A stretch of DNA of 64,000 nucleotides, from the IMG/VR virus record IMGVR_UViG_3300049460_000121, positions 62,001 through 126,000 of that record. The stretch is one strand, 5' to 3'. The stretch is from a virus. Made by a program: the position numbers and the translations under genes. This document shows, piece by piece, positions 1 through 64,000 of this stretch (positions are counted from its first letter, which is position 1; each line of letters opens with the position of its first letter). Under the pieces are notes generated by a model, which saw only the letters and a program-made list of their open reading frames with translations, made no database searches and had not been told where the DNA came from.

Positions 1-909
1 ACCCCTGAGATGTTTGATGGGCTACTCGATGCGAAAGAACTCACCTCGGTATTCATCCACGAGTGTGGTCATGCTTGGACCATCCTCGAGTTCATGGGTC
101 AAACCGTGATCACCAACACGATCCTCGCTGAGTCGATCGGTAAGTTGGGTCCTGATGATTCAGCTGAACGCGTCTTCGAAGTCGGCAAGGCTGCCATCCT
201 GATGGCTGGTGGTGAGGTTCCGGATGAAGTCTCTGACATGATGGACATTCTGGTCTGCATTCAACAAGGTCAGGAAACCCGTATCCAGAATCGCCTGAGC
301 TCCAAGTACGTGGGTAACCGTCTGGTTGAGCGTGTAGCCGATCAGTTCGCTTCTCGCTTCCTGTTGGGCGCATCCCTGGTCACCGCCTTCGGTAAGATCG
401 AACGCAACCGTAACCCACTCCTGGCGTCCTCTGGATACGACCCTAAGTGGGTGGGCATTACCTCCAACCTCTTGTCCGTCGTTACCTTTCCTTATAAGGC
501 GCTGAATGCCGGTGCGTTCAAGTTGACCATCAGTATCCTTAAAGGTTACGCGTTGGCCACGGCTGCTCCGCTGCTCAAAGCTGCTACCACCGACTACATG
601 AACGATCGCTTCGGCCTGGCAGATCGTGAGACGCCGTTGGAGCGTACTGCGTCGATTCGCCGTGAACTGGTAGGCTTCTTGAAGAACGGTGCCCTGGCTG
701 ACGATGTACGCCGTCAGGTGCTGGCTGACCTCGCGACCATCGATGTGGAGATGCGCAACGTCCACAAATACGGTGACGTGATCACGAAGGCGTTCACAGG
801 CGCCTATAACCTGGCGATTGGGCGTACTCATGCTGTGGGTCAAGCCACCGTACAGGAGTCTCTGGCCAACAACCGTTTGTATGAAGCCGCTGCATCCCTG
901 AAAGGATAG
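1..909 (+). CDS. Zinc metallopeptidase-like protein, 5' end missing
   Basis: The frame is open from base 1, with three codons before the first ATG at position 10, so the gene probably begins outside the window. Counting from that ATG, residues 17-21 read HECGH, an HExxH zinc-binding motif, and residues 107-111 read ERVAD, resembling the ExxAD third-ligand motif of gluzincin peptidases (M48-like). A hydrophobic stretch near residues 175-190 could be a membrane-associated helix. The remainder is not recognised. It precedes 917-1333 by only 7 bases, so the two are probably co-transcribed. A peptidase could act in head maturation or on host proteins, but nothing here decides this. Family placement is inferred from two short motifs. 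Confidence 0.55.
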   Translation, partial: TPEMFDGLLDAKELTSVFIHECGHAWTILEFMGQTVITNTILAESIGKLGPDDSAERVFEVGKAAILMAGGEVPDEVSDMMDILVCIQQGQETRIQNRLSSKYVGNRLVERVADQFASRFLLGASLVTAFGKIERNRNPLLASSGYDPKWVGITSNLLSVVTFPYKALNAGAFKLTISILKGYALATAAPLLKAATTDYMNDRFGLADRETPLERTASIRRELVGFLKNGALADDVRRQVLADLATIDVEMRNVHKYGDVITKAFTGAYNLAIGRTHAVGQATVQESLANNRLYEAAASLKG

Positions 910-916
910 AGTCACC

Positions 917-1333
917 ATGAACAAACTCGCCATCGCCCAAGAACTCGCCTCCCTCCCTCCAGGCGTCATGATCGAAAACCGGCGTCAGCGCATTACCGCA
1001 CAACTGGGCCTGGCATCTGGACTGATTGTACCCATGTCCAGTACCGAGCTCCCACCTGGCGAACAACGTAACTACTTCTACGCCAACGTGGAAGAAGTCC
1101 AATCCATCCTTTACCAGATCAACGAGTGCATTCCGTTCCACGTTGAACGTTCGTTGGAGATTGGTTACCGCGTCTGGGCTGACCGTCACGAGAAGACCTT
1201 CCGTCCGAAAGCCATGGATCTCTATGGCGATCCAATCATCCGGGTAATCACGCCCGAAGCCACCGACCTGCTGATCACAGCCGCAGACGTAGAACGCGGC
1301 GTTGCGATGATTCGCGAAGGTCTGTCTGTTTAA
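917..1333 (+). CDS. Unknown protein, 138 aa
   Basis: A good ribosome site (AAGGAT) lies 9 bases before the ATG, and the gene follows the metallopeptidase-like gene directly. The product is soluble-looking, of mixed charge, with no membrane segment, signal peptide or motif I recognise. Its place between the peptidase-like gene and a 443-residue structural-type protein suggests one plus-strand transcription unit ending at the hairpin at 2693. The function is unknown. Confidence 0.7.
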   Translation: MNKLAIAQELASLPPGVMIENRRQRITAQLGLASGLIVPMSSTELPPGEQRNYFYANVEEVQSILYQINECIPFHVERSLEIGYRVWADRHEKTFRPKAMDLYGDPIIRVITPEATDLLITAADVERGVAMIREGLSV

Positions 1334-1358
1334 CGTCGAAACATAGAAGGACATGAGC

Positions 1359-2690
1359 ATGAACGCTGTAACCTCCCTCAGTACATTCTCGATCGAATCG
1401 GCTGAAGTCGATTTCAACGAACGTGTCGATGCCGAAGTTGGGTTCCGTGATCAGATCGAAAACCCGATCTTCACCAAAGAGTACGAAGACGCCGAACGGG
1501 TGTTCTCGACTTTCAAACGTATCAACGAGCGCGGCTTTGTTTGCCGGGCTGACATCAGTGGTGTTGCTGACCTCGCTGAGTCCTACCCTGCCATCAAGCG
1601 CATGCTGGCGCGTTACCCGCTGAACAGCTTCACCGAAGAGCCTAGCCGGGTAAACTTCGAAGTGTCGAACGAAAGCGTGATCCGTTCTGTCCTGACCGCA
1701 TTGAAGGAAGCCTTCTTCCGGATCGTCAAGTTCCTTCGTGAGTCGCTGACTCGTGTGTGGGATAACCTGATCAACGGGAAGAAGCGCACGGTCGAGGTGG
1801 ACAAGATTGGTCCACGCGTCGATGCGATGCAGCGTTACATTGTCGAAGTCGACAAGATCATGAGTGAAAGCAAGGTCGGTGAAGATTACGGCAAGTGGCA
1901 ACGCCGTAACATCAAGTCCGCTGCTGACAACCTCAGCAAGAACTGGAACGCCCTCAAGCACGTCGTGACAACTGACCAGGTCCGCAGTAAAGAGCTCGTC
2001 GGCGTGTTCGTCGATGCACTCGTCCTGCGTACAGTGCCAATGGCCATCATGATCGAAGAGTTCCTCACGGACCTCAGCGGTGCGAAGACTCCAGGCGATG
2101 TTGCTGCGGCTGTGACCAAGGCTCAGATGTTCAACATGACCACCGGTACCTTGGCCGCCTTGGCGAACCAGTGGGGTTGGAAGTCCAACATGCGCACTGA
2201 CCCACGCTTGACGCCGTTCAAGTCCATGGTCAGTTACATCGCTGGCACCTTCCGTAGCCAGAGCAACAACCGCGTCGATCTCGATCCGGCCGCTCTGACT
2301 GCCATGATGGGTGAGCTGCGCATCGAGCAATGGGGCGACCTCGTACCGGATCTGTCTCAGAGCCGTAAGCGTCTGGAAGCATCCCTGCACCAGTTGCAGT
2401 CGTACGACATGGACAAGCATCTGGACCCAGGTCTGGAAGCGCACTACACGGCCATCGTACTGCCGTTCATCAACCAGGTGAGTGTGAACGTGTCGGCGTT
2501 GAACGATCTACAGGCCACTGCCAGTATGATCATCACCACCCGTGACGTAGCCATGGTTGACGTAGCCAACGCCTGCTTGGGCGTGGTGAAAGGGATGGAT
2601 TCCTTCGTCAGCAAGAACCGTGCAGAGGTTTCTCCTGCATCGATGGTTGCGATCACTCGTTACAAAGCTGCTATCACTCAGTCGCTGTAA
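1359..2690 (+). CDS. Unknown protein, 443 aa, possibly virion-associated
   Basis: Two in-frame ATGs lie at 1353 and 1359. The Shine-Dalgarno AAGGA at 1347-1351 is only one base from the first but seven from the second, so 1359 is preferred. The product is mostly alpha-helical in appearance, charged, with no membrane segment and no enzyme motif that I can see. It is the last gene of the plus-strand block and is followed at once by a long hairpin shared with the convergent minus-strand block. A structural or internal head role is only a guess from its size and context. Confidence 0.65.
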   Translation: MNAVTSLSTFSIESAEVDFNERVDAEVGFRDQIENPIFTKEYEDAERVFSTFKRINERGFVCRADISGVADLAESYPAIKRMLARYPLNSFTEEPSRVNFEVSNESVIRSVLTALKEAFFRIVKFLRESLTRVWDNLINGKKRTVEVDKIGPRVDAMQRYIVEVDKIMSESKVGEDYGKWQRRNIKSAADNLSKNWNALKHVVTTDQVRSKELVGVFVDALVLRTVPMAIMIEEFLTDLSGAKTPGDVAAAVTKAQMFNMTTGTLAALANQWGWKSNMRTDPRLTPFKSMVSYIAGTFRSQSNNRVDLDPAALTAMMGELRIEQWGDLVPDLSQSRKRLEASLHQLQSYDMDKHLDPGLEAHYTAIVLPFINQVSVNVSALNDLQATASMIITTRDVAMVDVANACLGVVKGMDSFVSKNRAEVSPASMVAITRYKAAITQSL

Positions 2691-2692
2691 AC

Positions 2693-2734
2693 AGCATAGA
2701 CACCCCTGGGCGCAAACCCAGGGGTGTCTATGCT
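2693..2734. terminator. Convergent hairpin, 18-bp perfect stem
   Basis: AGCATAGACACCCCTGGG pairs perfectly with the matching arm across a six-base loop. It sits exactly between the convergent genes ending at 2690 and 2743. There is no T-run on either side, so it may act as a barrier or RNA 3' end rather than a textbook intrinsic terminator. The same GCATAGA start of the stem recurs in the hairpins at 44686 and 49162. Confidence 0.75.
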
Positions 2735-2742
2735 CACCACCT

Positions 2743-3291
2743 TTAGGAGGGTAACGTATTGCCGTTCTTGTTGCCCCGTTTGCTGCCTTTCGGTTGCTGC
2801 TGCTTATTAGCAGCCATCTCCTCCAGGTTCTTACGCATCTTGGCTGCTTCTTCTTCCTCTGCCTTACGGACCTTCCTGCCATCTTCCAGGAGCTTGTCCA
2901 GGAACCAGCGGGGGAATTGCAACAGATCCATGAGTGAGGTATTCGTCAGCTCTGGGAGGCGGCACGCCACCAACTCTAAAGTCATCAACTCAAGCCGACT
3001 ACCCGTGATCGCGTTTTCAGCTGGATGCATCCCGATGATCGATAACGGATCGTCGAGCATGTGCGCATCGTGGTCGAAGATGCCGTAGTACTGATCGTAC
3101 GTCTCCATCATCGACAACTGAGCCGTCCAGTCATCCTTACCCTGCCACGACAAGAGGTTTTCCATAATCGGACTACCGTTGGCGTACGGGAACTTCTTGC
3201 GACCAAAGCCTAGCAGCGAGACGTGATGGTATTCACGCTTGCCTTCGAGGGTTACCCGCCAGCACGCTTGATTTTGTGGTGGATTAGGGTA
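2743..3291 (-). CDS. Downstream part of a -1 frameshift fusion (182 codons; internal ATG at 3165 would give 140 aa)
   Basis: Read in its own frame, an ATG at 3165 would give a 140-residue protein, but that ATG has no convincing ribosome site. The frame is open without a stop back to 3291, the last T of the T8 run in the upstream gene. A -1 slip there joins the two frames into a product of about 796 residues. The segment contains a helix-rich stretch resembling the end of tail assembly chaperone extensions (FPRWFLDKLLE) and a lysine/glutamate/glutamine-rich coiled-coil-like tail. I infer that this is normally made as a frameshift extension. The alternatives are independent initiation at 3165 or a sequencing error in the homopolymer. 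Confidence 0.6.
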   Translation of the reverse strand, partial: YPNPPQNQACWRVTLEGKREYHHVSLLGFGRKKFPYANGSPIMENLLSWQGKDDWTAQLSMMETYDQYYGIFDHDAHMLDDPLSIIGMHPAENAITGSRLELMTLELVACRLPELTNTSLMDLLQFPRWFLDKLLEDGRKVRKAEEEEAAKMRKNLEEMAANKQQQPKGSKRGNKNGNTLPS

Positions 3292-5132
3292 AAAAAAACT
3301 TCGATTGGGTTGATGCTTACCAGGTGAGGGTGCTTCGACAGCGAGTCACCGGTGAGAGGAACACCGCACGAAGGGCAGGCAGACTTTGGAACCGCTACAG
3401 TGGCGAGGGTCATCGCGTTGATGAACTTCTCGATAGCTTCGGCAATCTTGGCTGTCAGCTCACCATCGTCCGCGAAGGATTCCAGCAGACGGTCCAGGTC
3501 CTGGTCCGCTTTGTACTGGAGTTCGAGGTCGTTGGCTTCGTCACCTTGCAGAACACGAGTCAGCTCGGTCACCAGACCATTTTCTGCGTTCTCGTCCACT
3601 TTAACAACCGCTTCGATCCAGTGGCTGTAGGCCATGACCATCGCGATGTTGTTGGCACGCAGCAGGTAGGTCTGACGGTCAGCCTCGTTCGCGTAGCTGG
3701 TCATCAGCACACGGGCGCGGTTGTCCATCTCGTCCATCCACGCAGTCGCCTGACGCTCGTAGTCAGCCAGCGTAGGAACACGCATCTTGACTTTGAGGGT
3801 TGGGCTGATGTCGATGTAACGGCTGACTTCAGGACGAATGCTCTCCTGATAGGCCTTGACCGTCTTGATGTCGACACGGGCAGAACGTTTGGCCATCAAC
3901 GCGAACTGGTTCTCGTCGATGCGGCTACGACGCACGAACAACATACGACGCAGGTTGACCTTACGGGTCAACGTTTCACCACAGCCGCCGTGAGTGGTCA
4001 AGCACGGACGGTCGAGGTTGTAGCCATCCGGGAAGATGGTCGCAGCCGCGGCCAGCGTCAGAGGCTCGAGGTCGGTCAAGAGGATGACCTTCTTCAACTC
4101 TTCCACATTGGTGGTGCCGATGGTGGACTTGGTCACGAAACCCAGGATGAAGTCAGCCACAGCTTTGTTCAGGTACACGGACGAAGCTGAGTAAACCAGA
4201 CCGTTGCTGTCACGCGCCATTTCGATCTTCTCATCCAGCAGCTGAGTTTCCAGGCGCAGTTGACTGAGGACCGGAGGACCTTCGAGGGTCAGGTGCATGC
4301 CGGAGTGCCAGAGCACAGCGTTGCCTTCAGTTGCCAGACCCAGTTGGCCACGAATCCGCATCACGGGGTCGTTGCTCTTCGCCGGGTTGTTGGCAGTGAT
4401 GGCGATCTTCTGGTCACCGTTGGTCGGCAGGTTGTTCCAGGTGTCTTCCTCGAAGATCTTGAAGCCGAAACCAACACGCAGCGACTTGGTGTACGAAGTC
4501 ACGTTGTTGATGGCATCGAGTTCTTCAGGGGTGAGGAACACGGTCTTCTGGTCCATGTCGATCCCGGTGAACGGGTGACGTTGGCCGGACTTGACGATGG
4601 CGTAACGGCTTTTCTGCGCTGCGAAGACGCGGCCGTAGACACCACGACGAATCACTTCCAGCTCATTCGCTTCGAAGTTCGACAGCGCGAGCGAGCCGAG
4701 TTTGGCGATGATGGTGTCTTCGAGGACTGGCAGAGTCTCTTCACAGTTCAGACGATTGATCAGTTCACCTGCCCAAGGTGCTGGAGCCACGGGAGCTGCA
4801 TCATCCGCTGGTTCCTCAGCTGCCTGTGCTTGCGCTTCAACCGACGCATCGGCGAGTGCTGGACTGGGAGCTGCGATGACGTTGGTGTTGAGATCTGCGT
4901 CTGTGCTGACAGAAGCGAAGCTCTCAGGTTCTACATCGCCAGCCGGCCATTCATGTCCGTCTTTCGGGAATTCGTTCAGCAGGCCCGAAGGTTGGAGTTC
5001 AACCTCGCCAACCTCTGTGAAGTCGCTTGGACGCGTGGGCTCTTTGGGGAGGTTTTCCCATGCGACGTGTTGTCCTTCAACGTTGCCGACGGTGACGGGC
5101 TCGTCGGCATTGCTCCCTTGATCATCGCTCAT
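3252..5132 (-). CDS. Large tail-assembly or structural protein with C-terminal zinc ribbon, 626 aa
   Basis: The start ATG overlaps the stop of the upstream gene (ATGA), with AAGAGAAAAG ahead of it. The first 130 residues are acidic, proline/alanine-rich and probably disordered. The body is folded-looking and contains a cysteine pair (CLTTHGGCGE). Near the end there is a zinc-ribbon-like CPSCG followed by a hydrophobic segment that runs into VFF at the T8 run. Without slippage, translation stops 12 codons later. A -1 slip continues into 2743-3291. A short and a long product from a slippery site is the arrangement of phage tail assembly chaperones (lambda G/GT, P2 E/E'), although those proteins are far smaller. 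The function is therefore inferred from architecture only. Confidence 0.65.
   Translation of the reverse strand: MSDDQGSNADEPVTVGNVEGQHVAWENLPKEPTRPSDFTEVGEVELQPSGLLNEFPKDGHEWPAGDVEPESFASVSTDADLNTNVIAAPSPALADASVEAQAQAAEEPADDAAPVAPAPWAGELINRLNCEETLPVLEDTIIAKLGSLALSNFEANELEVIRRGVYGRVFAAQKSRYAIVKSGQRHPFTGIDMDQKTVFLTPEELDAINNVTSYTKSLRVGFGFKIFEEDTWNNLPTNGDQKIAITANNPAKSNDPVMRIRGQLGLATEGNAVLWHSGMHLTLEGPPVLSQLRLETQLLDEKIEMARDSNGLVYSASSVYLNKAVADFILGFVTKSTIGTTNVEELKKVILLTDLEPLTLAAAATIFPDGYNLDRPCLTTHGGCGETLTRKVNLRRMLFVRRSRIDENQFALMAKRSARVDIKTVKAYQESIRPEVSRYIDISPTLKVKMRVPTLADYERQATAWMDEMDNRARVLMTSYANEADRQTYLLRANNIAMVMAYSHWIEAVVKVDENAENGLVTELTRVLQGDEANDLELQYKADQDLDRLLESFADDGELTAKIAEAIEKFINAMTLATVAVPKSACPSCGVPLTGDSLSKHPHLVSINPIEVFFTLIHHKIKRAGG
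3291..3298 (-). promoter_or_regulatory. Probable programmed -1 ribosomal frameshift site (T8)
   Basis: On the minus strand the sequence is GTTTTTTTTACC. The zero-frame codons GTT TTT TTT ACC contain the classical slippery heptamer T TTT TTT. After a -1 slip the next codon is TAC and the frame stays open for 182 codons to the stop at 2743. Both frames were translated by eye across the junction. No pseudoknot was evaluated. Confidence 0.6.
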
Positions 5133-5659
5133 TCACTTTTCTCTTCGATGGTTACAGGTTGGTTGTAGGCGGCTACGATGTCGAGCATCGTCTCCAGACC
5201 CTTCAATGTGTGATTCGCCAACTGGCGTGAGGCCAGCTTACGCTTGTGGCTGTCCGGAGCCCACGGTTGCAGGCGGTCGCTACGGGTGTTCACGAAGGAC
5301 ACAGCTACTGTGCCGTCGAAAGCACCTCCAGGCAAGGACGTGATCAGAGCAACCGTCTGGTTACCGATCTCGATACCCTGGATGCTCACTTCGTGGCGTT
5401 CGATGCGCACCACGGCCTGCTTGTTCACCATGTCCAGGAAATCTTGCACCGGGGTCATCATCGGGCCGATGGTGGTTTCAGGCGCAATGTGGTGCGAACC
5501 GATGAGGCGAACCAGGCTGGCCGTCAGCGGCTTCTCATCCAAACCGAAGATCGAAGCAACCTCAGTGACCAGCGCTTTGGTCAGTCCGTTCAGGACTTTC
5601 TCCGACACCGGGGTGGAGACCTGAGGGAGGATGCTGTATGTCACTTTCTTTTTATGCAT
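5129..5659 (-). CDS. Unknown protein, 176 aa
   Basis: A longer reading frame begins at 5746, but that part lies inside the upstream gene. The ATG at 5659 overlaps the upstream stop as ATGCATAA, typical of translational coupling, and is preferred. The protein is mixed alpha/beta with no recognised motif. It lies in a tight four-gene minus-strand operon with overlapping stops and starts, upstream of the frameshift pair. Its role is unknown; tail or baseplate assembly is a guess from the neighbours. Confidence 0.65.
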   Translation of the reverse strand: MHKKKVTYSILPQVSTPVSEKVLNGLTKALVTEVASIFGLDEKPLTASLVRLIGSHHIAPETTIGPMMTPVQDFLDMVNKQAVVRIERHEVSIQGIEIGNQTVALITSLPGGAFDGTVAVSFVNTRSDRLQPWAPDSHKRKLASRQLANHTLKGLETMLDIVAAYNQPVTIEEKSE

Positions 5660-6107
5660 GTGCTGGTTCTTCGCTCTTGTTAAGGATCTCGTCGTAGTCA
5701 CCCGCGGATTTAGTGAGGGTGGCCGTAATGCGATCGTTGAGGTCAATGTACTTGAGACCGTGCATCGTCAAGTCCATGTTGTGTTTTGACAGATCGGCGT
5801 TCTTGCTTGGCCGACCTTTCAGGATTTTATCGAACTCAGTATCGAGCACGGTACGTTCAGCGCTGAACTTGTCGAAGTCCTGGGCGATGATGGTACCCAA
5901 TGCGAGGATCTTCGGGACATCCTCGACGCGGCCTTGTTCCTTGAGCGTACGGAGAGACTCAGGCATCTGAACAATTGGTTCAGCAGCGGCGCGCAGAGAG
6001 AAAGTAACGGAATCTTTAAGACCGCGAGTCGACTCTTCGACCTCATCGATCTTCTTCTTGTGATTCACGTTTGACGTACGGTATGAAGGCGAGCGCTTCG
6101 AGGACAT
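5652..6107 (-). CDS. Unknown charged protein, 151 aa
   Basis: This is the first gene of the minus-strand block. A GTG at 6116 is in frame, but the ATG at 6107 has GAGGTG at proper spacing and is preferred. The product is lysine- and glutamate-rich, without membrane segments, and looks helical with coiled-coil potential in the middle third. It is divergent from the gene at 6223; the roughly 115-base AT-rich gap between them should hold both promoters. The function is unknown. Confidence 0.65.
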   Translation of the reverse strand: MSSKRSPSYRTSNVNHKKKIDEVEESTRGLKDSVTFSLRAAAEPIVQMPESLRTLKEQGRVEDVPKILALGTIIAQDFDKFSAERTVLDTEFDKILKGRPSKNADLSKHNMDLTMHGLKYIDLNDRITATLTKSAGDYDEILNKSEEPAHA

Positions 6108-6190
6108 GGTGTCCACCTCGTGATTATGGTCTGAGTCTTAGACGCAGTACCTCTAGTTTGATTAATACGACCTATATAAAAGATCGTTAG

Positions 6191-6204
6191 TATATTTATT
6201 TACA
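6191..6204 (+). promoter_or_regulatory. AT-rich promoter candidate (TATATTTATTTACA)
   Basis: It lies 19 bases upstream of the ATG at 6223 in the divergent gap 6108-6222. It resembles the AT-rich TATATTAC element described for early promoters of phiKZ. Similar TTTTACA-type strings precede other operons here (32436, 32469, 56715, 23875). The assignment is by resemblance only. Confidence 0.35.
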
Positions 6205-6222
6205 TTCTGAATAGGAGTCGAC

Positions 6223-7119
6223 ATGACCGACGTCAATAACGACATTGAAACGGACGATGCGTCCCAGGAATTGCTGGCTGCATTGACCTTCGGTCAGTGT
6301 GCTCCTGAATTGGCTTCGAGCTACAGTCGCCTGGCGACCATCCTCAACGATGTTGACTTCACAGGTCATATTGATGAGCTCGAGCTGCTGTACACGCTGG
6401 TCAATGACCACAACATCGACACCACCGAAGTGGTTACATCTATCGATGCGATCTTCCGTGTGGCGGTCGAACGTTGCTTGCAGTCGGTCGGTGTAGCGCT
6501 GGACGCTGACACGCCGTTGGCGATGGTTGAAGATGCACTCAGTACATTGTTGCTGTTTGATCCGACTGATGCTCCGGCAGTATTCACGGGGATCGCCGAC
6601 GCGTCTGAGGACAGCACTGAGGCCTTACTATCAATTCTCGCTTATGTAGGTAATTACAGTGAAGAGGACTGGTTCCCGTACATCGTTGAAGTTAGCGAGA
6701 ACACGATTCGTCGCATCCGTGAAATCTCTGCCAAAGAAGATAGCCGCATACAGTCCCAAGCGGATCTTATCGACTCTGATGAGCTGAACCAGCGTGTAGC
6801 GCGTATGGCGGCTCTTCGTCCTGATAGCCTGGGCGTTGAGTTGGCTCGTGACAATGTCGGCGTAGGTGCGTCCCTGGAGAGCCTGTACGGCTGTCATGTG
6901 GAACGTTTGATCGACTTGTCCACTGAACAGGCTGTGGTTGAGTTGTTTTCCCTCGCAGCCATCTCTAATGAGAGTTACGACAAGCTGGATCAGTCCATCT
7001 CTGCCGCTCTCGATGACCTCTGTTTCGAAATGGATGATCGTCGTAAGGCAGAACAGGTGCGCCTGAACATGATGAAGTCGTACCGTCCAATCTTCGGTAT
7101 CGAAAATGAAAAGATTTGA
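6223..7119 (+). CDS. Unknown acidic protein, 298 aa
   Basis: The start has a strong GGAG site seven bases upstream. The product is strikingly acidic and leucine-rich, likely all-alpha, with no membrane segment or enzymatic motif. Its last 14 bases overlap the start of the RNA polymerase piece at 7106, which suggests translational coupling and perhaps a partner or assembly role for that subunit. That link is inference. Confidence 0.7.
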   Translation: MTDVNNDIETDDASQELLAALTFGQCAPELASSYSRLATILNDVDFTGHIDELELLYTLVNDHNIDTTEVVTSIDAIFRVAVERCLQSVGVALDADTPLAMVEDALSTLLLFDPTDAPAVFTGIADASEDSTEALLSILAYVGNYSEEDWFPYIVEVSENTIRRIREISAKEDSRIQSQADLIDSDELNQRVARMAALRPDSLGVELARDNVGVGASLESLYGCHVERLIDLSTEQAVVELFSLAAISNESYDKLDQSISAALDDLCFEMDDRRKAEQVRLNMMKSYRPIFGIENEKI

Positions 7120-8401
7120 TTACTTTACCGGTGCGTTGCGGGCTAAGGCTCACTACCAGCGGGAATGGGTATTGCGGGCTATGTCGGTGGTACTCACCCC
7201 TCCAAAGGGCAATAACCCGTGGGGGTTGCGACAAACCAAGGAAGGGGCTGAAGTCTACATCCCTAACCTTGGTCAAGAGGGTGAGTGGCACTGGGAAGCT
7301 CTGGAGGGCGTAGGTCCTTACGAGATCCCCTTCGTCTACCACGATTGGGCTGGTCCTCTGAAACCAGGTGACGTCGAGAACGTGGTCGAGAACATCGACA
7401 ACGCGACCTGGGGTGACATCCTCTTCAACAGTCGGGTGTTGGTCTACTCCTGCGGTGATTTGATTCCTTTCGTCTTGGGTCCTGTTAACCTCGGCAGTAT
7501 CGAGGAACGGATCGTCAAGAAGATGGCGGACAACCCGAAGAAGGGTGAGGAACCTAAGCCTGGCCAGATGTACGTCTTCAACTACATGCGCTTCGGTAAG
7601 GCTGTAGGTGACCTGGCAGGTTACGAACTGTTCGTTCCCTCGGTGACTGAGCGGGCCTTGCAGCCTCCTCCTAACCGTACCGAGCTGCGCGACAGCCTGC
7701 TCGAGCAATACAAAGGCCAGCTGGAAGATCCGGTCGTACAGACCAAGATCCAGACGGCCATGGTGGACTCTTATAAGGACTGGATCAAAGGCGATCCGTC
7801 TGAAGGCTTCATCTACAAGAACAAATCGATCAACACCGCTCTCAAGCGGATGTTCCTTATCCACGGTCCAGAAGCTGGATTCGAGGAGGGTGGTCGAGCT
7901 ACGTTGGTGATCAATTCCCTTGAAGAGGGCATCGACGTTACTCACTACCCAACCATGGTGAACTCACTCCGTGCTGGTTCCTACTACCGGGGTGCGTTGA
8001 CTGCATTGGCGGGTGAAGACGTTGACTTGATGGCTCGTGTATTCCAGAACGTCCGGATTCTCCCGGATTTCTGCAACACTCACGAGACCTACGACGTCAA
8101 GATCACCAAGGACTACGTCGGCCGGACGCTGAGCATGAATCGTCAGCGTGTCAAGGTGACCGATGAGAACTTGACTGAGTTCAATGGCAAGATCATGCCG
8201 ATGTACTCCTCAGCTTACTGCAAAGCAACTCGCAGTGACGTCTGCGCCATCTGTGCCGGCGATAAGCTGGCAGCCTTCCCTGAATCGATGGGTTCGATGG
8301 TTGGCGACATCCCTTCTACTATGATGCTGACAATGATGGGATCCGCCCACGCCAAAGAGCTGAAGACCACTCCCATCGATATCGAAAACTTCTTGAGGTA
8401 A
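7106..8401 (+). CDS. RNA polymerase beta-prime C-terminal piece, virion-type polymerase candidate
   Basis: Residues 272-326 (EEGIDVTHYPTMVNSLRAG through CNTHETY) align by eye with the bacterial beta-prime segment that runs from the REGL...STHGARKG region to the CGTHEG cysteine. Residues 368-420 carry YCKATRSDVCAICAGDKLA and MLTMMGSAHA, matching the SCDTDFGVCAHCYGRDLA and QLTMRTFH region. C323, C372, C380 and C383 could bind the second zinc. A separate second copy of this region exists at 13790-15757, so the phage encodes two multisubunit polymerases, as phiKZ does. By memory of phiKZ this would be the gp80-like subunit of the packaged polymerase. The start overlaps the upstream gene. Confidence 0.75.
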   Translation: MKRFDYFTGALRAKAHYQREWVLRAMSVVLTPPKGNNPWGLRQTKEGAEVYIPNLGQEGEWHWEALEGVGPYEIPFVYHDWAGPLKPGDVENVVENIDNATWGDILFNSRVLVYSCGDLIPFVLGPVNLGSIEERIVKKMADNPKKGEEPKPGQMYVFNYMRFGKAVGDLAGYELFVPSVTERALQPPPNRTELRDSLLEQYKGQLEDPVVQTKIQTAMVDSYKDWIKGDPSEGFIYKNKSINTALKRMFLIHGPEAGFEEGGRATLVINSLEEGIDVTHYPTMVNSLRAGSYYRGALTALAGEDVDLMARVFQNVRILPDFCNTHETYDVKITKDYVGRTLSMNRQRVKVTDENLTEFNGKIMPMYSSAYCKATRSDVCAICAGDKLAAFPESMGSMVGDIPSTMMLTMMGSAHAKELKTTPIDIENFLR

Positions 8402-8405
8402 TGAC

Positions 8406-10154
8406 ATGGCTACCAACAAAACCATCCGTCGCCAACAAGCCGCAGCTGCGGCCGCAGCTGAACAGGCGGTCGCCCCGGAAACCGTTGAAGAGGTGACTGG
8501 TGATGTACTCGATACGTCGACCGAATCCGAAGTTCCGGGATCTGTTGTCATTGATCAAGACTCGGGACTTGTGGAAGGGGATCAGCCGGCTGCGGACACC
8601 GCCGAAGGATCCGACGCGCCTGAAGGCCTCGCCGAATTCTCGGAAGGTCTGGTAGGCGATGAGTCTGATGGTCCAGTGACGCGCGAGCTTGGCGACATCG
8701 TCCCTGCACCGATCCTGGACGTTGCTCAAATCCTGGCCGATCGTACCGTCAAAGACATGTACGAAGGCGCTGACGACCAACCGGAAACTCCGGCCTCTGC
8801 TGAAGAACAAGCAGCCTCTACCGCTGCGCTGCTGGAACAGGAAGCACAGCCTGAGCCTGACGCTCCAGCGGCTGGTGGTCGCATTACCGCCCTGTTGGCT
8901 CAATACACCGAGGGCGAGCAACCTGTACTCAACCCTGATGTGGGTGGTCAGATGGGTTTCGACCCAACTCTCGCTCCGGCTGGCGATGCCAAGGTAGATG
9001 AGGGTTCGGACGAACCTGTTGGCGAGTTGCCTCCACCCGAAGGTGGTGCTGAAGGCGCCGACCTTACCGCGCTGGAAGAATCGGTTGAAGACGAGCAGAC
9101 CGTTCTGGAACACGGCGACCAAGCCGCGGAGCTCGTCTCCCTGGAAGAAGTTGCTGGCGAAGTGGATTACACCACCTACAGCGATGGCCGTCTGCGTGCT
9201 GTCCTGCTGCCAATGGTTGGTCAGATTCCATCCGAAGCCTGGTCTCGTGAAGACATGCTGTTGTACCTCATCAAGGGCGTCTACCCTTCGAAGACTGGTC
9301 GCAACAACTGGATCTACGACGCCCGTCGCAGTCACCGCGTCAAGGCCTGGACTGCCAGTGAGATCCTGGACTTCATCGAAGGCAAGCTTCAACTCGGCGC
9401 TCACGTCGACGAGACCACTGCCTGGGAAGAAGCCTACGCTCGCTACAAGGCTCCGTCCAGCTGGACCATCGAAGCGTTCAAGGAATATGTATGTACCGGA
9501 TCCGTTCCTGAATATACTGCGAACGGCGTTCTGGTCAATGATCGGCAGCGTGATCAGAAGCAGGTACACCACCTGACCTTCCGTGAACTGCGGGCGGCAT
9601 TGCTCGGTAACATCGCGACCCAGTTCAAACACGAACAGCTGTTGTCCCAGTACCGCAAACGCTTGGGCATCAGCGAGTCTTACAGCGAAGAGCGTCTCCT
9701 TGCCGAGATGCCAAACCAACCCGATGAGGTCTCCATGGATAACAGTATCCTGCGCGCCAAGCTTGACGAATACAAAGTCGCAATCAGCAAGAACCCAGGC
9801 ACCCTGACCGAAGCGACTGCCGGCGCTTGCCAAGGCATGCTCTACAAGGCGATCCGCCAGGTCACCAAGCGCGAGTTCAACGAGTTCGTTGAAGGCTGGA
9901 ACATCATCCTCGACTTCGTGAACGAAAACTACACCGCTCTGTTCGACCCGTACAAAGCGCGCCGTGGCTGGTCGGAAGTGGCACTGAGCAAATCTCAGCT
10001 GCAACTGTTCGAAGACCTGATGACCGTGATCATCTCTACCCGTGAACCGGGTAACCGTGCATCGTCTCTGTCGCACAACCTCGAAATCGTCCTGCGCCAC
10101 CTGCCGGAAGAAAACGAGCGCCAGAACTTCTTCATGTACTACGCGGCTCAGTAA
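8406..10154 (+). CDS. Large structural-type protein with acidic low-complexity N-terminus, 582 aa
   Basis: GAGGTAATGAC precedes the ATG, four bases after the stop of the polymerase piece. Residues 1-255 are rich in Ala, Glu, Asp, Pro and Gly, and probably disordered. The C-terminal 320 residues are helical and folded-looking. Position right after the gp80-like gene would match phiKZ gp81, recalled as a virion protein, so a virion role is plausible. No enzyme motif is seen. A hairpin follows. Confidence 0.65.
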   Translation: MATNKTIRRQQAAAAAAAEQAVAPETVEEVTGDVLDTSTESEVPGSVVIDQDSGLVEGDQPAADTAEGSDAPEGLAEFSEGLVGDESDGPVTRELGDIVPAPILDVAQILADRTVKDMYEGADDQPETPASAEEQAASTAALLEQEAQPEPDAPAAGGRITALLAQYTEGEQPVLNPDVGGQMGFDPTLAPAGDAKVDEGSDEPVGELPPPEGGAEGADLTALEESVEDEQTVLEHGDQAAELVSLEEVAGEVDYTTYSDGRLRAVLLPMVGQIPSEAWSREDMLLYLIKGVYPSKTGRNNWIYDARRSHRVKAWTASEILDFIEGKLQLGAHVDETTAWEEAYARYKAPSSWTIEAFKEYVCTGSVPEYTANGVLVNDRQRDQKQVHHLTFRELRAALLGNIATQFKHEQLLSQYRKRLGISESYSEERLLAEMPNQPDEVSMDNSILRAKLDEYKVAISKNPGTLTEATAGACQGMLYKAIRQVTKREFNEFVEGWNIILDFVNENYTALFDPYKARRGWSEVALSKSQLQLFEDLMTVIISTREPGNRASSLSHNLEIVLRHLPEENERQNFFMYYAAQ

Positions 10155-10156
10155 CA

Positions 10157-10205
10157 CAAAAAAAGAAAGGCATACAGCCAGGGCATGGAAGCCCTGGCTG
10201 TATGC
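10157..10205. terminator. Bidirectional terminator
   Basis: The A-rich tract AAAAAAAGAAAG at about 10158-10169 is followed by a perfect 15-bp stem (10170-10184 with 10191-10205) and a six-base loop. Read on the minus strand, the tract becomes a U-run after the hairpin, ending the long minus block that stops with 10209. The stem shares GCATACAGCCAGG with the hairpin at 60202. Confidence 0.85.
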
Positions 10206-10208
10206 TGT

Positions 10209-10805
10209 TTACTTCTTGTACCAGGAAGACATCGTCTTGTCGAGGCTGCGGATATGGTCAGCCATCTCGGCCGTCAATATAGCCCCTTCAGTAGCATGGC
10301 CGGCTACGAAGAAACCCAACCACAGCTTCCACCGATCGGAATCGCGGAGATTGGCCTCGGATGCGCCTGGGAAGTGATCGTGGACGTAGAAGAACGCCGT
10401 CATGAAGTCCATCAGGTTATTGGTGTCGTTGCGAGAGACCAGTAGGGTGGCCTTCGGAACTAGTAAGACGATATCGCTACCCTCATAACCGCTCTTGGTC
10501 TTCAGGGTCTGAGGTTTGACCTTGTTGCTGCGGAAGACATCATTGGTCTCCAGCCATAAAGGGTTTGCTTCCAGCTCTTGAGCGGTGCAGATACCCAGAT
10601 TGACATCCAGATAATCCTTGGCCACCTTCACCGGACCGTGCTTGGCAAACAGGTAATGGAACTTGGTAGCCGAGACGGTGGCTGGGTTAATACGGCCTGC
10701 CAGTGGTTTCTTGTGTAGGGGGTGGTGATAGTAATCAGCACCTTCAAGGCGGATTACTCGTGGACTATCGTTGACGATGATGCGGTGCAGTATTTCACGA
10801 GCCAT
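10209..10805 (-). CDS. Unknown protein, 198 aa
   Basis: Last gene of the minus block that starts near 18000. The ATG has AGGAACA upstream. The product has a basic N-terminal half and one moderately hydrophobic stretch around residues 165-180 (LWLGFFVAGHATEGAIL) that is probably a buried helix. No family is recognised. It follows the short gene at 10830 by 24 bases. Confidence 0.65.
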   Translation of the reverse strand: MAREILHRIIVNDSPRVIRLEGADYYHHPLHKKPLAGRINPATVSATKFHYLFAKHGPVKVAKDYLDVNLGICTAQELEANPLWLETNDVFRSNKVKPQTLKTKSGYEGSDIVLLVPKATLLVSRNDTNNLMDFMTAFFYVHDHFPGASEANLRDSDRWKLWLGFFVAGHATEGAILTAEMADHIRSLDKTMSSWYKK

Positions 10806-10829
10806 GGTGTTTGTTCCTAATAGACGGAA

Positions 10830-11165
10830 TTAGTAGCGGTTCTTACCTTTACCACGACGGTAGGGTAAGCCATTGGTTTTGAGTCTGGGGTTCCTGCTCT
10901 CACCACGGACCCAGAAGTCGTTGTGGGTGACAGCGGCTTCTGTACGGAGATCTTTGCCGAAGAGCATGATGTCAGTCATGTCGGTAAGTTCTGTCTGCGC
11001 GCCAGCGGCGAGGTTCGCCAAGTATTCGGCGGTAATCCGCGTACCGACGGAGACAGCGATCTGACGATTTGGGTACTTCTTTACTGTTTCGAGTAGAATG
11101 GCCGGGTCTTCACCCTCCTCGAGGTTGACGATGATCATCCCCTCGGTTTCAATCACCTCACTCAT
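10830..11165 (-). CDS. Unknown small protein with basic tail, 111 aa
   Basis: The start overlaps the upstream stop as TGATG, indicating coupling to the gene at 11165-11761. The N-terminal 55 residues look like an alpha/beta fold. The last 25 residues are rich in Arg, Lys and Gly (YRRGKGKNRY at the end), suitable for nucleic-acid contact. No family recognised. Confidence 0.65.
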   Translation of the reverse strand: MSEVIETEGMIIVNLEEGEDPAILLETVKKYPNRQIAVSVGTRITAEYLANLAAGAQTELTDMTDIMLFGKDLRTEAAVTHNDFWVRGESRNPRLKTNGLPYRRGKGKNRY

Positions 11166-11761
11166 CAGGGATGTCCCTTACTGGCGTGATACGCCTTAAT
11201 GGCGGCAGTGTCGGCTTCGAGTTCGTCGAACATGATTGCGAAGTAGACTGCTACATTGCGGTCAGTCATCACGGTCATGATCGTCTTACCGGCACGGCAG
11301 TCGATTGTCGTAACCCAGCCAGCCTTCCTCAGATCCTCCATAAGGCCCAACACAGGCTTTAGGAGACAAGTGAGGCTGAGATGAGGATTCTCTTCCAACG
11401 TCTTCCTGAGGATGACAGGATCGCCGACAGAGCAGCTTTTGGACTTAGCGGCGTCTGGGAAGCGGTCGAACTCCACAGTAGCGAGTACCGGGGCTTTGAA
11501 ATCAGGAGTTTGCCGGTACACGGACTGAAGGAGGAGGTAGTCTCGTTCCTGTTCGATGAGTGACAGAACCGCACGCCGTTCAGGAGGAACTGACTCCTGG
11601 AACTTCTCCAGGTTGTTGGCCAGAGTATCGTAATAGAACCTGGCCGTGCGATGAAGTTCTTCACGGTGTCTGAAGTGACTGATCAGACGAGTGAGGTAAT
11701 TGTCGATGTGGTTCAGGTAGCGCTGGGCAATGAAGCTCAGGCCAGGTTCTAATGGTTGCAT
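11165..11761 (-). CDS. Unknown protein, 198 aa
   Basis: GGAGAG stands eight to ten bases before the ATG. The N-terminal half is helical with many aromatic and Arg/His residues; the C-terminal half is mixed alpha/beta. It lies 2 bases from the gene at 11764 and overlaps the next gene by one base, so the three small genes form one unit with the helicase upstream. No motif is recognised. Confidence 0.65.
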   Translation of the reverse strand: MQPLEPGLSFIAQRYLNHIDNYLTRLISHFRHREELHRTARFYYDTLANNLEKFQESVPPERRAVLSLIEQERDYLLLQSVYRQTPDFKAPVLATVEFDRFPDAAKSKSCSVGDPVILRKTLEENPHLSLTCLLKPVLGLMEDLRKAGWVTTIDCRAGKTIMTVMTDRNVAVYFAIMFDELEADTAAIKAYHASKGHP

Positions 11762-11763
11762 GG

Positions 11764-12135
11764 TTAACTCTCCTGCTTGATATCAGCAATGGCATAGATC
11801 AGGGCACGGGGTGGATGTTGATCCAACTCGAGTTTGACTTTGAGTTTCATGTTGGTGCACGGGGATTCCCGCCGACCAGAGTAGACGGTACTCATTATGG
11901 CCAGGTGTTCGCGAGCGCGCATCTGTTCGTATTCATTGAGGTCGTCGTAGTTCTCGACATGGACTGGGATGGTGTCGCCTTTCATGAACGTCAACAGGCC
12001 TTCGGCGTAACCGACCATGAAACCCAGCTTATTGGCGGATTCTATCGGGTCAGCGTTGAGGTTCATTTCCATCTGTTCGTTGGTAGTGTCACGACCGGGA
12101 ACTTCTTTGCGAATGCACAGCACTGGGTGAGTCAT
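11764..12135 (-). CDS. Unknown protein, 123 aa
   Basis: AAGGAAT lies seven bases before the ATG. The product is soluble, alpha/beta, without motifs I recognise. A hairpin at 12164 separates it from the helicase gene, so it may start a new transcript or rely on read-through. Confidence 0.65.
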   Translation of the reverse strand: MTHPVLCIRKEVPGRDTTNEQMEMNLNADPIESANKLGFMVGYAEGLLTFMKGDTIPVHVENYDDLNEYEQMRAREHLAIMSTVYSGRRESPCTNMKLKVKLELDQHPPRALIYAIADIKQES

Positions 12136-12163
12136 TGACTATTCCTTGAGAATTGGGGCATAA

Positions 12164-12183
12164 AGCCGGAGTTTCCTCCGGCT
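12164..12183. terminator. Hairpin after the helicase gene
   Basis: AGCCGGAG pairs with CTCCGGCT across TTTC. On the minus strand it follows the helicase stop at 12190 and is followed by TTTATGCC. The short U-run makes it a moderate terminator candidate. Confidence 0.6.
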
Positions 12184-12189
12184 CTTGCG

Positions 12190-13710
12190 TTACACACTGA
12201 TCGGCGCTTGCTCAGTTCCATGGTACAGAACTTTTCCAGCGAAGGCGGCCAATTTTGCTTCGTGATAACGGACATGTTTATCGATCGAAGTACAGACGAA
12301 GTACAGGAATTGCGGGGTACAGTCTGGCCAGCCTTTCAGTCGCCGTGTCCGGCCAAGAGTTTGTTCGTTCGACTGCTGGGAGTTGATCGCCGTGGTCATC
12401 AGACCGATACGCAAGTTCTTGATATCTACAGCCGTACCGGCTGAGAGTACAGTACTGATGACGACATCGGATTCTTCAAACACGGACATCTTGTCGCCAG
12501 AGACATACCGACCGATGACCAGGTTCGGAAACTTCTTCTGGAGGTACTTCTGCACCAACGTACAGAACTTAACCGTACCACAGAAGACCAGCATCTTCTG
12601 ACCCTTCTCCATGACCTTGACGAACTTGTCGTCCACAGCCCAATGGATAAGATCCAGGTAGTTCTTGAGTTCCACCCGGTTCTTGGCTTGCATCATCGAG
12701 GCTTCGTACGCGGTGTGGTTGTAAGCCCCACCGAAACCTTTCCAACGCAGGTTCTTAGGCCGATTCAATTGGTACTTGATGGCAGTCACGTTGATGTACA
12801 CGTCGTAATAGTCGCCGTTAAAGCGCTCATTCCGAGGATACATCAACTCGTACATCTTGGTCATGAAGGCATCCATGGTATCCAGGGTTGCCGACAACGT
12901 GACGAACTTCGGGATGTGGGTGTAGCAAAACAGCTTCATTACCTGATGGGGGTTTTGATGCCCTTCGTCAAGTGCCGCCATCCCAATGTTCAGACGACTG
13001 AAGAACTCACCCGGCGCAATCGGATAGGTCTCCGTTACGCCGTGTTCCTCGAAGTCCTTGATGTACGCTGAATAGGTGTTGATGGAGATGAAGATAGCCG
13101 TGGCTCGATCCAACTCCCCATCAATTGCCATGTGCATGATGGCCGATAGCGATTTACCACCGCGTACCACCAGCAACTCACCAGCCTTAAAATGGAAAGA
13201 CTCTTCCATGTCAGGCGTCCATCGATCAATAAACCCACCCTTCATGAAGAAGCAAGACCGCAGCCCCAGTTGGTTCATGGAGTACTTCGTTAAGAAGGTC
13301 TTCCCTTTACCGGTCTGGAGTGTAACAATCTTATTGGTGCCCTCAGAGAGGATGTGATCGATGATCTTGGGTTGTGGATCCCTTGGCTCAGGGAGATCCT
13401 TAACTTTGAACTTAACCCTGTGCCGATCTTCCACGGCAAAGGAGTGTCTGTGGATCACGTACTCAGATTCGCGGATCTGGTTGTAGGAGACGTGGTCCAA
13501 GAACGGTTGAAGTGCGTTAATGTGTAAGCGATAGTAGTTCCGGCCGATGTCCGCCGATGCAAATACCTTCGCTGCCCGGTAGGACTTCACACCCTCCGTG
13601 ATCACCATTTCGAACTGAACCAACCCACGGCAGAAGGAATCAATCACCTTCTTGTGGATATGGCTAGGCTCTGTGATCATGAAGCAGTGACTATATACAT
13701 CGATCTTCAT
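12190..13710 (-). CDS. SF2 DNA/RNA helicase (UvsW-like)
   Basis: Walker A is seen as TGKGKT at residues 133-138, motif II as DEGH near 245, motif III-like SAT (LSATLD) near 272, and motif VI as QTLGRTRR near 453. Together these define a superfamily 2 helicase. The architecture, a 110-residue N-terminal region followed by two RecA-like domains, recalls T4 UvsW-type helicases used in recombination-dependent replication and fork processing. It sits immediately downstream of the non-virion RNA polymerase subunits, where phiKZ has a putative helicase (gp75 by memory). A role in transcription or in R-loop removal is also possible. Confidence 0.85.
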   Translation of the reverse strand: MKIDVYSHCFMITEPSHIHKKVIDSFCRGLVQFEMVITEGVKSYRAAKVFASADIGRNYYRLHINALQPFLDHVSYNQIRESEYVIHRHSFAVEDRHRVKFKVKDLPEPRDPQPKIIDHILSEGTNKIVTLQTGKGKTFLTKYSMNQLGLRSCFFMKGGFIDRWTPDMEESFHFKAGELLVVRGGKSLSAIMHMAIDGELDRATAIFISINTYSAYIKDFEEHGVTETYPIAPGEFFSRLNIGMAALDEGHQNPHQVMKLFCYTHIPKFVTLSATLDTMDAFMTKMYELMYPRNERFNGDYYDVYINVTAIKYQLNRPKNLRWKGFGGAYNHTAYEASMMQAKNRVELKNYLDLIHWAVDDKFVKVMEKGQKMLVFCGTVKFCTLVQKYLQKKFPNLVIGRYVSGDKMSVFEESDVVISTVLSAGTAVDIKNLRIGLMTTAINSQQSNEQTLGRTRRLKGWPDCTPQFLYFVCTSIDKHVRYHEAKLAAFAGKVLYHGTEQAPISV

Positions 13711-13766
13711 CTATCATCCCTTTCACCTAACACCTGTAGGACCCCCTGACGCCACCAGAGGGAGAA

Positions 13767-13782
13767 GGCGGGTTACCCCGCC
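13767..13782. terminator. Hairpin between the beta-prime piece and helicase
   Basis: GGCGGG pairs with CCCGCC across TTAC in the 79-base gap between the stop at 13790 and the helicase start. There is no clear U-run, so it could be an attenuator or a processing site. Confidence 0.45.
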
Positions 13783-13789
13783 ATACTAC

Positions 13790-15757
13790 CTACAGAGGTA
13801 AAATCAACGGGTCAAGCAGGTGCTGAGGCCGATCAGTGTTCAAGTACTGTCCAACTTTGGTCAACTGTTCAGCGCCGCCCTGGTATGCAAACAACGCACC
13901 CAGAGAGCCACCATTGATGACCTCGTCGTATTTAGCGAAGCGGATAGGCTGACCTACCTCTGGGATCTTGTAATGCCCAGTGCCGACGGCAGGCACCATA
14001 AGCGCCAACATAACAACTGCCAAATGTGTGAAATGAACATGTACCTTTGGCTGGATCAAACCGTGCAGGTCCAGGAGTGCTTCCACCGGGTCCGTATACT
14101 GCCGGAGTTGGCGGAGCTGACCCAGGTGTCGGGATGAGTCATCGTGGGTGGACCGGATAAACACTTCAACTTCTGCTGCGAAGTCTTTCATGCTGACGTG
14201 TTTGTTCGGCAGTTCAAAGACTGGTCGAGTGAAGTCCCAGTCACTCAGATCGATGTGGTACATCGCATCGTCCTGAATACTGAAGCCTTTCTTCAAGAAC
14301 CAACGCAGGAACTCATTGGTCAAGTACGACATCCGTGCACCACGGCTGACCGATACGTGATAACGCACTGGTCGCTTGGTGTTGGAAGGGATCTCGAAGC
14401 TAATATCCCGGAACTGGGAATGTTTCGCCGCAGACATGCCTTCCTGAACGTCGGCCTTCTTGAGGATAGGGAGTTTCGATGCACACGCTGCCCGAGCCTT
14501 TGGGGTGCTCCGCAACAACAACGTAATTCCCTTTTCCTTGAGACGCGGGTTGAGGATGATCTGGTTGAGTTCCTTGCCGGGGAGGATGTACTCCCGCTCA
14601 CCAGAGTTGATCTTGATCGCTTCGGAGACCGTGGAGGATTCCGAGTGCTTCACCTTCAGTACCCGTTGGGATACCTCGGACTGCGTCTTGGTGGACGCGA
14701 TGTGACCGATGTTGGCCCCGTACGGGACGTTATACGCCAGATCACCGTAGCACACGGAGCAGACGCAGTTCATGTGGCGGTGACGGCAGTTGAACGCCAG
14801 ACGGAACTCGAGCTTCTGATCGATCAGTTTCCGATCAGTCTGTTCCAGTGCCCGCAGTTTCCCAGACATGGGGTCTCGGAAGTACAAGCCCAACATCGAC
14901 TTGAACCGATCTGCCGTGACTTCGATCTCGGACAGGTAGTCGGCGCCGCAGTCACCCATCACCAACAGATCCACCCGCTGGGAGGTGAACTGGAGTTTAC
15001 GGTTGGCGTATTCCGTTTGTTCCAACGGAGCGCCCGTAAAGATGATCGACTTACCAGCCAGGGTCGATTCCATCATGGCTTCTGCCGGATCGTGGATCCC
15101 AGCAAAGTAGTTGCCCATGATTGGCGTCTTATAGATGAAGTCATCGATGTCGGTGTTTGCACCCCGTACGCCGATGATCTGGAGCAACTGCTCCATCTTC
15201 ATGATGCCACACCGCAGGTCACTGACCACCGGGTTGCGAGAGATCGACATGTCGTGGAGAAGGATATCCTCCAGCAACTTCTGACCTTTCGCAATCGATG
15301 CATCATTCTTCTTGATGCCTTCCCGCGCCTCTTTGATTGGAGGGTGATTGTAAAGCCGCAGATAGTGGAACGAGTTCACACTCCGAACGTATTCGGAGTA
15401 GTCCACGATCGCGGTGTTGAACAAACGCTCTTCGGCCTTGTAAATCCAGTACCAGAGTTCCTCACGGTTGTAATTACCCGTGCCGTAGATCTCCTGCATG
15501 TCGCGGGCTACCGCTGACAGAAGACCCTGGACCACCTTGTTAGGCATCGGTCCTTTCGGAATAACGTGGCGTTTCAACAGCGGAAGTTGGTTGTACTGCT
15601 CGTGCGGAAGCCAGAGCATTTTACTGACCTCCATCCGAGCCGTTGTCACAACCTCGTTGGTACCATCATCGAATTCCAGCATGAAGCGTTCGTTGTATTC
15701 GCATTTCCACATATCGCGTGGGGTATCGAAGAAATGGCGTACATGGAACTGACGCAT
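13790..15757 (-). CDS. Non-virion RNA polymerase beta-prime C-terminal subunit
   Basis: DCGADYLSEIEVT at 269-281 corresponds to the DCGTHEG region of bacterial beta-prime. C324, C331, C333 and C336 with CYGDLAYNVPYGANIGHIAS match the second zinc site and the CYGRDLARG...GEAIGVIAAQS segment. SEVSQRVLKVKHSES takes the place of the QLTMRTFH part. The bridge-helix and trigger-loop part of the active centre would be here, while the DFDGD aspartates are on a separate chain (28588-30078). Adjacent to the beta C-terminal subunit, as gp71-73/gp74 in phiKZ. A strong AAGGAG precedes the ATG. It transcribes phage genes independently of the host polymerase. Confidence 0.85.
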   Translation of the reverse strand: MRQFHVRHFFDTPRDMWKCEYNERFMLEFDDGTNEVVTTARMEVSKMLWLPHEQYNQLPLLKRHVIPKGPMPNKVVQGLLSAVARDMQEIYGTGNYNREELWYWIYKAEERLFNTAIVDYSEYVRSVNSFHYLRLYNHPPIKEAREGIKKNDASIAKGQKLLEDILLHDMSISRNPVVSDLRCGIMKMEQLLQIIGVRGANTDIDDFIYKTPIMGNYFAGIHDPAEAMMESTLAGKSIIFTGAPLEQTEYANRKLQFTSQRVDLLVMGDCGADYLSEIEVTADRFKSMLGLYFRDPMSGKLRALEQTDRKLIDQKLEFRLAFNCRHRHMNCVCSVCYGDLAYNVPYGANIGHIASTKTQSEVSQRVLKVKHSESSTVSEAIKINSGEREYILPGKELNQIILNPRLKEKGITLLLRSTPKARAACASKLPILKKADVQEGMSAAKHSQFRDISFEIPSNTKRPVRYHVSVSRGARMSYLTNEFLRWFLKKGFSIQDDAMYHIDLSDWDFTRPVFELPNKHVSMKDFAAEVEVFIRSTHDDSSRHLGQLRQLRQYTDPVEALLDLHGLIQPKVHVHFTHLAVVMLALMVPAVGTGHYKIPEVGQPIRFAKYDEVINGGSLGALFAYQGGAEQLTKVGQYLNTDRPQHLLDPLILPL

Positions 15758-15788
15758 TCGGTAACTCCTTGGTGAATGGTACTCCCGC

Positions 15789-17969
15789 TTAGTCGCGGGA
15801 GATGTTCTTGCCGGAAACGATCAACTGGTGGATAGCAAACGCCAGAGGGCGATGTCCACCCAACTTGAACTTCTCGCGGTCGATGACACGTTCGATGTTA
15901 GTTGGCTGTTCAGCCGTGAGGATGTTGTAGCAAACCTCTTTGTGGGCAGTTGGGTTGTTGTTCAGGTCCATGATGTCGGCGATTACTTCCGCCCCCATTG
16001 CATGAGCCATGTTCCGGACAGTGGATTCGTCCATAGACCGGGTTACGGTCTGACGGCCAGGCGACGAGTACTTGTCCTGGTTGGTAAGACGGGCAGTAGT
16101 GCCGAAGTGGCTGGTCTTGGAGGAACTGACACCCGACCAGTCGGTCGCAGTCTTTTCCAGGATCAGGTAGTAGTTCGGACCGATCAGGATTGGCTCCTTG
16201 GTCGTTACCATCTTCCCACTATGGTCACGGTAGGTAACGCAGGTGATCTCTGGCGCGTACGGTCCATTCTCCAGCTGTTCCAGTACCTTGTCCATATGGA
16301 CGCCGGACGTAGATGGCAGGTTGAAGTAAGTACCCCACGGCTCGTCACCGTCTTTGATAACCTGAGCCAAGTGACGCAACCAGCGCTCGGTAGTCTTGAC
16401 GTGTGGCTTGGACAACGCCTTGAAGTTCTCGTTCGGTGCTACGATCTTGTACCAACCCATCAGGTACTCGAACCGTTCATCCGCAATGTCGCGGTTGGCT
16501 GGGTCAAACACCACGTCGTTGATCTCATCCATGGAAATGTATCCCATGTCTGGCAGATCGAATACACGACGGATACGCTTGATCACGTCCCGACCTGCCG
16601 CACCTACCATTTGTTCGTGGATCAGCCCTGGGTTCATCCGGTTACCGACTGATGTGCAGAGCGCCATTACCTCAGAGCGGTTGCCATTCTGGTCGATTGG
16701 CATGTCAGCATCAGGACGCACTTCACCGGACACCCCCTTGTTACCGTGCATGCCGGTACCTTTGGAGCCTTCCTTTACCTGAGCCAGGTATTCGTACGTT
16801 ACTTCAACACGATACTCGTCGAGCGTCTCGCCACGATAACGGCGGTTGACTTCCAGAGCAGCGGTTTGACCTTCATACGGCCACAGGCCTTCATCCAACA
16901 GATCTTTACCGCAGAAAGCGAATGCTTCGTACAACAAGGCATTCAAACGCATCGACAAGTTAGGACGGGCTGTCATGTACTTGCCGGAACGTTTCAGCGA
17001 GGTCTTGATGATTTCCATGTAGTAACGTTTGTCAGCCTGATAGTACCGGTCGAGTTGTTTCACCAACTCTTCTGGCAAGCGACGATCGCGTACCGACTCG
17101 TTGCGCACTACCTTGATGTCAACTACCACCGCATCAGGCACGCCATACACTGGCGTATCCATCCCGTACACCGGCTTCAACAGCTTCTTCGCCGACATGT
17201 ACACAGCGTCCAGGATCGGATCGTATGGACGCATGGCACACAGCAGGCCATTGGAATGGATCTTATCGCCTACATCTGGCAAGACCTTACATTCAGTGGT
17301 GGTGCCGTAGGCGTTGATCGGATAGTGAGTCCGGCCAAAGCCAAAGGTCCGACTTTCATAGCCAGTGGTCTGAATACGCTTGGCGTACGATTCGCTATAT
17401 ACCAGCGCATCTTCAGTTACCGCTGGATCAGTGATCAGGATGACGTTGGTTTCCAACCCTGGCATGTAGTCACCGTCTTCGGTGACGTTAGGACTTCGCA
17501 TCAGGATTGTGCCGGCTTCGAACGTTGGCTTGTTCGTGTTCCGCAACTTGTCCATCAGGTCTTCGTTTTCAACATAACGGAAACCATAGTGCTGGTGCAT
17601 TACGTGGAACTTCGACAACTCCAGCACGTCCAGTTGGCCGGATTCGTAGTTCTCAAAGATAACGATGTCCAACGGGTTGATTTTGAACTCCCCGTGGATA
17701 CCGTCATTCTTAAATCGGGGGATGACCGCCAATACCATCGCATCCACATCGAACTGGTGGCGGAAGGTGGCTTTGGCCAGTTCTTTCTCCAGCGCTGAAC
17801 GCTGACGTTTACGGGTACGTCCTACCACGGACAATTCTTGCGTGCGGTTACCGGTGTACATCACCTGCCGTGCTGCGGACACGTAAGGGAAGTACGGGTT
17901 AGAGCCGCTCACCGGGACCATCTCAATCGGGATTTCTTTCGGCGGCAACATCTCTTGTGACGAGTCCAT
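15789..17969 (-). CDS. Non-virion RNA polymerase beta C-terminal subunit
   Basis: Residues 400-460 contain GSKGTGMHGNKGVSGEV, ADMPIDQNG and VGNRMNPGLIHEQMVGAAG. These match the bacterial beta signature GDKMAGRHGNKGV, DMPYDENG and VPSRMNIGQILETHLG, including active-site lysines. A GTG at 17972 is in frame, but the ATG at 17969 has GGAG at six bases and is preferred. At 726 residues it covers the C-terminal part of beta only; the N-terminal beta chain is not in the window. In phiKZ the corresponding gene is interrupted (gp71-73); here it is one intact frame. It is followed 31 bases later by the beta-prime piece. Confidence 0.88.
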   Translation of the reverse strand: MDSSQEMLPPKEIPIEMVPVSGSNPYFPYVSAARQVMYTGNRTQELSVVGRTRKRQRSALEKELAKATFRHQFDVDAMVLAVIPRFKNDGIHGEFKINPLDIVIFENYESGQLDVLELSKFHVMHQHYGFRYVENEDLMDKLRNTNKPTFEAGTILMRSPNVTEDGDYMPGLETNVILITDPAVTEDALVYSESYAKRIQTTGYESRTFGFGRTHYPINAYGTTTECKVLPDVGDKIHSNGLLCAMRPYDPILDAVYMSAKKLLKPVYGMDTPVYGVPDAVVVDIKVVRNESVRDRRLPEELVKQLDRYYQADKRYYMEIIKTSLKRSGKYMTARPNLSMRLNALLYEAFAFCGKDLLDEGLWPYEGQTAALEVNRRYRGETLDEYRVEVTYEYLAQVKEGSKGTGMHGNKGVSGEVRPDADMPIDQNGNRSEVMALCTSVGNRMNPGLIHEQMVGAAGRDVIKRIRRVFDLPDMGYISMDEINDVVFDPANRDIADERFEYLMGWYKIVAPNENFKALSKPHVKTTERWLRHLAQVIKDGDEPWGTYFNLPSTSGVHMDKVLEQLENGPYAPEITCVTYRDHSGKMVTTKEPILIGPNYYLILEKTATDWSGVSSSKTSHFGTTARLTNQDKYSSPGRQTVTRSMDESTVRNMAHAMGAEVIADIMDLNNNPTAHKEVCYNILTAEQPTNIERVIDREKFKLGGHRPLAFAIHQLIVSGKNISRD

Positions 17970-18007
17970 CACTATCTCCTACTGCTTTAGTGAATGAGGT
18001 TCAATCT

Positions 18008-18016
18008 GATAATGTA
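18008..18016 (+). promoter_or_regulatory. Recurrent motif GATAATGTA upstream of 18041
   Basis: It lies 25 bases before the ATG at 18041 in the divergent gap with the beta subunit gene. Similar strings occur at 22913, 32336, 43431 and 62928. GATAAT resembles a sigma-70 -10 box, but no TTGACA stands at the proper distance, so a phage-specific promoter or binding site is more likely. Confidence 0.35.
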
Positions 18017-18040
18017 TGTCTGCAATTTAAAGGAGTATTC

Positions 18041-18376
18041 ATGGCCAGTACGTTAGATAACGCAATGATCACAGTCCCGTCGGAATATACCCTGTCGGAC
18101 GAGTACAAGGCGTTCGTGGAATCCATCATCCCCACACTGAGGAATGAGCCGTCCACAAACCTCTTGACGGTGCCAGTGGAAACGGGCTACTTGTTCCGTT
18201 ACGACCTGACATCCTTCTTACTCGATCAAAAAGTAGCCATTGAAGACCATCTGGTGATCATCCGGCTGAATGACCTTAACGGCCCTCAAGACTTCGACGA
18301 ACACACCACCAAACTATTGATCCCGGATCAGCAGTTTCTTGGTCAGCTCAAACAAGTCTATCGCACCCGTATTTAG
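18041..18376 (+). CDS. Unknown protein, 111 aa, lone plus-strand gene
   Basis: The reading frame extends upstream to 17957, but AAAGGAG just before the ATG at 18041 fixes the start. The protein is soluble, alpha/beta and acidic, without a recognised family. It is the only plus-strand gene inside the 22-kb minus block and is inserted between the beta C-terminal gene and the 427-residue protein. It has its own upstream motif and downstream terminator. This is the footprint of a later-acquired accessory gene (moron), but composition does not differ obviously from its neighbours. Confidence 0.7.
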   Translation: MASTLDNAMITVPSEYTLSDEYKAFVESIIPTLRNEPSTNLLTVPVETGYLFRYDLTSFLLDQKVAIEDHLVIIRLNDLNGPQDFDEHTTKLLIPDQQFLGQLKQVYRTRI

Positions 18377-18377
18377 A

Positions 18378-18418
18378 CAAAAGAAAAGTGGATAGAGGAG
18401 GGTTTGACCCCTCCTCTA
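18378..18418. terminator. Bidirectional terminator
   Basis: An A-rich tract (ACAAAAGAAAAG) is followed by an 11-bp stem ATAGAGGAGGG with its complement at 18408-18418 and TTTATG after it. It separates the convergent genes ending at 18376 and 18436. Confidence 0.8.
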
Positions 18419-18435
18419 TTTATGCCGCTACCTGA

Positions 18436-19719
18436 TTACCAGGAACGGCCAGTTCCACGACGGCTGGTGTAACGGCTATTACGGCCGGTATCCCGCCCAC
18501 CACGGCGACCTTCGTCACGACGGCCACGGCCGCTGTCACGATCATCGTCACGGTCCCGGCCAGAACGGCCCAGGATTTCTGCCAGAGAACGACCGCCGCT
18601 GTCATCACGCTCTTCGTCACGGCTGCCACGATCACGCTCACGATCGCGGTCACGCTCTTCCGGTTCTTCACGACGGCTATCACGCCAGTTACGCTCGCGA
18701 GTACCTTCGTCACGACGGTTGCGTTCACGATCACGCTCGTCGCTGTTGCGGCGAGGACGATCTTCTTCCACCAGGCCCAGGTCATCACCACCCAGTTCCA
18801 GCGCTTCCTTCTTCACCGCTTCATCACGCTCTTTGCCACGGTTACCCGGAAGAACCGGGATAGCACGGCCATGGGTCGCTGCGAAGTTGGTGAAGTCCAC
18901 CAGTTGCTCAGTCCATGCCAGTTCAAACCGCAGACCGGACAGGCTGGAGACAGCTGGGGAGTGACGGTCAATCAACTTGTTCAGGTGAGTGGCCATTGCG
19001 TGGAACGACAGCAGCAACGAATGGAAGTATGGCGCCTCGCCGTCACTGGACGACTTGGTGAATGCCTTACGCTCTTCTTCGTTACCCAGGACGTATTCCA
19101 GCAGGTTGACGATCAGGTGCTTGTCCTTGGTCTTGCGAGCCATCTTCACGCCGAAGAACGTCGTGGTGTCTTCAGCACCAGCATCGTCCATGATCGGGAA
19201 GCTAACCACGCAGCTGCGCAGAGCACCGCCTTCGCCACCGTTCTTGAGGAACAGCGAAACCAGACGTTTCTCAGGAGCAGTACCCAGGGCATTGATTACC
19301 CGGACCAGAGTGTCCAGCGTCTTTTGGTCAGCTTCGACCAGCAGTTGCAGGAACTTCGCCGCATCAGCCTTCAGGCCTTTGTGACGTTTCTGGTCAATGG
19401 CCAATTCCATCAGACCGATGATGACTGCCTTGAAGGTTTCTTTCAGACGCAGCTGAACGTATTCCTTGTAGGCATTCAGGACAGGGCTTGGACCCTGGCT
19501 GATCTGCTCGGCCAACGGAGCGAACGCAATACGCCGTTCCCACTGACCGTCTTCCAGAATGGCAGCGGTTGGCAGGCAGAGACGTTTTGGGCCGATCGTT
19601 ACGGGTTTGGCGATGTCATCTGCCAGATACGACAGGAAACCTTCACCACTGGCGTCGAATACACCAACGTCTTTCAAGACATTGGCTTCGAACTCCAATA
19701 CAACTTCTTTCTTTGACAT
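18436..19719 (-). CDS. Unknown protein with long Arg/Asp/Glu-rich tail, 427 aa
   Basis: A folded-looking domain covers residues 1-315. It is followed by about 110 residues made almost only of Arg, Asp, Glu, Gly and Ser (RD and RE dipeptides), broken only by a short helix SLAEILGR. AGGAG precedes the ATG. By gene order (68-69-70-beta C) it would occupy the place of phiKZ gp70. The tail is a mixed-charge disordered region of the kind that binds RNA or drives condensation in other systems. Related tails occur on 19736-21289, 30164-32149 and 45023-45712. The function is unknown; a nucleus- or polymerase-associated role is inference. Confidence 0.7.
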   Translation of the reverse strand: MSKKEVVLEFEANVLKDVGVFDASGEGFLSYLADDIAKPVTIGPKRLCLPTAAILEDGQWERRIAFAPLAEQISQGPSPVLNAYKEYVQLRLKETFKAVIIGLMELAIDQKRHKGLKADAAKFLQLLVEADQKTLDTLVRVINALGTAPEKRLVSLFLKNGGEGGALRSCVVSFPIMDDAGAEDTTTFFGVKMARKTKDKHLIVNLLEYVLGNEEERKAFTKSSSDGEAPYFHSLLLSFHAMATHLNKLIDRHSPAVSSLSGLRFELAWTEQLVDFTNFAATHGRAIPVLPGNRGKERDEAVKKEALELGGDDLGLVEEDRPRRNSDERDRERNRRDEGTRERNWRDSRREEPEERDRDRERDRGSRDEERDDSGGRSLAEILGRSGRDRDDDRDSGRGRRDEGRRGGRDTGRNSRYTSRRGTGRSW

Positions 19720-19735
19720 GGGGTATAGCTCCTAA

Positions 19736-21289
19736 TTACCAGACTGGCCGGCCGTCACGACGTCCGCGCGAATCGCGGCTGTCACGGGCGTCCGACACAT
19801 CTGTGCTGAGACTGATGCCGCGGTTGATGTCGACATGGGACGGGGTGGAATCATCACGGGCGTGACGAACACCTTCGGCCAACTTGACGATCTCATCGGA
19901 CAACAGGTCGACGGTTTGGATAGTGTTGCTGAGGGTTGGGGCTACCAACGAGTCAGCGGCGCTGAAGAATGGGAAGTAATGCTCCTCACCCCCGTCAAGA
20001 CTGATCCAGATTTCGATATCCTGGTCAATGTTGGCGTTGATGGTGCAGTCAATATCCATCATGCCACCGTGGCTGATAGCTTGCAGGATGACCGACTCAA
20101 CCGTGGATTCGAAATACTCCAAGGTAGAGGTGGCTTCCAGTCCCTGTACAAACGGCGTGCAGCGCCCAGCCAGTACCCGAGGCTCGCCCATGCGGGCACG
20201 AGTGTTCAGGATGAGGTTGTCAACCTTCGAGTACATGGCGTTGATCATCACCACCGGAAGGCTCTGGGCAATGATGGTAGCTGCCAGGCATTCAGGGGAG
20301 TCCGAGTTCCAGCTACGCGCTTCGGACAGGTTGATGGAGGACTTCCGCATTTCGTACGGCGTGAACGGCATCTGTTCATCTTCATTGAACTCAGGATTCA
20401 TGTCCATGAGCTCGCCAAAGGTGATGTAGCCAGAGTCCATGATGCCGCTGACGCGACGCAACTCTTCCAGGTACGGATCCACGTCCAGGCAGTTCTCAGG
20501 TGCCAGGTCGGAGGCCGAGGCCATGATCAGATCGTCATCTTCACGATCAAGATCGCTACTGCCACGGGCCGAGGTTGCACGGGAGTGTGCGGTCAGGGCA
20601 CGAGACAGGAAGCGGGATGGGTCATTGTTCTCACGGGTCGATGCCCGCAGCTGAGAGCTAAAGGAACCAGTGGTGTTCGTACCGATAGAACCGGACGACC
20701 GCAGATGGCTACCGAATGCAGACTCGGAACCTTTGCGGTTGAACAGATCCATTGGACGCAGGGTCACTGGGGTCAGGTCAGTGCGACGACGCTCGCCATT
20801 AATAGCCGAACGGTTGAGGATCTGGTCATGCGCCTTGATAGACGGCTGCCAGATCTGACTGCCGCCACGGTAAGTGGCTGCTGACATGTGGACGCGAGTG
20901 ATCGAGTTGAAATACATCTTCATCTCAGGATCGAACTTCGCCCGGCCGGACAACTGGCTGTAGCCGGAGTGGTCGGTGTAGCCAACGATGTATTCGTAAT
21001 GGCTGGAGGTACGGCTGGTTTGAATCTCAACCACCATCGCAAACATCAGACGGCGCTCGCCCCAACCACCATCGATCTTTGAATCCATCTTGAAATCGAT
21101 GGACGGAACGATCATGCCTTCGCTTGCAGAGATTGCACTGGCCAGACGCTCGGCGGTAACACTACGACCATCATCGGTCAGGTTAACCACGCGGTCGATG
21201 TCTGACTGGGTGAAGTCGGTGTCGAAGGGACGAATCACGCCCTGCGCGGCACCATTGGTCTCCACCACACTCAATTTCAACAGTTTCAT
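19736..21289 (-). CDS. Candidate nuclear protein importer (PicA/Imp1, phiKZ gp69 position), 517 aa
   Basis: A GTG at 21298 is in frame, but the ATG at 21289 has AAGGAG at eight bases. A beta-rich N-terminal domain (about 1-150) is followed by a Ser/Arg/Thr-rich linker (about 165-245), a second folded domain (about 255-480) and a tail ending in RDSRDSRGRRDGRPVW. No enzyme motif is seen. It lies between a gp68-like candidate and two genes upstream of the beta C-terminal subunit, the position of phiKZ gp69. From memory, gp69 was identified as the factor that licenses protein import into the phage nucleus. The assignment rests on gene order and size only, since I cannot align the proteins here. 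Confidence 0.45.
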   Translation of the reverse strand: MKLLKLSVVETNGAAQGVIRPFDTDFTQSDIDRVVNLTDDGRSVTAERLASAISASEGMIVPSIDFKMDSKIDGGWGERRLMFAMVVEIQTSRTSSHYEYIVGYTDHSGYSQLSGRAKFDPEMKMYFNSITRVHMSAATYRGGSQIWQPSIKAHDQILNRSAINGERRRTDLTPVTLRPMDLFNRKGSESAFGSHLRSSGSIGTNTTGSFSSQLRASTRENNDPSRFLSRALTAHSRATSARGSSDLDREDDDLIMASASDLAPENCLDVDPYLEELRRVSGIMDSGYITFGELMDMNPEFNEDEQMPFTPYEMRKSSINLSEARSWNSDSPECLAATIIAQSLPVVMINAMYSKVDNLILNTRARMGEPRVLAGRCTPFVQGLEATSTLEYFESTVESVILQAISHGGMMDIDCTINANIDQDIEIWISLDGGEEHYFPFFSAADSLVAPTLSNTIQTVDLLSDEIVKLAEGVRHARDDSTPSHVDINRGISLSTDVSDARDSRDSRGRRDGRPVW

Positions 21290-21309
21290 GTTTCCCACTC
21301 CTTACTTAA

Positions 21310-22884
21310 TTAACGGACGTGATCATTCAGCTTGATCAGGATTTCAGCCAAGCGATTGCGGACGCTAGGCGAGATATCCAGGTACTCTGAAAGATCAGCG
21401 CGGTTGTATTCTACAGCGAGCTGTTTAGGGCAGTCGATGAACCAATCGGACCGCATGAACTCTTTGATGATCTCTTCGATGCCCCGCACTGCCGAGTTGG
21501 CAATGAACAGTTGATCGTCACGCTTAGGATCAGGCATCAGGTACGGGTTGATAACATCCAACACGTCCCGGTGCGTTTGGCTAACTTTCGCCTTGCTGAG
21601 TTCAGTGGTGATTGCTGATACGTCCTTTCGGGCAGTCAGCATGATGGCCAAGTCCAGGAATCCCCATTCCCAGAGAATCGTCTGCGCTACAGCCATGTTG
21701 TTCTTCAATGTTTCCATGTCGAACATGTCAATCACCACACCGGCGATAACAGTGGACATGATCCAAGCGGCCAGGCCTTTCTGGGCCCGTGTCGGGTTGA
21801 AGTCTTCAATGGTTGCGATGTGAGCGATAGCCGCTTGCAAACGCTCCGGTTGGTAGTTCGGATCGATTGCGGCAGCGCAAGTGTGGTACTCGTTCACGTA
21901 CAGCTGGATGAGAGTCAACTCACCGGCGGTAATCGCTTCCTTCATCTTGTACATCGACCAGACGGAGGAGTTATCCTCAACTGGCCCAGCTCCGCTCTTC
22001 TTCTCGGCGACTTGCTGTTTGAACTCGGTAGCCATGCGGTCAAACCGGCCATCGATATAGTTGTACAAGATCTTCATCAGGTGATCACGCTCACGCTCAA
22101 TAGAGAGTGGGGCAATCGAGAGCTTACGGATAACGGCCAGAGCCAACAGGTACGTCGGGATTTCTTCCGACGACATGAAGTTCAGTGCCGCGGTGATGTC
22201 GTACGTGGTTTCTTTGAGATTAGCCCGAACGTACACGTCCAAGCGAGTAAACGCTGGGATCTTGTAGAACTTGCTGTTCATGATCAACTGGTAGGAGGTG
22301 AACTCCTTCATGTTGATGTTTGACTCTTTGCCTGCGATCGGCAGATAGAAACCCCAGATTGGGATCATCAGACGCAAGCCCAATGCCACAGCCACCAGAT
22401 CGATGTATTCCTGGAGGCGGTAGGTCAGGGACTTGTAGGTTGGGGTGATCTTGTCTTCAGTCACGTAATCGTCCGACAGTTCCTGCGGTAGCCGGATCTT
22501 CGGATTGGTGACGATGAATTCGCGCAACTGGTCGAACTTGACGATATTGTAGATACCGTTGACTTCACGCATGATGGCACGCGTCAGGTCGTCGATGTTG
22601 CAGTCTTTCGGGTTGGACTGAGTAAAGATACCTTCCAGCTTTTCGTAATGCAGGAACAGCTGGTCCTTCTGATCTTCGGACAAGTACTTCTGGAGAAACT
22701 GGTTGATCTCCGCGAACATGTCAAGATGGCTCCCAATCTCATCGTCCTCACGAACGGAAGCATTGGGACGGGCGGTCGAGTAGCCTCCTGTTGGGAAGAA
22801 CAACTCACCTTCCGTACCGGGTTCCCGCGTTAGCGACACCGCGGAGAAACTTCGTTCGGTGTAGGTAGAGATTTTAAATTCCAT
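21310..22884 (-). CDS. Candidate fifth subunit of the non-virion RNA polymerase (phiKZ gp68 position), 524 aa
   Basis: GTG at 22887 directly precedes the preferred ATG at 22884, with AGGAG upstream. The protein is helical, acidic and without known motifs. Size and location (upstream of the gp69-like and gp70-like genes and of the beta C-terminal subunit, same strand) match phiKZ gp68. I recall gp68 as a roughly 520-residue subunit without homology to bacterial proteins, needed for the activity of the five-subunit polymerase. The assignment is inferred from synteny. The gene is followed by the gp69-like gene after 20 bases. Confidence 0.5.
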   Translation of the reverse strand: MEFKISTYTERSFSAVSLTREPGTEGELFFPTGGYSTARPNASVREDDEIGSHLDMFAEINQFLQKYLSEDQKDQLFLHYEKLEGIFTQSNPKDCNIDDLTRAIMREVNGIYNIVKFDQLREFIVTNPKIRLPQELSDDYVTEDKITPTYKSLTYRLQEYIDLVAVALGLRLMIPIWGFYLPIAGKESNINMKEFTSYQLIMNSKFYKIPAFTRLDVYVRANLKETTYDITAALNFMSSEEIPTYLLALAVIRKLSIAPLSIERERDHLMKILYNYIDGRFDRMATEFKQQVAEKKSGAGPVEDNSSVWSMYKMKEAITAGELTLIQLYVNEYHTCAAAIDPNYQPERLQAAIAHIATIEDFNPTRAQKGLAAWIMSTVIAGVVIDMFDMETLKNNMAVAQTILWEWGFLDLAIMLTARKDVSAITTELSKAKVSQTHRDVLDVINPYLMPDPKRDDQLFIANSAVRGIEEIIKEFMRSDWFIDCPKQLAVEYNRADLSEYLDISPSVRNRLAEILIKLNDHVR

Positions 22885-22912
22885 CACGGACTCCTAGGTG
22901 AGTGGTCACTAG

Positions 22913-22984
22913 TATAATGTAGCATTGTAAAGTTTTATCATGAACGGGCATAATTTCCTCGATACAGGCCCCAAAGGGACCTGT
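22913..22984. promoter_or_regulatory. Intergenic region with TATAATGTA, AT-rich box and hairpin
   Basis: The 138-base gap between 22884 and 23023 holds TATAATGTA (22913-22921), GTAAAGTTTTA (22927-22937) and a small hairpin ACAGG-CCCCAAAGGG-A-CCTGT (22964-22984). The hairpin could end the SSB-like transcript, and the AT-rich boxes could start the gp68-like operon. GTAAAGTTTTA also occurs at 62885. Confidence 0.4.
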
Positions 22985-23022
22985 ACCTTAGATCGAGATA
23001 CCGTGGTTTACTTGGTTAGACC

Positions 23023-23820
23023 CTAGAAAGGGATATCGTCGTCGAAGCTATCGGACGCTGGGGCCGGTGCTTGTTGTGGACGAGGAGCTTGTTGCTGATT
23101 GCCGCCGTTGTAGTTGTTACCGCCACCACCGCCGTTGTTTGGACGATTGTAGTTGTTACCACCACCGCCACCTGGACGTTGGCCACCGTTGGCCTGAGCA
23201 TTCTGCATGCGCTCAAGACGTTTCTTCTTCTGGAACTCTGGTTCTTTCCAGTTCACCGCGAAGTTGGTGTTGTAGATGTCGCCCAACGCTTTGGCCCAAC
23301 CGGCCGCTGCAACTGGGGAGGTGATCTTCAGAGGAGCCGGCTGGCCGTTCTGAGTGATCGGGTGGAAATCACCTGGCTCGAATACGAACTCGACCAGTTG
23401 CATCTTCTTGGCAGCCAATGCGATGGTAACAACGCCATCGGCGCGCTTCTGAACCTGGGTCTTCGAAATGATGACTCGGTCTTTGGAGCGAATGGACTTG
23501 CCCTGATCGCGGTCCCAGATGAACGGGTGACCCCAGTTCTCGACTTCGAACGAAATCTCGTTAGGGTAGGCCGCTACCTTTTCCAGAAGGATCAGCAGAG
23601 TGTTGAACTCTTTTGGATCCATCGGGCCCTCGATTTTCATCGGGTAGCCTTTCTCGGTTTTCATGCCGAGGTCGACTTCGATGCAAGGGTTGTTTTCGAT
23701 CAACTTGATGCGCAGGCTTGGTGGGTATGCGCCTTCCTGGATTGGTTTGCCATACAGACGCAGCTTACTGTCATCCATGCAGCCTGGGTCACGACGAGCT
23801 TTCTCTGGTGCGTTCGACAT
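23023..23820 (-). CDS. Single-stranded DNA-binding protein candidate with host-SSB-like acidic tip, 265 aa
   Basis: The upstream ATG at 23859 lacks a ribosome site; the ATG at 23820 has AGAGAAG. Residues 1-195 are a beta-rich domain without a pattern I can assign with certainty. Residues about 200-250 form a Gly/Asn/Gln/Pro-rich linker with two GGGGGNNYN units. The protein ends in DSFDDDIPF, nearly identical to the end of E. coli SSB (DFDDDIPF), which recruits host repair and replication proteins. Folded domain, flexible linker and acidic tip is the standard SSB layout. It is located among replication and recombination genes. The OB fold itself is not demonstrated by eye. Confidence 0.65.
   Translation of the reverse strand: MSNAPEKARRDPGCMDDSKLRLYGKPIQEGAYPPSLRIKLIENNPCIEVDLGMKTEKGYPMKIEGPMDPKEFNTLLILLEKVAAYPNEISFEVENWGHPFIWDRDQGKSIRSKDRVIISKTQVQKRADGVVTIALAAKKMQLVEFVFEPGDFHPITQNGQPAPLKITSPVAAAGWAKALGDIYNTNFAVNWKEPEFQKKKRLERMQNAQANGGQRPGGGGGNNYNRPNNGGGGGNNYNGGNQQQAPRPQQAPAPASDSFDDDIPF
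23108..23172. repeat. Two in-frame direct repeats in the SSB-like linker
   Basis: A 26-base unit beginning TTGTAGTTGTTACC is found at 23108-23133 and 23147-23172 with three mismatches or fewer, a period of 39 bases (13 codons). It encodes the GGGGGNNYN units and probably arose by slippage. Confidence 0.7.
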
Positions 23821-23874
23821 TAATACTTCTCTTGACGAGTGGGGAATAGTGCAGTGCAACTAATGCGCACGACA

Positions 23875-23888
23875 TGTAAAATTTAAAA
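23875..23888 (-). promoter_or_regulatory. AT-rich promoter candidate for the SSB-like gene
   Basis: On the minus strand TTTTAAATTTTACA lies about 55 bases upstream of the ATG at 23820 and overlaps the end of the previous gene. It belongs to the TTTTACA group seen ahead of several operons. Confidence 0.3.
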
Positions 23889-24740
23889 GCGGTAGAGGTC
23901 TTTCACCAGCGCTTCGAGTGCCGGATCACGATTCTGCTCCACACAATAGATGACGAAGTCTTTCGTCGTCATTGGTGTCCATTTGTTCTTCTCAGACAGC
24001 TCGATCAACTTCTGACGAACCTTGAGATTCATAGGAGTGAACGTGACGTTGTCACCGAACATTTGGACCGTCATCCGGTCAAACGGAATGCGCTCCAGCT
24101 CTTTGCCGTCCTTTAACTTGGTGTTCCACAGGGATGGCGGCTTAACGGCGCCTGTGTGGGATTCCAGCAAAGTCAGGCTGTCAAACTTGTAACGCTCAAG
24201 TAGATCCACAGGATAGTGAGAAATCAACAGCACCTTGCTGTGGACCTCTGGAAACTTCCGGGTCAGGGTCAAATACGGGATATGGCCCTGGTACTCACTA
24301 TCGATCACCTTGAGGACTTGTTCCTCGAAGATGTGTGAAGCTTTCTGCCCTGGTGACGTTGGGACCTTGAGGATCGCCTTGTTGAAGGTGTAGGTCAGGT
24401 CGTTGTAGCTACATTTATAGAAGGCTACATCAAACCGACCATCCCCATGCTCCACGCAGACCGTTTCAATCGCCCGCATCTCATTGACGATGTACTCAGC
24501 CACCGTCTGCTCAGTGAGGTGCTTGCGGTCCTCGGTCTTGATAGAACCCATCAGGTTACGGATCAGTGTCCGCATATTAACCCAGAGGGTGTCGTGGTCC
24601 TGGATAGGCGGGTGAGCGTTGGGGGCGTCTGGGAAGATGCCGATCAACGACTCAATAGCCAGGGACGTGGAGATGGAGATGGGAAACTGACCAACCGCCC
24701 GATTGGTCAAGAGTTCCCGCGAAACTGATTCTAAGGACAT
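23883..24740 (-). CDS. Unknown protein, 285 aa
   Basis: AGGAG precedes the ATG. The product is mixed alpha/beta with no membrane segment and no motif I recognise. It lies between the SbcD-like operon and the SSB-like gene, so a DNA-metabolism role is a reasonable guess from the neighbours only. Confidence 0.7.
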   Translation of the reverse strand: MSLESVSRELLTNRAVGQFPISISTSLAIESLIGIFPDAPNAHPPIQDHDTLWVNMRTLIRNLMGSIKTEDRKHLTEQTVAEYIVNEMRAIETVCVEHGDGRFDVAFYKCSYNDLTYTFNKAILKVPTSPGQKASHIFEEQVLKVIDSEYQGHIPYLTLTRKFPEVHSKVLLISHYPVDLLERYKFDSLTLLESHTGAVKPPSLWNTKLKDGKELERIPFDRMTVQMFGDNVTFTPMNLKVRQKLIELSEKNKWTPMTTKDFVIYCVEQNRDPALEALVKDLYRF

Positions 24741-24761
24741 GGGATCACTCCTAATGAGCGA

Positions 24762-24962
24762 TTATTGGTTACCCGGCCAAGTGACGGCGTCGGCTTTACC
24801 GGTGAAGACCATCCAGGCAAGTTTGATGCGGCGGACAATGCCGCCATAGCCCAGTGGTCGTGCTGGAACCCATTGATTCCCAATGTTGACCGAATTACCT
24901 ACCTCACCGGTAGTGGATTTGATCAGTTGGGTCAGGGTGTACAGGCGTGGGGTGTTCTTCAT
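24762..24962 (-). CDS. Unknown small basic protein, 66 aa
   Basis: The ATG at 24962 overlaps the stop of the SbcD-like gene as ATGA, so it is translationally coupled. An upstream ATG at 25031 lies inside that gene and is rejected. Residues 40-55 (GIVRRIKLAWMVFTGKAD) are amphipathic and hydrophobic enough to touch a membrane or a partner. The function is unknown. Confidence 0.6.
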   Translation of the reverse strand: MKNTPRLYTLTQLIKSTTGEVGNSVNIGNQWVPARPLGYGGIVRRIKLAWMVFTGKADAVTWPGNQ

Positions 24963-26146
24963 GCAGCCTCCGCGAGGATTCGTTTGATACAGTCGAGTAC
25001 GGGTTTCTCTACATCTTTCACACGCGACCACAGGAGGTCGTTGATCGTATCAGGACGGATAGCCACGATGACTGGCCGTTCGATAAGCTCGGTTGTGTCT
25101 GGCGTGTAGGCATCAGCTTCCACCACCTTGGTCGTGATGTTGAACTGAGGGAACCGGGCCTTGATCTCAGCCAGGGCTGCGTACACGGGATCCTCACGAC
25201 TGATCTCCAACCGGATATGGCTACCGGATGGGAGGTTCTCACGACCCTCCAGGAACTTGTACGCAGCTTTGATCTGCACACCCTTGAGGTCGAAGGTCGA
25301 GAAGATAGTAGCGTCGTCATTGACGATGAAGAGTTCGTTAGCCGCTGTCCAATCTTTACAAATCGTGAACTGGAGGTGGCCTTTGTCCTCCTCCTCATTA
25401 TGCCGCAAACGCTCAGGGGAGCCGGGCACAGTGATTCGCCCACAGGTGGTGTGGGTGTGGTGGTGGCCGATGTAGATCCGCTCTGTCACGATCGAGTGGT
25501 AGTTCTCCACATTGTGGCTGACCACGGTGCGGATTGGCTCTTGGTACGTGAACATGCCGTGCATAAACGCATATTGTACCTGAGGGACTCCACGTTGACG
25601 CAGGAGCTCGTTTACCTGCATCCAGGTAACACTGGCGTCGTGGTTTACTTCGTCCGGCACATAAAGCGCCAGAGGCCCTCCAGCGTACAACTCATCAATC
25701 GCCAGCGTGCCGTAGTACTTGATGTCGAGGTTGATGTTCGACACTTCGTTAATCAATGGCAGCCAACGCGACTGTTTGTTGTCGTGGCTAGGGGTACCTT
25801 CCAGAATCCGTACAGCGACGTTGTGTTTGGCGCACTGACGGAGGAAGATCTCGATCCACCTGGTGATCAGCAATGCATCATCGCTGTCGTAGGTCAATCG
25901 TTTGTCGAATAAGTCACCAGTAATCATGATCATGTCAAGAAGCTTTAACCGCTCCTCGGGGAACATGGTCATCAGGGTCTTGATCACTTTGCTGGCGTGG
26001 ACTCGTCCATGTCCCAAATGGACGTCGCTGATCAGCGCCACGGTATAACCAGCCGCTACTTCACGGATGGCAGCAGTTATACCGTTGAGCTTAACGCGGA
26101 GGATGCGAGTCTCAGTAGATGAGGTCATCGTCTGAGGAGTCGTCAT
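24959..26146 (-). CDS. SbcD/Mre11-type nuclease (metallophosphoesterase)
   Basis: The calcineurin-like phosphoesterase motifs are present in order: DVH at 41-43, TGDLFD near 76, SHDN near 124 (in place of GNHD), and IGHHHTH near 222. These coordinate the two metal ions of SbcD/Mre11 nucleases, and T4 gp47 is the phage example. The partner ATPase (SbcC/gp46) is not in the window. It would process DNA ends during recombination-dependent replication. AGAAGAG lies before the ATG, which overlaps the upstream gene's end by 35 bases. The following 66-residue gene is coupled to it. Confidence 0.85.
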   Translation of the reverse strand: MTTPQTMTSSTETRILRVKLNGITAAIREVAAGYTVALISDVHLGHGRVHASKVIKTLMTMFPEERLKLLDMIMITGDLFDKRLTYDSDDALLITRWIEIFLRQCAKHNVAVRILEGTPSHDNKQSRWLPLINEVSNINLDIKYYGTLAIDELYAGGPLALYVPDEVNHDASVTWMQVNELLRQRGVPQVQYAFMHGMFTYQEPIRTVVSHNVENYHSIVTERIYIGHHHTHTTCGRITVPGSPERLRHNEEEDKGHLQFTICKDWTAANELFIVNDDATIFSTFDLKGVQIKAAYKFLEGRENLPSGSHIRLEISREDPVYAALAEIKARFPQFNITTKVVEADAYTPDTTELIERPVIVAIRPDTINDLLWSRVKDVEKPVLDCIKRILAEAA

Positions 26147-26762
26147 GGGTCTCTTCTGGTTGCGGGGCTGGTAGTGCCGCTTGTGTGGTATTGCGTTTCT
26201 TGGCCAGTGCCAGGATCTCGTCAGCTTGAGGTCCGAGCAGTTCTTCCATAGGTATCTGGTAGAACTTGTAAATATCTACCAACAACATAATCGCATCGGC
26301 GCGATGATGCATTTCGGTTTGAGGCTTATGGGCCTCGTAGATACCGTCTTCGATAGCCATCACACCGCGCATGTCGCCGTTGACGATCATATCGGTCTGT
26401 TGCTGTACGATGTGGTGGGTTGTGGTGAAACGACCCTCAGGCGGCGTTGTCTTGAGCTCAATGTCAATGAATGCTGGTGGGCAGACAAACAGCAACTCAC
26501 CGGAATCATTGACGATGTTCATCGGGTTGTTCAGGCCATCAGCCGTGTTCAACCAAACGCCCAGGTCTTCACAGACCTCGTTACGTACACGCTTGCGTAC
26601 GATAGGCAGTATGACCGCCTGGAAGTACTTCTCCCGCACGTTACGGATTCGGGCTGAGCTACCGGCGTTGATCGCGGCAACCGCACTGTCGAAGCCTTCC
26701 AGGCCCCGACGTACGATTTCTTGATAAGTGTGGTCGGCTTGGGCTTGGGTGAATTGGGTCAT
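26112..26762 (-). CDS. Unknown protein with acidic C-terminal tip, 216 aa
   Basis: The ATG at 26762 has AGGA nine bases upstream; the longer frame to 26795 lies within a hairpin and is rejected. The body is helical. The end (PEETHDDSSDDDLIY) is a cluster of acidic residues closed by hydrophobic residues, similar in design to the SSB-like tip of 23023-23820, although not the canonical DIPF. It overlaps the SbcD-like gene, which suggests a partner. Function unknown. Confidence 0.65.
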   Translation of the reverse strand: MTQFTQAQADHTYQEIVRRGLEGFDSAVAAINAGSSARIRNVREKYFQAVILPIVRKRVRNEVCEDLGVWLNTADGLNNPMNIVNDSGELLFVCPPAFIDIELKTTPPEGRFTTTHHIVQQQTDMIVNGDMRGVMAIEDGIYEAHKPQTEMHHRADAIMLLVDIYKFYQIPMEELLGPQADEILALAKKRNTTQAALPAPQPEETHDDSSDDDLIY

Positions 26763-26778
26763 AAATGAATTCCTGTCA

Positions 26779-26804
26779 AGCTGGAGGGTTTTCACCCTCC
26801 AGCT
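26779..26804. terminator. Hairpin between 26762 and 26823
   Basis: AGCTGGAGGGT pairs perfectly with its complement across TTTC. It lies in the gap just downstream (minus strand) of the gene ending at 26823. Confidence 0.65.
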
Positions 26805-26822
26805 GTGATTGTTACGGCCTAA

Positions 26823-27422
26823 TTACTGAACCGCTGCTGCCACAGTCGCGGCTTCAGAGGATTTCAGCAGTTCTTCAGGACTGGCGCTGTCCAGCTTTTC
26901 GCGCAGAGCTTCGGTAGCCTGGAACATGTCGGTCATGGCTTCCATGTGCGCTTCGATGCCGGCGGCGGTAGTCACGTAGAAGACTAGACCTGGCTGCACT
27001 GCCTGAGACAGAACCAGCTTGGACAGCATTTCCAGAGGAGCAGCTTCCAGAGGCATTGCTTTCCAGACCGGACGGGTCATCTGCACGCCATTCACTTCGT
27101 GCGGTTCCAGGACCAGCTTGCCTTCGGCGTCTTTGGCTTCTTCTTCGAACTTGACGAAGAACTCACCTTCGTTGATGCCGACGGTTGCACGAGCCGAACC
27201 GCGGTAGTAGGTGCCGACTACTACTGGACGGAACTGAGCACGCTCGTCCTTGGCACGACGTTCCTGAACCAGGCCCAGCAGGAAGCCCAACAGGGATTCA
27301 GCCTGGATGGCCTTGTTTTCAGGGATGCTCAGCACTTCGGTCATGGTACCGGCTACGAAGGCACGCAGCTCTTCGGTAGTTTGTGGGAACGCGATCGGTG
27401 CAGGGGTTTGAACTTCAGACAT
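26823..27422 (-). CDS. Unknown acidic protein, 199 aa
   Basis: AAGGAAG precedes the ATG. It has alpha-helical ends, a beta-rich centre, and an Ala/Glu-rich C-terminus. No motif is recognised. Its codon use is strongly biased to C- and G-ending codons, as in the virion and shell candidates, hinting at abundant expression. The function is unknown. Confidence 0.7.
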   Translation of the reverse strand: MSEVQTPAPIAFPQTTEELRAFVAGTMTEVLSIPENKAIQAESLLGFLLGLVQERRAKDERAQFRPVVVGTYYRGSARATVGINEGEFFVKFEEEAKDAEGKLVLEPHEVNGVQMTRPVWKAMPLEAAPLEMLSKLVLSQAVQPGLVFYVTTAAGIEAHMEAMTDMFQATEALREKLDSASPEELLKSSEAATVAAAVQ

Positions 27423-27451
27423 GGTACTTCCTTAATAGGCGGGTTTTTTGA

Positions 27452-27877
27452 TTACGAGGCGTAAACGATGGCACCATTACTAACGTTTACAATGGACTTG
27501 AGGGCTGAATCTCGAGTCGTCAGCGCGTACCCAACACTGGTGCTGGTGGTGCCTGCTGCTGTACTGTCGGTCACCGTCGCCTCAACTTTCAGGTTGATTC
27601 CAGGATCGTCCCCATCGTTCTCGACGGATACGTTCACTGTGGCGCTGGAGAAGAATTTTGCCAGGAATTTCTGGAGTTCCGCTTGAACCTCACCCGGAAT
27701 GGTTAGGTCATCATCCCCGTAGAGTTGAATGATCTTGGCCAAAGAGGTGATGTTGCCACGGTACAGAGTGGTCTGGCTATGTTTTGCGAAGAAGAAACAG
27801 CACATCAGGTAGTCGATCTTGATATCGATATCAGCGATGACCCCTTCCTTGCCTAGTCCTAGGATGCTCGTGGACAC
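27452..27877 (-). CDS. Unknown protein, 141 aa, GTG start
   Basis: The best start is GTG at 27877 with GAGG nine bases upstream. The N-terminal 80 residues look helical with cysteines and phenylalanines in the middle (MCCFFF). The second half is beta-rich and Ser/Thr/Val-rich. It is the first gene after the terminator at 27917. No family recognised. Confidence 0.65.
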   Translation of the reverse strand: MSTSILGLGKEGVIADIDIKIDYLMCCFFFAKHSQTTLYRGNITSLAKIIQLYGDDDLTIPGEVQAELQKFLAKFFSSATVNVSVENDGDDPGINLKVEATVTDSTAAGTTSTSVGYALTTRDSALKSIVNVSNGAIVYAS

Positions 27878-27916
27878 AGGATGATACCTCGGCCATGGAA
27901 TACATCCTATTACGAC

Positions 27917-27960
27917 AAAAAAAGAAAGGGAGTAGGGGAGCCGAAGCTCCCCAGTCCTTT
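27917..27960 (-). terminator. Terminator of the beta-prime N-terminal operon
   Basis: GGGGAGC-CGAA-GCTCCCC with further outer pairing is followed on the minus strand by CTTTCTTTTTTTGT. The 27 bases at 27935-27961 are identical to 62999-63025. Confidence 0.85.
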
Positions 27961-28582
27961 ACAACGTCTTGCGGGTTGGACTGCCAGGATCCTGCTTGCC
28001 CCGGTCCAGAATCTCTGCGAGAGTCCGGTGGGTGTCGCGGGCGGCATCTTTCTCGTTCTGGTTGAACTTGGCGTCGCCGTGTTCATCCACAATTCCAAGG
28101 TAAGTAACGAAAGTATCTTCGCCCTCTTCACCTTCGGCATGCACACCGTTGTAGATCTCACGGTACATGTCGTGTTCCCGACCGATGCTGTCGCGCTCGT
28201 CGTCTTCGTACAGACCGTCGTACCCATCTGCCTGACCTTTATACCACAGGGCCCGGTAGCGTGGGAACGCCATGACGATTGCGCGGTTACGCGGTTTGGC
28301 ATTCTGGAAGTCGCCCAGGTCCACCAGGGGAAGAATGCGGTCTTCATCCCAGCGTTTACCGAAGCGATCCCGCATACCTTCCACACGATCGCGGATGGAG
28401 CTGAAGTCGAAGTTGTCCAACGCTTCTTTCGCGCGGCCCAGGTACCGTGAAGCAAAGTTCCCAGCCGTGCGCGCGACTTTGTCGATACGATCCCGGAAGA
28501 ACTCCAGGTCGTTACGCGACATCATCCCGTGTGTCGATGCGTGTATCACATCGGCGTCACCGTCGCTCACAATGTACGCCAT
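27959..28582 (-). CDS. Unknown charged protein, 207 aa
   Basis: GGAGGG precedes the ATG. The product is rich in Asp, Glu and Arg, with a 15-residue segment of aromatic and hydrophobic residues (IVMAFPRYRALWYKG) in the centre. The Asp/Arg-rich halves are compositionally close to the R/D-rich proteins nearby. It lies six bases downstream of the beta-prime N-terminal gene, in the position of phiKZ gp56. Unknown function. Confidence 0.7.
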   Translation of the reverse strand: MAYIVSDGDADVIHASTHGMMSRNDLEFFRDRIDKVARTAGNFASRYLGRAKEALDNFDFSSIRDRVEGMRDRFGKRWDEDRILPLVDLGDFQNAKPRNRAIVMAFPRYRALWYKGQADGYDGLYEDDERDSIGREHDMYREIYNGVHAEGEEGEDTFVTYLGIVDEHGDAKFNQNEKDAARDTHRTLAEILDRGKQDPGSPTRKTL

Positions 28583-28587
28583 GATAG

Positions 28588-30078
28588 TTAACCCTCCAAT
28601 TCAACAGAATAATCTTCACCTTCCTCAAGTCTAGCGTTAATGGTTGACAATACCGGAGCCGGGATCATCGCATGGTCGCTCACTTGGAAAGGTACGTCCA
28701 AGTCCATGATGCCAGTGCTAGGGGCCATCCGATCGAAAGCGCGGGCTGTGAAATTATCCAGCGCCAGTTGACCAGACATGTAGTCGCCGTCGAAGTCGGC
28801 GTTTGGTGCCTTGAGGCAGAGTACCGAGATACTGGTACTCAGTTGGTTCGGATCACGCTTGATGGTTCTGATGTAGAAGCGCTGAGTGGAGCCACGCTTC
28901 AGGGACGGGAATCGCGTGAATGTACACGGTATCCCTTTGCCGCCAGGCGTTTCCGCGATCAACTGATCGAAGATTCGCTCCAGCTTGTGGTGAGTTCGTA
29001 GAACGTTGTCGTAGATGAGGGTGAAGATCTCGTTGGGAGTATAACCTTCTCTACGTAATTTGTTCGCAATGTGAAGTTTTAACGTTAAGACCGCAGTGCC
29101 CCAAGGAATGTCGAGTTCTTCGTGGTTATGCGGCGTGTGTTTGGAAGTGATCACCGTCCGGAAAGTCCAGTGCGGATCCACCCCGTAGGCCAACTTGCGG
29201 AAGATCCCCTTCTTCGGGAAGATCTTGTTCTTTTCGTTCTCCTGATAGTACATCACCAGGTTAGCCAGAGATCGAGCCACGCGGGACTCTACCTGAGACA
29301 TGGAACGTTTGCGGGCACGTTCAGTGTTCGCAATGGACAGCAATGCGTTCAACGCAGGAGCCATTTTCGGATCCGCGTAGATTCTTTCCCCTACGGTCTC
29401 CAGAATGAACCCGATCTTACTCGGGAATGGCAGGTATTTGCAGAACACCACGTTACGGATCATGTCGATAAATCGAAGCATTTCCTTCCCTTCTTTGTCA
29501 GCAAAGAAAGTCCGTGTGCGGCATAAAGCAGTAATGATGGCGTCAAAGTTGTCATGGAACGAGGTCAGACCACGTTTGAAACCCATACGGGTAACGACAG
29601 CTTCAACGGGACAGTCCTCTTTCAAGGCCTGATAAGACGGGTCCAAGAACCAGTCCAGTGCAGAGAATCCATTCTTTAACAGCTTCTTGCGGAGCTGCGT
29701 ATAAACGGTTAGGTTTAGGAATCCAGGGATCCCATCCGGTACGCGTACCCACACCAGAGGTTCAATACTCTGTTCAGTTACGGGCAAGCATTCAAAACCA
29801 CAGTTCGGACACATGCGATGAACCAGGTGCCCACCTTTTGTCTCGCGGCAGGGGCAGGAGGGAACGTTAGAGAACACGTCACCATCGTAGCTACTGTACA
29901 CAAGACGGTTAAACCGGACTCGACCTTCTTCCGTCGACAGGTCAATGTCGTTTGCCAACACTGGCTCGGTACCCAAACGGCGAAACAGATCGTCGTAATC
30001 TACGATGATCGGATAGATGCCCTTACGTCCAATGTACCGGAATCGGGGCTCTGTAATATCGCCTGTAATGAGTTCCAT
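28588..30078 (-). CDS. Non-virion RNA polymerase beta-prime N-terminal subunit
   Basis: The catalytic NADFDGD is present, with the three metal-binding aspartates in DFDGD at residues 428-432. A zinc-ribbon-like site is formed by C75, C77, C90 and C93, as in the beta-prime zinc-binding domain. At 496 residues it ends shortly after the active site, and the rest of beta-prime is encoded at 13790-15757. GGAGAG precedes the ATG. Immediately upstream on the same strand lies the shell candidate, the gp54-gp55 order of phiKZ, which supports assignment to the non-virion enzyme. Confidence 0.9.
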   Translation of the reverse strand: MELITGDITEPRFRYIGRKGIYPIIVDYDDLFRRLGTEPVLANDIDLSTEEGRVRFNRLVYSSYDGDVFSNVPSCPCRETKGGHLVHRMCPNCGFECLPVTEQSIEPLVWVRVPDGIPGFLNLTVYTQLRKKLLKNGFSALDWFLDPSYQALKEDCPVEAVVTRMGFKRGLTSFHDNFDAIITALCRTRTFFADKEGKEMLRFIDMIRNVVFCKYLPFPSKIGFILETVGERIYADPKMAPALNALLSIANTERARKRSMSQVESRVARSLANLVMYYQENEKNKIFPKKGIFRKLAYGVDPHWTFRTVITSKHTPHNHEELDIPWGTAVLTLKLHIANKLRREGYTPNEIFTLIYDNVLRTHHKLERIFDQLIAETPGGKGIPCTFTRFPSLKRGSTQRFYIRTIKRDPNQLSTSISVLCLKAPNADFDGDYMSGQLALDNFTARAFDRMAPSTGIMDLDVPFQVSDHAMIPAPVLSTINARLEEGEDYSVELEG

Positions 30079-30110
30079 ACTTCTCTCCGGTGGGACATAA
30101 ATAAAAAATA

Positions 30111-30137
30111 GAGCAGGAGGGGTTTCCCCCTCCGCTC
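30111..30137. terminator. Hairpin after the shell candidate
   Basis: GAGC-A-GGAGGGG pairs with CCCCTCC-G-CTC. An A/T-rich tract at 30098-30110 gives a U-rich run on the minus strand. It lies between the shell candidate and the beta-prime gene, so it would make the shell message partly independent. Confidence 0.65.
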
Positions 30138-30163
30138 CAGGTTTACGCTACCACTAAAGGAAC

Positions 30164-32149
30164 TTAGTAGTAGTTGCCACCGCTGTACGGACGGCGACGG
30201 CGATCAGCGCTGTCGTCGGAACGATTGCGGCGAGTACGACCGATTTCGCTGGTTGCGTACTGGCTGTAGCCATCGTGACCGATCGAGCGACGAGTCGACA
30301 GACCATCGTTGGACGAAACGTGCGGAGACATCTTCGCACCATCCAGCGAGTCTTGCAGAGCGATCAGGTAGTCCAGGTCGAAGGCCAGTTGCTCGGCAGT
30401 GCCGGTAACGTGCAGACCAGGAACCACTTTACGCAGGATCGCGTAACGCTCAGCCAGGTTGAACTCGATCGAACGACGGGTGTCTTCGAAAGTAGCCTGG
30501 AAGTCCTGTACCAGGTCCAGGTTCTTCTCGCCAACACGAGTCAGCAACGCAGGGACGTTCCATTCACGGATGTCACGGCGGTTCTGGTTCTCGTCCAACC
30601 AGGTGCCCAGCAGGGTGCGGCTACCGGTAGTGTAGACCGGACGGTAGTCGTTACCCAGGTTACGCTTGGCCAACGCATCGCTGAAGCGATTGCCGGTCAG
30701 AACGTCTGCCGAAGCATGCAGCAGGTCGATCAAGTCGTCCAGCTCGGTGCCAGGCTCTGCGATCGCGATGCGCTCGTAGATGCTCAGTACCCAGGACTTC
30801 TCGCCCGAGGATGGAACGGTCATGCCGAACGCGACGTCAGGCTTGACGGTCAGGTCGAGGTAATCGGCCAGATCGTTGTCGCTGATGTTCGGACCGATGT
30901 CCTTGGCTACGCAGGCAGCTTCTTCGTCCGGGTTCATCAGGAACAGATGGCCCAGGGAAGTCAGAGGCTTGAGACCTTCGGCCAGAGTGGCGCGAGGACG
31001 CAGCATGGTTGCCCAGCGGTAGTCGTTGGACTGTTGCACTGCCTGAGCGATCAGGAGTTGTGCCAGTTCCAGCGAGTACGGGAAGTCGCCCGAGCCAACA
31101 GAGTTGATGTTCAACACTGCTTGCCAGAACGGGCTCTCGGTATCACGACCACGACGGCGACGGCCGCCGAAACGACGCTGTTCGCTTTCGCCCTTCTCGT
31201 CGTAGGAGACGAACATGTCCAGGCCGCAGCGGATGTCGCCCATTTTGGTACGGGAGAACAGGTTGTCTTCGCCGTTCGGCTCGGAGTAGTACAGGTTGGT
31301 GGTCACGTCGCTACGAACAGGCAGACCCGAAGTGTCGATGATCTGCTTGCCGGTGTAGTCGAACGCGATTTCCAGACGGGAGCCTTTACCCATCTTGTCC
31401 GGGCTAACGCGGAACTGCGAGGAACGAGTGCCCGACTTGGCGTCGATCATGTTCTCGCGGAAGCCGCAGATGGCCTCCATCGCGTTATCGTAGATGTGAG
31501 CAACGATCTGCTCCATCTCTTTCTCGGTACGGTGGGTGAAGGTGTCAGCCAGGATAACCTGATTGCCAACCACACGGGCAGTACCGCCAACGGCCGCTTG
31601 AGCCTGATCACGCACGATGTTGATGTACGTTTCGGTCAGGTGATCTTCTGGCAGAACCAGAGCGTCGAAGGTTTCGCCACGCTCAACCAGCGGACGGGTT
31701 TGCACGTCGCCGCTTTGCTCGATCAGCAGGATGTAGGTCAGGGCGTAACGCTCGGCACCGATGGTGGCCGGCAGAACAACCAACAGGCTGGATTGCGAAG
31801 AACGCGCCAGCGAGCCATCCATCGGGATGACCTTGAACAGGTTACGCTTGGTTTCAGCAGGAACGCCAGGCTTGTCGTAAGTCTTGGCGTTCTCGAAGGT
31901 ATTAACCAGCAGAGACAGAACCGCATCGCTCAGGCCGCCCATGGATGGACGAGCTTGGAGGCGGGACATGTCAGCGAAGGTCACCTGAGTTTCGCGGTTT
32001 TCATCGCGACGGCTGCCACGGCTGCCACGGTCGCTGTCGCGGGAATCACGCTCGTCACGGCTACGATCTTCACGCAGTTCGGAACGGGTGTCTTCGCGAC
32101 GCGGCTCTTTAGCATTGTCCGGGGCGTCGGTTACAAAAGTATCGCTCAT
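30164..32149 (-). CDS. Candidate phage nucleus shell protein (chimallin/ChmA, phiKZ gp54 position), 661 aa
   Basis: GGAGATGCAAC precedes the ATG. It lies directly upstream of the beta-prime N-terminal subunit, as phiKZ gp54 (nuclear shell) lies next to gp55, and it has the right size class. Codon use is highly biased, fitting an abundant protein. Residues about 17-52 form an R/D/S-rich segment, an R-rich loop lies near 325-340 (RRFGGRRRRGRD), and the last 35 residues are again Arg/Asp-rich. The central part is a folded alpha/beta body. No alignment to a known shell protein was possible, so the name is by synteny. A major virion or RNA-binding protein is the alternative. Confidence 0.5.
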   Translation of the reverse strand: MSDTFVTDAPDNAKEPRREDTRSELREDRSRDERDSRDSDRGSRGSRRDENRETQVTFADMSRLQARPSMGGLSDAVLSLLVNTFENAKTYDKPGVPAETKRNLFKVIPMDGSLARSSQSSLLVVLPATIGAERYALTYILLIEQSGDVQTRPLVERGETFDALVLPEDHLTETYINIVRDQAQAAVGGTARVVGNQVILADTFTHRTEKEMEQIVAHIYDNAMEAICGFRENMIDAKSGTRSSQFRVSPDKMGKGSRLEIAFDYTGKQIIDTSGLPVRSDVTTNLYYSEPNGEDNLFSRTKMGDIRCGLDMFVSYDEKGESEQRRFGGRRRRGRDTESPFWQAVLNINSVGSGDFPYSLELAQLLIAQAVQQSNDYRWATMLRPRATLAEGLKPLTSLGHLFLMNPDEEAACVAKDIGPNISDNDLADYLDLTVKPDVAFGMTVPSSGEKSWVLSIYERIAIAEPGTELDDLIDLLHASADVLTGNRFSDALAKRNLGNDYRPVYTTGSRTLLGTWLDENQNRRDIREWNVPALLTRVGEKNLDLVQDFQATFEDTRRSIEFNLAERYAILRKVVPGLHVTGTAEQLAFDLDYLIALQDSLDGAKMSPHVSSNDGLSTRRSIGHDGYSQYATSEIGRTRRNRSDDSADRRRRPYSGGNYY

Positions 32150-32334
32150 GTTGCATCTCCAGATGTGTATACACGTTTTATTAGCGAGTGGGACTATTCC
32201 CAGAATTCAGTACGATTCCTTCGTATCGCTATTGAAGGTTCCCAGTGGGATTTCTACCGTCGTAGACACTGGGCCTACTCATCCGTTGTACTAGCGGACT
32301 GCGGGTTAACAACAGTTGCGGTCTGTGTCACTAG

Positions 32335-32361
32335 AATAATGTAGGTCTGTGAATTTTTACA
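32335..32361 (+). promoter_or_regulatory. ATAATGTA and AATTTTTACA boxes
   Basis: In the 347-base divergent gap between the genes starting at 32149 (minus) and 32497 (plus), ATAATGTA (32336-32343) is followed by AATTTTTACA (32352-32361). Both motif types recur at other operon starts. The rest of the gap, 32150-32330, contains no reading frame I can support. Confidence 0.35.
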
Positions 32362-32439
32362 ACGAGATCCTTCATTCTAGGCAATACCACGATAGACGCA
32401 GCATTGGTGCTTGCCCGGTTGTTACACCAGGCTAGTTAT

Positions 32440-32468
32440 TTTACATACTATACACACGAGTATGTAAA
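32440..32468. promoter_or_regulatory. 9-bp perfect inverted repeat, operator candidate
   Basis: TTTACATAC at 32440-32448 and GTATGTAAA at 32460-32468 are perfect inverted copies separated by 11 bases, i.e. about two helical turns centre to centre. A further CTTTTACA follows at 32469-32476, 20 bases before the ATG at 32497. This fits a dimeric regulator site overlapping a promoter, though it could also be a weak stem-loop in the leader. Confidence 0.5.
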
Positions 32469-32496
32469 CTTTTACATCATTCAATGGATTACTGAA

Positions 32497-33573
32497 ATGC
32501 ACACGAGTTTTAACCGCACCAACGGATTCGATGACAGTCCGTTTCAGTACGCCCGAATGACCTATCTCCAAGGTCGGGTAGCTGAGAACCTCAAGAAGTA
32601 CACGGATCTCAGGCAGCAGGTATCTGGCCGCTTGAATTCCTCACACCTCCTCATGAAGCTCCTGTCCACCCTCACCACTGAATTCCGTGGGGACCTGCTG
32701 AGTTACATCGATCGCGTCACGTCTGATTGTGAACGAATCTGCGGGACCCTCGGGATTACTTCTGCTTATAGTCGTGGTCGTGTTCACAAGGAAGGGCACT
32801 TCTACGACAACTGCCCGGAGATCATTACCTTTGTCCGGTCAGAGAACTGGAACTGGATGGACCTCTGGCGAGATTGGCGAGCAGTATCAGCCATCGAAGT
32901 GTTGGAACACCCGGTGACAGAACTGACCATCTACGAACTGGGCGTCATGAATGAGGCCAGAACTTCGAAGCGTGGACTTGCGGTGGTAAATATCGACATC
33001 CCACTTCTGGCGTGTCAGTGGCGGATGTGGAAAGCCGCTAATCCATTCGACAACAATGAAACCTTCATCACCACCGTACTGCTACCAGGGATGATGAAGA
33101 GCCACCTCGATCAGGTGATGTTCAACAAGATGCTGGTCAAGTGCGGACTCCGTAAGGAATGCTCCGTCAAGACCAACCTCCTGTTCACTCAGACCCCTAC
33201 TGACACCCATGCCGACGAAATCATTGAGGATGCCTACAACAAGACTCTGTCGCGCCGTATGACGGCCAACCAGATACTTGCCAGCATTCCAACTCTTTAT
33301 AGTCGGGACGCGTTGGAAGCAGGTGCGTTCCCCAATGTAACGCCTACCCACCAAATCCTCTGGGCTATACTGACCCAGAAAGAGTCCCGTGCGGCTTTGG
33401 CCATCTATTGGGCAGATAAGGTGGGTGAGGAGAAGATGCTGCCTACGATGATCAAGTTGCGCCGTACGGTAATCCGTGCAGAGCAAGACAAGACGTTCAG
33501 CGCAGGGCAGACTTCTGACAACGCCGCTTGGTTAGAAGACCGGTTTGTCCGTTACGTCTCTTCGAAGCTGTAA
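32497..33573 (+). CDS. Unknown protein, 358 aa
   Basis: The frame is open from 32404, but that stretch is the AT-rich promoter region with the inverted repeat, so the ATG at 32497 is chosen despite a weak ribosome site. The product is helical, Arg/Trp-rich in parts, and without recognised motifs. It is a solitary plus-strand gene, and its 3' end overlaps the convergent gene at 33552 by 22 bases. Function unknown. Confidence 0.65.
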   Translation: MHTSFNRTNGFDDSPFQYARMTYLQGRVAENLKKYTDLRQQVSGRLNSSHLLMKLLSTLTTEFRGDLLSYIDRVTSDCERICGTLGITSAYSRGRVHKEGHFYDNCPEIITFVRSENWNWMDLWRDWRAVSAIEVLEHPVTELTIYELGVMNEARTSKRGLAVVNIDIPLLACQWRMWKAANPFDNNETFITTVLLPGMMKSHLDQVMFNKMLVKCGLRKECSVKTNLLFTQTPTDTHADEIIEDAYNKTLSRRMTANQILASIPTLYSRDALEAGAFPNVTPTHQILWAILTQKESRAALAIYWADKVGEEKMLPTMIKLRRTVIRAEQDKTFSAGQTSDNAAWLEDRFVRYVSSKL

Positions 33574-34178
33574 TAGCCTGGCCAGAGTGTCCCGAACGAT
33601 TCGCTGTAGTAGCGACCAAAACCGCCAATCTTCTTGGCGGGTTCCAGTAGCCTGGCAGGGACGCCCATGGCTTCGATGATGCCGGTACGGAGTTTAGCGT
33701 AGAAGTCCAGATCTGGAGCGTACATGGCCTTCAGGTCAGGAAGCACGAACGCGCAAGTACCCAGTGGGTCAGGATCAGTTGGGTCTAGTTCGAAGGCCGG
33801 GGTGTGGATATCTTCCAGTTTCCAGATCTTGCCGCCACAATTGATGGCACAGGACTTAACGCCTGGGTCAATACCGATGACGATACCCACGTCACCGGAG
33901 TCTACAGTACTCTCGGAGATGAAACCCAGTTCGTGTAGGCCGTGCTGGTGACGTACCGGCTTTCGGGTTGCTTTACGGGATACGGCGATACCAGGCTCCA
34001 TTACGACGTCCCAACCAGTCTCGCGATTGAAGCGCCTTGACTTATCGAGAGAACTGAACCCCAGGGAGGTCGGTTTACTTCTGGCGTAACTGACCGCTCT
34101 GAGGCCTTCGATCAGCAAGGCCATCATGTCTTTCGACTTCTCCGCCTCATCTTCGTTGTATCGGTACACTTCACTCAT
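33552..34178 (-). CDS. RuvC/RNase H-fold-like candidate, 208 aa
   Basis: Residues about 97-115 read IVIGIDPGVKSCAINCGG, which has the form of the first strand and acidic residue of RuvC-like resolvases (IGIDPG). The rest lacks the second and third acidic motifs in a recognisable arrangement, so enzymatic activity is unproven. Its ATG overlaps the upstream stop (GATGAGTGA), coupling it to the 264-residue protein and DNA polymerase. A Holliday-junction role would suit this context. The alternative is an unrelated fold with a chance motif. Confidence 0.45.
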   Translation of the reverse strand: MSEVYRYNEDEAEKSKDMMALLIEGLRAVSYARSKPTSLGFSSLDKSRRFNRETGWDVVMEPGIAVSRKATRKPVRHQHGLHELGFISESTVDSGDVGIVIGIDPGVKSCAINCGGKIWKLEDIHTPAFELDPTDPDPLGTCAFVLPDLKAMYAPDLDFYAKLRTGIIEAMGVPARLLEPAKKIGGFGRYYSESFGTLWPGYYSFEET

Positions 34179-34965
34179 CCGGATTCACCGTGTAGACATG
34201 TGTCAAATACGGGGAGGGGAAACTCTCCCCTTTATGCCGCACCTCTTTCATCGCTTCGTCCAGAGACTTGGTTACCCCAGTATTGGCGTCGGTGACCGTA
34301 GCCCCTACAGACTCCCAATTCACCGGGAGTAACTCCTCGATCGGGATACCGCACTGGTGCTCAGGGAATGAAGTCGCTCCCCGTCCACGGTACTGCGCCA
34401 ATGGCCGATCCTTCATCCGCACCCCATGCTTCGCGATATCCAGGAACGACGGGAATTCAGGTACGGGATGGTTGATGCCAAACGACAGCGGGTCCGGATT
34501 AGATTCCCAGGTACCAAGGAAATCCTTTACCGGGTTTTCCCTGGCTTCCTCGATCTTCTTTTTGATCCAATCGTTGTCGTAGAAGTAACAGTAGTATTTG
34601 GCGCCGCCGTACTCTCGCACTTCTCGACGGAAGTACTTACGCTGGTCCGGCTGGGGTTCAGACTGCGGCAACACCACCATTGGGATCCGCTCAGCGGCAC
34701 TACGCCTGGCAAAGGCACCCGGTGTACACTCGCACGGGATAACCTTCTTACGCAGACCCTCAACGACCTTGTAGTCCTTCACGACGCAGAAGGATTCGAG
34801 CTCACCCAACTCCCTGAGCTCAGCAGCACCACAACGACACTTGAAGAAATCGGAAGAAATCTTCTGATTCAGGCCAACCAGGTAGCGACCCGCTGGGGTC
34901 GCCTCCAGTTTGCTCAGTGCCAGCATGTAGTCCGTATAACTCTTATCGTCATCCATTCCACTCAT
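34171..34965 (-). CDS. Unknown cysteine-containing protein, 264 aa
   Basis: It starts with ATGA overlap on the DNA polymerase stop. Residues 44-46 (CRC) and a later CEC at about 79-81 with further cysteines may form a zinc site. A Tyr/Lys-rich central region and a C-terminal half with Pro/Asn follow. No family recognised. Tight coupling between DNA polymerase and the RuvC-like gene suggests a replication accessory protein. Confidence 0.65.
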   Translation of the reverse strand: MSGMDDDKSYTDYMLALSKLEATPAGRYLVGLNQKISSDFFKCRCGAAELRELGELESFCVVKDYKVVEGLRKKVIPCECTPGAFARRSAAERIPMVVLPQSEPQPDQRKYFRREVREYGGAKYYCYFYDNDWIKKKIEEARENPVKDFLGTWESNPDPLSFGINHPVPEFPSFLDIAKHGVRMKDRPLAQYRGRGATSFPEHQCGIPIEELLPVNWESVGATVTDANTGVTKSLDEAMKEVRHKGESFPSPYLTHVYTVNPDE

Positions 34966-37082
34966 GGTTCAAGCCCCAAGAAGTCGTACACCAGACGGAG
35001 GTTGTTGCGATCCACAATGAACAGGCCCATGGATTCCAGGATCCGGTAGAAACCGGAGTTGATCTGGTAGGCGAGTTTACGGATGTTGGCCGCTTGCTGG
35101 ATCTCAACAGGTAGACCGCACTGACGAATCGCCTGAGTAGGCAACAGGATAGTGCTCAGGTCCTTACGGTTGTACTTGGTACACCACAGCGCCATGCGCT
35201 CAGCGAACTCACGATCTTCCAAGTCTGCCAGCCATGCCTTGAGGGCCGTCTGGTTTTGAAGGTCGAGGGACAGCTTAACGCAAGCATACGGAGGCTCAGT
35301 CATCTTGCCGTACTTCGGACCGAACACATCCTGCCACAGTTCATGGTAAGGCATCTTCTTGCTGTCGGGTTTGATGTTGTCCGACTTCAAGAAGGTGTAC
35401 TCACCGCGCAGGATAGACCGCACGCATTCCAACTCTGAGTTGGCCACCAGCTTCAATACTTCACCGGCGTTGAGCTTTCTGCCTTCGTTCACCGCATGGA
35501 GGGTGTCATGCATCAAGTCGGCAGTGGCTTTCAGGATGTGCTTCTGCGAAGTCGAACCACGCAGCTCCACGCCCTTGGTTTCCATCTCCAGCTCTTTATA
35601 GACGTTACCTTCACGCATGGACATGGTCGAGTAGTAGTGCTTCGCCAGATTCGTCAAAGCGAACTGAGGGAAGGCGAACTCGTTCTTCATCGCCAGACGG
35701 AAGGTCTGAGACTTCTCCACGCCAATGTTGGTGGACAGCTTGGCCAACGAGTGGGCAATGCACTGGCAGACCATGTAAGTGGCCAGGTACCAGATACGAT
35801 CCTGTTCCTCACCACGGCGCAGGTTACCCGAGTACCATTCAACCCAACCTTCACAGGTAAAGATGGAGGAGTCGGTATCCGCCGCCAAACATACCCGGCG
35901 CTGAATGGATTTCAACGAGGCCACAGTTGGTGGGAGGTGGGAGGTAGCAAAGAACATGGTGATGAAGTCAGCGTAGTGATTCAGACCTTGCTGGACTTTC
36001 CACGCCACCTTACCGATCGTTTGCCAACCCGCTGGGTCGTTTGCCTTTACTCGGGCATACGTAGAACCACGCAGGACGGTCGCACACAGGGCGTTCACGT
36101 ACGCCAGGTCAGTCGGGTCCATGTCTTTGATTACGTCGTCTGTAACAACGTCTGGGACGTCGCTGATGTCGATCGCGATAAGGGTGGTCAACATGTCACG
36201 AATGACTTTGTCGTTGTACTGGGCCAAGTGGAACATGTCGCCGGAGTAGCAGAAGATTGCCCGTTCCAGTTCAGTCATGCCTTCTACGGCCGAACGGATG
36301 ATGGCGTCTTCGGTGGTGTCGCTCCAGTACAGGTCAGTCGACCGGGAGATCATCTTGCAGACCTGATCCACGGTTGGGTAGACGATCCCGTACTTCTCGA
36401 TAATGTCAGCGAACTGAGCCCGACGCTCGATGGTGCACACTGCTACGATGTTCGCCTTGGCGATCTCTGGCGAGTGGTAGTGACGGGAACCAGCCAGGAA
36501 GCGTTCTACCGTAGCGTTACCGTAACCTGCCGCTGCGCGGCACAGGGATGTCAGGCTGGAGTGACCAGTGGCGATGAACAGAGGGTTACCCTCAAAGCCA
36601 CGCATACCGGACACGGAGTTGATACGGATCTTACGGGCGTTCTGGTCATAGTCGGCCAGTTGGCTGCCCAGGATGTCGCCTTCTTGCTTCAAGACGAACA
36701 TGCGCTTCTTGGAACGCTTACGAGCGGCGATGTTGTCGTCCTGCCATTCGGCGGTTACGGACTTCTCAACTTCCGGACGCTCGTAGATCACCATGGACGG
36801 GGACAGAATCCGGTTGGTGTCGATGACTTCGTTTACATAGCCCAGAAAGGTGGTCTCTTCCGCTTCACGGTGACCCGGCCCTTTACGTACCAGTTGGAGC
36901 ATCTGTGGATCTTGAAATTCAAACTTACCGCCGCGGCGGGTCTCTTTCTTAACGTATTCGAGACACTCGGCCAAAGGCTTCTTTAATTGCAAGGAGATGT
37001 ACTTGGCGGTTTGCTCGATGTAGCCCTGACGAATATCCAGGTTACGGTTATAATCGTCGAGGGGAAGAAGAAATGGGTTCAT
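34962..37082 (-). CDS. Family B DNA polymerase, C-terminal part (motifs B and C)
   Basis: Residues 147-165 (QNARKIRINSVSGMRGF) match motif B (KxxxNSxxG). CLAADTDSSIF at 398-408 is motif C with the DTDS catalytic aspartates. KHYYSTM...KGVELRGS about 90 residues on matches the KKRY/KGxE region that binds template-primer. About 240 residues separate B from C, far more than usual. Motif A (DxxxLYPS) and the 3'-5' exonuclease are absent, so they must be on a separate chain outside the window or the polymerase is split. GGAGC precedes the ATG. It replicates the phage genome, presumably inside the nucleus. Confidence 0.8.
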   Translation of the reverse strand: MNPFLLPLDDYNRNLDIRQGYIEQTAKYISLQLKKPLAECLEYVKKETRRGGKFEFQDPQMLQLVRKGPGHREAEETTFLGYVNEVIDTNRILSPSMVIYERPEVEKSVTAEWQDDNIAARKRSKKRMFVLKQEGDILGSQLADYDQNARKIRINSVSGMRGFEGNPLFIATGHSSLTSLCRAAAGYGNATVERFLAGSRHYHSPEIAKANIVAVCTIERRAQFADIIEKYGIVYPTVDQVCKMISRSTDLYWSDTTEDAIIRSAVEGMTELERAIFCYSGDMFHLAQYNDKVIRDMLTTLIAIDISDVPDVVTDDVIKDMDPTDLAYVNALCATVLRGSTYARVKANDPAGWQTIGKVAWKVQQGLNHYADFITMFFATSHLPPTVASLKSIQRRVCLAADTDSSIFTCEGWVEWYSGNLRRGEEQDRIWYLATYMVCQCIAHSLAKLSTNIGVEKSQTFRLAMKNEFAFPQFALTNLAKHYYSTMSMREGNVYKELEMETKGVELRGSTSQKHILKATADLMHDTLHAVNEGRKLNAGEVLKLVANSELECVRSILRGEYTFLKSDNIKPDSKKMPYHELWQDVFGPKYGKMTEPPYACVKLSLDLQNQTALKAWLADLEDREFAERMALWCTKYNRKDLSTILLPTQAIRQCGLPVEIQQAANIRKLAYQINSGFYRILESMGLFIVDRNNLRLVYDFLGLEP

Positions 37083-37126
37083 CTATTGCTCCAGGGTACA
37101 TTGCTCTACATTACGTAAGTACGCCC

Positions 37127-37173
37127 AGTAAAAAAAGAAAGAGCATAAACCCACCCGCGGTTAGGCGGGTGGG
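37127..37173 (-). terminator. Terminator of the small-gene array
   Basis: CCCACCCGC pairs with GCGGGTGGG (37150-37158 with 37165-37173). The adjacent AAAAAAAGAAAGAG tract supplies a U-run on the minus strand. It separates the array at 37181-41043 from the DNA polymerase operon. Confidence 0.85.
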
Positions 37174-37180
37174 CTATATG

Positions 37181-37573
37181 TCACAATGTCTCGATCGTGA
37201 AGTCTTCGATACCGTGCGCAATCATCATCGATCGCAGGGACGCCAGGGTGTTGTCGTCCGAGTTGCGGAGGGTGATGAGACGCACTGGATTCGCGTTCTC
37301 CGTGATGGAGGCAGGTTTTACCCACGGGATACCCATGTACAGGGTCTCGTTGTTAGCATTGATCAGCTTGGCGTAGCTGTAGCCCGTGTAGGAGTCCGGA
37401 ACACCTGGTGGGAGGTACGGATAGTTCTGCATGTGTTTCGCGGCAGCATCGAAGCCCAGGGCGACTACAGTCCCAGCGTCGAGGATACCGACAAAGCGGA
37501 GGTTCTTGTGACGAACACCTTCGTAAGTGTCGAAGGTTAACGTCTTATTGAGTGCATCGGAATTCAACTGCAT
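37181..37573 (-). CDS. Unknown protein, 130 aa
   Basis: GGAGACACC precedes the ATG, which lies inside the end of the previous gene. The product is beta-rich with a proline/tyrosine-rich middle (NYPYLPPGVPDSYTGYSY). It is the last gene of the minus-strand small-gene array, but I do not see the array's C-terminal repeat motif in it. Function unknown. Confidence 0.65.
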   Translation of the reverse strand: MQLNSDALNKTLTFDTYEGVRHKNLRFVGILDAGTVVALGFDAAAKHMQNYPYLPPGVPDSYTGYSYAKLINANNETLYMGIPWVKPASITENANPVRLITLRNSDDNTLASLRSMMIAHGIEDFTIETL

Positions 37574-37904
37574 TGAAAGGTGTCTCCATTAACAGGGCGC
37601 TGAAGTAGCCGTGTTCGACCATCTCGAGTTTACTCACCAGTCCTACGGACAGGAATTCGAGCAGCTCGTCATGATCGATGTTGTCCCAGAGGGGATCCAG
37701 GTCAATACCCAGGCTGTCAAGGTAACCTTCACCTTGGACCAAAGATTCCAGGACAAAGTCCCAGCACTCCTTGAACGCTACTGACTTCTGGGAGAGTCTC
37801 CGCGGAACCTCCCCAAGAACAGGGTCATTCCGCACGCAGTCCCAGACCAGCGTGGTTAACATCGATCCTAGTTTTGGGGAATGTCCCAGTATGTAGTAGC
37901 TCAT
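37545..37904 (-). CDS. Unknown acidic protein, 119 aa
   Basis: It is a helical and acidic (Asp/Glu/Leu) protein with no clear ribosome site near the ATG. It overlaps the next gene by 29 bases. It belongs to the tightly packed minus-strand array but does not obviously share its paralogous motif. Function unknown. Confidence 0.6.
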   Translation of the reverse strand: MSYYILGHSPKLGSMLTTLVWDCVRNDPVLGEVPRRLSQKSVAFKECWDFVLESLVQGEGYLDSLGIDLDPLWDNIDHDELLEFLSVGLVSKLEMVEHGYFSALLMETPFNAVEFRCTQ

Positions 37905-37925
37905 GATTATTGGTCCAGGGATACG

Positions 37926-38303
37926 TCAGATACAGGCCACCAGTACTCTGGCATGAATTTGACGTGAATCGGAAATGGTTAATCGCACAAGATGGACGGC
38001 AGCAGCGCTTAGCCCGACATTCCTGAAGATACTCTCGAGCGCAGGGTAGTACTCATCCAATAAGTAGTCAGCTGCGATCTCGGCAGCGCCGATTGATTTG
38101 AAAACCTCATCACTCCGCAGTTCCCGAGCGAGTTTCTCGCGGTTAGCACCATTGGACATCCGCCGTCCCCAGACGGCTTGTTTCTGGATGATGAGGTCGG
38201 GACGATAGTTCAACTCGTCTAACCTGCCATCTAGATACCGAATGAGTGCTCGGGTCGGCTGAGTGACATCGACTATCTGAAAGTCAACATCACCAGTGGC
38301 CAA
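37926..38303 (-). CDS. Small array protein, 125 aa, TTG start
   Basis: The frame is open to an ATG at 38402, but that part is antisense to nothing and lies inside the upstream gene. GAGGTGG is placed five bases before a TTG at 38303, which is the better start. The C-terminal 30 residues (AVHLVRLTISDSRQIHARVLVA) follow the same strand-turn-strand pattern as the ends of the neighbouring genes, so I place it as a distant member of the paralogous array. Function unknown. Confidence 0.55.
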   Translation of the reverse strand: MATGDVDFQIVDVTQPTRALIRYLDGRLDELNYRPDLIIQKQAVWGRRMSNGANREKLARELRSDEVFKSIGAAEIAADYLLDEYYPALESIFRNVGLSAAAVHLVRLTISDSRQIHARVLVACI

Positions 38304-38673
38304 TTTTCCACCTCGTATCAATGGACAGTAAAAGGAATGGCCCCGCTCTCTTGAACTTGGCCGCCTGGAGTGTGTAAATCGAGCCAAGTGAGTAGACGCC
38401 ATATAAATGATCGGCTAGGACGCGGTACAGCTTCTGGGCTTGGGAGTAGGGTCCGATCTGGCAGTGCAGTTTCTCCCGAGGGATGTACGGCAAGAACAGA
38501 CCCAACTCATAGCCCTTCTCGGCTGCCTTATCGCCCATTTGCTCCACATCTTCATGGACCAGGTCCGCCAACTGCTTCAGCGTGCGCTGAATGTCCTGAA
38601 GGGACACGAAGTCCCTGAGCAGGAGGTCGTGGATCAGGACAAGCTCACGGGTGGTTCTTGTTAGCTCTGTCAT
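38290..38673 (-). CDS. Small array protein, 127 aa
   Basis: The ATG lies inside the upstream gene, with GGAG about ten bases before it. The first 75 residues are helical and the rest includes SIYTLQAAKFKRAGPFLLLSI, which lines up with RFTVVDAKFIYDKPLLEVEY of the gene at 39704-40246. It is a likely diverged paralogue. Function unknown. Confidence 0.6.
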   Translation of the reverse strand: MTELTRTTRELVLIHDLLLRDFVSLQDIQRTLKQLADLVHEDVEQMGDKAAEKGYELGLFLPYIPREKLHCQIGPYSQAQKLYRVLADHLYGVYSLGSIYTLQAAKFKRAGPFLLLSIDTRWKIGHW

Positions 38674-38983
38674 TCCAGGCGATCTCCACGAACGCTGACC
38701 GGTGGACTACCTCAACGTCGACATTCGACAGAGGATGCGTCACGTTCAAGACTGAGCTGAAGATCTTGGTGTTGTACAGGATCGTCAGTAGTCGGTTGAT
38801 GTACAACTCCACATCGTGCAGTGTCACCTGATGTTCCCGGCTGATACTCCCCAATACCTCACGGTCGAGACCCATGTTGGCTTCTGCCGTCATGGTTATT
38901 ACTTCACGGACGATTCGCTCAGCTGCGTCTTTATCCATGACTGGGAAATCGGGCAGCTCGAGCACATAACGTTCTACTTGCAT
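38645..38983 (-). CDS. Small array protein, 112 aa
   Basis: GAGGTAAGC precedes the ATG. The protein has a helical centre and ends in LSNVDVEVVHRSAFVEIAW, matching MRVNNVEIKNRSVLLEFTY of 39385-39672 at equal spacing from an upstream helix (AAERIVREVI versus ADVILKAFI). I read these as tandem paralogues. It overlaps the next gene by 29 bases. Confidence 0.65.
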   Translation of the reverse strand: MQVERYVLELPDFPVMDKDAAERIVREVITMTAEANMGLDREVLGSISREHQVTLHDVELYINRLLTILYNTKIFSSVLNVTHPLSNVDVEVVHRSAFVEIAWNDRANKNHP

Positions 38984-38990
38984 GCTTACC

Positions 38991-39395
38991 TCAGCTTATA
39001 AGGAAATGTCTCCCTGACCGACTGGACTTGACGTGGAGCAAACCCTCCTCGCAATAGCCGCAATCGCGTGGAAGTACATCGTGGATCATGTTCTTGAGAT
39101 CTTCGTCGTGGATATACCGACGCTTGAACACATAGAACGTTGCATGAAAGTCGGACCAGAACCTGGCATAACCTTCATGGTGGGGGTCTTTGTAACACAC
39201 GCTCAATCGCTCGAAGGCGCGCATCACCTCGTCTTCAGGTGCCACCAGGCCAAACAGCATAATGGACAACAGAAGACAAGGCAGTTCGCCATAGTTCGGG
39301 TAATCGCCCTGTTCCTCCAGAGCAGCGAGCGCTCCGGCAAGATCAGGTTCCAACGTCAGGACGAATCCTGGATATAGGTCTACGCTAGGTGGCAT
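38991..39395 (-). CDS. Unknown small array protein with CxxC, 134 aa
   Basis: The ATG at 39395 with GAGGAATTCG ahead, overlapping the upstream stop by 11 bases, is preferred over 39452. The protein is helical, with a RDCGYCEEG element near the C-terminus that may bind metal together with histidines around it. It is interleaved with the paralogous array but its own end does not clearly match the motif. Function unknown. Confidence 0.6.
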   Translation of the reverse strand: MPPSVDLYPGFVLTLEPDLAGALAALEEQGDYPNYGELPCLLLSIMLFGLVAPEDEVMRAFERLSVCYKDPHHEGYARFWSDFHATFYVFKRRYIHDEDLKNMIHDVLPRDCGYCEEGLLHVKSSRSGRHFLIS

Positions 39396-39672
39396 CGACG
39401 AATTCCTCGTAAGTAAACTCGAGGAGTACCGACCGGTTTTTGATTTCGACATTATTCACCCTCATTGGGGCAAACTTCTTCACCACGTCGAAGACGCCTA
39501 GAAAGCGCTTCTCAAAGATGGAGAACCAAACATCTACCGCCATGGTCGCTCTCCCTATATCTTCGGGCGGAATAAACTCATCCGTCAGACGTTCTAGGAA
39601 GAACTCATCATCGTAGTAAACGTAGTGGATAAATGCCTTGAGGATAACATCGGCCTCAGCGCACAAATCCAT
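39385..39672 (-). CDS. Small array protein, about 95 aa (start uncertain)
   Basis: The frame runs back to 39924, but that portion lies inside the upstream gene. The first ATG after that gene's stop is 39672, with only a distant GGAG, so a non-ATG start nearer 39704 is possible. It shows an N-terminal helix (EADVILKAFIHYV), an acidic middle, and the ending VNNVEIKNRSVLLEFTYEEF, the clearest form of the array's shared strand motif. Function unknown. Confidence 0.55.
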   Translation of the reverse strand: MDLCAEADVILKAFIHYVYYDDEFFLERLTDEFIPPEDIGRATMAVDVWFSIFEKRFLGVFDVVKKFAPMRVNNVEIKNRSVLLEFTYEEFVDAT

Positions 39673-39703
39673 CTCGAGCGATTCAAACTCCAGGTCCTCC
39701 AGG

Positions 39704-40246
39704 TTAACGATGGCGTGGCGATACTCGGCTTGGCCTTGATACGGTGGAACGATGGTCCAGCTCTCGTTGGAACTGCTCCAGTGCCTTCTCGACCTCAGGG
39801 TGGATGAGTTCTCCCGCTTGCCGTCTGTGTCGGATAAATCGACTGAACGTTTGCGGCTCCTCCTTAGGTACTGTTTCATGATACTCGACTTCCAATAACG
39901 GCTTGTCGTAGATGAACTTCGCATCTACTACGGTGAAGCGCCGCATGTCACTCAGGGTCTTGTCTTTATAAACAAAGTCCTCAAACTCAATCAGGACGTT
40001 GATCATATCCCTGCGGTCGACACGGTGGGGCCGTAGGTCTTCCAGGATGTCCAAGATGGTACTCCCCTCTCCGCTAAAACAACGGATAAAGGTTTCAATC
40101 AGGATGTCCTCGGTCGCCTTTTGGATCTTGAACAGGTCCATGTTAGACTTATTCAAGACATGCCGGAGTTGGTCGATAAAGTCACTACAGCCTATGCGGC
40201 AGTATCGAACCACTCTAGTTTGCTCTGATGCCGTACTCGTGTCCAT
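39704..40246 (-). CDS. Small array protein with basic tail, 180 aa
   Basis: The ATG at 40246 (GAGAGACC upstream) is preferred; the frame above it lies inside the previous gene. Residues about 40-120 contain the shared pattern: helix TEDILIETFI, then RRFTVVDAKFIYDKPLLEVEYHE. Unlike its neighbours it has an extra 60-residue tail rich in Arg, His and Gln. It is a likely paralogue of 38645, 39385 and 40215. Function unknown. Confidence 0.6.
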   Translation of the reverse strand: MDTSTASEQTRVVRYCRIGCSDFIDQLRHVLNKSNMDLFKIQKATEDILIETFIRCFSGEGSTILDILEDLRPHRVDRRDMINVLIEFEDFVYKDKTLSDMRRFTVVDAKFIYDKPLLEVEYHETVPKEEPQTFSRFIRHRRQAGELIHPEVEKALEQFQRELDHRSTVSRPSRVSPRHR

Positions 40247-40736
40247 GGTCTCTCGTCCACTCTTCGATCCGATAATCCTCACCCACTTCCACGCAGATAC
40301 TGTTTCGTATCCGGCTGATGTGAACGATCCTCCAAGTAGGCAGGTCAATGTGGTCCAGGATGAAAACAGACAACTTATCGGACATATCGGTCAGTATCTC
40401 GTTAACCTTCGGGATCTTCTCCAACAGGTAATGGAACTCGTTGATCAGGTCGTTGGTTCTTGCATGCTGGACCTGATACCGCTGGACCCGCTTTCTTTTG
40501 GACCCATACCGCTCATAACCCATCAGGTCACGGACTTCCGAGGAGGCACGCTTTGGACGTGCCCAGAGAAGTTGCTCAGTGATAAAGTCATCGACCATTT
40601 TGTAGATTAGGTCGGATGCATCGTTTTGCAGCTGGCGGCTCCCTTTCTCCTCGTACCGTAAGGCACGCTGATAGATTTGATTGGCAAATTCGCTAATGTC
40701 TAGGACGAATGAGCCTGTAGCATGTTCTAACGTCAC
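40215..40736 (-). CDS. Small array protein, 173 aa, GTG start
   Basis: TTG at 40748 and GTG at 40736 are possible starts; GGAG seven bases before the GTG favours it. There is a long Arg/Lys-rich insertion in the middle (YGSKRKRVQRY) between the two conserved parts. The C-terminal half has NDLINEFHYLL and then WRIVHISRIRNSICVEVGEDY, matching the array motif. Function unknown. Confidence 0.6.
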   Translation of the reverse strand: MTLEHATGSFVLDISEFANQIYQRALRYEEKGSRQLQNDASDLIYKMVDDFITEQLLWARPKRASSEVRDLMGYERYGSKRKRVQRYQVQHARTNDLINEFHYLLEKIPKVNEILTDMSDKLSVFILDHIDLPTWRIVHISRIRNSICVEVGEDYRIEEWTRDHGHEYGIRAN

Positions 40737-41043
40737 GGAAATCTCCAATGATCAAGGTATTTCTGTTGACCAAAAACCAGAGTTCTTCATCGCAAAGTCG
40801 CTCTCCAACGCTACGGGGTAGATACGTAATTGCGTCCAATCCAAACCGACGCACTGCCGCATCCAACTTTCGAACATCGTGACTGACTGATTGACCCTTT
40901 TGCGGAGTCATCGGAGAACAAGGAATGCCGTAAGAGTGGGTGTACTCTTTGACCAACCAATCCTCGATAACTCCAGCATGAATTTCGCGTTCGGGATCAA
41001 TCAACCTGACGAGTTCGGATATGTCAGTGATGATGTAAGCCAT
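40693..41043 (-). CDS. Small protein at the head of the array, 116 aa
   Basis: GGGGGAT before the ATG at 41043 fixes the start (an ATG at 41061 is less well placed). The protein is alpha/beta, starting MAYIITDISELVRLI. It is the first gene of the overlapping chain 41043-37181 and overlaps the second by 44 bases. I cannot firmly align it with the others. Function unknown. Confidence 0.6.
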   Translation of the reverse strand: MAYIITDISELVRLIDPEREIHAGVIEDWLVKEYTHSYGIPCSPMTPQKGQSVSHDVRKLDAAVRRFGLDAITYLPRSVGERLCDEELWFLVNRNTLIIGDFRDVRTCYRLIRPRH

Positions 41044-41187
41044 AGATCCCCCTTTATACATCAGATAAGTAGATTCTGTAACTAATTACACGGGAAGGTG
41101 TCTGAGAGCCTCGCTGTGCAACGTTCGTTACAATTGGCTAGCGTGGTATAGGTTTGAGCCTGAACGCCAGCCAGTGGGGGAATCTGC

Positions 41188-41409
41188 TTACGAGAAGGAG
41201 GGATCGCCGAGGTCCTCGAAGGATGGGTCATCCTTGTTCAGCAACCCGCGGTGTTTCAGAGGATCGTAGGTCTCCTGAGGGAAAGCGCCGTGCCACGATT
41301 GACCGCGGCAGCAGGCGCACTTGAAACCGTCACCGTTGGACGGAGTCAGTTGAAGGGAGTCGATGGTGTTGCAGCACACGCAAACAAACATGGATCCGCC
41401 GTAAGACAT
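41188..41409 (-). CDS. Small zinc-ribbon protein, 73 aa
   Basis: AAAGGAATACG precedes the ATG at 41409; the longer frame to 41526 runs into the terminator and tubulin gene and is rejected. CVCC at about 10-13 and CACC at about 33-36 form a four-cysteine zinc ribbon. The C-terminal half is acidic and disordered-looking. It lies just downstream of the tubulin gene after a hairpin. Its role is unknown; nucleic-acid or protein binding is possible. Confidence 0.65.
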   Translation of the reverse strand: MSYGGSMFVCVCCNTIDSLQLTPSNGDGFKCACCRGQSWHGAFPQETYDPLKHRGLLNKDDPSFEDLGDPSFS

Positions 41410-41444
41410 GACGTATTCCTTTATAATGAAGTTAAGGGCACAAA

Positions 41445-41467
41445 GGTACCTGGGGTTACCAGGTACC
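41445..41467. terminator. Hairpin after the tubulin gene
   Basis: GGTACCTGG pairs with CCAGGTACC across GGTTA. On the minus strand the hairpin is followed by TTTGTGCCC. A moderate intrinsic terminator. Confidence 0.65.
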
Positions 41468-41479
41468 GGTGCGTTTAGA

Positions 41480-42496
41480 TCACTCGAAGACCAGACCGGT
41501 AGCGTGGGTGACGGTTTTGGCGTCACTCAGCTTGGTGGTGGCTTGCTGGTTTTGCTTCTGCAAGGCAACAGTGCTCTTCAGGGTGTTCAGGCGATCGAAC
41601 AGGCCGGACAGGTTGTCCACCGAGACGGTGTAGAAGAAGTTGTTCTTGCTGTTGGCATCGGCCGGCAGGTAGCCAGTCTTGTCGTAGTCGGCGTCGATCT
41701 GAGGACCAACCTGATCTTCGCCGGTCAGCAGCGAGATGTACGCGATCGGACGGGCCGAGGCTTTCTGGATGTCTTCAGTCTTGGTGAACACGTCCAGCAT
41801 GGCCAGACCTGGCTTGTTGTGGCTGACCAGGTGGAAGTCGAACATGTTCTGGATGTCGGCGCTGTCCAGAGCTTTGTTACGGCCAGAGGCCAACATGCCC
41901 AGCGAGCCCAGGACGAACTTCGGCACCAGGTTGTTGTCGATGATCGATTTGGTTGGACTGTTTTCGGCGTAGAACATAACGATCGGACGACCAACGCGTG
42001 CAACGGCTTGTTCCAGACCAGTCAGAGTGCCGATGGTGTTGGTGGTACGCTTCAGGGTTTCGTGGGAACCGATGATGATCGCCACCGCCATCTTGCCCTG
42101 TTTCAGCAGTTCTTCCAGGATCAGAGGACCTGCAACGGAACCCGAACCACCGGATGCCGAGAACAGAACCACGTTGAAGTCCTTCGGTTCGTGCGCCAGC
42201 AGGATTTGTGGCAGGACGCCCATGATCGCTTCGGCGTTCTTCGGGCGGTTGGAACCGGAACCATCCAGACCCTTCAGGGTGAAGGTGTGTTTGGACGGGA
42301 CGTTGTGCAGGTTGGCGAACGAGGTGTCGATGTACGCGAAGTGCTCGCTGGCATTTTGCTCGTCAGCAGTCAGGACCAGATCTTCACGATGGCTGCGCAA
42401 CAGGTTTATACCGGTCCCACCACAACTGTAAAACATAATGCTGCGAGTTTTCGGTTTGATCAAGTCGGCGTTGATTTGCTCGTTTACTGCGTTCAT
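41480..42496 (-). CDS. phuZ: Tubulin/FtsZ-like cytoskeletal protein (PhuZ-type)
   Basis: ATG at 42496 with GGAGC upstream. The fold signature is visible: CGGTG at residues 25-29 in the first nucleotide loop, and SASGGSGS at 113-120 as the tubulin signature (GGGTGSG-like). An Asn/Asp-rich segment near 220-230 would be the T7 region. At 338 residues it fits phage tubulins, which form triple-stranded filaments that centre the phage nucleus and carry capsids. The signature differs from the canonical GGTGSG by Thr to Ser, a divergent form. Codon use is strongly biased, so expression is probably high. Confidence 0.85.
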   Translation of the reverse strand: MNAVNEQINADLIKPKTRSIMFYSCGGTGINLLRSHREDLVLTADEQNASEHFAYIDTSFANLHNVPSKHTFTLKGLDGSGSNRPKNAEAIMGVLPQILLAHEPKDFNVVLFSASGGSGSVAGPLILEELLKQGKMAVAIIIGSHETLKRTTNTIGTLTGLEQAVARVGRPIVMFYAENSPTKSIIDNNLVPKFVLGSLGMLASGRNKALDSADIQNMFDFHLVSHNKPGLAMLDVFTKTEDIQKASARPIAYISLLTGEDQVGPQIDADYDKTGYLPADANSKNNFFYTVSVDNLSGLFDRLNTLKSTVALQKQNQQATTKLSDAKTVTHATGLVFE

Positions 42497-42560
42497 GTAA
42501 AGCTCCACTATTTAATTGGCGGGATCTGATATGAAGATCCCAGGAAAAGAGGTTATTGCA

Positions 42561-43400
42561 ATGGATCCCGTGTCGACGGCAATAAATAACATCAAGTTTG
42601 AGGTCCCGCGTGAGATCCTGAACCAAGCGTTCATGCCCAAGCGTTATGACCCCACTCGACGTGTCCGGTATCAAGACAACGTTTTCGCAGCGTCCATCGA
42701 TGAACTCATCCGCACCATCGTAGTTGAAGGTCGGGTGGCTATCGATGTCAACCTGTTGTCTGGCACCGAAATGGTTCTCCCACTACAAGCCGCGGTGATG
42801 GAACACATCGACCCTTGGAACGTCATCTACCGGTTTGGTAGCGATGTCACCAACGGCCGGCGTATCACAGCGGTCTATGAAGTGTTGTACGGTATTACTC
42901 AGGGACTCAATGGCAACAACGTCTCTGGATTGACCATGCAGCGCAGCAGCCAAATGCTCAAGGTCGGTCGGGACATCCTCAACGCCTCGGTTGGCGTGAA
43001 TACCGCCTCCACCTCTTACTGTCAGTTGGTTGGTCAGAACACCGTGTTGGTGAATGACGTAAACCAGATGATCGCTTATGGTGGTTTGCGTTGCCGGTTG
43101 TCCCACGAACTGAACTTCAACGACATCAAACCGGTCTACTACCACGCGTTTGGCGAACTGGTGACGTTGGCCACGAAAGCCTACATCTACAACACCTTGG
43201 TTATCGACCTCGATGAGGGCGCTATCAAAGGCGGTGCATCCCTGGGCCGCATCCGTGAGATGGTTGACCAGTACGCCGACGCGAACCAGATGTACAAAGA
43301 GTACCTGAACACCAAGTGGCAACGAATCGGCATGATGAACGATACCGAAGCGTACCGCAAAGTGATGAAGCTTGCTCTAGGCGCCAGGCCTAAGTTCTAA
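42561..43400 (+). CDS. Unknown protein, 279 aa, possibly virion-associated
   Basis: Start at 42561 with AGAGG eight bases upstream is chosen over TTG 42516 and ATG 42531. It is an alpha/beta protein without a recognised motif, divergent from the tubulin gene across a 64-base gap. Its composition (few charged clusters, many Asn/Gln/Val) is like structural proteins. Function unknown. Confidence 0.65.
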   Translation: MDPVSTAINNIKFEVPREILNQAFMPKRYDPTRRVRYQDNVFAASIDELIRTIVVEGRVAIDVNLLSGTEMVLPLQAAVMEHIDPWNVIYRFGSDVTNGRRITAVYEVLYGITQGLNGNNVSGLTMQRSSQMLKVGRDILNASVGVNTASTSYCQLVGQNTVLVNDVNQMIAYGGLRCRLSHELNFNDIKPVYYHAFGELVTLATKAYIYNTLVIDLDEGAIKGGASLGRIREMVDQYADANQMYKEYLNTKWQRIGMMNDTEAYRKVMKLALGARPKF

Positions 43401-43408
43401 TACCTCCG

Positions 43409-43437
43409 CATTATCAATCGCTTACACCTTGATAATG
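43409..43437. terminator. 9-bp inverted repeat between convergent genes
   Basis: CATTATCAA and TTGATAATG are perfect inverted copies with an 11-base loop, in the 47-base gap between convergent stops at 43400 and 43448. It is AT-rich and lacks a U-run, so it could be a terminator or a protein-binding site. Its right arm contains the recurrent GATAATGTA string. Confidence 0.45.
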
Positions 43438-43447
43438 TACGACTGTA

Positions 43448-44008
43448 TTAGTTTTGCGGTTTACGCGTGATGAATACACGACCTTGTTGGAGGGTGACGG
43501 TGTCGCCTTCCATCAGGGAGGTGTTTATGCCCAAACTGTCAATGCGTAGGTCGCGCTTGACGATACCCAGAGGAATATCGCCAATAGGCAGGTCAGGCAC
43601 CGGTGCGGATTCTAGGGTCAGGACGTGACTAATACCCTGTTCGTTCAGGACGTTAATGATCTCGACCAGTTTCGGGCAGCTAAAGCCGTAAGGTGGAATA
43701 ACTGCTTCGATGGTAGACTTGGCACGGTCCCAGTATTCAGTGATGGCTTCGGCGAACATGCGACCGATCTCATCTTGCAGTGCTTCGCAGTCCACGTCTT
43801 TCAGGTAGGACAATGCACCCCAGCCGCGTATACGAGCACAGCGCTCCGAAGCCTGATCCAGATCAGCAAACATCTGAGTACCATTCGTAGACGGATCACC
43901 TTTGGCCCAGACGTAGCCGCCCATGCTATCGAAGTGGAACGGTCCCTTGTAGAAGCTCAGGCCAATCGCCCGAAGTTCTGGGTTTACTGCGTTTTCTTTC
44001 TTAGCCAT
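43448..44008 (-). CDS. Unknown protein, 186 aa
   Basis: GGAGTCACGC precedes ATG 44008. The protein is mixed alpha/beta. Residues about 25-45 (GYVWAKGDPSTNGTQMFADL) look like a loop-rich domain; the C-terminus is beta-rich. No recognised family. It follows a hairpin (44021) and the 179-residue gene. Confidence 0.65.
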   Translation of the reverse strand: MAKKENAVNPELRAIGLSFYKGPFHFDSMGGYVWAKGDPSTNGTQMFADLDQASERCARIRGWGALSYLKDVDCEALQDEIGRMFAEAITEYWDRAKSTIEAVIPPYGFSCPKLVEIINVLNEQGISHVLTLESAPVPDLPIGDIPLGIVKRDLRIDSLGINTSLMEGDTVTLQQGRVFITRKPQN

Positions 44009-44020
44009 GCGTGACTCCAA

Positions 44021-44056
44021 CGGCAGAGGGGTGTTTTACGTACGATACCTCTGCCG
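44021..44056. terminator. Long hairpin between 44066 and 44008
   Basis: CGGCAGAGG pairs with CCTCTGCCG with an interior part closing further. It sits between two minus-strand genes and could end the upstream message or lie in the leader of the gene at 44008. Confidence 0.55.
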
Positions 44057-44065
44057 TGTAAGTTT

Positions 44066-44605
44066 TTACGCCCGGAGCAACACCAGCAGTTCGTCGGTGG
44101 TGGTCGCGACCTTATAGCCCTCAGTGGAGAGGTACTCTTTGGTGCTACCGAACTCATCGTCTTCAGCGAGGTAGAGTACATCCGCCTCAGGATCGACGAC
44201 ATCGTTAGGTGTCATGATGGACACCGTCTGAGCCGGTGTCTGGGTAACCGAATCTGCCAGATGTACACCGTTGACCACGAGGTTCTGCTCAGCAGGCAGT
44301 TGACCGTTACCGACCGCATTTTGCAGGGCGATAGGATCGTGGCCAGAAGATTCCAGGCTAGGCTTGACCGCAGGGGTAGGACCATCCTCTTCCCCGATGT
44401 CCAGCGTACCGTCACCTTTGATCAGGTAACCGGAGGCTTGCAGTGCCTTACGGACTTCTTCCTTGACTGGAACGATCTTGCCCAGTACCGGATCTTCAGT
44501 GGTCTTAAGGTCGATCATCGAGCCACCGCTCGAGCGCATACCTGGTTCAGTGGCAGACTTCAGGGATTCGAAACTCCCCTTGAGTAGTTCAGCATAATAG
44601 GACAT
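44066..44605 (-). CDS. Unknown protein, 179 aa
   Basis: It is acidic, with a disordered centre rich in Pro, Ser and Val, and a compact C-terminal 45-residue part (DVLYLAEDDEFGSTKEYLSTEGYKVATTTDELLVLLRA) that looks like a small alpha/beta unit. It is the first gene downstream of the 44606-45022 non-coding region. No family recognised. Confidence 0.65.
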   Translation of the reverse strand: MSYYAELLKGSFESLKSATEPGMRSSGGSMIDLKTTEDPVLGKIVPVKEEVRKALQASGYLIKGDGTLDIGEEDGPTPAVKPSLESSGHDPIALQNAVGNGQLPAEQNLVVNGVHLADSVTQTPAQTVSIMTPNDVVDPEADVLYLAEDDEFGSTKEYLSTEGYKVATTTDELLVLLRA

Positions 44606-45022
44606 GAATAGACCCTTGAGTCAGTGAGTTATGAATTCGTACGGTTTACCACCGCACTCATCTTATTCCAATCTATAAAGAGCATAGAGTCTGGGCCTAC
44701 TACCCAGACTCTCTTACGGCTAAATAGAATTTAAGTATTCTGTAATATTTTACAACCCTATTAGCGCCTGCGGCGCTATATAGATAATCTAGTCTAACGG
44801 CGTTCGCTACGCTCTCTGGCCAGACTAGATTGAGTTATGCCTCATCCACTCCATCCCCCGGTATATCCTCATCGCTTCGCTCGAGTCTATACCACCCCCT
44901 TCCTCGCCTTCTCCAGGTTGAAAAGAGGTGAAACATACTATCTAGCCAACCGTGTCATTATTTACACAAAAAAAAGAAAGACAGGAGAGGGGTTGGCCCT
45001 CCCCTCCTGCCCTGCCTAGCCC
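44606..45022. other. Structured non-coding region between two terminator-like hairpins
   Basis: No convincing gene lies here; a 60-codon frame at 44837 has no ribosome site. The stretch holds a hairpin AGAGTCTGGG with its complement (44686-44712), TGTAATATTTTACA, a GC hairpin TAGCGCC-TGC-GGCGCTA near 44762-44778, and a 10-bp inverted repeat AATCTAGTCT / AGACTAGATT spanning about 44787-44831. It ends at the terminator of the 45712 operon. A small RNA gene, an origin or a regulatory leader are all possible; the two flanking terminators favour an independent transcript. Confidence 0.4.
44971..45009 (-). terminator. Terminator of the 45712-45023 operon
   Basis: CAGGAG-A-GGGG pairs with CCCC-TCCTG. 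The AAAAAAAAGAAAGA tract at 44968-44980 becomes a U-run on the minus strand. Same signature as the terminators at 10157, 27917, 37127 and 60179. Confidence 0.8.
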
Positions 45023-45712
45023 TTAACGGGCTCGACGCGAGTTCCGCTCATCGCGCTCGTGACGTGGCGACACGCGTTGCATGTCCTCACGAGAGCTGTT
45101 GCGGTGAAGTGCTGGCATCCAACGTTCGCCCCGCGAAGGGCTGTCGTTGCGGTGATCGCCGTAGACGGCTTCGATGGCCAGTTCTTTGATCTGTTGCGGA
45201 GTGGCCTGGATGTTGCCGCCGAGACGACTGATCAGACCTTCAGTGAGGATTTCTTCCTGACCTTCCAGCGCGTACCAGACACCGAGGTCCAGCAGACCGC
45301 CGATGTCGTCATTCTGACCGTCTTCGATCAGCAGAGGACGCAGACGCGACGCGTAGAAGTCCAAGAAGTAGGAAACCTCCACTTCATCGATGTCGCGGAT
45401 GGCGTGAAGTACCGTCTGCATCTGGAAGATGTCGAAGATCAGGGCGTGAGCCATGTTCTCCAAGAACACCTTCCGGACGCCAGCCACTTCCACGAATGTG
45501 GTGAAGGTGGACTCAGCCTGAGGTTGTTCGGCCGCAGTCCGGCTACGGACACCGAGGACGCGCTCACCCAGACTGGCATCAGCACCAGGCTTGGCGGCCG
45601 CTTTATCGGCAGCCGATTTTGGACCAGGTTTAGCGCCTGGCTTAGGGCCTGGCTTGACGCGTTCTTTTGCGTCAGCAGCTTTAGCAGGTGTAGCGGTTGT
45701 CTTGCCAGCCAT
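45023..45712 (-). CDS. Unknown protein with basic N-terminus and Arg-rich tail, 229 aa
   Basis: AAGGAGCCG precedes the ATG. Residues 1-55 are Lys/Pro/Ala/Gly-rich with PGPKPGAKPGPK; about 65-185 is a folded helical domain; about 188-229 is an Arg/Asp/Ser-rich tail ending RDERNSRRAR-like. The two disordered basic ends suggest nucleic-acid binding. The tail resembles those of 18436-19719 and 30164-32149. It lies nine bases downstream of the 160-residue gene. Function unknown. Confidence 0.65.
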   Translation of the reverse strand: MAGKTTATPAKAADAKERVKPGPKPGAKPGPKSAADKAAAKPGADASLGERVLGVRSRTAAEQPQAESTFTTFVEVAGVRKVFLENMAHALIFDIFQMQTVLHAIRDIDEVEVSYFLDFYASRLRPLLIEDGQNDDIGGLLDLGVWYALEGQEEILTEGLISRLGGNIQATPQQIKELAIEAVYGDHRNDSPSRGERWMPALHRNSSREDMQRVSPRHERDERNSRRAR

Positions 45713-45721
45713 GACGGCTCC

Positions 45722-46204
45722 TTAGATTTTCACAGTGTCGCGGTTATCGAGGACGTCGGCAATCTGCTCGACAGTAACGCCCAGTCGCTGAGACAGGGAT
45801 TGGATATCTTCGCCGGCATCTTCTGCCAAACGCACCAGATCTTCGAAGGACGCGCCTTCGAGCAGGCTAGCACGGTACTTCTCAACTTCGGCCTTGCACA
45901 GGACAAAGCCTTGAGCCCAGTCCTTATTGTCCAGCACGCTCATCAGGCGCGATTGCGCGCGCATCAGAGGAACGTTGTCCAGGACTACGTCCAGAGCTGC
46001 CTGACGTGCACGCAGGGCCAGATGGATGTCTGACTGGGTGACGCCAGTGGCGGTGCCTGTGTCCAGGGATTGATCGCCGTTGTTGCGGCGGTCACCTTCG
46101 TTGTTTTGCTGATCTACTTCGAAAGTCATGGCTGGTTTCTCCGCCGATGGTTGTTGAGTTGGTGGTGTGTAGGGCCGTTGTGGCTGCCCATGAAATTTCT
46201 TCAT
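45722..46204 (-). CDS. Unknown protein, 160 aa
   Basis: GGGAGCGAG precedes the ATG. There is a Pro/Gln-rich N-terminal 55 residues, then a helical domain. Its last 40 residues (LVRLAEDAGEDIQSLSQRLGVTVEQIADVL) look like a helix-turn-helix or a small helical bundle, so DNA binding is conceivable. It is co-transcribed with the Arg-rich-tail protein. Function unknown. Confidence 0.6.
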   Translation of the reverse strand: MKKFHGQPQRPYTPPTQQPSAEKPAMTFEVDQQNNEGDRRNNGDQSLDTGTATGVTQSDIHLALRARQAALDVVLDNVPLMRAQSRLMSVLDNKDWAQGFVLCKAEVEKYRASLLEGASFEDLVRLAEDAGEDIQSLSQRLGVTVEQIADVLDNRDTVKI

Positions 46205-46317
46205 ACTCTCGCTCCCTTGCCGTCAGGCATGGTTGATGCTTTACTTCGACCACGCCCAGCGTACTGAGCCGAAGAGGACGCAGCACAAAGGCAGAGGCTT
46301 TCACCCCCGCCTAAGTA

Positions 46318-46785
46318 CTATTGTTGGATAGCGTGGAACTGGTCGATGGGTTGGATATCCCAGAACATACCTTCCCAGCTGAACGGCTTCGCAGGATACT
46401 CTTCACCGGTCAAGAAGACCAGCAGCTTGATGACGCCCGACTTGGTCGAGACTTCGTCGTGGAACTCATCCAGGGAGAGCTCAGGACGGTAGTTCTCATG
46501 AACCTGGAGCATCATGGCTACGAAAGTACCACTTTCCATTTCGAGGCTGTAATGATGATCCGGCATGTACGCGAGAATGCGGAGATACTCCAGACAGCTC
46601 TCGGTAGACGACCAGCGTTTGGTCGGTGGGTAGGACATCCCGACGACAACGCGCGGAGCAGGGACATCTTCGTTCATTGCAACAAGCCGCTGGCTCAGTT
46701 CTTCATCGCACATGAGGTTATCCAGGGAATGGTGTTTCAGAACGTGAGCGAACGCGCTTCGTTGGGCTACTTGAGTCTGATGCAT
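46318..46785 (-). CDS. Unknown protein, 155 aa
   Basis: GGAGGTAACC before ATG 46785 decides the start. It is an acidic protein with Met/Tyr/Phe-rich segments and no motif I recognise. An overlapping plus-strand frame (46321-46812) has no ribosome site and is rejected. The gene follows the zinc-finger gene at 46804. Confidence 0.65.
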   Translation of the reverse strand: MHQTQVAQRSAFAHVLKHHSLDNLMCDEELSQRLVAMNEDVPAPRVVVGMSYPPTKRWSSTESCLEYLRILAYMPDHHYSLEMESGTFVAMMLQVHENYRPELSLDEFHDEVSTKSGVIKLLVFLTGEEYPAKPFSWEGMFWDIQPIDQFHAIQQ

Positions 46786-46803
46786 GGTTACCTCCACGGT
46801 AAA

Positions 46804-46986
46804 TCAAACTAATGATGTGGTTTTTGCTGCGGCGAGCTTTTCGATATCGTCGCGGCGATCTTGATAATGGTTTCGGCAGAGATGAAATGTCTCCGTTGGG
46901 ATAGTTACCCTAACGGTAGCGAATGAGCAGCAATCTTCGCATTCAATGCCTTGGCCGGTACTAAGGGTTTCGGTTTTGATGGACAT
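46804..46986 (-). CDS. Small zinc-finger protein, 60 aa
   Basis: AAGGAGAAGAAAG precedes ATG 46986. CEDCC at about 17-21 and CRNHY at about 38-42 give a CxxC...CxxH zinc finger. It is divergent from the gene at 47054 with a near-palindrome in between. Its small size and DNA-binding-type motif make it a candidate regulator. Confidence 0.6.
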   Translation of the reverse strand: MSIKTETLSTGQGIECEDCCSFATVRVTIPTETFHLCRNHYQDRRDDIEKLAAAKTTSLV

Positions 46987-47002
46987 CTTTCTTCTCCTTA
47001 TC

Positions 47003-47023
47003 ATGGCAGTAATGTACTGTCAT
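47003..47023. promoter_or_regulatory. Near-perfect palindrome in divergent gap, operator candidate
   Basis: ATGGCAGTA-ATG-TACTGTCAT (8 of 9 pairs) is centred in the 67-base gap between the divergent genes 46986 and 47054. It is suited to a dimeric regulator controlling both; the zinc-finger protein next to it is an obvious but unproven candidate. Confidence 0.5.
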
Positions 47024-47053
47024 AATTAATTTCAATCGATTTTTGAGGTACTC

Positions 47054-48313
47054 ATGAGCAACGTCTTGCCGTTTGCAAAGGCCGGAGCGCCTTGCGTCAA
47101 CAGTACCTTTGAGAAACACTGTTCTCACATCATTTTTGACGTGAAGTTTCTTACAAAGGTAAAAGTCTACGAGCAGCAGTTCGTAAACAAGAACGACACA
47201 CACATCGCGTTCTTCGGCGGCAACCTCATGGGGGTTCATCCAGTTCGGTTTAAAGACGAAGATCGCAACCGCTGGTTCAACGAAGTGATGGATGCGGACG
47301 AAGATTCGTTGGAGGATGATCTCCACGCCCTGACCGCGATCTTGCCACACCGCCACGTTTCCAGTGACGTGATGAACCTGTCGTGTTTCTGGATGGCTCA
47401 CAAGTTCCTGTCCAGTCCACACCTGACTCCTCTGCAACAGCATGAAGGGGCCATGGCCTCTATCCTGGTGGTGCAGTACAAGTTCATCACTTCGATCCTC
47501 ACCGATTGGTTCCGCTACAACGCTGACCCGATTATCGCACAGGCGACCTACGCCGCCCTCAACAAGCGTTTCGGCTTGAAGGTGGCAGGTAGTTGGGGTG
47601 CCCTCCTGCGTATCCGTGCTGCGGCCGTAGTGGGTAAAGGTGAGTTACACCATAAAGAGTTGTTGTCATTTCTTAACGACGACAAGGTTGTATATATGGT
47701 GAACGACACTCAAGGTCGTATCAAGGACATCCTGAAGAACATCCGGGACGTCTTCACCATCGTTAAGAACAGTCCTGAGATGCAGATCAGGTCCAGCAGC
47801 TCCATGATCGAGATGGATGGCGAATTGAAGGTCCGTGATAAGACCCGACTCGTGTCCACCTACATGCGTTACATTCTGGAGACCCTTCCGGATAAGAACA
47901 GCTTCATGGTGCCGGAACTCATCGATGTCATTGCCAAGACCGTCCCCACGATGCCTAAGAGCTCGTTGCAGGCGACTTTGCAGTACATGAGTGCCAACTC
48001 CTCTCCTCGTGCCGACAAAGACGTTCAGCAGCTTTGTACGGTCGTACTGCAACACGCCTTCAATTACCTGGCTCGAAATCCTAACGTGATGGAGAACCAG
48101 AGTGACATCGGTGGGTTGCTGAAGAAGATGCGTGCTCTCTACCAGGCCAGTCGTACTACCGATCCGCAGATCATCGAGATGCGGGAACTGGCTGAAGGGA
48201 TTGCCCGTCGGACTCTCAAGAGCAAGAACGGTGTCCTCATCGCAGCTGTCCGCAACGCAGTACTGCTGTACATCCTCCTCCGCACTTTCACTATGAAACA
48301 CTATCGTCAATAA
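47054..48313 (+). CDS. Unknown protein, 419 aa
   Basis: GAGGTACTC precedes the ATG. The product is a helical protein, with a Cys pair in the N-terminal part, a Trp-rich centre and a hydrophobic C-terminal segment (VLIAAVRNAVLLYILLRTF) that may be a membrane-associated helix. It is the first gene of a four-gene plus-strand operon ending at 49154, next to the terminase. A virion or packaging-related role is a guess. Confidence 0.65.
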   Translation: MSNVLPFAKAGAPCVNSTFEKHCSHIIFDVKFLTKVKVYEQQFVNKNDTHIAFFGGNLMGVHPVRFKDEDRNRWFNEVMDADEDSLEDDLHALTAILPHRHVSSDVMNLSCFWMAHKFLSSPHLTPLQQHEGAMASILVVQYKFITSILTDWFRYNADPIIAQATYAALNKRFGLKVAGSWGALLRIRAAAVVGKGELHHKELLSFLNDDKVVYMVNDTQGRIKDILKNIRDVFTIVKNSPEMQIRSSSSMIEMDGELKVRDKTRLVSTYMRYILETLPDKNSFMVPELIDVIAKTVPTMPKSSLQATLQYMSANSSPRADKDVQQLCTVVLQHAFNYLARNPNVMENQSDIGGLLKKMRALYQASRTTDPQIIEMRELAEGIARRTLKSKNGVLIAAVRNAVLLYILLRTFTMKHYRQ

Positions 48314-48325
48314 ATGGAGCGTCAC

Positions 48326-48667
48326 ATGACTCAACACTATGTCGGCCGTAAGATCGTAATGGCCTGGGAACAGGACAGTGCTGGCCAACCTGGCTTTCAG
48401 GTTAAGTATTCCAACGGTCATATTTCCTGGTCGCCGAAAGACGCGTTCGACGAATCCCACCTGGCTATCGGTCACGTAGGTCAGTACACCTACGACCAAC
48501 AGCTGATCATGGCCGACATGGTTGAGTTCCAAGCCCGTCTGGATGCGCTGCAAGGCGTTCAGGGTGAGTTGGCAGATATCGAGCGACGCGTACTCGAGCT
48601 GTACATGAACATCACCCAGAAGAAGGTTGACGCGTTCAGTAACATCGAACACGAAGTCGCCGTCTAA
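48326..48667 (+). CDS. Small phage protein with SWSPKDAF element, 113 aa
   Basis: Stop of the previous gene is TAAATGGAGC; that GGAG is the ribosome site for the ATG at 48326, so the in-frame ATG at 48314 is not used. VKYSNGHISWSPKDAFDESH is similar to an element I recall in many small phage proteins (YPDGYxSWSPKxxFE), whose function is not known. The C-terminal half is helical. It is coupled to the next gene by TAATG. Confidence 0.7.
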   Translation: MTQHYVGRKIVMAWEQDSAGQPGFQVKYSNGHISWSPKDAFDESHLAIGHVGQYTYDQQLIMADMVEFQARLDALQGVQGELADIERRVLELYMNITQKKVDAFSNIEHEVAV

Positions 48668-48831
48668 TGGTCAGGCTCAGTCAGCTCGACCGTAGCAAGA
48701 TCAAGCCACGTCCTCGTGAGTGGCACCTCCAACAAGTGCGGCGGTTCCAGGCGGCTCAAGAAGAGCTTGAGAAACGTTGCGCTGAGTTGGGTATCCCGGT
48801 TCCAGTCATGGTTTGCAAGGCGGTGGCGTAA
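48667..48831 (+). CDS. Small basic protein, 54 aa
   Basis: The ATG shares TAATG with the stop of the previous gene, and the stop shares TAATG with the next start. The product begins MVRLSQLDRSKIKPRP, is highly basic in its first half and helical in the second (VRRFQAAQEELEKRCAEL). The double coupling and open frame support a real gene despite the size. Function unknown. Confidence 0.65.
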   Translation: MVRLSQLDRSKIKPRPREWHLQQVRRFQAAQEELEKRCAELGIPVPVMVCKAVA

Positions 48832-49154
48832 TGCATCAGTTCAGTATTCCGTTCAAACAGAAGACGGCCAACCTCATTGCTCTCGTGGGCGGTGATCATC
48901 CTGACTTCACTGACAGCATCGCTGATGTCAAACTGATTGCGGTCAAGGATGCCGAAGGTGAGTTGCTCGAAACTTCCCACATCGGTTTCAAAGGTGGTCC
49001 TATCAAACGTGAAGCCAGCGGCTACACCGTGGACGTAGGACCATTCGTGGTTCGTGTGGACTACCAGACTGGTTTGGTAGAGATGTGGGGTGAGACCTTC
49101 CAAGACCTGACCCTGGTGCTCGGCGTTACGCTCGAGAACCTGAACCGCCGTTAA
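48831..49154 (+). CDS. Unknown protein, 107 aa
   Basis: It starts from the TAATG overlap at 48829. The product is beta-rich, probably a small barrel or sandwich, with a hydrophobic C-terminal helix. It is the last gene of the plus-strand operon, followed by a strong hairpin convergent with the terminase gene. Function unknown. Confidence 0.65.
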   Translation: MHQFSIPFKQKTANLIALVGGDHPDFTDSIADVKLIAVKDAEGELLETSHIGFKGGPIKREASGYTVDVGPFVVRVDYQTGLVEMWGETFQDLTLVLGVTLENLNRR

Positions 49155-49161
49155 GTAAGCA

Positions 49162-49198
49162 GCATAGAGGCAGGGGCGGTAAACCCCTGCCTCTATGC
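49162..49198. terminator. Convergent 15-bp hairpin
   Basis: GCATAGAGGCAGGGG pairs perfectly with its complement over a seven-base loop, two bases from the terminase stop on the minus strand. It serves both the plus operon and the terminase gene. There is no long U-run. Confidence 0.8.
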
Positions 49199-49200
49199 CG

Positions 49201-51360
49201 TTAACGTTTCAGGAACATGTTGTTCTTGAACCCACCAAACAGTTGGTCGCGATGTTTGGACTTCGCAGCCGCTTGCTTGTTGAACCGTGCTGTATCCGAG
49301 TGCTTGTCGATCGACACACCAGAATCCACCACTTCGACCGACTTCAGTTCCGACTTCATGACCTTGAGCTTGGTCTCCAAGTACTTACGTTCCATGTGGG
49401 ACTTGGACTTCTCAACCCGCTCTTCCATATCCTGGATATCGTTGAGCAGACGCTCTTCCTTCATGATGCGTTTGGTTTCTTGAGGCGATTCAACCGCCGC
49501 AGTCCGCAGACGACACAAGATGGAGCGGGTATTGATGCCGTAGTGATCCAGGTTACGAGCCGACCGCAGGAACCAGTGAGTCATGAGCCATGAGATTACA
49601 TGGTCATCGTGTCCGCTGGAGGCGTGGTCGATGCGGCCCCGACGCTCTACCAGAGTCGAGAGTTCCTCAATCAACGAGGCGTCCCGAATCAGGGTGGCGG
49701 TAGTTTCAGTCGCCACTGGCATGATGTCGATGTACAGCGCTTCACGCAATGGCCCGGAAGTTGGGAAACCAAAATCCGAACGGTACGGGAAGAACTTACG
49801 CTCCGTTGGGATGCCATGCGAGTACTCGCGATAATCGCGCTTAGCTGCGTCAGACAGCTCTGCGCGGTCGACAACCCGAGAGTAGATGCGACGGCCAGGG
49901 TCAACGCCATGTACCGGCAGATCGATCAGCAGGAAGTCCAGGATGGTGATCCAAGTAGACTTCGCTTCAGGGATGACCGTCATCTCTGTGAACTCCTGGA
50001 TAAACTTGGAGAACCACATCGAGAATCGGATCAAGTTGGACTCAGACACCGAGAAGGCCAACAGCACTTCACCCGTTTCGATATCCACCATGATACCGGA
50101 CATGCTGTCTCGTCCGACGGCGTTGGAGGTATCGAGACCCAGTACAGACTTACGGCGTAGTGCTTCCGCTTTAGGTACATGGTAACGGATAATGTACGAT
50201 TCGTTGGATTTGTCAGTAATCGGCTCTTGGTTCAAACTCTTCCGGATACGGTTGAGGACTTTCTCCTTGATCGGGTTACTGGCAGAACCGAACGTCCACT
50301 GCCCCAGGTAGTCTCGACGGATCTTGTCTCGGGACGCTGGTACAGTCGCGATCTTTTCACGCAACCAGGCATCACTGTAGCCCAACTGCAAGTGGTTGAA
50401 CGAGATGTCGACGTAGGGTGCTTCCGACTTACTGTTAGCCCGGATAGTGGCCACGGCGTCTTTACGGTCAACGCAGTCGTAAAGGATCTCGCTGAAGAAC
50501 ATCGCAATCGACTTGATCTTCTCGAACACGTACTTACCAGAATCGGTGGACAAGTCACCGGCGGTAGTCGTGTACAAGATGCCGTGCATGGAACCGTTTG
50601 CGCGGGCTTCGTCGAAAGAGGCTGTGGTTGCAGCGATCAGGGAAGGAATCGAGATCTCTGCGTACGGAAGGAAAGGAACCTCGTCACCCGTTACCAGGGT
50701 TGGAGTTGTACCACGACCCACGCCGTTAGCTGCCTCAGGGTCACCCTGGGGAACATACGACTTGGTGCGGTTGCCACGAGACAGGGTGGTGAACTCATGT
50801 TGGTTGTCCGCGTCCTTAGGATGCAAGTACCACATCCATTTAGGCAGCAGGTCCCGCATCAACTTGTATTCCTTGATCTCCTCTTTCCGAAGGTCGCCCT
50901 TGGTGAAGAGAATGTGCATGGAATCACGAGCTGCCACGTTGTGGAAGTAGTTCACCACAGCGCGGGTGTTCAGCGACTTACCGGTTTGACGAATTTGCTG
51001 GACGTAGGTAATGAACGAGTTCAGTACGCACCAGAACATGGCGATGTTACCGCGGTTAGCCCGCAGCGGGTGAGAACCACCACCAGATTTAGCAGGTACC
51101 CGTTGGATTTCCCGGAAGAAGTACCAAGGGTTCTCCTCACATTCCAGCATCATCATCTGGACGATGTGTTCCGGCAGGTTAGGATCGAATGGATCCCACT
51201 TCTGGAGTTCCGGTTGAATCAACGCCAGCATCATGTACCAGTGTTTGACGCCCATTGCCTTGTATTTCGCCGCCATCTTGACCCACGACTCGTTACGAGA
51301 AGAGGTGTCAACAATAGCGTTGGGATACTTGTCCCAATCCTTTTCGTACAAAATGGCCAT
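49201..51360 (-). CDS. Terminase large subunit
   Basis: ATPase: RQTGKS (Walker A) at 124-129 and LVTGDE (Walker B plus catalytic Glu) at 222-227. Nuclease: LGLDTSNAVG near 400 (first Asp), VIPEAKST near 450 (Glu), and GHDDHV near 595 (third acidic residue). These give the complete two-domain packaging motor, 719 residues, close to the size of phiKZ-type terminases (gp25). The N-terminal 100 residues and the Lys-rich coiled-coil tail (about 640-719) are extensions. It cuts and pumps DNA into the prohead. Its ribosome site is weak. Confidence 0.92.
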   Translation of the reverse strand: MAILYEKDWDKYPNAIVDTSSRNESWVKMAAKYKAMGVKHWYMMLALIQPELQKWDPFDPNLPEHIVQMMMLECEENPWYFFREIQRVPAKSGGGSHPLRANRGNIAMFWCVLNSFITYVQQIRQTGKSLNTRAVVNYFHNVAARDSMHILFTKGDLRKEEIKEYKLMRDLLPKWMWYLHPKDADNQHEFTTLSRGNRTKSYVPQGDPEAANGVGRGTTPTLVTGDEVPFLPYAEISIPSLIAATTASFDEARANGSMHGILYTTTAGDLSTDSGKYVFEKIKSIAMFFSEILYDCVDRKDAVATIRANSKSEAPYVDISFNHLQLGYSDAWLREKIATVPASRDKIRRDYLGQWTFGSASNPIKEKVLNRIRKSLNQEPITDKSNESYIIRYHVPKAEALRRKSVLGLDTSNAVGRDSMSGIMVDIETGEVLLAFSVSESNLIRFSMWFSKFIQEFTEMTVIPEAKSTWITILDFLLIDLPVHGVDPGRRIYSRVVDRAELSDAAKRDYREYSHGIPTERKFFPYRSDFGFPTSGPLREALYIDIMPVATETTATLIRDASLIEELSTLVERRGRIDHASSGHDDHVISWLMTHWFLRSARNLDHYGINTRSILCRLRTAAVESPQETKRIMKEERLLNDIQDMEERVEKSKSHMERKYLETKLKVMKSELKSVEVVDSGVSIDKHSDTARFNKQAAAKSKHRDQLFGGFKNNMFLKR

Positions 51361-51371
51361 AAGTTGGTGTA

Positions 51372-51395
51372 CGGCTGGGTGTTACCCCAGCCGTC
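51372..51395. terminator. Hairpin before the terminase gene
   Basis: ACGGCTGGG pairs with CCCAGCCGT in the 40-base gap between the stop at 51401 and the terminase start. No U-run; it may be a weak terminator or leader stem. Confidence 0.5.
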
Positions 51396-51400
51396 TCCTA

Positions 51401-53116
51401 TCAGTATTTGTGAACAGTCACACCACTGACACCCAGCTGTAGATCGCCATTGATCATACGCTTGATCCACTTCAGGTAAATGGTGCCACCTTCCTGTACG
51501 TCGTTGACGAAGACAGTTTTGGTAGCCCACTGGCTGATAGGTAGCTCGAACGTGCGGGTGTTGGTTGTGATGATGACGTGCGTTGGCAGAGGTGCCGAGA
51601 GCTCGCTCGCGTTGTCGTACAGCGGGTTGATCGCCTGGTACAGCGCGGCCATCCAGTCTGCTTGAAGTACGAAGCCGTTCGCCAACTCGATGTTGGACAG
51701 ACCACCGCCAGCATTGGTGACCTTGGCCATGAGGTTGTTACCGTACCAGTCTGGCTGGTTACCGGAGAACTTCATTTTCCAGTTGGTAAAGCGCTGACCG
51801 CCGTCACGCAGCAAGCTGACTTGGAACAATTGGACGTGGACGTAGTCGCCGTAGGACGGATCGATCAGCTTCATCCGCACACCGACCTTGATGGTCTGGA
51901 TAGTGGTGAAGTCGATGCCGTTGAACGGAGAACTGTCCGGATGCAGGTCCACAGCGTTGCGAGGCACCCGCACAGCCGTTTGACGGGTAGCGTCGTACAG
52001 CCAGTAGTCCAGGACATACCCGGTGACATCGCTGACCCAAGTCGGGAAGGCGTAGAGCTTCAGGCTGTAAGCTGGATCGGACTCGATACCACGGATCAAG
52101 TACGGTTCAGTCACACGACCGTTGGCAGTCTGACCTTGCAGGTACGAATATTCCTCGTTCTGCGACAGCTCGTAGGTCAGGGTCAGAGGTTGCTCGCGAC
52201 CGCCCACGGTTGGAGACCAGTACTTCAGGCCATTCAACTTGAACTTACCATTCGCTTCTTCGTCCACCACGTCCATGATGGCAGTGCTGCCATCGGTGTA
52301 CGTGACTTGCCCACGCATGGCCAACGAGGCCACAGTGATGTTGACCGGCATCTCGATGACGTTCGGTTCGCTACTGGACAGACGGGAGCTGATCAGCTTG
52401 ATCCCCTGCACGCGCTTCTGCGCTTCCTCTGGACGACGAGTCAGGTTGGTGTTGTGGATCAGGAGCTTGTCGTAGCCGATCGGAGTACCGTGGATGTTGT
52501 ACGTCACCGCAGTGACCACTTCGCTGTCGTTGAGCTTACGGCTGGTGTAGCCCATCTTCGGCACTTTCTCAGCGACGTTGTTCAACGTGGTGGTCGCGTA
52601 GACTTCCAGCGGGATCGCGTCGTTGACGTACTCGTTGTTCACGTAGTACGCACTGATGACTTCACCAGAGACCGAGGTGTTCACACCTTTGAAGATGCGG
52701 ATCTCATGCGCCTCAGAACCGCGGATGTGGAGTTGGTTATCCACTTGCAGTAGGTGTGGGAACACGCGAGTGTCCAGGTAGCAGCGCCAGGTTTCGCTAG
52801 CGTATCCGGGACCAGTGCCCAAGAAACGATCCAGCTCTTCTAGCGTAGGACCTTCGTCCTTAGGCTCCCAGATGGCCAACTCTGCGACGTAGGTGGTGTA
52901 ATCCACCCGACTGACGCGGAAAAAGCCCATGGAGAAATCGTGGACGAGGTCATTTTCGTTCGGGACGTGTTTCCCCGACTCGGTCTTGACCACTTCATTG
53001 CCGCTGTCCAGCAACGAGTACTGGTACAGATCCTGAAGGTCGAACTGGAGCCGTCGACGATCTTTATTGACGATAACGGAATCGCCGTTATCGAGGGGAA
53101 TAGTAACTTCAGCCAT
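51401..53116 (-). CDS. Virion structural protein, 571 aa
   Basis: GGATACGACA precedes the ATG. The protein is beta-rich with many Val, Thr, Tyr and Asn, no Cys, and no enzyme motif, typical of baseplate or fibre-type proteins. By its position between terminase and sheath it would correspond to phiKZ gp26. A tail or baseplate role is inferred from context. Confidence 0.65.
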   Translation of the reverse strand: MAEVTIPLDNGDSVIVNKDRRRLQFDLQDLYQYSLLDSGNEVVKTESGKHVPNENDLVHDFSMGFFRVSRVDYTTYVAELAIWEPKDEGPTLEELDRFLGTGPGYASETWRCYLDTRVFPHLLQVDNQLHIRGSEAHEIRIFKGVNTSVSGEVISAYYVNNEYVNDAIPLEVYATTTLNNVAEKVPKMGYTSRKLNDSEVVTAVTYNIHGTPIGYDKLLIHNTNLTRRPEEAQKRVQGIKLISSRLSSSEPNVIEMPVNITVASLAMRGQVTYTDGSTAIMDVVDEEANGKFKLNGLKYWSPTVGGREQPLTLTYELSQNEEYSYLQGQTANGRVTEPYLIRGIESDPAYSLKLYAFPTWVSDVTGYVLDYWLYDATRQTAVRVPRNAVDLHPDSSPFNGIDFTTIQTIKVGVRMKLIDPSYGDYVHVQLFQVSLLRDGGQRFTNWKMKFSGNQPDWYGNNLMAKVTNAGGGLSNIELANGFVLQADWMAALYQAINPLYDNASELSAPLPTHVIITTNTRTFELPISQWATKTVFVNDVQEGGTIYLKWIKRMINGDLQLGVSGVTVHKY

Positions 53117-53132
53117 TGTCGTATCCAGGTTA

Positions 53133-53150
53133 GGGGAGGTTACCCTCCCC
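53133..53150. terminator. Hairpin between two virion genes
   Basis: GGGGAG-GTTACC-CTCCCC is a perfect palindrome with 6-bp arms in the gap between 53156 and 53116. It is short and without a U-run. Confidence 0.45.
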
Positions 53151-53155
53151 GATGG

Positions 53156-55798
53156 TTATTGACCTACAGATTCCCAGGTCCGATGTGGATGAGGGTGGTC
53201 TTCCGCGTAATGCTCAAACCCTTCCTCAACGATGACCAAGTCACGATTGATCGACACGCGACCATCGAGCATGACTTCGATCACTCGGTCCAACAACCGA
53301 TACTGGTAGATGTTGAGGGAGATCGGCTCATTCTCTGGGTGAGGATGGATGATGACGTGCTGGAGGTCTACTTCAACCTTCAGTGCCGGATCGTACTTGA
53401 GCAACCAGTCGTAACCGCGCATCCGCTCACGGAGCCAATCGAGGGTGTATTCCTCTTTGAACTCACTCATGTTGATCACGCCATCAATCATGTCGTAGAT
53501 CAACTTGGTGCAGAGCGGACTGTAGACCCTATACCAAGCTGGGATCGGGTTAGGGATCTCACCAGGTTCCTGAGGGAGGGTGTAGGACAGGTAGTCCTCA
53601 ATCTCTTTATCCACAGCCAACGAGGTGGCACGCCATTCGTAGGTGTCGATGTCCGTCAACCCTTTCATTGGAATGATTGGGTTGGTGACTTGGTAAGGTG
53701 CGCCGTTCTTGATAGAGGTTGGCAATACTGCACCGTCCTCAGCCCAAGCCAGTTCACTGCGCGAATACAGCTGACCACCGATCACCACACGGGACACTTG
53801 GTCATCGTGCAGGTTGAACCGGAAGTTCTTACTGACCTGACGATGGGCAATGAAGCCCCAGTCGTGCGCCAGTTCACGGTTGAAGTCCTTGTCGCAGAAC
53901 CCACGCCCCCGCACAGTCACGTACTGGACACGATCATCCAGCAGGTACTCTTTGTTGACGATGCAGATCTCAGGCCACGAGACGTAATAGTCGAGGTTCT
54001 CGATCAAGGTGCGTCCATTTAAGAACACGTCCACCTGACCAAATGGAATCTCAACCATGGCCTCCAGATCAGTCTCGTCATCAGCGACGATCATGTCTTC
54101 TTTGGAGATCACGCTGAATGCCAGCGCACGGTCACGGTAGGACAGCTCAAAGTCCTTGATGTACGTTTGAGTATCGCAGCGGATCGCAGCTTTCTTCTGA
54201 GCGGTGTTGATCTTCCAACTCACGACACCGTTGACGACCTCGTAATAGTCGTCATCACCTGTCACGTCCACCCAGTCGTTGCGGGGGATGTTGTTCCAGA
54301 TGGTGCAGACGTAGAAGCGGTAGTCAACTTCAGGGGAGAGTTTGTACTCCTCCACATCGTAGATCGTGTAGTCAGCGGCCGAGGCCTTACCGGTCAACGC
54401 TTCGAAGTACATCGCACTCGGGTTGTTAACGAGGTATTCCATTGAGTAATCATGCGGATACCAACCCAGCAGCAGACCAGCAGCGTTATACTCAAAGATG
54501 GTCCCCTTCTTCACGGTGTTCCACGGCAACATCAACCAACGGGCCAGGTTAGACAGCGGCACCTTCTGCGGCAGGTCTCCCACCAGGCGACTGATCGCAT
54601 GGTAGCCCAACGCATCCCGTGCCAGTGGACGATCGATCTGACCGTCAAGCGCAGCGATCGCTTTGCAGTAAGCGCTGTTCTCAAGGTTAGCCGCTTGCCA
54701 CACCGAGACGTGTGCGTCTTCGCCAATCATGGCGTTGATGCGTTTCTCGTACGGAAGCTTGAACAGCTCCTTAATGCGCTGAGCGTTGAACACCAACGGA
54801 CGACGATAGCCGCCATGACGGATCACGACTTCCACCCGGAGGTCGTGGTAGCCCTGCCAATGCTCTTCGCCTTCAATGATGGAAGCGATGTTAGCGGTCG
54901 ACAGCGAGTAGTCCCGGTGGGTTACCATCCGGACAGCGTCTTCGCGGTTCTGGTGGTAGTACAGGCCGTCATAGACGAACTCTGTGGTGTACCGCAGCAG
55001 GAAGAAGTCCACATCGTCCAGGTAGTCGATGACGGTCCCCAGTCCATCACGGGCAATCAGGTATTTCTCCTTATTGTCCAGGGTACTGATGAAGGACTTC
55101 AAGTCAGCGAGTGTGTACTCTTTGACTTCACGCACCGACAGATCGCGGACGTACTCAATGATGTCACCCAACTTGCAGGTTACGCCGTTGATGTCCTTGA
55201 CCCGCTTACCGTTGACGTACGCCATGGCGTAGCCTGGGCGAGCGGCTTTAGCCAGACGCCATTTCTGCTGGTAGGCGTAGAAGCCGTTCTGGTCTTTGAA
55301 CGTGTAACCTTCGATCTCGATCCCTGCATCGATAGCCACGGCATCCGCACTGTCGAACCAGGCGTTGCTGCGCCAGCGGATATAAGGCTGACGCGTACCG
55401 AGGGTGTCGATGATAGGCATGTCGGGAATAGCGATCAACATGTTGCCATCGAAGGTGTATAGGAAGTAGCACTTGTGCGCCGGGATCCGTTTACCTGGAC
55501 CCGTGTAGATATCGATCAGCAGCGACGTATTGATCGAATGCGCCCGAGCGGACACCCACTTGTTCCGGATCTCATCCATCCCCACGAGGAACGGTGGCAG
55601 ATCACCGATCACGAAGACGTGGTAATAGGTGTTCACCGTTGGGAGGTTGTAGTCACGCCGACCGATACGCACATTCGCATACGCACCCCAATGCCGTGTT
55701 ACTCGCGTTGGGGCGACGATGTGTTGGCGGTCCATTCCTGGAGCACACCAGACATTGCGATTGACGTAGTCGACCAAGTAGTCAGTCGAACTGCTCAT
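53156..55798 (-). CDS. Large virion structural protein, 880 aa
   Basis: AAGGGG precedes the ATG. It is very rich in Tyr, Val, Asp and Asn, consistent with beta-structured tail or baseplate proteins. No enzymatic motif is visible. It is the largest intact gene in the window, with a gap of only three bases to the upstream gene. The position corresponds to phiKZ gp27. Baseplate, fibre or tail-tip role is inferred. Confidence 0.65.
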   Translation of the reverse strand: MSSSTDYLVDYVNRNVWCAPGMDRQHIVAPTRVTRHWGAYANVRIGRRDYNLPTVNTYYHVFVIGDLPPFLVGMDEIRNKWVSARAHSINTSLLIDIYTGPGKRIPAHKCYFLYTFDGNMLIAIPDMPIIDTLGTRQPYIRWRSNAWFDSADAVAIDAGIEIEGYTFKDQNGFYAYQQKWRLAKAARPGYAMAYVNGKRVKDINGVTCKLGDIIEYVRDLSVREVKEYTLADLKSFISTLDNKEKYLIARDGLGTVIDYLDDVDFFLLRYTTEFVYDGLYYHQNREDAVRMVTHRDYSLSTANIASIIEGEEHWQGYHDLRVEVVIRHGGYRRPLVFNAQRIKELFKLPYEKRINAMIGEDAHVSVWQAANLENSAYCKAIAALDGQIDRPLARDALGYHAISRLVGDLPQKVPLSNLARWLMLPWNTVKKGTIFEYNAAGLLLGWYPHDYSMEYLVNNPSAMYFEALTGKASAADYTIYDVEEYKLSPEVDYRFYVCTIWNNIPRNDWVDVTGDDDYYEVVNGVVSWKINTAQKKAAIRCDTQTYIKDFELSYRDRALAFSVISKEDMIVADDETDLEAMVEIPFGQVDVFLNGRTLIENLDYYVSWPEICIVNKEYLLDDRVQYVTVRGRGFCDKDFNRELAHDWGFIAHRQVSKNFRFNLHDDQVSRVVIGGQLYSRSELAWAEDGAVLPTSIKNGAPYQVTNPIIPMKGLTDIDTYEWRATSLAVDKEIEDYLSYTLPQEPGEIPNPIPAWYRVYSPLCTKLIYDMIDGVINMSEFKEEYTLDWLRERMRGYDWLLKYDPALKVEVDLQHVIIHPHPENEPISLNIYQYRLLDRVIEVMLDGRVSINRDLVIVEEGFEHYAEDHPHPHRTWESVGQ

Positions 55799-55801
55799 GG
55801 A

Positions 55802-56695
55802 TTACCCCTTGATGAGGTTGTTGACGTTCTTGATGAACTCTTTGTGGTTGTCGCGACTGATCACGCGCTCAACGATTTTACCCAGACCAGTCTTGGAGTA
55901 GCCCCGATCATTCACCGCGGTATACACCATGGCAATAAAGGTAGGTGGGTATTCCAATGCAACCGCCACCGCTTCACGATACGCCGGGCCGTAGGAAGCA
56001 CCCAGAGCGATGTAAATGAAGCCAACGGTCAACTGCTCGAGACGTGGGCTGTTCATCACTTTCTTCACCCAAGTCACGAAGTCCTGGATGTTGGTCAGAG
56101 GAGGAACTTCACCTACGACAGCGTTCAGTGTGATCGGATCCATCGCTGTCAAAGCACGAGCGGCACGGACCATAATACGGTCCTGCTCTAATGGTGTGGT
56201 GTGACTATCGACCACTTCGTGCAATTGCAAGAAGTAAATGGTCGTTAAGGCACGCAACATTGTGGTCTGACCGAAGTCTAGACCTAACCGTAAGCCCAGC
56301 GCAGACGTCACCCAACTAACGAACGATTTCAACGCGAAGTCGCCGACGTTCAGGAAGTCATGACGTGCCGGTGCGTCGCCATCAACCCAAAGCTTGGTCA
56401 GTTTGGCAGTGAGGACGGCGTGCTGGAATGCATCGATCCGCACCGCAGTACCATCGGGACGTAGCAACGACCGACCGTCAAGTACGACGGTATTAGCGAG
56501 CGTAGGAATTTCTTTATTGGTGATGGCTTGTTGGAACGGTGGGAAATCAGTGACGCCTGGCGGTACAAGGGCGATACCTTCCACACCTGCTACCTTCACC
56601 AGTTTTTCATCGATCTCGAGTCTGCGGATGCCGGTTGCGATGTTTGTCAGAACGAACCGCGTACACGGTGTTGTTTGGTATGGGGTATCGAACAT
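55802..56695 (-). CDS. Virion structural protein, 297 aa
   Basis: The ATG at 56695 with GGAGACC upstream is preferred; the open frame to 56893 overlaps the sheath start and the promoter region. The N-terminal 100 residues are beta-rich and the remainder is helical. The position corresponds to phiKZ gp28. Virion role by context. Confidence 0.6.
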   Translation of the reverse strand: MFDTPYQTTPCTRFVLTNIATGIRRLEIDEKLVKVAGVEGIALVPPGVTDFPPFQQAITNKEIPTLANTVVLDGRSLLRPDGTAVRIDAFQHAVLTAKLTKLWVDGDAPARHDFLNVGDFALKSFVSWVTSALGLRLGLDFGQTTMLRALTTIYFLQLHEVVDSHTTPLEQDRIMVRAARALTAMDPITLNAVVGEVPPLTNIQDFVTWVKKVMNSPRLEQLTVGFIYIALGASYGPAYREAVAVALEYPPTFIAMVYTAVNDRGYSKTGLGKIVERVISRDNHKEFIKNVNNLIKG

Positions 56696-56714
56696 TGTTC
56701 GCGGTCTCCATGAA

Positions 56715-56734
56715 GGTTTGTAAAATATTAAAAC
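56715..56734 (-). promoter_or_regulatory. AT-rich promoter candidate for the virion operon
   Basis: Minus-strand GTTTTAATATTTTACAAACC lies about 20-39 bases upstream of the ATG at 56695 in the 167-base divergent gap with the sheath gene. The TTTTACA core recurs in the window. Confidence 0.35.
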
Positions 56735-56862
56735 AGCTGCTGTAGGAGCTGATTTAAAATAGTATGCGTACGCTGCGACATTTGGCGTATTCCACCAATG
56801 TGGTAGCGACCATACAATTCCTCGATTGTTCTGCGCGGAACTAAACTCCTGGGAGTATAAAC

Positions 56863-58914
56863 ATGTCTGTAAGTACTTACAGTTCTTTGCCACGGACGGT
56901 TTTCCGTGGTATCAAGGACGAATCGGCGGTCAACCTGGTTATGCCAGGCGAAAGCCTTCCGATCCGCGTGCCACTGTTTTTCACCCTGGCTGCCTGGGGC
57001 GAAACCGACAAAGCACGTTACGTGGACGGCGATGGTCAGGAATTGCTTTACGGCAAAGAGTTGACCAACCCGCGTTCGAAATTCTTCACCCACCAGAGTC
57101 AGTTCATTCGCTCTCACTTCGCCGCTGGCGGCAAGGCGCTCTTGCAGCGTATCGTGCCTGCCGATGCGAAACGTGCGACTGCCCGCCTGTCCCTGGACAT
57201 GGTTGCTGATGAGCTGCCGGTTTACGAGCGTAATGCTGACGGTACCTTCAAGCTCGACGCACAAGGCGCCAAGATCCTGGTTGTCGGCGAAACCATCGAA
57301 GGCTTCCGTCTTCAGTGGAAGATGGTCGAAATCCCAGCCAACGGCTTCGGCGTTGGTGTGGCTGGTGAAGGCGGTCTGGTTTCCGGTAAAGACGGTGCTA
57401 TCTCCGTCCTGACTCCGGTCATCGACCTCAATGGTCGTCACATCGGTGAGAAAGGCAAGAACCTCGGTTTCCGCCTGAGCGCTCCGACTGTTAACACCGT
57501 TGATCCGGCTGACGCCGATCTGAGCGAAAACCTGGGCTCGTTCCTGTATCGCATCCAGATGGTTCAGCGTACCGACGCCAAGTCGACCGCTCGCCTGCAA
57601 AGCAACCTCGACGGTGGCAACTTCGTCGACTTCAGCCTGAAGAAAGGTGCCGTGGACCTGTCCACCGACATCGAGTACTACGGTGCGAAGAACATCATCC
57701 GTTCGTACGAAACCACTGACCTGACTCAGTTCACCGGTTTCGGCAACTTCGAAAAGCTGAACATCTACGATGAAGGCATTGCCGCCATCCTGGAACAGCT
57801 GAAAGATGCGGAAGAAGCGCACACCGGCGACGAGATCGCTGATGCGCACCTGCTCAACATCCTGACGGGTGTGGACGTCAACGGCGTTCCGTACAACACC
57901 TTCGTTGTTGAAGGTCCTCAGGCTGGTGGTCTGCTGTTCACCGAAACCTCGAACTACTTCCTGCAAGGCGGTAGCGACGGCACCATCGGTGTGGCCGAGT
58001 ACAACGTCCTCGTTGACAACGTGCTGGCTGGTCTGTCCGACGCTGCGTTCCCTTACGCTGACATCGCGCGCATGCCGTACGATTCGGTTTGGGATTCGGG
58101 CTTCCCGGTTGACACCAAGTTGAAGTTCGCCAACTTCCACGCGATCCGTCCAGACGTGTTCATCCACGCCTGCACCCAGGACGTGCTGAAGCCGCTGAAC
58201 AGCGCTGCCGCGGATTCGTCCATCGGCGTGACCCTGCGTTCGCACTTCCGTGCATCGCAAGAGTCGGCTGAGTTCGGCACCAAGGCCTGCCGCTATGCGG
58301 TGGTAATGTCGGCTGGTCGTTTGATCAACGACAACTACGATGGTCTGGTTCCGTTCCTGGAATGGTTGCTGATCAAAGGCGCCGAGTACATGTCGTCCGC
58401 TGACGGCTCGATGAACTCCGACTTCGCTTTCGGGCGTGGTGAGCAGAACATCGTGACCCGTTACCGTGATCACAACGCCGGCACCAAGCTGGTTGGCTCC
58501 CGCAAGAACGATTGGGATAACGGCCTGAACTACGCTGAGTGGTTCGACATGTCTCGCCTGTTCTACGCAGGTATCCAGTCGATCTACGAAACCCACACCT
58601 CCATCCTCCACGGTTACCTGAACACTCAGATTGCTTGCAACCTGACGCGTATCGGTCACATCGTGTGGCGTGAGATGTCGGGCGACAGCCAACTGACCGA
58701 CGAAGAGTTCCTGGACGCAGTTACCGCCAAGGTCAACGAGCGTACCACTGGCAAGTACGACGGCCGGGTGACCATCACTCCGAACGCCTACTACAATGCC
58801 CTGGACGAAGCGTTGGGCTTCAGCTGGCACCTGGACATCGGCATGGCTGGTGACAACATCCGCACTGTGCAGAACCTCGCGGTGATCGCACAACGTCGTC
58901 GTAACGAGGAGTAA
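56863..58914 (+). CDS. Tail sheath protein
   Basis: GGGAGTATAAAC precedes the ATG. The 683-residue product is followed at once by a tube-type gene, the invariant sheath-tube order of contractile tails, and by size and place it matches phiKZ gp29. The C-terminal part (residues about 590-683, NACNLTRIGH...NIRTVQNL) has the look of the conserved sheath domain that interlocks with neighbours. Codon use is strongly biased, as expected for an abundant virion protein. No cysteine-rich or enzymatic motif. The identification is by context and composition. Confidence 0.8.
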   Translation: MSVSTYSSLPRTVFRGIKDESAVNLVMPGESLPIRVPLFFTLAAWGETDKARYVDGDGQELLYGKELTNPRSKFFTHQSQFIRSHFAAGGKALLQRIVPADAKRATARLSLDMVADELPVYERNADGTFKLDAQGAKILVVGETIEGFRLQWKMVEIPANGFGVGVAGEGGLVSGKDGAISVLTPVIDLNGRHIGEKGKNLGFRLSAPTVNTVDPADADLSENLGSFLYRIQMVQRTDAKSTARLQSNLDGGNFVDFSLKKGAVDLSTDIEYYGAKNIIRSYETTDLTQFTGFGNFEKLNIYDEGIAAILEQLKDAEEAHTGDEIADAHLLNILTGVDVNGVPYNTFVVEGPQAGGLLFTETSNYFLQGGSDGTIGVAEYNVLVDNVLAGLSDAAFPYADIARMPYDSVWDSGFPVDTKLKFANFHAIRPDVFIHACTQDVLKPLNSAAADSSIGVTLRSHFRASQESAEFGTKACRYAVVMSAGRLINDNYDGLVPFLEWLLIKGAEYMSSADGSMNSDFAFGRGEQNIVTRYRDHNAGTKLVGSRKNDWDNGLNYAEWFDMSRLFYAGIQSIYETHTSILHGYLNTQIACNLTRIGHIVWREMSGDSQLTDEEFLDAVTAKVNERTTGKYDGRVTITPNAYYNALDEALGFSWHLDIGMAGDNIRTVQNLAVIAQRRRNEE

Positions 58915-58920
58915 TAGCGT

Positions 58921-59787
58921 ATGGCACGTTATAAGGAGACGTTGACCAACAAGGCCTACGCAGGAACAGCACAGACTAATGTGCTCAACCTCGCAGTCCA
59001 AGGTCAGCAGGGCTATATCACCGATATGGCCTACTACCCTTCGGCTACGGATTACATCCGCAAGCCGTTGATCGTGAAGGTTCTTCAGGCACCGGTAGGT
59101 TTGACCTACATGCCTAACGCCGCGGCTTACATCGCAGCGTACAAGAACCTGATCGAGAACTGGATGCAGTCCTGGTCCGGTTTCAACCGCACCCTGGCCG
59201 TTTCGGTAAACGAAACCCAGATCGGTAACTCGGGTGAGTCCTTCCAGACTCCATCCCGTGTGGCTCGTGCTCGTTCGCAGATCACCTCGACCATCGTCGA
59301 GAAAGATCGTCGTCCAGTGATTCGCTTCCTGGAAGACTACACCCGCTACCTGATCATGGATCCGGATGTGGGCCATGCGCTCCTGAGCGGCGTGAGCGAC
59401 AAGTTCACCGATCAACTCGCCGACATCTACGGCGGTACCATCATCGCGTTCGAACCAGACAAGACTTTCCGCTACGTGGAAAACGCCTTCCTGGTCACCA
59501 ACTTCTTCCCGTACAACGACATCGGTGAGAACATTGGTAGCCGTCAGTTGCAACAAGACGGTGAGATCGCGACGTACAACCTGTCGTGGACTGGCTTCCA
59601 GAAAGTTGGTTACGCCGTGGACAAGTTGGCGCAAGCCTTCATGGACGCTCAGCGTGTTACTGGTATCGATCCTTCGTACCAGCCAACATTCGTCCAAGGT
59701 GTCGACAGCAACGTCGGCGCAGTGAAAACTGGTTACAGCGAACAAATCAACTTGCTGAAAAGCTCGCTGGTTTCGCCGGGTCAGTAA
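58921..59787 (+). CDS. Tail tube protein
   Basis: The 288-residue product lies six bases behind the sheath gene. It is beta-rich with few charged clusters, and biased codon use suggests abundance. It corresponds in place and size to phiKZ gp30, the inner tube of the contractile tail. It is followed by an intrinsic terminator, so sheath and tube form one late transcript. Confidence 0.8.
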   Translation: MARYKETLTNKAYAGTAQTNVLNLAVQGQQGYITDMAYYPSATDYIRKPLIVKVLQAPVGLTYMPNAAAYIAAYKNLIENWMQSWSGFNRTLAVSVNETQIGNSGESFQTPSRVARARSQITSTIVEKDRRPVIRFLEDYTRYLIMDPDVGHALLSGVSDKFTDQLADIYGGTIIAFEPDKTFRYVENAFLVTNFFPYNDIGENIGSRQLQQDGEIATYNLSWTGFQKVGYAVDKLAQAFMDAQRVTGIDPSYQPTFVQGVDSNVGAVKTGYSEQINLLKSSLVSPGQ

Positions 59788-59804
59788 GTAAGGCCGGGAC
59801 CTTT

Positions 59805-59833
59805 GGGGTAGCTAGGGCTACCCCTTTGGTTTT
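59805..59833 (+). terminator. Intrinsic terminator after the tail tube gene
   Basis: GGGGTAGC pairs with GCTACCCC over a four-base loop and is followed by TTTGGTTTTAT, a classical rho-independent layout on the plus strand. Confidence 0.85.
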
Positions 59834-59860
59834 ATAGGGAAGTCGCCTGAGTTTGCCAAC

Positions 59861-60178
59861 ATGACAGCATGCGAGCAGTTACATGCAGCGTTACGAGATC
59901 TGGAAGCAGACCTCAAGAATTATAAAGTGTATGGCAGTGCACTGGTCACATTGAGCGAAGATAGCTCATCTCCTGAGCTACGGGAAATCTATCGCGCGGT
60001 GATTGGTCTCAAATGCCGTATACCGGTGTACACGAATGATTTCGATCAGTACAAGATCCCAGAAACGGGACACGCTGTGTTCGTAATCAAATTGACAGGG
60101 ATGGTCTACATTCAGACCGTTGTCGGGAAATTGGTGTTGCCGTATGGATCAGGAGTGCTCATCAAGGGTAAGTTCTGA
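59861..60178 (+). CDS. Unknown protein, 105 aa
   Basis: The first ATG at 59861 has only a weak ribosome site. The N-terminal half is helical and charged, and the C-terminal half is beta-rich. It is the last plus-strand gene before the convergent block, between two terminators, so it would need its own promoter in 59834-59860 or read-through. Function unknown. Confidence 0.55.
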   Translation: MTACEQLHAALRDLEADLKNYKVYGSALVTLSEDSSSPELREIYRAVIGLKCRIPVYTNDFDQYKIPETGHAVFVIKLTGMVYIQTVVGKLVLPYGSGVLIKGKF

Positions 60179-60180
60179 AA

Positions 60181-60237
60181 AGAAACAAAAAAAGAACACA
60201 TGCATACAGCCAGGGGATTTCTCCCCTGGCTGTATGC
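60181..60237. terminator. Bidirectional terminator
   Basis: AGAAACAAAAAAAGAACA is followed by GCATACAGCCAGGGG and its complement (60202-60216 with 60223-60237). The arm shares 13 bases with the hairpin at 10170, more than 50 kb away. Confidence 0.85.
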
Positions 60238-60238
60238 T

Positions 60239-60961
60239 CTATGCTGAACGTGACAATAACGACATCAGTAACGATGATGGACTTGCTGGGTTGGGGATGC
60301 GCTTTGGAATACGTTTCCATCCACGGGGTATACGGTAATCCGTAGTGTGTTCTGCTTCGGGTGGTTGATCATCGTCCACCATTCGCATATGCCAGTCATC
60401 GAACAGTCGGGGGCGTCGCTCCTCCCTCATCTCACGCAAGGAGTGGATGAGGCCATCAAATGCCTTACCTAAGATATTGCGTCCACCGATACCTACGTGG
60501 ATATCGGAATGACCACCTATACCTACGTTTCGTTGGGGACGGACAAACTCGCGAGGACGTGAGAAGTTGTAGCTCATACTCAGATCAGCACGAACCGGCA
60601 AACCCTCAATATCCTTCATCGGCTGGTTAGGCACTATCGCACCCAACATCCCATCGAGCAGGCTGGAGCGGATCGTAGCCTTACCCGGCTGGCGGGCGAA
60701 GTGGTCCATGTAAGTCTTGAACCCCATCGGGACTTCGTAATGGTCGAAGAGAGTCTTCTCCATCTGCATCCAGAGCTTCAGGTCCTTCTCCACCGAACAG
60801 CGTAGAGTGAAGAACCCAGGCATTTGCCGATGGGGGAACGGGATAGGGTCTAAACTTTCCATCCCATCCAGACGCAAGTGACCGTACTCCTGCCGATAGA
60901 TCCGGCAGTGTATTTCCATCAAGGCAATCAGTGCCGGATCTATCGGTGTCAGCTCGCTCAT
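60239..60961 (-). CDS. Unknown protein, 240 aa
   Basis: AGGACAGGACC precedes the ATG. Soluble protein with an Arg/Pro/His-rich second half (VRPQRNVGIGGHSDIHVGIGG) that contains a repeated GIGG unit. No family recognised. It lies nine bases downstream of the gene at 60971. Confidence 0.65.
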   Translation of the reverse strand: MSELTPIDPALIALMEIHCRIYRQEYGHLRLDGMESLDPIPFPHRQMPGFFTLRCSVEKDLKLWMQMEKTLFDHYEVPMGFKTYMDHFARQPGKATIRSSLLDGMLGAIVPNQPMKDIEGLPVRADLSMSYNFSRPREFVRPQRNVGIGGHSDIHVGIGGRNILGKAFDGLIHSLREMREERRPRLFDDWHMRMVDDDQPPEAEHTTDYRIPRGWKRIPKRIPNPASPSSLLMSLLSRSA

Positions 60962-60970
60962 GGTCCTGTC

Positions 60971-61402
60971 CTAGGGTTGGACTTCCGACAATTGGTCGAA
61001 GTCAATTGCGTGTTGGAAACCGATGATGGCTACCGTGCGGTCGTCTTCATCGAGCTCTAGGTATTCTTCCTCATCGAACCAATCGTGATCGCCAAGGGTG
61101 ACCTCGTACGTCCGATTCCAGATATCGATCTCGTAGTACAGATCGTTGCCAGCCATGCAGAATGGGGTGTACCCGTCCTCGATGCTGAGTGTCACCAACC
61201 CTTTGGCGTAATCGAGGGTCAGGATGCGCAGGTTGCGTGAGTGTTCAGCCGTTTGACGACCCGACTTGCTGACTCCGCACAGGTACCCGTAATGACGGAC
61301 ATCCATTGCCAGGAAGTTAGGGTTGTGTCCATCGAGCTCTGGTGGGAACGGTTGTTTGCCGTTGGTGGGGCGGGCTGGGATACGTAGTTCTTTCTGAGTC
61401 AC
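60971..61402 (-). CDS. Unknown acidic protein, 143 aa, GTG start
   Basis: Two GTGs and no ATG are available; AGGAG stands eight bases before the GTG at 61402, which is chosen. The protein has a basic N-terminus, a beta-rich centre and a strongly acidic stretch (FDEEEYLELDEDD) near residue 115. Function unknown. Confidence 0.6.
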   Translation of the reverse strand: MTQKELRIPARPTNGKQPFPPELDGHNPNFLAMDVRHYGYLCGVSKSGRQTAEHSRNLRILTLDYAKGLVTLSIEDGYTPFCMAGNDLYYEIDIWNRTYEVTLGDHDWFDEEEYLELDEDDRTVAIIGFQHAIDFDQLSEVQP

Positions 61403-61421
61403 GGACAACACTCCTAAGGCA

Positions 61422-61465
61422 CAAGAAAAAAAGATACACCAGAGGATGCGGCCCCCGGTGTATCT
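61422..61465 (-). terminator. Terminator with A-tract
   Basis: AGATACACC pairs with GGTGTATCT (61432-61440 with 61457-61465) with inner pairing. AAGAAAAAAAG on the plus strand gives the U-run on the minus strand. It ends the unit 62816-61489. Confidence 0.8.
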
Positions 61466-61488
61466 GCCAGACTGACGTTACTCGATGA

Positions 61489-62277
61489 TCAGGTCCACGC
61501 GTTTAGCGTGCTGTGAACAAACGAGGTCTTGTCAACCAGCGAAGTTACGAAATGACCGCTGATACCGTTGGAGAATTCCACCAGGTCCATCAATTTCTTG
61601 CTGCTGCTCATTACGACGTACTTACCGTCAACCAGAGCAACAGTTGCAACTTCACCGGATTCGGCTTTAACGACGATGGTGTCCTGGACACTGGTGCCGT
61701 TCAGCGAAGCGTAGGTGTAAACGCCAGCCAGGGTGTTCGGTAGACGATTGGTCACGATCTGTGCGACGTCAGTCATGCCGTCACGCTGGGTGTAGAAAGC
61801 GCGCAGATCGAGTTTGTCTTCGATCTTCTCCAGCGTCTTGTAGAAGGTTGCCTTGGAGGCGTTCGCCAGGGCGCTCTTGACTTCAGCCTTGGACAGTTGT
61901 TCGCGGATGGTTGCACCGGCTGGGGTGCTGAAGGTCTGAACGAATTCGATCAGGCCGGCAAAGAATGTAGTGGCGTCGATTTTACCGACACGGCTCCAAC
62001 CCATGATCTTCTTGACCACGTCGCCGACGTAGCCTTGTTTCTGAGCCTGGTAGGTGGTGACGCCTTGTTCGATGTCGATGAGCTTGGACACACGGTAGCT
62101 TGCGTTAGCCGCATTGATGGTCAGATGTTCGGTGGTATCGCCCTTGAACAGAACCACGGTGTACGGGAAGACGCCTTCTTGACCACAGACACAACCTTCG
62201 ACAGTACGGTCTGCCAGAGAAGCCAGGGTGACCCAGAGGGAGTGAGCTGCGAGAGGATTGCTAACAGTGATTTGCAT
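61489..62277 (-). CDS. Unknown protein, 262 aa
   Basis: The ribosome site is weak. Soluble protein with a beta-rich N-terminus including CVCG near residue 29, a helical centre, and a beta-rich C-terminus. Codon use is biased as in abundant phage proteins. It follows the 153-residue gene, separated by a hairpin. Function unknown. Confidence 0.65.
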   Translation of the reverse strand: MQITVSNPLAAHSLWVTLASLADRTVEGCVCGQEGVFPYTVVLFKGDTTEHLTINAANASYRVSKLIDIEQGVTTYQAQKQGYVGDVVKKIMGWSRVGKIDATTFFAGLIEFVQTFSTPAGATIREQLSKAEVKSALANASKATFYKTLEKIEDKLDLRAFYTQRDGMTDVAQIVTNRLPNTLAGVYTYASLNGTSVQDTIVVKAESGEVATVALVDGKYVVMSSSKKLMDLVEFSNGISGHFVTSLVDKTSFVHSTLNAWT

Positions 62278-62312
62278 GTTCGAAAGGAACCTTGTTCAAT
62301 TGAGGGCATAAA

Positions 62313-62333
62313 GCCTGGGGAAGAACCCCAGGC
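62313..62333. terminator. Hairpin between two unknown genes
   Basis: GCCTGGGG pairs with CCCCAGGC over AAGAA, between the stop at 62355 and the start at 62277. TTTATGCCC follows on the minus strand. Confidence 0.6.
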
Positions 62334-62354
62334 CTGACTTGCGCTGACCGGCGA

Positions 62355-62816
62355 TTACTTGCCGCCGAACACTTTCTCGGCTTCTTCGCCCAGGTAGCTG
62401 ACTACGGATTTGTAGTTGCTGGTGCGACGACCGACGCCGATGATTACGTCGGACTTGGCCACGCCGAACTTGTTCCATTCAGCACCGGCAGCGGTACCGG
62501 ATTTGTGACGGCTGTACGAAGTATCGATGGCGCTGTGGCCGAGCTTGGTGCGCAGGGTGGTGCGATCCAGGTCTTTGTCGACAACCATAGCGGCTTGCGA
62601 CTTGTTACCGAAGGCCAGGGTCTGAGCCGATGCGACGTCGATCAGGAAGCCTTGGCTGTCCTTCAGCTGATCCAGGCTCAGCGACGGCGGCAGGTATTTG
62701 GCAACGATGTCTTCGAAACCAGGCATGTCGCCGGTTTTGGTAGCCACGTCGAGAACGGTGATTGCTTCCAGTTCTTGAGCCAGAGTCTTGATGTTGTCCG
62801 GGAGTTCTTTACTCAT
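62355..62816 (-). CDS. Unknown protein, 153 aa
   Basis: AAGGAAAAATGAATC precedes the ATG. Soluble alpha/beta protein with biased codons and no recognised motif. It is the first gene of a unit whose promoter should lie in the AT-rich gap 62817-62940. Function unknown. Confidence 0.65.
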   Translation of the reverse strand: MSKELPDNIKTLAQELEAITVLDVATKTGDMPGFEDIVAKYLPPSLSLDQLKDSQGFLIDVASAQTLAFGNKSQAAMVVDKDLDRTTLRTKLGHSAIDTSYSRHKSGTAAGAEWNKFGVAKSDVIIGVGRRTSNYKSVVSYLGEEAEKVFGGK

Positions 62817-62884
62817 GATTCATTTTTCCTTGCAGGTTGTGATTGGGGACGAAATAGTGGTTGTTCACTTCATACCCAGGTTTG

Positions 62885-62936
62885 GTAAAGTTTTACAGAT
62901 GAAGTATCTAGCCCCACTGTGCAAGTCGATAATGTA
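62885..62936. promoter_or_regulatory. Promoter-region motifs GTAAAGTTTTAC and GATAATGTA
   Basis: In the 206-base gap upstream of 62816 (minus), GTAAAGTTTTAC (62885-62896) is a near-palindrome also present at 22927, and GATAATGTA lies at 62928-62936. The remainder of the gap holds the terminator at 62982. No gene is seen. Confidence 0.35.
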
Positions 62937-62981
62937 GGGCTAAAAAAGCTTTGCCTGAAGATTTACCACTGCATCAAGGCA

Positions 62982-63018
62982 AAAGAAAAGGTGGAGCTGG
63001 GGAGCCGAAGCTCCCCAG
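62982..63018 (-). terminator. Terminator of the small membrane-protein block
   Basis: CTGGGGAGC-CGAA-GCTCCCCAG with CTTTTCTTTTGCC after it on the minus strand. Bases 62999-63025 are identical to 27935-27961. Confidence 0.85.
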
Positions 63019-63022
63019 TCCT

Positions 63023-63271
63023 TTAGGCTGCTTTAGCCTTCTTGTTCGAGAAGCCTTTGAACAGCTTGTAGCTACCGTAGACAGCTGCGGCTGCGGCAGC
63101 TGCACCAACGAGAGCAGCAGCCACCGGGTGAGCCTTGGCGATGTTAGCGCCAACCTGAGCGTACTTCGCAACTGCTGCACCAGCCAGAGCGGTTTGACTT
63201 GCAGTTGCAGCAGCGTCAGCAGCTACGGAACCAGCTTCAACAACGGTACCAACGATTTCGATAGCGGACAT
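63023..63271 (-). CDS. Small Ala-rich membrane protein, 82 aa
   Basis: AGGAGATTCACC precedes the ATG. More than a third of the residues are Ala. Two hydrophobic stretches (about 15-35 and 48-68, PVAAALVGAAAAAAAVYGSYKLF) are followed by a Lys-rich end. This fits a small one- or two-span membrane protein such as a holin-like or vesicle protein, though none can be named. It is one of three small membrane proteins in a row. Confidence 0.65.
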   Translation of the reverse strand: MSAIEIVGTVVEAGSVAADAAATASQTALAGAAVAKYAQVGANIAKAHPVAAALVGAAAAAAAVYGSYKLFKGFSNKKAKAA

Positions 63272-63341
63272 GGTGAATCTCCTAGAACTTAAATTGGGTC
63301 TTGCGAATTTGGGTTGGGGTATTACGATTTACCAGCGCAAC

Positions 63342-63464
63342 TTACTTCTTGCTGAACTTGGCCTTAACCCGACCAACAACGTTGTGCTTCACGCCGAACT
63401 CATGAATGATGTCGACGGCTACGCAGATCACAGCGACTTTAACGATAGTGTTTACGATGTTCAT
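63342..63464 (-). CDS. Small membrane peptide, 40 aa
   Basis: GGAGGACAATAGC precedes the ATG at 63464. The frame encodes MNIVNTIVKVAVICVAVDII followed by HEFGVKHN and a basic end KAKFSKK. A single membrane span with a Lys-rich cytoplasmic tail is evident. The strong ribosome site and the position between two other small membrane genes support it despite its length. Confidence 0.65.
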   Translation of the reverse strand: MNIVNTIVKVAVICVAVDIIHEFGVKHNVVGRVKAKFSKK

Positions 63465-63499
63465 GCTATTGTCCTCCACGGACTAGGGTTGGGTATTGC

Positions 63500-63697
63500 T
63501 TAACTGCGGGTCCAGGTAAAGTTCGTTTCTACCGAATCCTTACCGAAGATCTTTTCCATCTCGTCAGCCAGGTTCTGGAAGGCGTCGATGATTTGTTTCT
63601 CAGCTTTCTTTTGCTGATAACGCTTCAGTGCTTTGTAACCAACGACTACCGCGCCAGTTACTGCCACTGCACCTGCAACTATTTTGAGAGTACTCAT
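63500..63697 (-). CDS. Small single-span membrane protein, 65 aa
   Basis: AGGAATACCGTCC precedes ATG 63697; the ATG at 63730 has no ribosome site. Residues 5-21 (KIVAGAVAVTGAVVVGYKAL) form a membrane span, then a basic and coiled-coil-like charged domain follows. Same layout as the two genes downstream. Function unknown. Confidence 0.65.
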   Translation of the reverse strand: MSTLKIVAGAVAVTGAVVVGYKALKRYQQKKAEKQIIDAFQNLADEMEKIFGKDSVETNFTWTRS

Positions 63698-63899
63698 GGA
63701 CGGTATTCCTTGATCAGTGTGATTGTTCATGTCTACTATGTATGACTCAAAATATTTAGGATCGTATTCTCTAGGCCCTACAGCGTACCTGTGACAAACG
63801 TTCTCTATTCAGACGGGCGTTTCCTTACCTTTATAGATAGCGCAGCGTATACGTGATCCTAGGGCTATGCGGTGGTAAGGCAAAAAGAAAGGGCATAAG
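63698..63899. other. Non-coding gap upstream of the membrane-protein block
   Basis: About 200 bases without a supportable gene, containing AT-rich promoter-like sequence (TCTACTATGTATGACTC near 63732, TTTATAGATAGCG near 63830) and the A-tract of the next terminator. Confidence 0.4.
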
Positions 63900-63918
63900 G
63901 CCCGGCACGATGCCGGGC
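63882..63918 (-). terminator. Terminator of the gene entering from the right
   Basis: GCCCGGCA-CGA-TGCCGGGC with CTTTCTTTTTGCC after it on the minus strand, directly downstream of the stop at 63925. Confidence 0.85.
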
Positions 63919-63924
63919 TGTACG

Positions 63925-64000
63925 CTATTTACTGGTGTGCCATTCGCTGAAGTCAACAGGTCGTGGTGTCAACATCTCGAGCGTTGGCCAATTGACCACG
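63925..64000 (-). CDS. 3' end of an unknown gene (partial)
   Basis: A minus-strand frame enters from the right edge, encodes VVNWPTLEMLTPRPVDFSEW and ends at TAG 63927-63925, just before a terminator. Only the last 24 residues are inside the window, so nothing can be said about the function. Confidence 0.55.
   Translation of the reverse strand, partial: VVNWPTLEMLTPRPVDFSEWHTSK

Follow-up and report, generated by a model that had tools for sequence, protein, structure and literature searches.

Overlapping reading frames at the locus

The window analyzed here (the whole stretch of 64,000 nucleotides, positions 62,001–126,000 of the 267,467-base record IMGVR_UViG_3300049460_000121) comes from a phiKZ-like jumbo phage, and the locus of interest is described in minus-strand coordinates throughout. 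Near its 3' end, the 0-frame gene reads GAA GTT TTT TTT ACC CTA ... TAA, with the run of eight T at 3298–3291 and the stop codon at 3254–3252 (Table 1). If the two tRNAs on T TTT TTT were to slip back by one base, the next codon would be TAC (3291–3289), and the -1 frame has no stop between 3291 and the TAA at 2745–2743. The predicted fusion therefore comprises 614 + 182 = 796 aa. As expected of a -1 frameshift site, the heptamer is in phase, allows re-pairing of the tRNAs and lies before the 0-frame stop, and the -1 frame beyond it is open.

A first-pass annotation had reported the T8 run, with T TTT TTT in the 0 frame of a 626-residue gene, as well as the 182 open codons leading down to 2743 and a fusion of about 796 residues; all of these were read again in the sequence. 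It had also described the ATG at 3165 as lacking a ribosome site, and no Shine-Dalgarno (SD)-like sequence is present in the preceding 18 nt (GCCAACGGTAGTCCGATT). The zinc ribbon that it placed just before the slip corresponds to a CPxC motif (C586/C589), for which a zinc ribbon is only a possibility. The motif is missing in the relatives FLC9 and L006 and is kept in most others.

Table 1. Features of the slip locus, with the T4 genes used for comparison
Feature	Position	Strand	Basis
0-frame gene, 626-aa short form, phiKZ gp77 family (phrog_4585)	3252–5132	-	ORF and profile match, E 2.6e-76
Slip heptamer T TTT TTT, within the T8 run 3291–3298	3291–3297	-	Sequence; same codons in 88/88 relatives
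Extension in the -1 frame (182 codons and a stop), member of the phiKZ gp76.4 family, phrog_12109	2743–3291	-	Profile match, E 5.7e-15; alignment with 31 relatives
Overlap 3' of the slip, read in both frames	3252–3290	-	Sequence
Putative -1 coding stretch, 0-frame stop to first possible start	3168–3251	-	Codon-position-3 differences versus L015 and L016
CPSC motif (C586, C589), possible zinc ribbon, 5' of the slip	3366–3377	-	Translation; most relatives
First in-frame ATG of the extension, without SD	3163–3165	-	Likely gene-caller start of a 140-aa ORF
Preceding gene, whose stop and the gp77-like start overlap in ATGA	5129–5746	-	Sequence; position matches phiKZ gp78 (by gene order)
Perfect 18-bp hairpin past the -1 stop, probable shared terminator of converging genes	2693–2734		Read from sequence
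T4 genes 26 and 51	L014 7803–8429 and 8480–9229	divergently oriented	208- and 249-aa products

Some other features of the window should be mentioned. At 1353–2690 on the plus strand, a 445-aa protein matches the phiKZ gp86 vertex-binding family just under the cut-off (E 2.6e-5, 23.8 versus 26 bits). At 56728–59745 on the minus strand lies a 1005-aa ORF that matched no PHROG at E 0.001, in a neighborhood that is otherwise well matched. Another slip candidate, T TTT TTG at 27922 (27917–27923, minus strand), was rejected: it is located in a spurious ORF and is the T-run of a probable terminator, following a GC-rich hairpin (GGGGAGCTTCGGCTCCCC) after the gene at 28582–27959.

Protein family and database records

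Both products belong to protein families of phiKZ-like jumbo phages. The profile matched by the 626-aa product is also matched by 28 of 28 aligned relatives, and that of the extension by 32 of 32. Translated searches of phage records returned 230 matches for the 626-aa product and 22 for the extension, all below 60% identity, while a nucleotide search of the same records with the window gave no match. In the first broad alignment, conservation was too low in every stretch to support a collection scan, and the A5 scan was without a match. The matched pairs include phiKZ gp77/gp76.4, PhiPA3 gp074/gp073, 201phi2-1 gp136/gp135, EL gp047/gp048 and SPN3US gp39/gp40, among others. The pairs of phiKZ (gp77 being PHIKZ077), PhiPA3, 201phi2-1 and SPN3US agree with the window in family, gene order, slip codons and -1 extension; they differ from it only by sequence divergence and are annotated as two hypothetical genes. 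In the database records of the relatives examined, the pair is shown as two genes and no frameshift is annotated. Likewise, a search of the open-access literature, with subscription papers mostly outside its scope, yielded no description of frameshifting at phiKZ gp77/76.4.

Conservation of the slip site

The first-pass annotation had proposed comparing homologous pairs for a conserved slippery run and overlap. We carried out this comparison on 88 homologous locus entries from phage records and IMG/VR, among them phiKZ, EL, PhiPA3, SPN3US-like phages and Goslar, in which some genomes were entered twice; a limit of 80% identity left a non-redundant set of 52 entries. Both the run and the overlap are kept throughout: an in-phase N TTT TT[TCG] occupies the same two codons in every one of the 88 entries (52 non-redundant), even though the upstream proteins are mostly only 18–26% identical to that of the window. 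The slip codons specify Phe-Phe, in one entry Phe-Leu, within a motif resembling VFFTL close to the C-terminus. The codon for the first Phe is TTT in 52/52 genes, compared with 28% (254/911) of the other Phe codons in the same genes, and the base preceding it is T in 85% of the 52 genes versus 16% elsewhere. At other codons of these genes, an in-phase N TTT TTN occurs only twice in 28,427. Because every entry carries the heptamer against this background, the site is, as judged by sequence comparison, more than a chance occurrence; it is noted that the counts come from related sequences and are not independent trials.

In every entry the -1 frame opens into a homologous extension of 149–182 aa, remaining open for 126–169 codons past the 0-frame stop in the relatives, whereas their +1 frame meets an early stop in most cases. 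Across the 52 relatives, the 0-frame products measure 496–655 aa and the fusions 645–796 aa. The number of 0-frame codons after the slip ranges from 8 to 44 (median 15) while the slip position is constant. Long tails of this kind are present in Serratia phage PCH45 (44 codons) and Klebsiella phage FBKp24 (37 codons), so that the two forms in these phages share a long dual-frame stretch.

Predicted translation of the -1 frame ahead of any start codon

In the window, no ATG, GTG or TTG is present in the -1 frame from the slip to 3165, and no SD-like sequence was found before any start in the -1 ORF. Two near relatives, L015 and L016 (86% and 78% amino acid identity), have the same slip site. The stretch from the 0-frame stop to the ATG was compared pairwise among these three sequences by codon position. 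Differences at position 3 of the -1 frame number 7, 9 and 9 in the three pairs, versus 1–3 at positions 1 and 2; when the same differences are counted in the other frames, the excess shifts to position 1 or 2. By this measure, the sequence from the 0-frame stop to the first possible start has evolved in the way expected of -1-frame coding DNA. An earlier ATG is present within it in L015 and is absent from the window and L016. In the window, this stretch could be reached by ribosomes only by way of the slip, unless an unusual start codon were used. The extension of PhiPA3 aligns with those of Pseudomonas-phage relatives from residue 1 at the slip, within the overlap with the upstream gene. The simplest explanation of such upstream -1 coding would be entry through a slip at the T-run.

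Proposed ribosomal frameshifting and alternative explanations

We propose that the majority of ribosomes would reach the stop of the 626-codon gene and produce the short form, while a minority would slip back one base at U UUU UUU (3297–3291) and read 182 more codons. The resulting 796-aa long form would have residues 1–614 in common with the short form. On the comparative evidence, which strongly supports the programmed -1 frameshift of the first-pass annotation, the frameshift is almost certainly real. Some known -1 frameshift sites work without a stimulator. Neither a conserved downstream RNA structure nor an upstream SD stimulator was found here in excess over controls. The expected slip rate is therefore lower, with the classification as a -1 frameshift unaffected.

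Other origins of the two-frame arrangement have to be considered. Homopolymers are error prone, and an assembly or sequencing error in the T8 run could split one gene into two, in which case, as the first-pass annotation had pointed out, homologues should have a single uninterrupted frame. None was encountered among the 88 locus entries. The two-frame arrangement is present in all of them, across many independent genomes, and the recurrence of the same site in L015 and L016, which are separate IMG/VR contigs, also means that it is not an assembly error; the relatives thus refute this reading, whose probability is negligible. Public records do show two genes; on a two-gene reading, the ATG at 3165 would be the start of the downstream protein and the T-run would be incidental. 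An internal start could also act alongside the slip, since an SD-like start is found somewhere in the -1 ORF of 18 of the 52 relatives. However, that ATG lacks an SD sequence in the window, the -1 frame is under coding constraint ahead of any start, and the heptamer is universal, yet the distance between the slip and the first possible start differs among the relatives, from 8 to 151 codons. Two independently started genes are hence highly improbable.

Polymerase slippage on a run of this length (T8) is conceivable, and phiKZ-like phages transcribe their late genes with an unusual multisubunit RNA polymerase. Transcriptional slippage would create a mixed mRNA pool in which ribosomes read a shifted message without slipping themselves. 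Several relatives, however, have T runs of only six or five, as in PhiPA3 (GTG TTT TTT ACC), PA1C (ATA TTT TTC ACG) and Noxifer (GAG TTT TTC ATG), and what is conserved is only the phased TTT TTN pair. The short runs together with the retained phase make ribosomal -1 slippage the better reading, and transcriptional slippage appears very unlikely.

Possible relation to T4 gp26 and gp51

In the predicted structure of the 0-frame product, the N-terminus is disordered and the fold becomes confident at about residue 150 (mostly pLDDT 75–95; pTM 0.72). A fold search of BFVD placed phiKZ-type phage proteins at the top; lower on the list is a 'Baseplate hub assembly protein, bacteriophage T4-like' (probability 1.00, E 1.2e-3, TM 0.52 on target) and, weakly, a 'Baseplate protein'. 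The same search with the -1 extension returned mainly unnamed phiKZ-type phage proteins. No match in the PDB was found by sequence or by fold. Against PF12322 (T4_baseplate), the 0-frame product scores 12.1 bits, under the cut-off of 24.5; three of 28 relatives match this family weakly. A PF12322 search of the phage's own genome gave no match, and since the controls were equally silent this result is uninformative. Comparison of the 0-frame product with T4 gp26/gp51 by hhalign gave no decisive match. The C-terminus of T4 gp26, AVPIKCPECG...EFFELL, resembles AVPKSACPSCG...VFFTL in the window, both containing CPxC...FF. By fold and by this C-terminus, the nearest known proteins appear to be those of the T4 gp26/gp51 family.

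T4 gp26 and gp51 are both PF12322 proteins (mutual BLASTP E 2e-6), with about 48 residues of gp51 lying beyond the shared domain, and they look like a short/long pair that arose by gene duplication. They are classed as hub assembly chaperones, with gp51 needed yet absent from the particle, and their roles in hub assembly are described as contradictory or unknown (PMC3004832). The fold match, the gp26-like C-terminus and the requirement for gp51 led us to propose that the short and long forms in the window are a hub/tail-assembly chaperone pair, an assembly-chaperone role that we regard by analogy as moderately probable. The probable relation in fold to T4-like hub assembly proteins suggests that the products could act on the baseplate hub/tape-measure complex, with a minority long form accompanying the short form in the manner of lambda gpG/gpGT.

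It is also conceivable that the frameshift is real and that its products serve the baseplate hub as minor structural components and not as chaperones, the long form capping or diversifying a few copies. The protein is long and predicted to be folded, some relatives are annotated as baseplate or baseplate hub, and genetic work, as cited in PMC3004832, puts T4 gp26 in the hub. Against such a structural role, the 201phi2-1 records note detection by mass spectrometry for the neighbors p138 and p139 and for neither p136 nor p135, the main text of two SPN3US virion papers names gp38 and not gp39 or gp40, and T4 gp51 is not found in the particle that it is needed to make. We consider structural parts rather unlikely. 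Overall, we estimate a probability of about 0.75 that the locus encodes a conserved -1 programmed ribosomal frameshift through which a hub/tail-assembly chaperone is made in a short and a long form.

T4 has two separate genes without a frameshift where the window has one gene with a proposed slip, but in T4 as predicted here a short protein is accompanied by a C-terminally longer one of the same family. The phiKZ-like chaperones may be frameshifted short and long forms of one gp26-like gene, and T4 gp26/gp51 the same pair produced from duplicated genes. This equivalence is a tentative hypothesis only, because the gp51 tail shows no similarity to the -1 extension in hhalign, which also gave no decisive match of the extension to gp51 as a whole.

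Comparison with lambda-type tail assembly chaperones

Frameshifted tail assembly chaperones are of a known kind, according to PMC5009743, which cites Xu, Hendrix and Duda (2004). In lambda gpG/gpGT, ribosomes that slip by -1 near the 3' end of the upstream gene make a C-terminally extended protein beside the short one, and the sequence and comparative evidence indicates that the window is alike. The upstream product in the window has 626 aa, whereas that of lambda-type systems is small. The earlier suggestion of an unusual giant tail assembly chaperone is therefore retained in part: the chaperone role is plausible as an analogy, but the size is normal for this family and no homology to lambda G/GT was detected. 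Neither product matched the lambda G/GT type or another known chaperone family in Pfam.

The genomic position is also different. Lambda-type chaperone genes sit between the tube and tape measure genes. The gene in the window, unlike that of lambda, is not beside a tape measure gene; its neighbors are RNA polymerase and head-type genes. Similarly, SPN3US gp39 (36–38 kb) is far from gp239 (205–212 kb), the tape measure gene. In a scan of 50 kb of SPN3US that include its tape measure, tube and sheath genes, no annotated gene ended in a frameshift candidate, while gp39 gave one. Among jumbo phages, the tail chaperones gp181/gp182 of phage G were recognized by their frameshift signature and not found in virions; they are of the lambda G-T type and near the tape measure gene (PMC8570332), whereas the gene described here is elsewhere.

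Implications

What is new here is another protein family and another genomic place for such a frameshift, in every phiKZ-like relative examined. The two hypothetical genes in the records of phiKZ-like phages are likely one gene with two products. Frameshift-coupled tail-assembly factors would thereby be extended to a family with no detectable sequence relation to gpG, and nucleus-forming jumbo phages would gain a concrete candidate for a tail-assembly chaperone. The comparison also offers a testable idea on T4 gp26/gp51: if it is true, genes 26 and 51 would be the T4 counterpart of lambda G and GT.

Follow-up and report, generated by a model that had tools for sequence, protein, structure and literature searches.

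The DNA analysed here (the window) is a stretch of 64,000 nucleotides taken from a 267-kb IMG/VR virus record (bases 62001-126000). A minus-strand block running from 32149 to 15789 reproduces the phiKZ gene order: ChmA, nvRNAP beta-prime part, SbcD-like nuclease, gp66, ChmC, gp68, PicA, gp70 and nvRNAP beta, with the PicA/Imp1 homologue sitting between gp68 and gp70, as in phiKZ. This phiKZ-like order identifies the source phage, at the level of its genes, as a chimallivirus, a nucleus-forming jumbo phage. In PhiPA3, ChmC (gp61), PicA (gp63) and the gp70 homologue (gp64) localise to the nuclear shell (PMC10643120), and PicA is an import factor (PMC11087766). A 2025 review counts PicA, ChmC and Imp3 among the shell proteins localised in PhiPA3, and its wording suggests that the gp70 homologue may be Imp3. 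A 689-codon open frame antisense to chmA, on the plus strand at 30275-32344, was rejected as a coding-strand shadow. The features discussed below are listed in Table 1.

Table 1. Location and supporting evidence of the features discussed (window positions, except where the record is named).
Feature	Position	Strand	Evidence or remarks
gp70 homologue (phiKZ gp70 = PhiPA3 gp64)	18436..19719	-	phrog_3520 E 3e-58; tblastn to PhiPA3 gp064 E 3e-25; adjoins PicA (synteny)
Disordered Arg/Asp/Glu-rich C-tail of gp70 homologue, residues 307-427 (121 residues)	18439..18801	-	
Short helical motif RSLAEILGRSG in gp70 tail, S-phi-x-D/E-phi-L class	18559..18591	-	AF2 helix 379-383; motif scan
PicA/Imp1 homologue, protein importer	19736..21289	-	phrog_3141 E 2e-59; phiKZ order 068-069-070 reproduced
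PicA C-tail, residues 468-517, ending VSDARDSRDSRGRRDGRPVW	19739..19888	-	
Short charged stretch within PicA, residues 234-253, AHSRATSARGSSDLDREDDD	20531..20590	-	
ChmC (gp67) homologue, shell/RNA-binding family, Gly/Asn tail; negative control	23023..23820	-	phrog_3284
ChmA, chimallin, nuclear shell protein	30164..32149	-	phrog_4795 E 3e-41; PF25677 28.5 bits, cut-off 27; Foldseek Goslar chimallin 7sqv E 2e-29
ChmA C-tail, residues 606-661, moderately Arg-rich	30167..30334	-	
ChmA internal disordered loop, residues 317-340, DEKGESEQRRFGGRRRRGRDTESP	31130..31201	-	pLDDT <50 at 319-335
ChmA disordered N-tail, residues 1-71, Arg/Asp/Glu-rich at 14-53	31937..32149	-	
Arg/Asp-containing end of lineage-specific protein, not counted in set	45026..45160	-	relatives in 3 close contigs only, tail variable
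phiKZ-gp124 homologue, outside window	record 196628-198556 (L011:10628-12556)		two end domains + middle linker

A sequence-only reading of this DNA had described Arg/Asp-rich tails on several proteins of the neighbourhood, and for the gp70 homologue this was borne out. The ~275 ORFs of the phage were scored in 40-residue windows for low complexity in Arg plus Asp/Glu, the null being the whole proteome shuffled 20 times and pooled, with a maximum of 30.5; the gp70 homologue tops the list at 48.5 and ChmA comes second at 44. AlphaFold2 gives the gp70 homologue a folded core over residues 1-305 (pLDDT ~97), followed by a tail, residues 307-427, that lies mostly below 50 and has a charged fraction of 0.59. 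The core has strong structural matches in BFVD, which, where named, are proteins of phages such as PhiEaH1, RSF1 and RP12; no fold match was found for it in a structure search of the PDB. The close relatives L002, L003 and L023 keep the tails, which are under purifying selection (dN/dS 0.06-0.29): between the window and these relatives dN/dS is 0.11-0.29 in the gp70 tail, 0.13 in the ChmA N-tail and 0.06 in the ChmA C-tail.

ChmA superposes on the 7sqv chimallin with a Foldseek E of 2.3e-29 and TMt 0.81. Charged segments had been proposed for both its ends; the N-tail does carry one, at residues 14-53, while the C-tail, with a charged fraction of 0.30, is weaker, and the internal segment at residues 317-340 had been missed. 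Its pLDDT falls below 50 mainly at residues 1-71, 319-335 and 618-661, with short exceptions. The internal loop corresponds to residues 302-321 of the 201phi2-1 chimallin, where the cryo-EM structure lacks residues 307-319, which had to be modelled (PMC9365700); the uncharged N-tail of the 201phi2-1 protein is dispensable for joining an existing shell (PMC9365700).

The charged end claimed for PicA was confirmed: its mixed-charge part consists of the last ~20 residues and a short internal stretch, though its score of 30.0 is only at the shuffle maximum and alone would not stand out. The same is true of the score of the protein at 45023-45712, also 30.0; its end does contain Arg and Asp, as had been read, but the protein has just three close relatives and a variable tail and was left out of the set. 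(It has an Ala/Pro/Lys-rich start and a conserved PSRGERWMPxLHRNSSRED motif, then the variable charged end.) The product of 27959-28582, likewise listed as Asp/Arg-rich, belongs to a conserved folded family, phrog_3254, which is merely charged and has no low-complexity segment, and was rejected. The view of the tails as a property of the polymerase neighbourhood was dropped as well: among the block genes scored, no such segments were found in the intervening polymerase subunits, SbcD-like nuclease, gp66 or gp68, and a fourth protein with a matching segment, the gp124 homologue, lies far away, outside the window.

The family was surveyed in 75 non-redundant phages with the block, drawn from three scans anchored on gp66 together with eight named phages. 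The charged fraction of the gp70 tail is bimodal among them, with 25 phages at 0.39-0.65, 50 at 0.03-0.26 and none between 0.26 and 0.39, and the tails are of two types, Arg/Asp-rich and Q/P/G/M/W-rich. Lys is nearly absent from the charged tails, K/(K+R) being 0.03-0.13 as against 0.45-0.52 in the proteome (here 0.05 and 0.50). Net charge per residue is 0.00 in the tail described here and averages +0.014 over the 25 phages, and charge segregation is below that of shuffles in 96%, i.e. the two signs are well mixed.

The chemistry of the gp70 tail is matched by that of other shell proteins of the same phage. In phylogenetically independent contrasts on a polymerase/nuclease tree (gp66, gp68, SbcD, nvRNAP), the charged fraction of the gp70 tail covaries with that of the ChmA loop (r=0.74, n=68), the PicA tail (0.71), the ChmA C-tail (0.68) and the ChmA N-tail (0.47, n=62), and the controls are flat: ChmC tail -0.12, gp66 0.08, SbcD -0.15, gp68 0.21 and gp70 core 0.10. 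These results are unchanged when GC is partialled out; the contrast p-values overstate independence because the switches are few, the charged state needing five changes on the polymerase/nuclease tree and four on the shell-gene tree, with a single charged clade not rejected by the shell genes together. An unsupervised test, in which the proteins of each phage were ranked by similarity of composition to its own gp70 tail, placed ChmA at 1/275, 4/177, 3/277, 2/227, 1/333, 2/255, 19/283 and 3/363 (Fisher p 2e-9), with ChmC scattered from rank 3 to rank 190. When a foreign gp70 tail was used as query, the median percentile of ChmA worsened from 0.006 to 0.090, with no such difference for ChmC. Within the uncharged phages alone, the charged fraction of ChmA is not significantly related to that of gp70 (r 0.00-0.24), and the match of ChmA to gp70 is largely one of two states. 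Visual inspection of uncharged phages nevertheless shows W/G/Q segments in gp70, the ChmA loop and gp124 of FLC9, and Q/M/Y/P segments in RAY, both in gp70 and in the ChmA loop. The segments are disordered, maintained by selection, coupled in their residue chemistry and specific to the shell set. The common code that had been suspected therefore returns in a stronger form, matched within each phage and switching together, though its bearers are shell and import proteins rather than those of the polymerase neighbourhood. A literature search that took in few subscription papers or preprints found no earlier report of such coupling.

ChmC, whose Gly/Asn tail is uncoupled from the switch, was rejected as a member of the set. 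Its homologue here ends, at 23026-23052, in DSFDDDIPF, an acidic-hydrophobic tip of the bacterial SSB kind, and in 46 of the 75 relatives the last two residues of ChmC are P and then F, L or M, and the final ten include three or more acidic ones; such a tip may recruit SSB-binding proteins.

One element of the gp70 tail appears to stand apart from its bulk composition. A seeded motif search found the S-phi-x-D-phi-L helix (here residues 377-387) retained in most gp70 tails of either chemistry, though in-sample p-values for it are optimistic and cross-trained recovery was 8/25 and 20/50. The motif scan did not find it in the gp70 tails of the PCH45 group or of L049 and L227, and a free Gibbs search of the tails returned only compositional bias close to the tail start. 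The helix is a candidate docking motif, separate from the bulk tail chemistry.

In genome-wide scans of four charged-type phages gp70 came first in all four, and gp124 homologues were the only other shared family near the top besides gp70 and ChmA. The gp124 linker is rich in Arg, Gly and Asp in charged phages, and in Gln, Met, Pro, Gly and Trp in the others; its charged fraction follows that of the gp70 tail in contrasts (r=0.59, n=42), and within the uncharged phages alone the two agree residue by residue (G 0.73, W 0.61, P 0.53, Y 0.50, M 0.48). The gene adjoins that of nvRNAP subunit gp123, and depletion of gp124 in phiKZ changes phage transcription (PMC12571901). The gp124 homologue is a candidate for an unrecognised member of the shell set. 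In RAY, the Gln/Met/Pro segment of an 827-residue protein (L367:2926-5409) is the best match in the proteome to the gp70 tail; this is possibly the RAY gp124 equivalent, the profile match being not significant. Also outside the window, at record 138763-146739, lies a 2658-residue protein with an Arg/Gly-rich segment, probably the tape-measure protein judging by its size, and similar-sized proteins in other charged phages show weaker signals.

The explanation we lean towards, with moderate confidence, is that the matched low-complexity regions of ChmA, gp70, PicA and gp124 cohere by like chemistry, the whole set switching together. Segments of like chemistry would attract one another, through Arg-Asp/Glu contacts here and Gln, aromatic and Met contacts elsewhere. 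The ChmA lattice displays many such disordered segments, which together would make up a thin cohesive layer, and gp70, PicA and gp124 would partition into it; the layer would anchor the import machinery at the shell and might shut out proteins with the wrong tail chemistry, and the helix of the gp70 tail would act separately, as a motif for specific docking. Any protein whose tail was mismatched would stop partitioning, and chemistry would be expected to switch for the set as a whole. Against such cohesion stand the ChmC family, which is shell-localised too, yet has an unrelated tail, the dispensable N-tail of the 201phi2-1 chimallin, the two-state nature of the ChmA match and the small number of switches.

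The main rival to cohesion is parallel adaptation to a shared environment, in which the segments would be solubility or anti-fouling brushes facing one compartment, each adapting separately to host cytoplasm, salt or host condensates. This would give the same covariation, and the ChmA core (r 0.65, or 0.54 without the loop) and the PicA core (0.68) also gain charge along with the gp70 tail in charged phages. We nevertheless think it improbable: DT01, which is charged, and the uncharged phiKZ-type phages are both recorded from Pseudomonas aeruginosa, the shell-localised ChmC family is unchanged, and the residue-specific match of gp70 and gp124 in G, W, M and Y is hard to obtain from a general condition.

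It might also be supposed that the charged set arose once, in one lineage, and that shell genes were then exchanged, the tails being functionally unlinked. The shell genes together (AU p 0.32) and PicA alone (0.30) do allow a single charged clade, but the polymerase/nuclease genes (p 2e-5) and the gp70 core alone (p 0.022) reject it, and the charge bias of the PicA and ChmA cores can draw charged groups together in trees. Moreover, gp124 lies elsewhere in the genome, so that a transfer would have to bring in more than one piece, in itself a sign that they are functionally linked; the chances of a single origin of unlinked tails seem slim. On the polymerase/nuclease tree, each charged group surpasses its sister group in the charge of the gp70 tail, of the ChmA loop and C-tail and of the PicA tail, and does not do so in that of ChmC, though with just four supported independent pairs a sign test is unable to reach 0.05. 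Either the set switched repeatedly, four or five times, with the PicA and ChmA charge bias pulling the trees together, or it was exchanged as a unit; in both cases the parts belong together.

Binding of RNA as the shared function, which the sequence-only reading had named as one possibility, is not favoured. The segments are Arg-rich and the RNA-binding ChmC is encoded in the same block (PMC12908238), in keeping with tails that would hold phage mRNA on its way out across the shell; but net charge is near zero with the signs well mixed, an alternating (DR) peptide did not phase-separate where a blocky version separated and took up RNA (PMC9324279), and the same positions are uncharged, rich in Gln/Pro/Gly/Met, in two thirds of the relatives, which makes RNA handling quite unlikely. 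Neutral drift, with tails growing by codon repeats and tracking genome composition, finds a weak correlation of GC with the charged state (r 0.25) in its favour but is contradicted already by the selection and control results (the low dN/dS of the gp70 and ChmA tails, the near absence of Lys where it makes up 50% of basic residues in the proteome, the unchanged ChmC tail and the lack of effect of GC correction), and we give it hardly any credence.

Arg-enriched mixed-charge domains, whose composition rules are known, enter nuclear speckles (PMC9324279). The charged tails resemble them in preferring Arg over Lys, in their Asp/Glu partners, and in being near-neutral, well mixed and disordered; unlike them, the tails belong to the shell and import proteins of a bacteriophage, are located on a protein shell and have a chemistry that is exchanged among related phages. 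The chimallins of 201phi2-1 and Goslar are the same protein as ChmA, with tails and an unresolved loop at the same positions. Their tails are known as flexible, and the CTS is required for self-assembly; in the literature covered, the tail chemistry, its switch and its match to other shell proteins are undescribed. ChmC, the RNA-binding protein of the phage nucleus, is likewise of a shell-associated family, encoded by a neighbouring gene and equipped with a disordered Gly-rich tail, but its tail chemistry does not follow the switch; Enustun et al., in 2024, reportedly saw it form condensates with RNA. The FG nucleoporins of the eukaryotic nuclear pore are alike only in how they work, as disordered low-complexity segments on a selective-transport barrier; their sequences are unrelated to the phage tails, in which direct reading found no FG or GLFG repeats.

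Returning to cohesion by like chemistry, the observed coupling suggests an adhesion system, shared and swappable, by which the machinery of the phage nucleus would be held together. This bears on two questions, namely how import and export factors stay on the shell and how a nucleus refuses the proteins of another phage; matched tail chemistry that switches as a set offers a direct and cheap test of both, and nominates gp124 for the shell set. A bolder version, which we hold only tentatively and think rather doubtful, is that chimalliviruses possess an exchangeable low-complexity code, with a single chemistry common to all disordered segments of shell and transport factors and switched in entire sets, that admits proteins to a given phage nucleus and provides self/non-self discrimination between co-infecting phages. 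The set is also a case of coordinated evolution in condensate-type sequences outside eukaryotes.

Follow-up and report, generated by a model that had tools for sequence, protein, structure and literature searches.

Nine small minus-strand genes, here called A to I (41043-37545), lie between the gene for the phage tubulin PhuZ and an SH3DP/DNA polymerase pair. Our analyses lead us to propose, with chances that we hold to be about even, that this array consists of tandem diverged paralogues encoding subunits or adaptors of a phage-internal machinery linked to the phage nucleus or to replication, a function that we infer. The window, by which we mean the whole stretch of 64,000 nucleotides that was analysed, corresponds to bases 62001-126000 of a 267,467-base IMG/VR virus record. 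Since it encodes PhuZ, a divergent DNA polymerase, chimallin and SH3DP alike, we assign it to a nucleus-forming jumbo phage (Chimalliviridae). The phage collection contains no near-identical DNA, the closest PhuZ relatives being those of two IMG/VR contigs (91-92% identity), and searches for Rfam families and tRNA returned none.

Genes of the array and their flanks

The array and its landmarks are arranged as follows, in the direction of transcription.

41480..42508, minus strand: PhuZ, the phage tubulin gene that borders the array upstream; tblastn matches in 186 phage records, of which many carry a PhuZ or tubulin-like annotation
41188..41409, minus strand: Z, a 73-aa zinc-ribbon-like protein encoded after PhuZ and ahead of the array; found by HMM in 49 loci, position constant
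40693..41043, minus strand: A, first array gene, 116 aa; 17 loci (HMM), slot and order constant
40215..40736, minus strand: B, 173 aa, GTG start; match to phrog_14023, orthologue of the N-terminal part of phiKZ gp43
39704..40246, minus strand: C, 180 aa; 17 loci, weak profile link to the gene cluster c13
39385..39744, minus strand: D, a 119-aa domain; 39 loci, AF2 model, Foldseek
38991..39395, minus strand: E, 134 aa; 18 loci
38645..38983, minus strand: F, 112 aa; 18 loci, C-terminal profile match to D
38290..38673, minus strand: G, 127 aa; 7 loci and a distant cluster, c10 (E 2.6e-5)
37926..38303, minus strand: H, 125 aa, TTG start, GAGG Shine-Dalgarno; 53 loci, AF2 model, Foldseek
37545..37904, minus strand: I, 119 aa; 21 loci
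37181..37573, minus strand: J, the SH3DP gene, SH3-fold, associated with phage DNA polymerases; PF20287, E 1e-19
37148..37175, minus strand: intrinsic-terminator-like hairpin closing the array; 11 pairs, 8 of them GC
34962..37082, minus strand: divergent family-B DNA polymerase, downstream border of the array; Pfam PF20286, E 1e-215
30164..32149, minus strand: chimallin (nuclear shell protein), context; Pfam PF25677, E 5.8e-7

The sequence-only reading had described an array of four, probably six, overlapping genes with odd starts. The genes are indeed there, each of them on the minus strand and listed in that reading by its 3' end, and the array is real; it is also longer, as A (41043-40693) and I (37904-37545) occupy the same interval, which in total holds nine small genes and the SH3DP gene. 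With gene starts taken as the best Shine-Dalgarno-supported ones, from which all overlaps were computed, the overlaps of 11-44 bases are found at A/B (44), B/C (32), D/E (11), F/G (29) and G/H (14) but not at E/F and H/I, where the genes do not overlap; the odd starts are GTG in B and TTG in H. Two genes of the interval are outside the array fold family, namely Z and J. The latter scores 70.8 bits to PF20287 (cut-off 25), is the orthologue of phiKZ gp49 and is the final gene ahead of the terminator; it is the sole gene to match SH3DP (PF20287), none of A-I doing so. Each genome carries one orthologue of each window gene type, and a search of the 267-kb record with sequence profiles revealed no further copy of D or H.

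Neither Pfam nor PADLOC gave a convincing match for any of A-I. B is the sole array gene of the window with a domain match, to phrog_14023, a family of unknown function (hmmscan E 1.2e-7), and it aligns with the N-terminal part of phiKZ gp43 (hhalign E 1e-14). The phiKZ genes gp40-gp49 fill the same slot, running from PhuZ (gp39) to SH3DP (gp49) and the DNA polymerase (gp50), but this interval holds fewer genes than that of the window and its gp43 has twice the length of B. Apart from gp43, the phiKZ members, gp47 and gp48 profiles included, are not significantly linked by sequence to the genes of the window. As a side observation, the motif GEDYRIxEW directly follows the hairpin both in B (40215-40736, minus strand) and in phiKZ gp43 orthologues (L006:7342-8415, plus strand), and the gp43 relatives have a further C-terminal motif in common, NDYLPPxxRxxAER. 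An internal duplication of phiKZ gp43, which looked likely by eye, was rejected, as its halves did not align (hhalign E 0.25; one reversed control reached 0.0012).

Predicted folds and paralogy

Two of the nine members were modelled with AF2, H from 31 sequences (pLDDT 91.6, pTM 0.84) and D from 23 (pLDDT 88.5, pTM 0.81). With E for strand and H for helix, the elements are E8-12 H14-27 H35-40 H42-45 H52-64 H71-95 E101-110 E116-124 in gene H and E8-14 H21-27 H31-44 H48-55 H60-84 H87-90 E95-102 E105-111 in gene D. Both models thus run through a strand, helices, a 25-residue helix and a closing hairpin (E-H-H-H-H(25)-E-E), a likeness that refers to element order and common Foldseek targets and not to coordinate superposition. 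Against the BFVD viral models, 15 of the top 50 targets are common to D and H, and in these top-50 lists the matches of named source come mostly from chimalliviruses as we ourselves classified the matched phages (21/30 for H, 23/27 for D). The best E-values, 1.5e-4 with D and 4.8e-3 with H, are weak (TM about 0.4-0.6), and several of our structural claims depend on weak scores of this kind, which are consistent among themselves. Together, the element order and the common targets speak against the unrelated folds that the sequence-only reading had named as its own refutation, as far as the D-H pair is concerned.

Several of the matched proteins seem to belong to sister arrays, an assignment made by length and phage name and not by sequence: the PhiEaH1 matches have 123, 138, 142 and 132 residues, the lengths of the consecutive array genes gp30, gp29, gp28 and gp27, and those of Noxifer have 136, 118 and 167, the lengths of gp38, gp39 and gp41. 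A further match to D, the 109-aa A0A173GE89 of Erwinia phage RAY (L008), fits no RAY array gene, so that members of the fold outside the array are possible. Searches of the PDB by sequence or structure returned no convincing relative of D or H, which is not proof of a new fold. The overall arrangement of both models weakly resembles the ribosomal uL22 fold (VIA Z 2.7-3.2; H Foldseek E 0.33), with scores that chance can give in searches of this kind and that are no evidence of a relationship, and Chou-Fasman propensities for the nine families were too noisy for use. From the two models we infer that one fold may be common to the whole window array: a compact domain that would open with a strand at the N-terminus, continue through three or four short helices and one long one, and end in a hairpin at the C-terminus. 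This fold family appears to be undescribed.

At the level of sequence the signal is sparse within the window and clear in other genomes. Profile-profile comparison among the nine genes gave nothing significant except a weak C-terminal match between D and F (27 columns, E 0.0016). None of 600 reversed-profile controls fell below 0.003, and in later small reversed sets 0.0012 and 0.0027 were each reached once; E-values near 1e-3, that of D-F included, are for this reason untrustworthy alone. In related arrays, the neighbouring families c22 and c23, both present in FLC9-group genomes, align over 116 columns (E 1.4e-10), and the B-type family c0 and its neighbour c13, both present in LucasX and its relatives, align over 112 columns (E 2.8e-4); the latter is the cluster to which C is weakly linked. 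Tandem duplicates are found in Noxifer (gp37/gp38; blastp 5e-8, 134 columns) and in locus L103, where two gp48-like genes are adjacent (4.5e-13). A second, different tandem duplication was seen in locus L042, where adjacent genes (2101-2724 and 2761-3405, plus strand) encode similar proteins of 207 and 214 aa.

The earlier description of the array as diverged paralogues of no described family thus draws its support from the D/H fold, from recent tandem duplicates in sister arrays and from the profile links between neighbouring families, while the sequence profiles within the window join only D and F, and weakly. Likewise, the C-terminal motif that it took to be shared is borne out in the AF2 models of D and H but not as significant sequence similarity, the weak D-F match excepted. 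One may then ask whether the likeness is convergent, that is, whether unrelated small neighbouring proteins have arrived at a common alpha+beta topology. Such a view would be in keeping with the weak Foldseek E-values and with the fact that most window members do not resemble one another significantly in sequence; we nevertheless disfavour it as very improbable, because the named viral matches are mainly chimalliviral, sister arrays hold adjacent duplicates that sequence can still detect, and neighbouring families align over their full length.

Conservation, selection and possible roles

The layout PhuZ-array-SH3DP-polymerase recurs at 57 loci of diverse Chimalliviridae, which are all those with PhuZ and SH3DP both detected in this orientation. 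Across them the gap between these two genes ranges from 2.1 to 9.8 kb and is filled by small genes wherever it was inspected. The order Z-A-B-C-D-E-F-(G)-H-I-J is the same throughout the 14 nearest genomes (one is without a detected C); other orders are Z-D-H-J, in 16 genomes, and B-J, in 13. The interval holds three annotated small genes in EL, four in ACP1, six in OBP, eight in PhiEaH1, and nine plus Z in the window; as some chimalliviruses (EL, ACP1) retain only three to five, the phage family as a whole can do without most members. In terms of the Chimalliviridae core genome blocks (PMC10299810), the array falls in the region that has PhuZ, the DNA polymerase and chimallin; in the main text of that study the word "paralog" does not occur, and we came across no description of the fold family. 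Sequence methods would see most array genes as lineage-specific. No function for phiKZ 043-048 appears in the main text of PMC12571901, PMC10914614 or PMC10449902, and none for the PhiPA3 numbers searched in that of PMC10643120.

Compared with three close relatives, A-I have dN/dS values of 0.08-0.44, which mark the selection as purifying, and the flanking core genes have values of 0.17 (PhuZ), 0.07-0.16 (SH3DP) and 0.07-0.12 (polymerase); the array genes are under purifying selection, yet they diverge faster than the polymerase. Neither elevated dN/dS nor mosaic presence, the marks by which we had sought an arms race among close relatives, was found, and gene order is conserved. These values bear on the suggestion of the sequence-only reading that the genes are fast-changing anti-defence or host-takeover proteins engaged in an arms race with the host, which we now regard as improbable. 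Small diverged proteins whose number varies by lineage, as the gap of variable length attests, are what such a role would lead one to look for. It sits poorly, however, with dN/dS little above that of the flanking core genes (0.07-0.17), with collinear order in 14 genomes, with a slot among core genes that is fixed in 57/57 loci having both flanks, with the presence of the array in chimalliviruses of many hosts, and with the PADLOC defence families, which up to E 0.1 gave one chance-level hit. Because the position is fixed, the order conserved and the selection purifying, we consider the arms-race reading weaker than the one in which the genes encode subunits or adaptors. The same place and order across the phage family point to built-in phage machinery, not to throw-away anti-host weapons.

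Two other roles inside the phage deserve consideration. That the genes encode DNA polymerase accessory subunits acting with SH3DP, for instance in place of a missing sliding clamp, would agree with the adjacency and common direction of array, SH3DP and polymerase in the inspected loci, and with the proposal of a published survey that SH3DP itself may be a polymerase subunit (PMC7824862); a strong terminator-like hairpin nonetheless lies between the polymerase gene and the block of array and SH3DP, no clamp-like fold occurs among the matches, and we think this role unlikely. A tentative case can be made for import into the phage nucleus. Phages of this kind encode the import factors Imp1/PicA and Imp3-Imp6, which act in cargo-dependent combinations of several factors, and according to a review import requires, beside Imp1/PicA, further ones (Imp4, Imp5, ChmC/Imp6) whose contribution varies with the cargo (PMC13282480). 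Both the D and the H model match PhiPA3 protein 044, which is annotated as similar to phiKZ gp047, but this match is weak (prob 0.33). Some of the extra import factors, we presume, map to phiKZ gp47/gp48, which lie inside the slot between PhuZ and SH3DP, and divergence between species would suit species-specific import. The gp47 and gp48 profiles, as noted, show no significant link to window genes, and import remains for us a possible role at rather low probability.

The reading that we prefer, an array of subunits or adaptors, could work as follows. Each gene would supply one distinct subunit or adaptor of a machinery that serves either the phage nucleus or the replication apparatus, whose genes surround the array (PhuZ, SH3DP, DNA polymerase and chimallin); members might pair into a hetero-oligomer, or each might connect its own partner to a common machine, and duplication followed by divergence of the surface would have led to different specificities. 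It is tempting, if speculative, to go further and to suppose that an unrecognised fold, largely confined to phages that form a nucleus, was multiplied into tandem arrays of combinatorial phage-nucleus adaptors, so that genes counted as non-conserved by sequence would form one conserved family; we put this forward at rather low probability. Nucleus-forming phages have many genes to which no function has been assigned, and sequence searches made one gene at a time class the small ones as lineage-specific. If the block is one fold family, dozens of seemingly unrelated hypothetical proteins become a single question, and phiKZ gp43-gp48 would be named test cases for functions in the nucleus or in replication.

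The start of gene D

No ATG, GTG or TTG lies close to the D domain. Those in-frame starts that do occur lie farther upstream and overlap C by at least 176 bases, the candidate ATGs being at 39879 or 39924. In the window's own clade the open frame of D begins 43-90 codons upstream, within C, and in the DT01-like clade D starts about 8 codons upstream, preceded by a GGAGGT-like site. Over the stretch where C and D overlap, dN/dS is about 0.9-1.1 in the D frame versus 0.2-0.4 in the C frame; as the former is near 1, the extension of D is without visible amino-acid constraint. The long D frame inside the 3' part of C (39879-39704, minus strand) stays open in the window's own clade. In the Pseudomonas phage pPa_SNUABM_DT01, the D orthologue (L007:6764-7327, plus strand; HMM E 1e-20) has a TTG start after AGAGGTGA; the record of this phage does not annotate it as such and annotates a different frame, 7020-7565.
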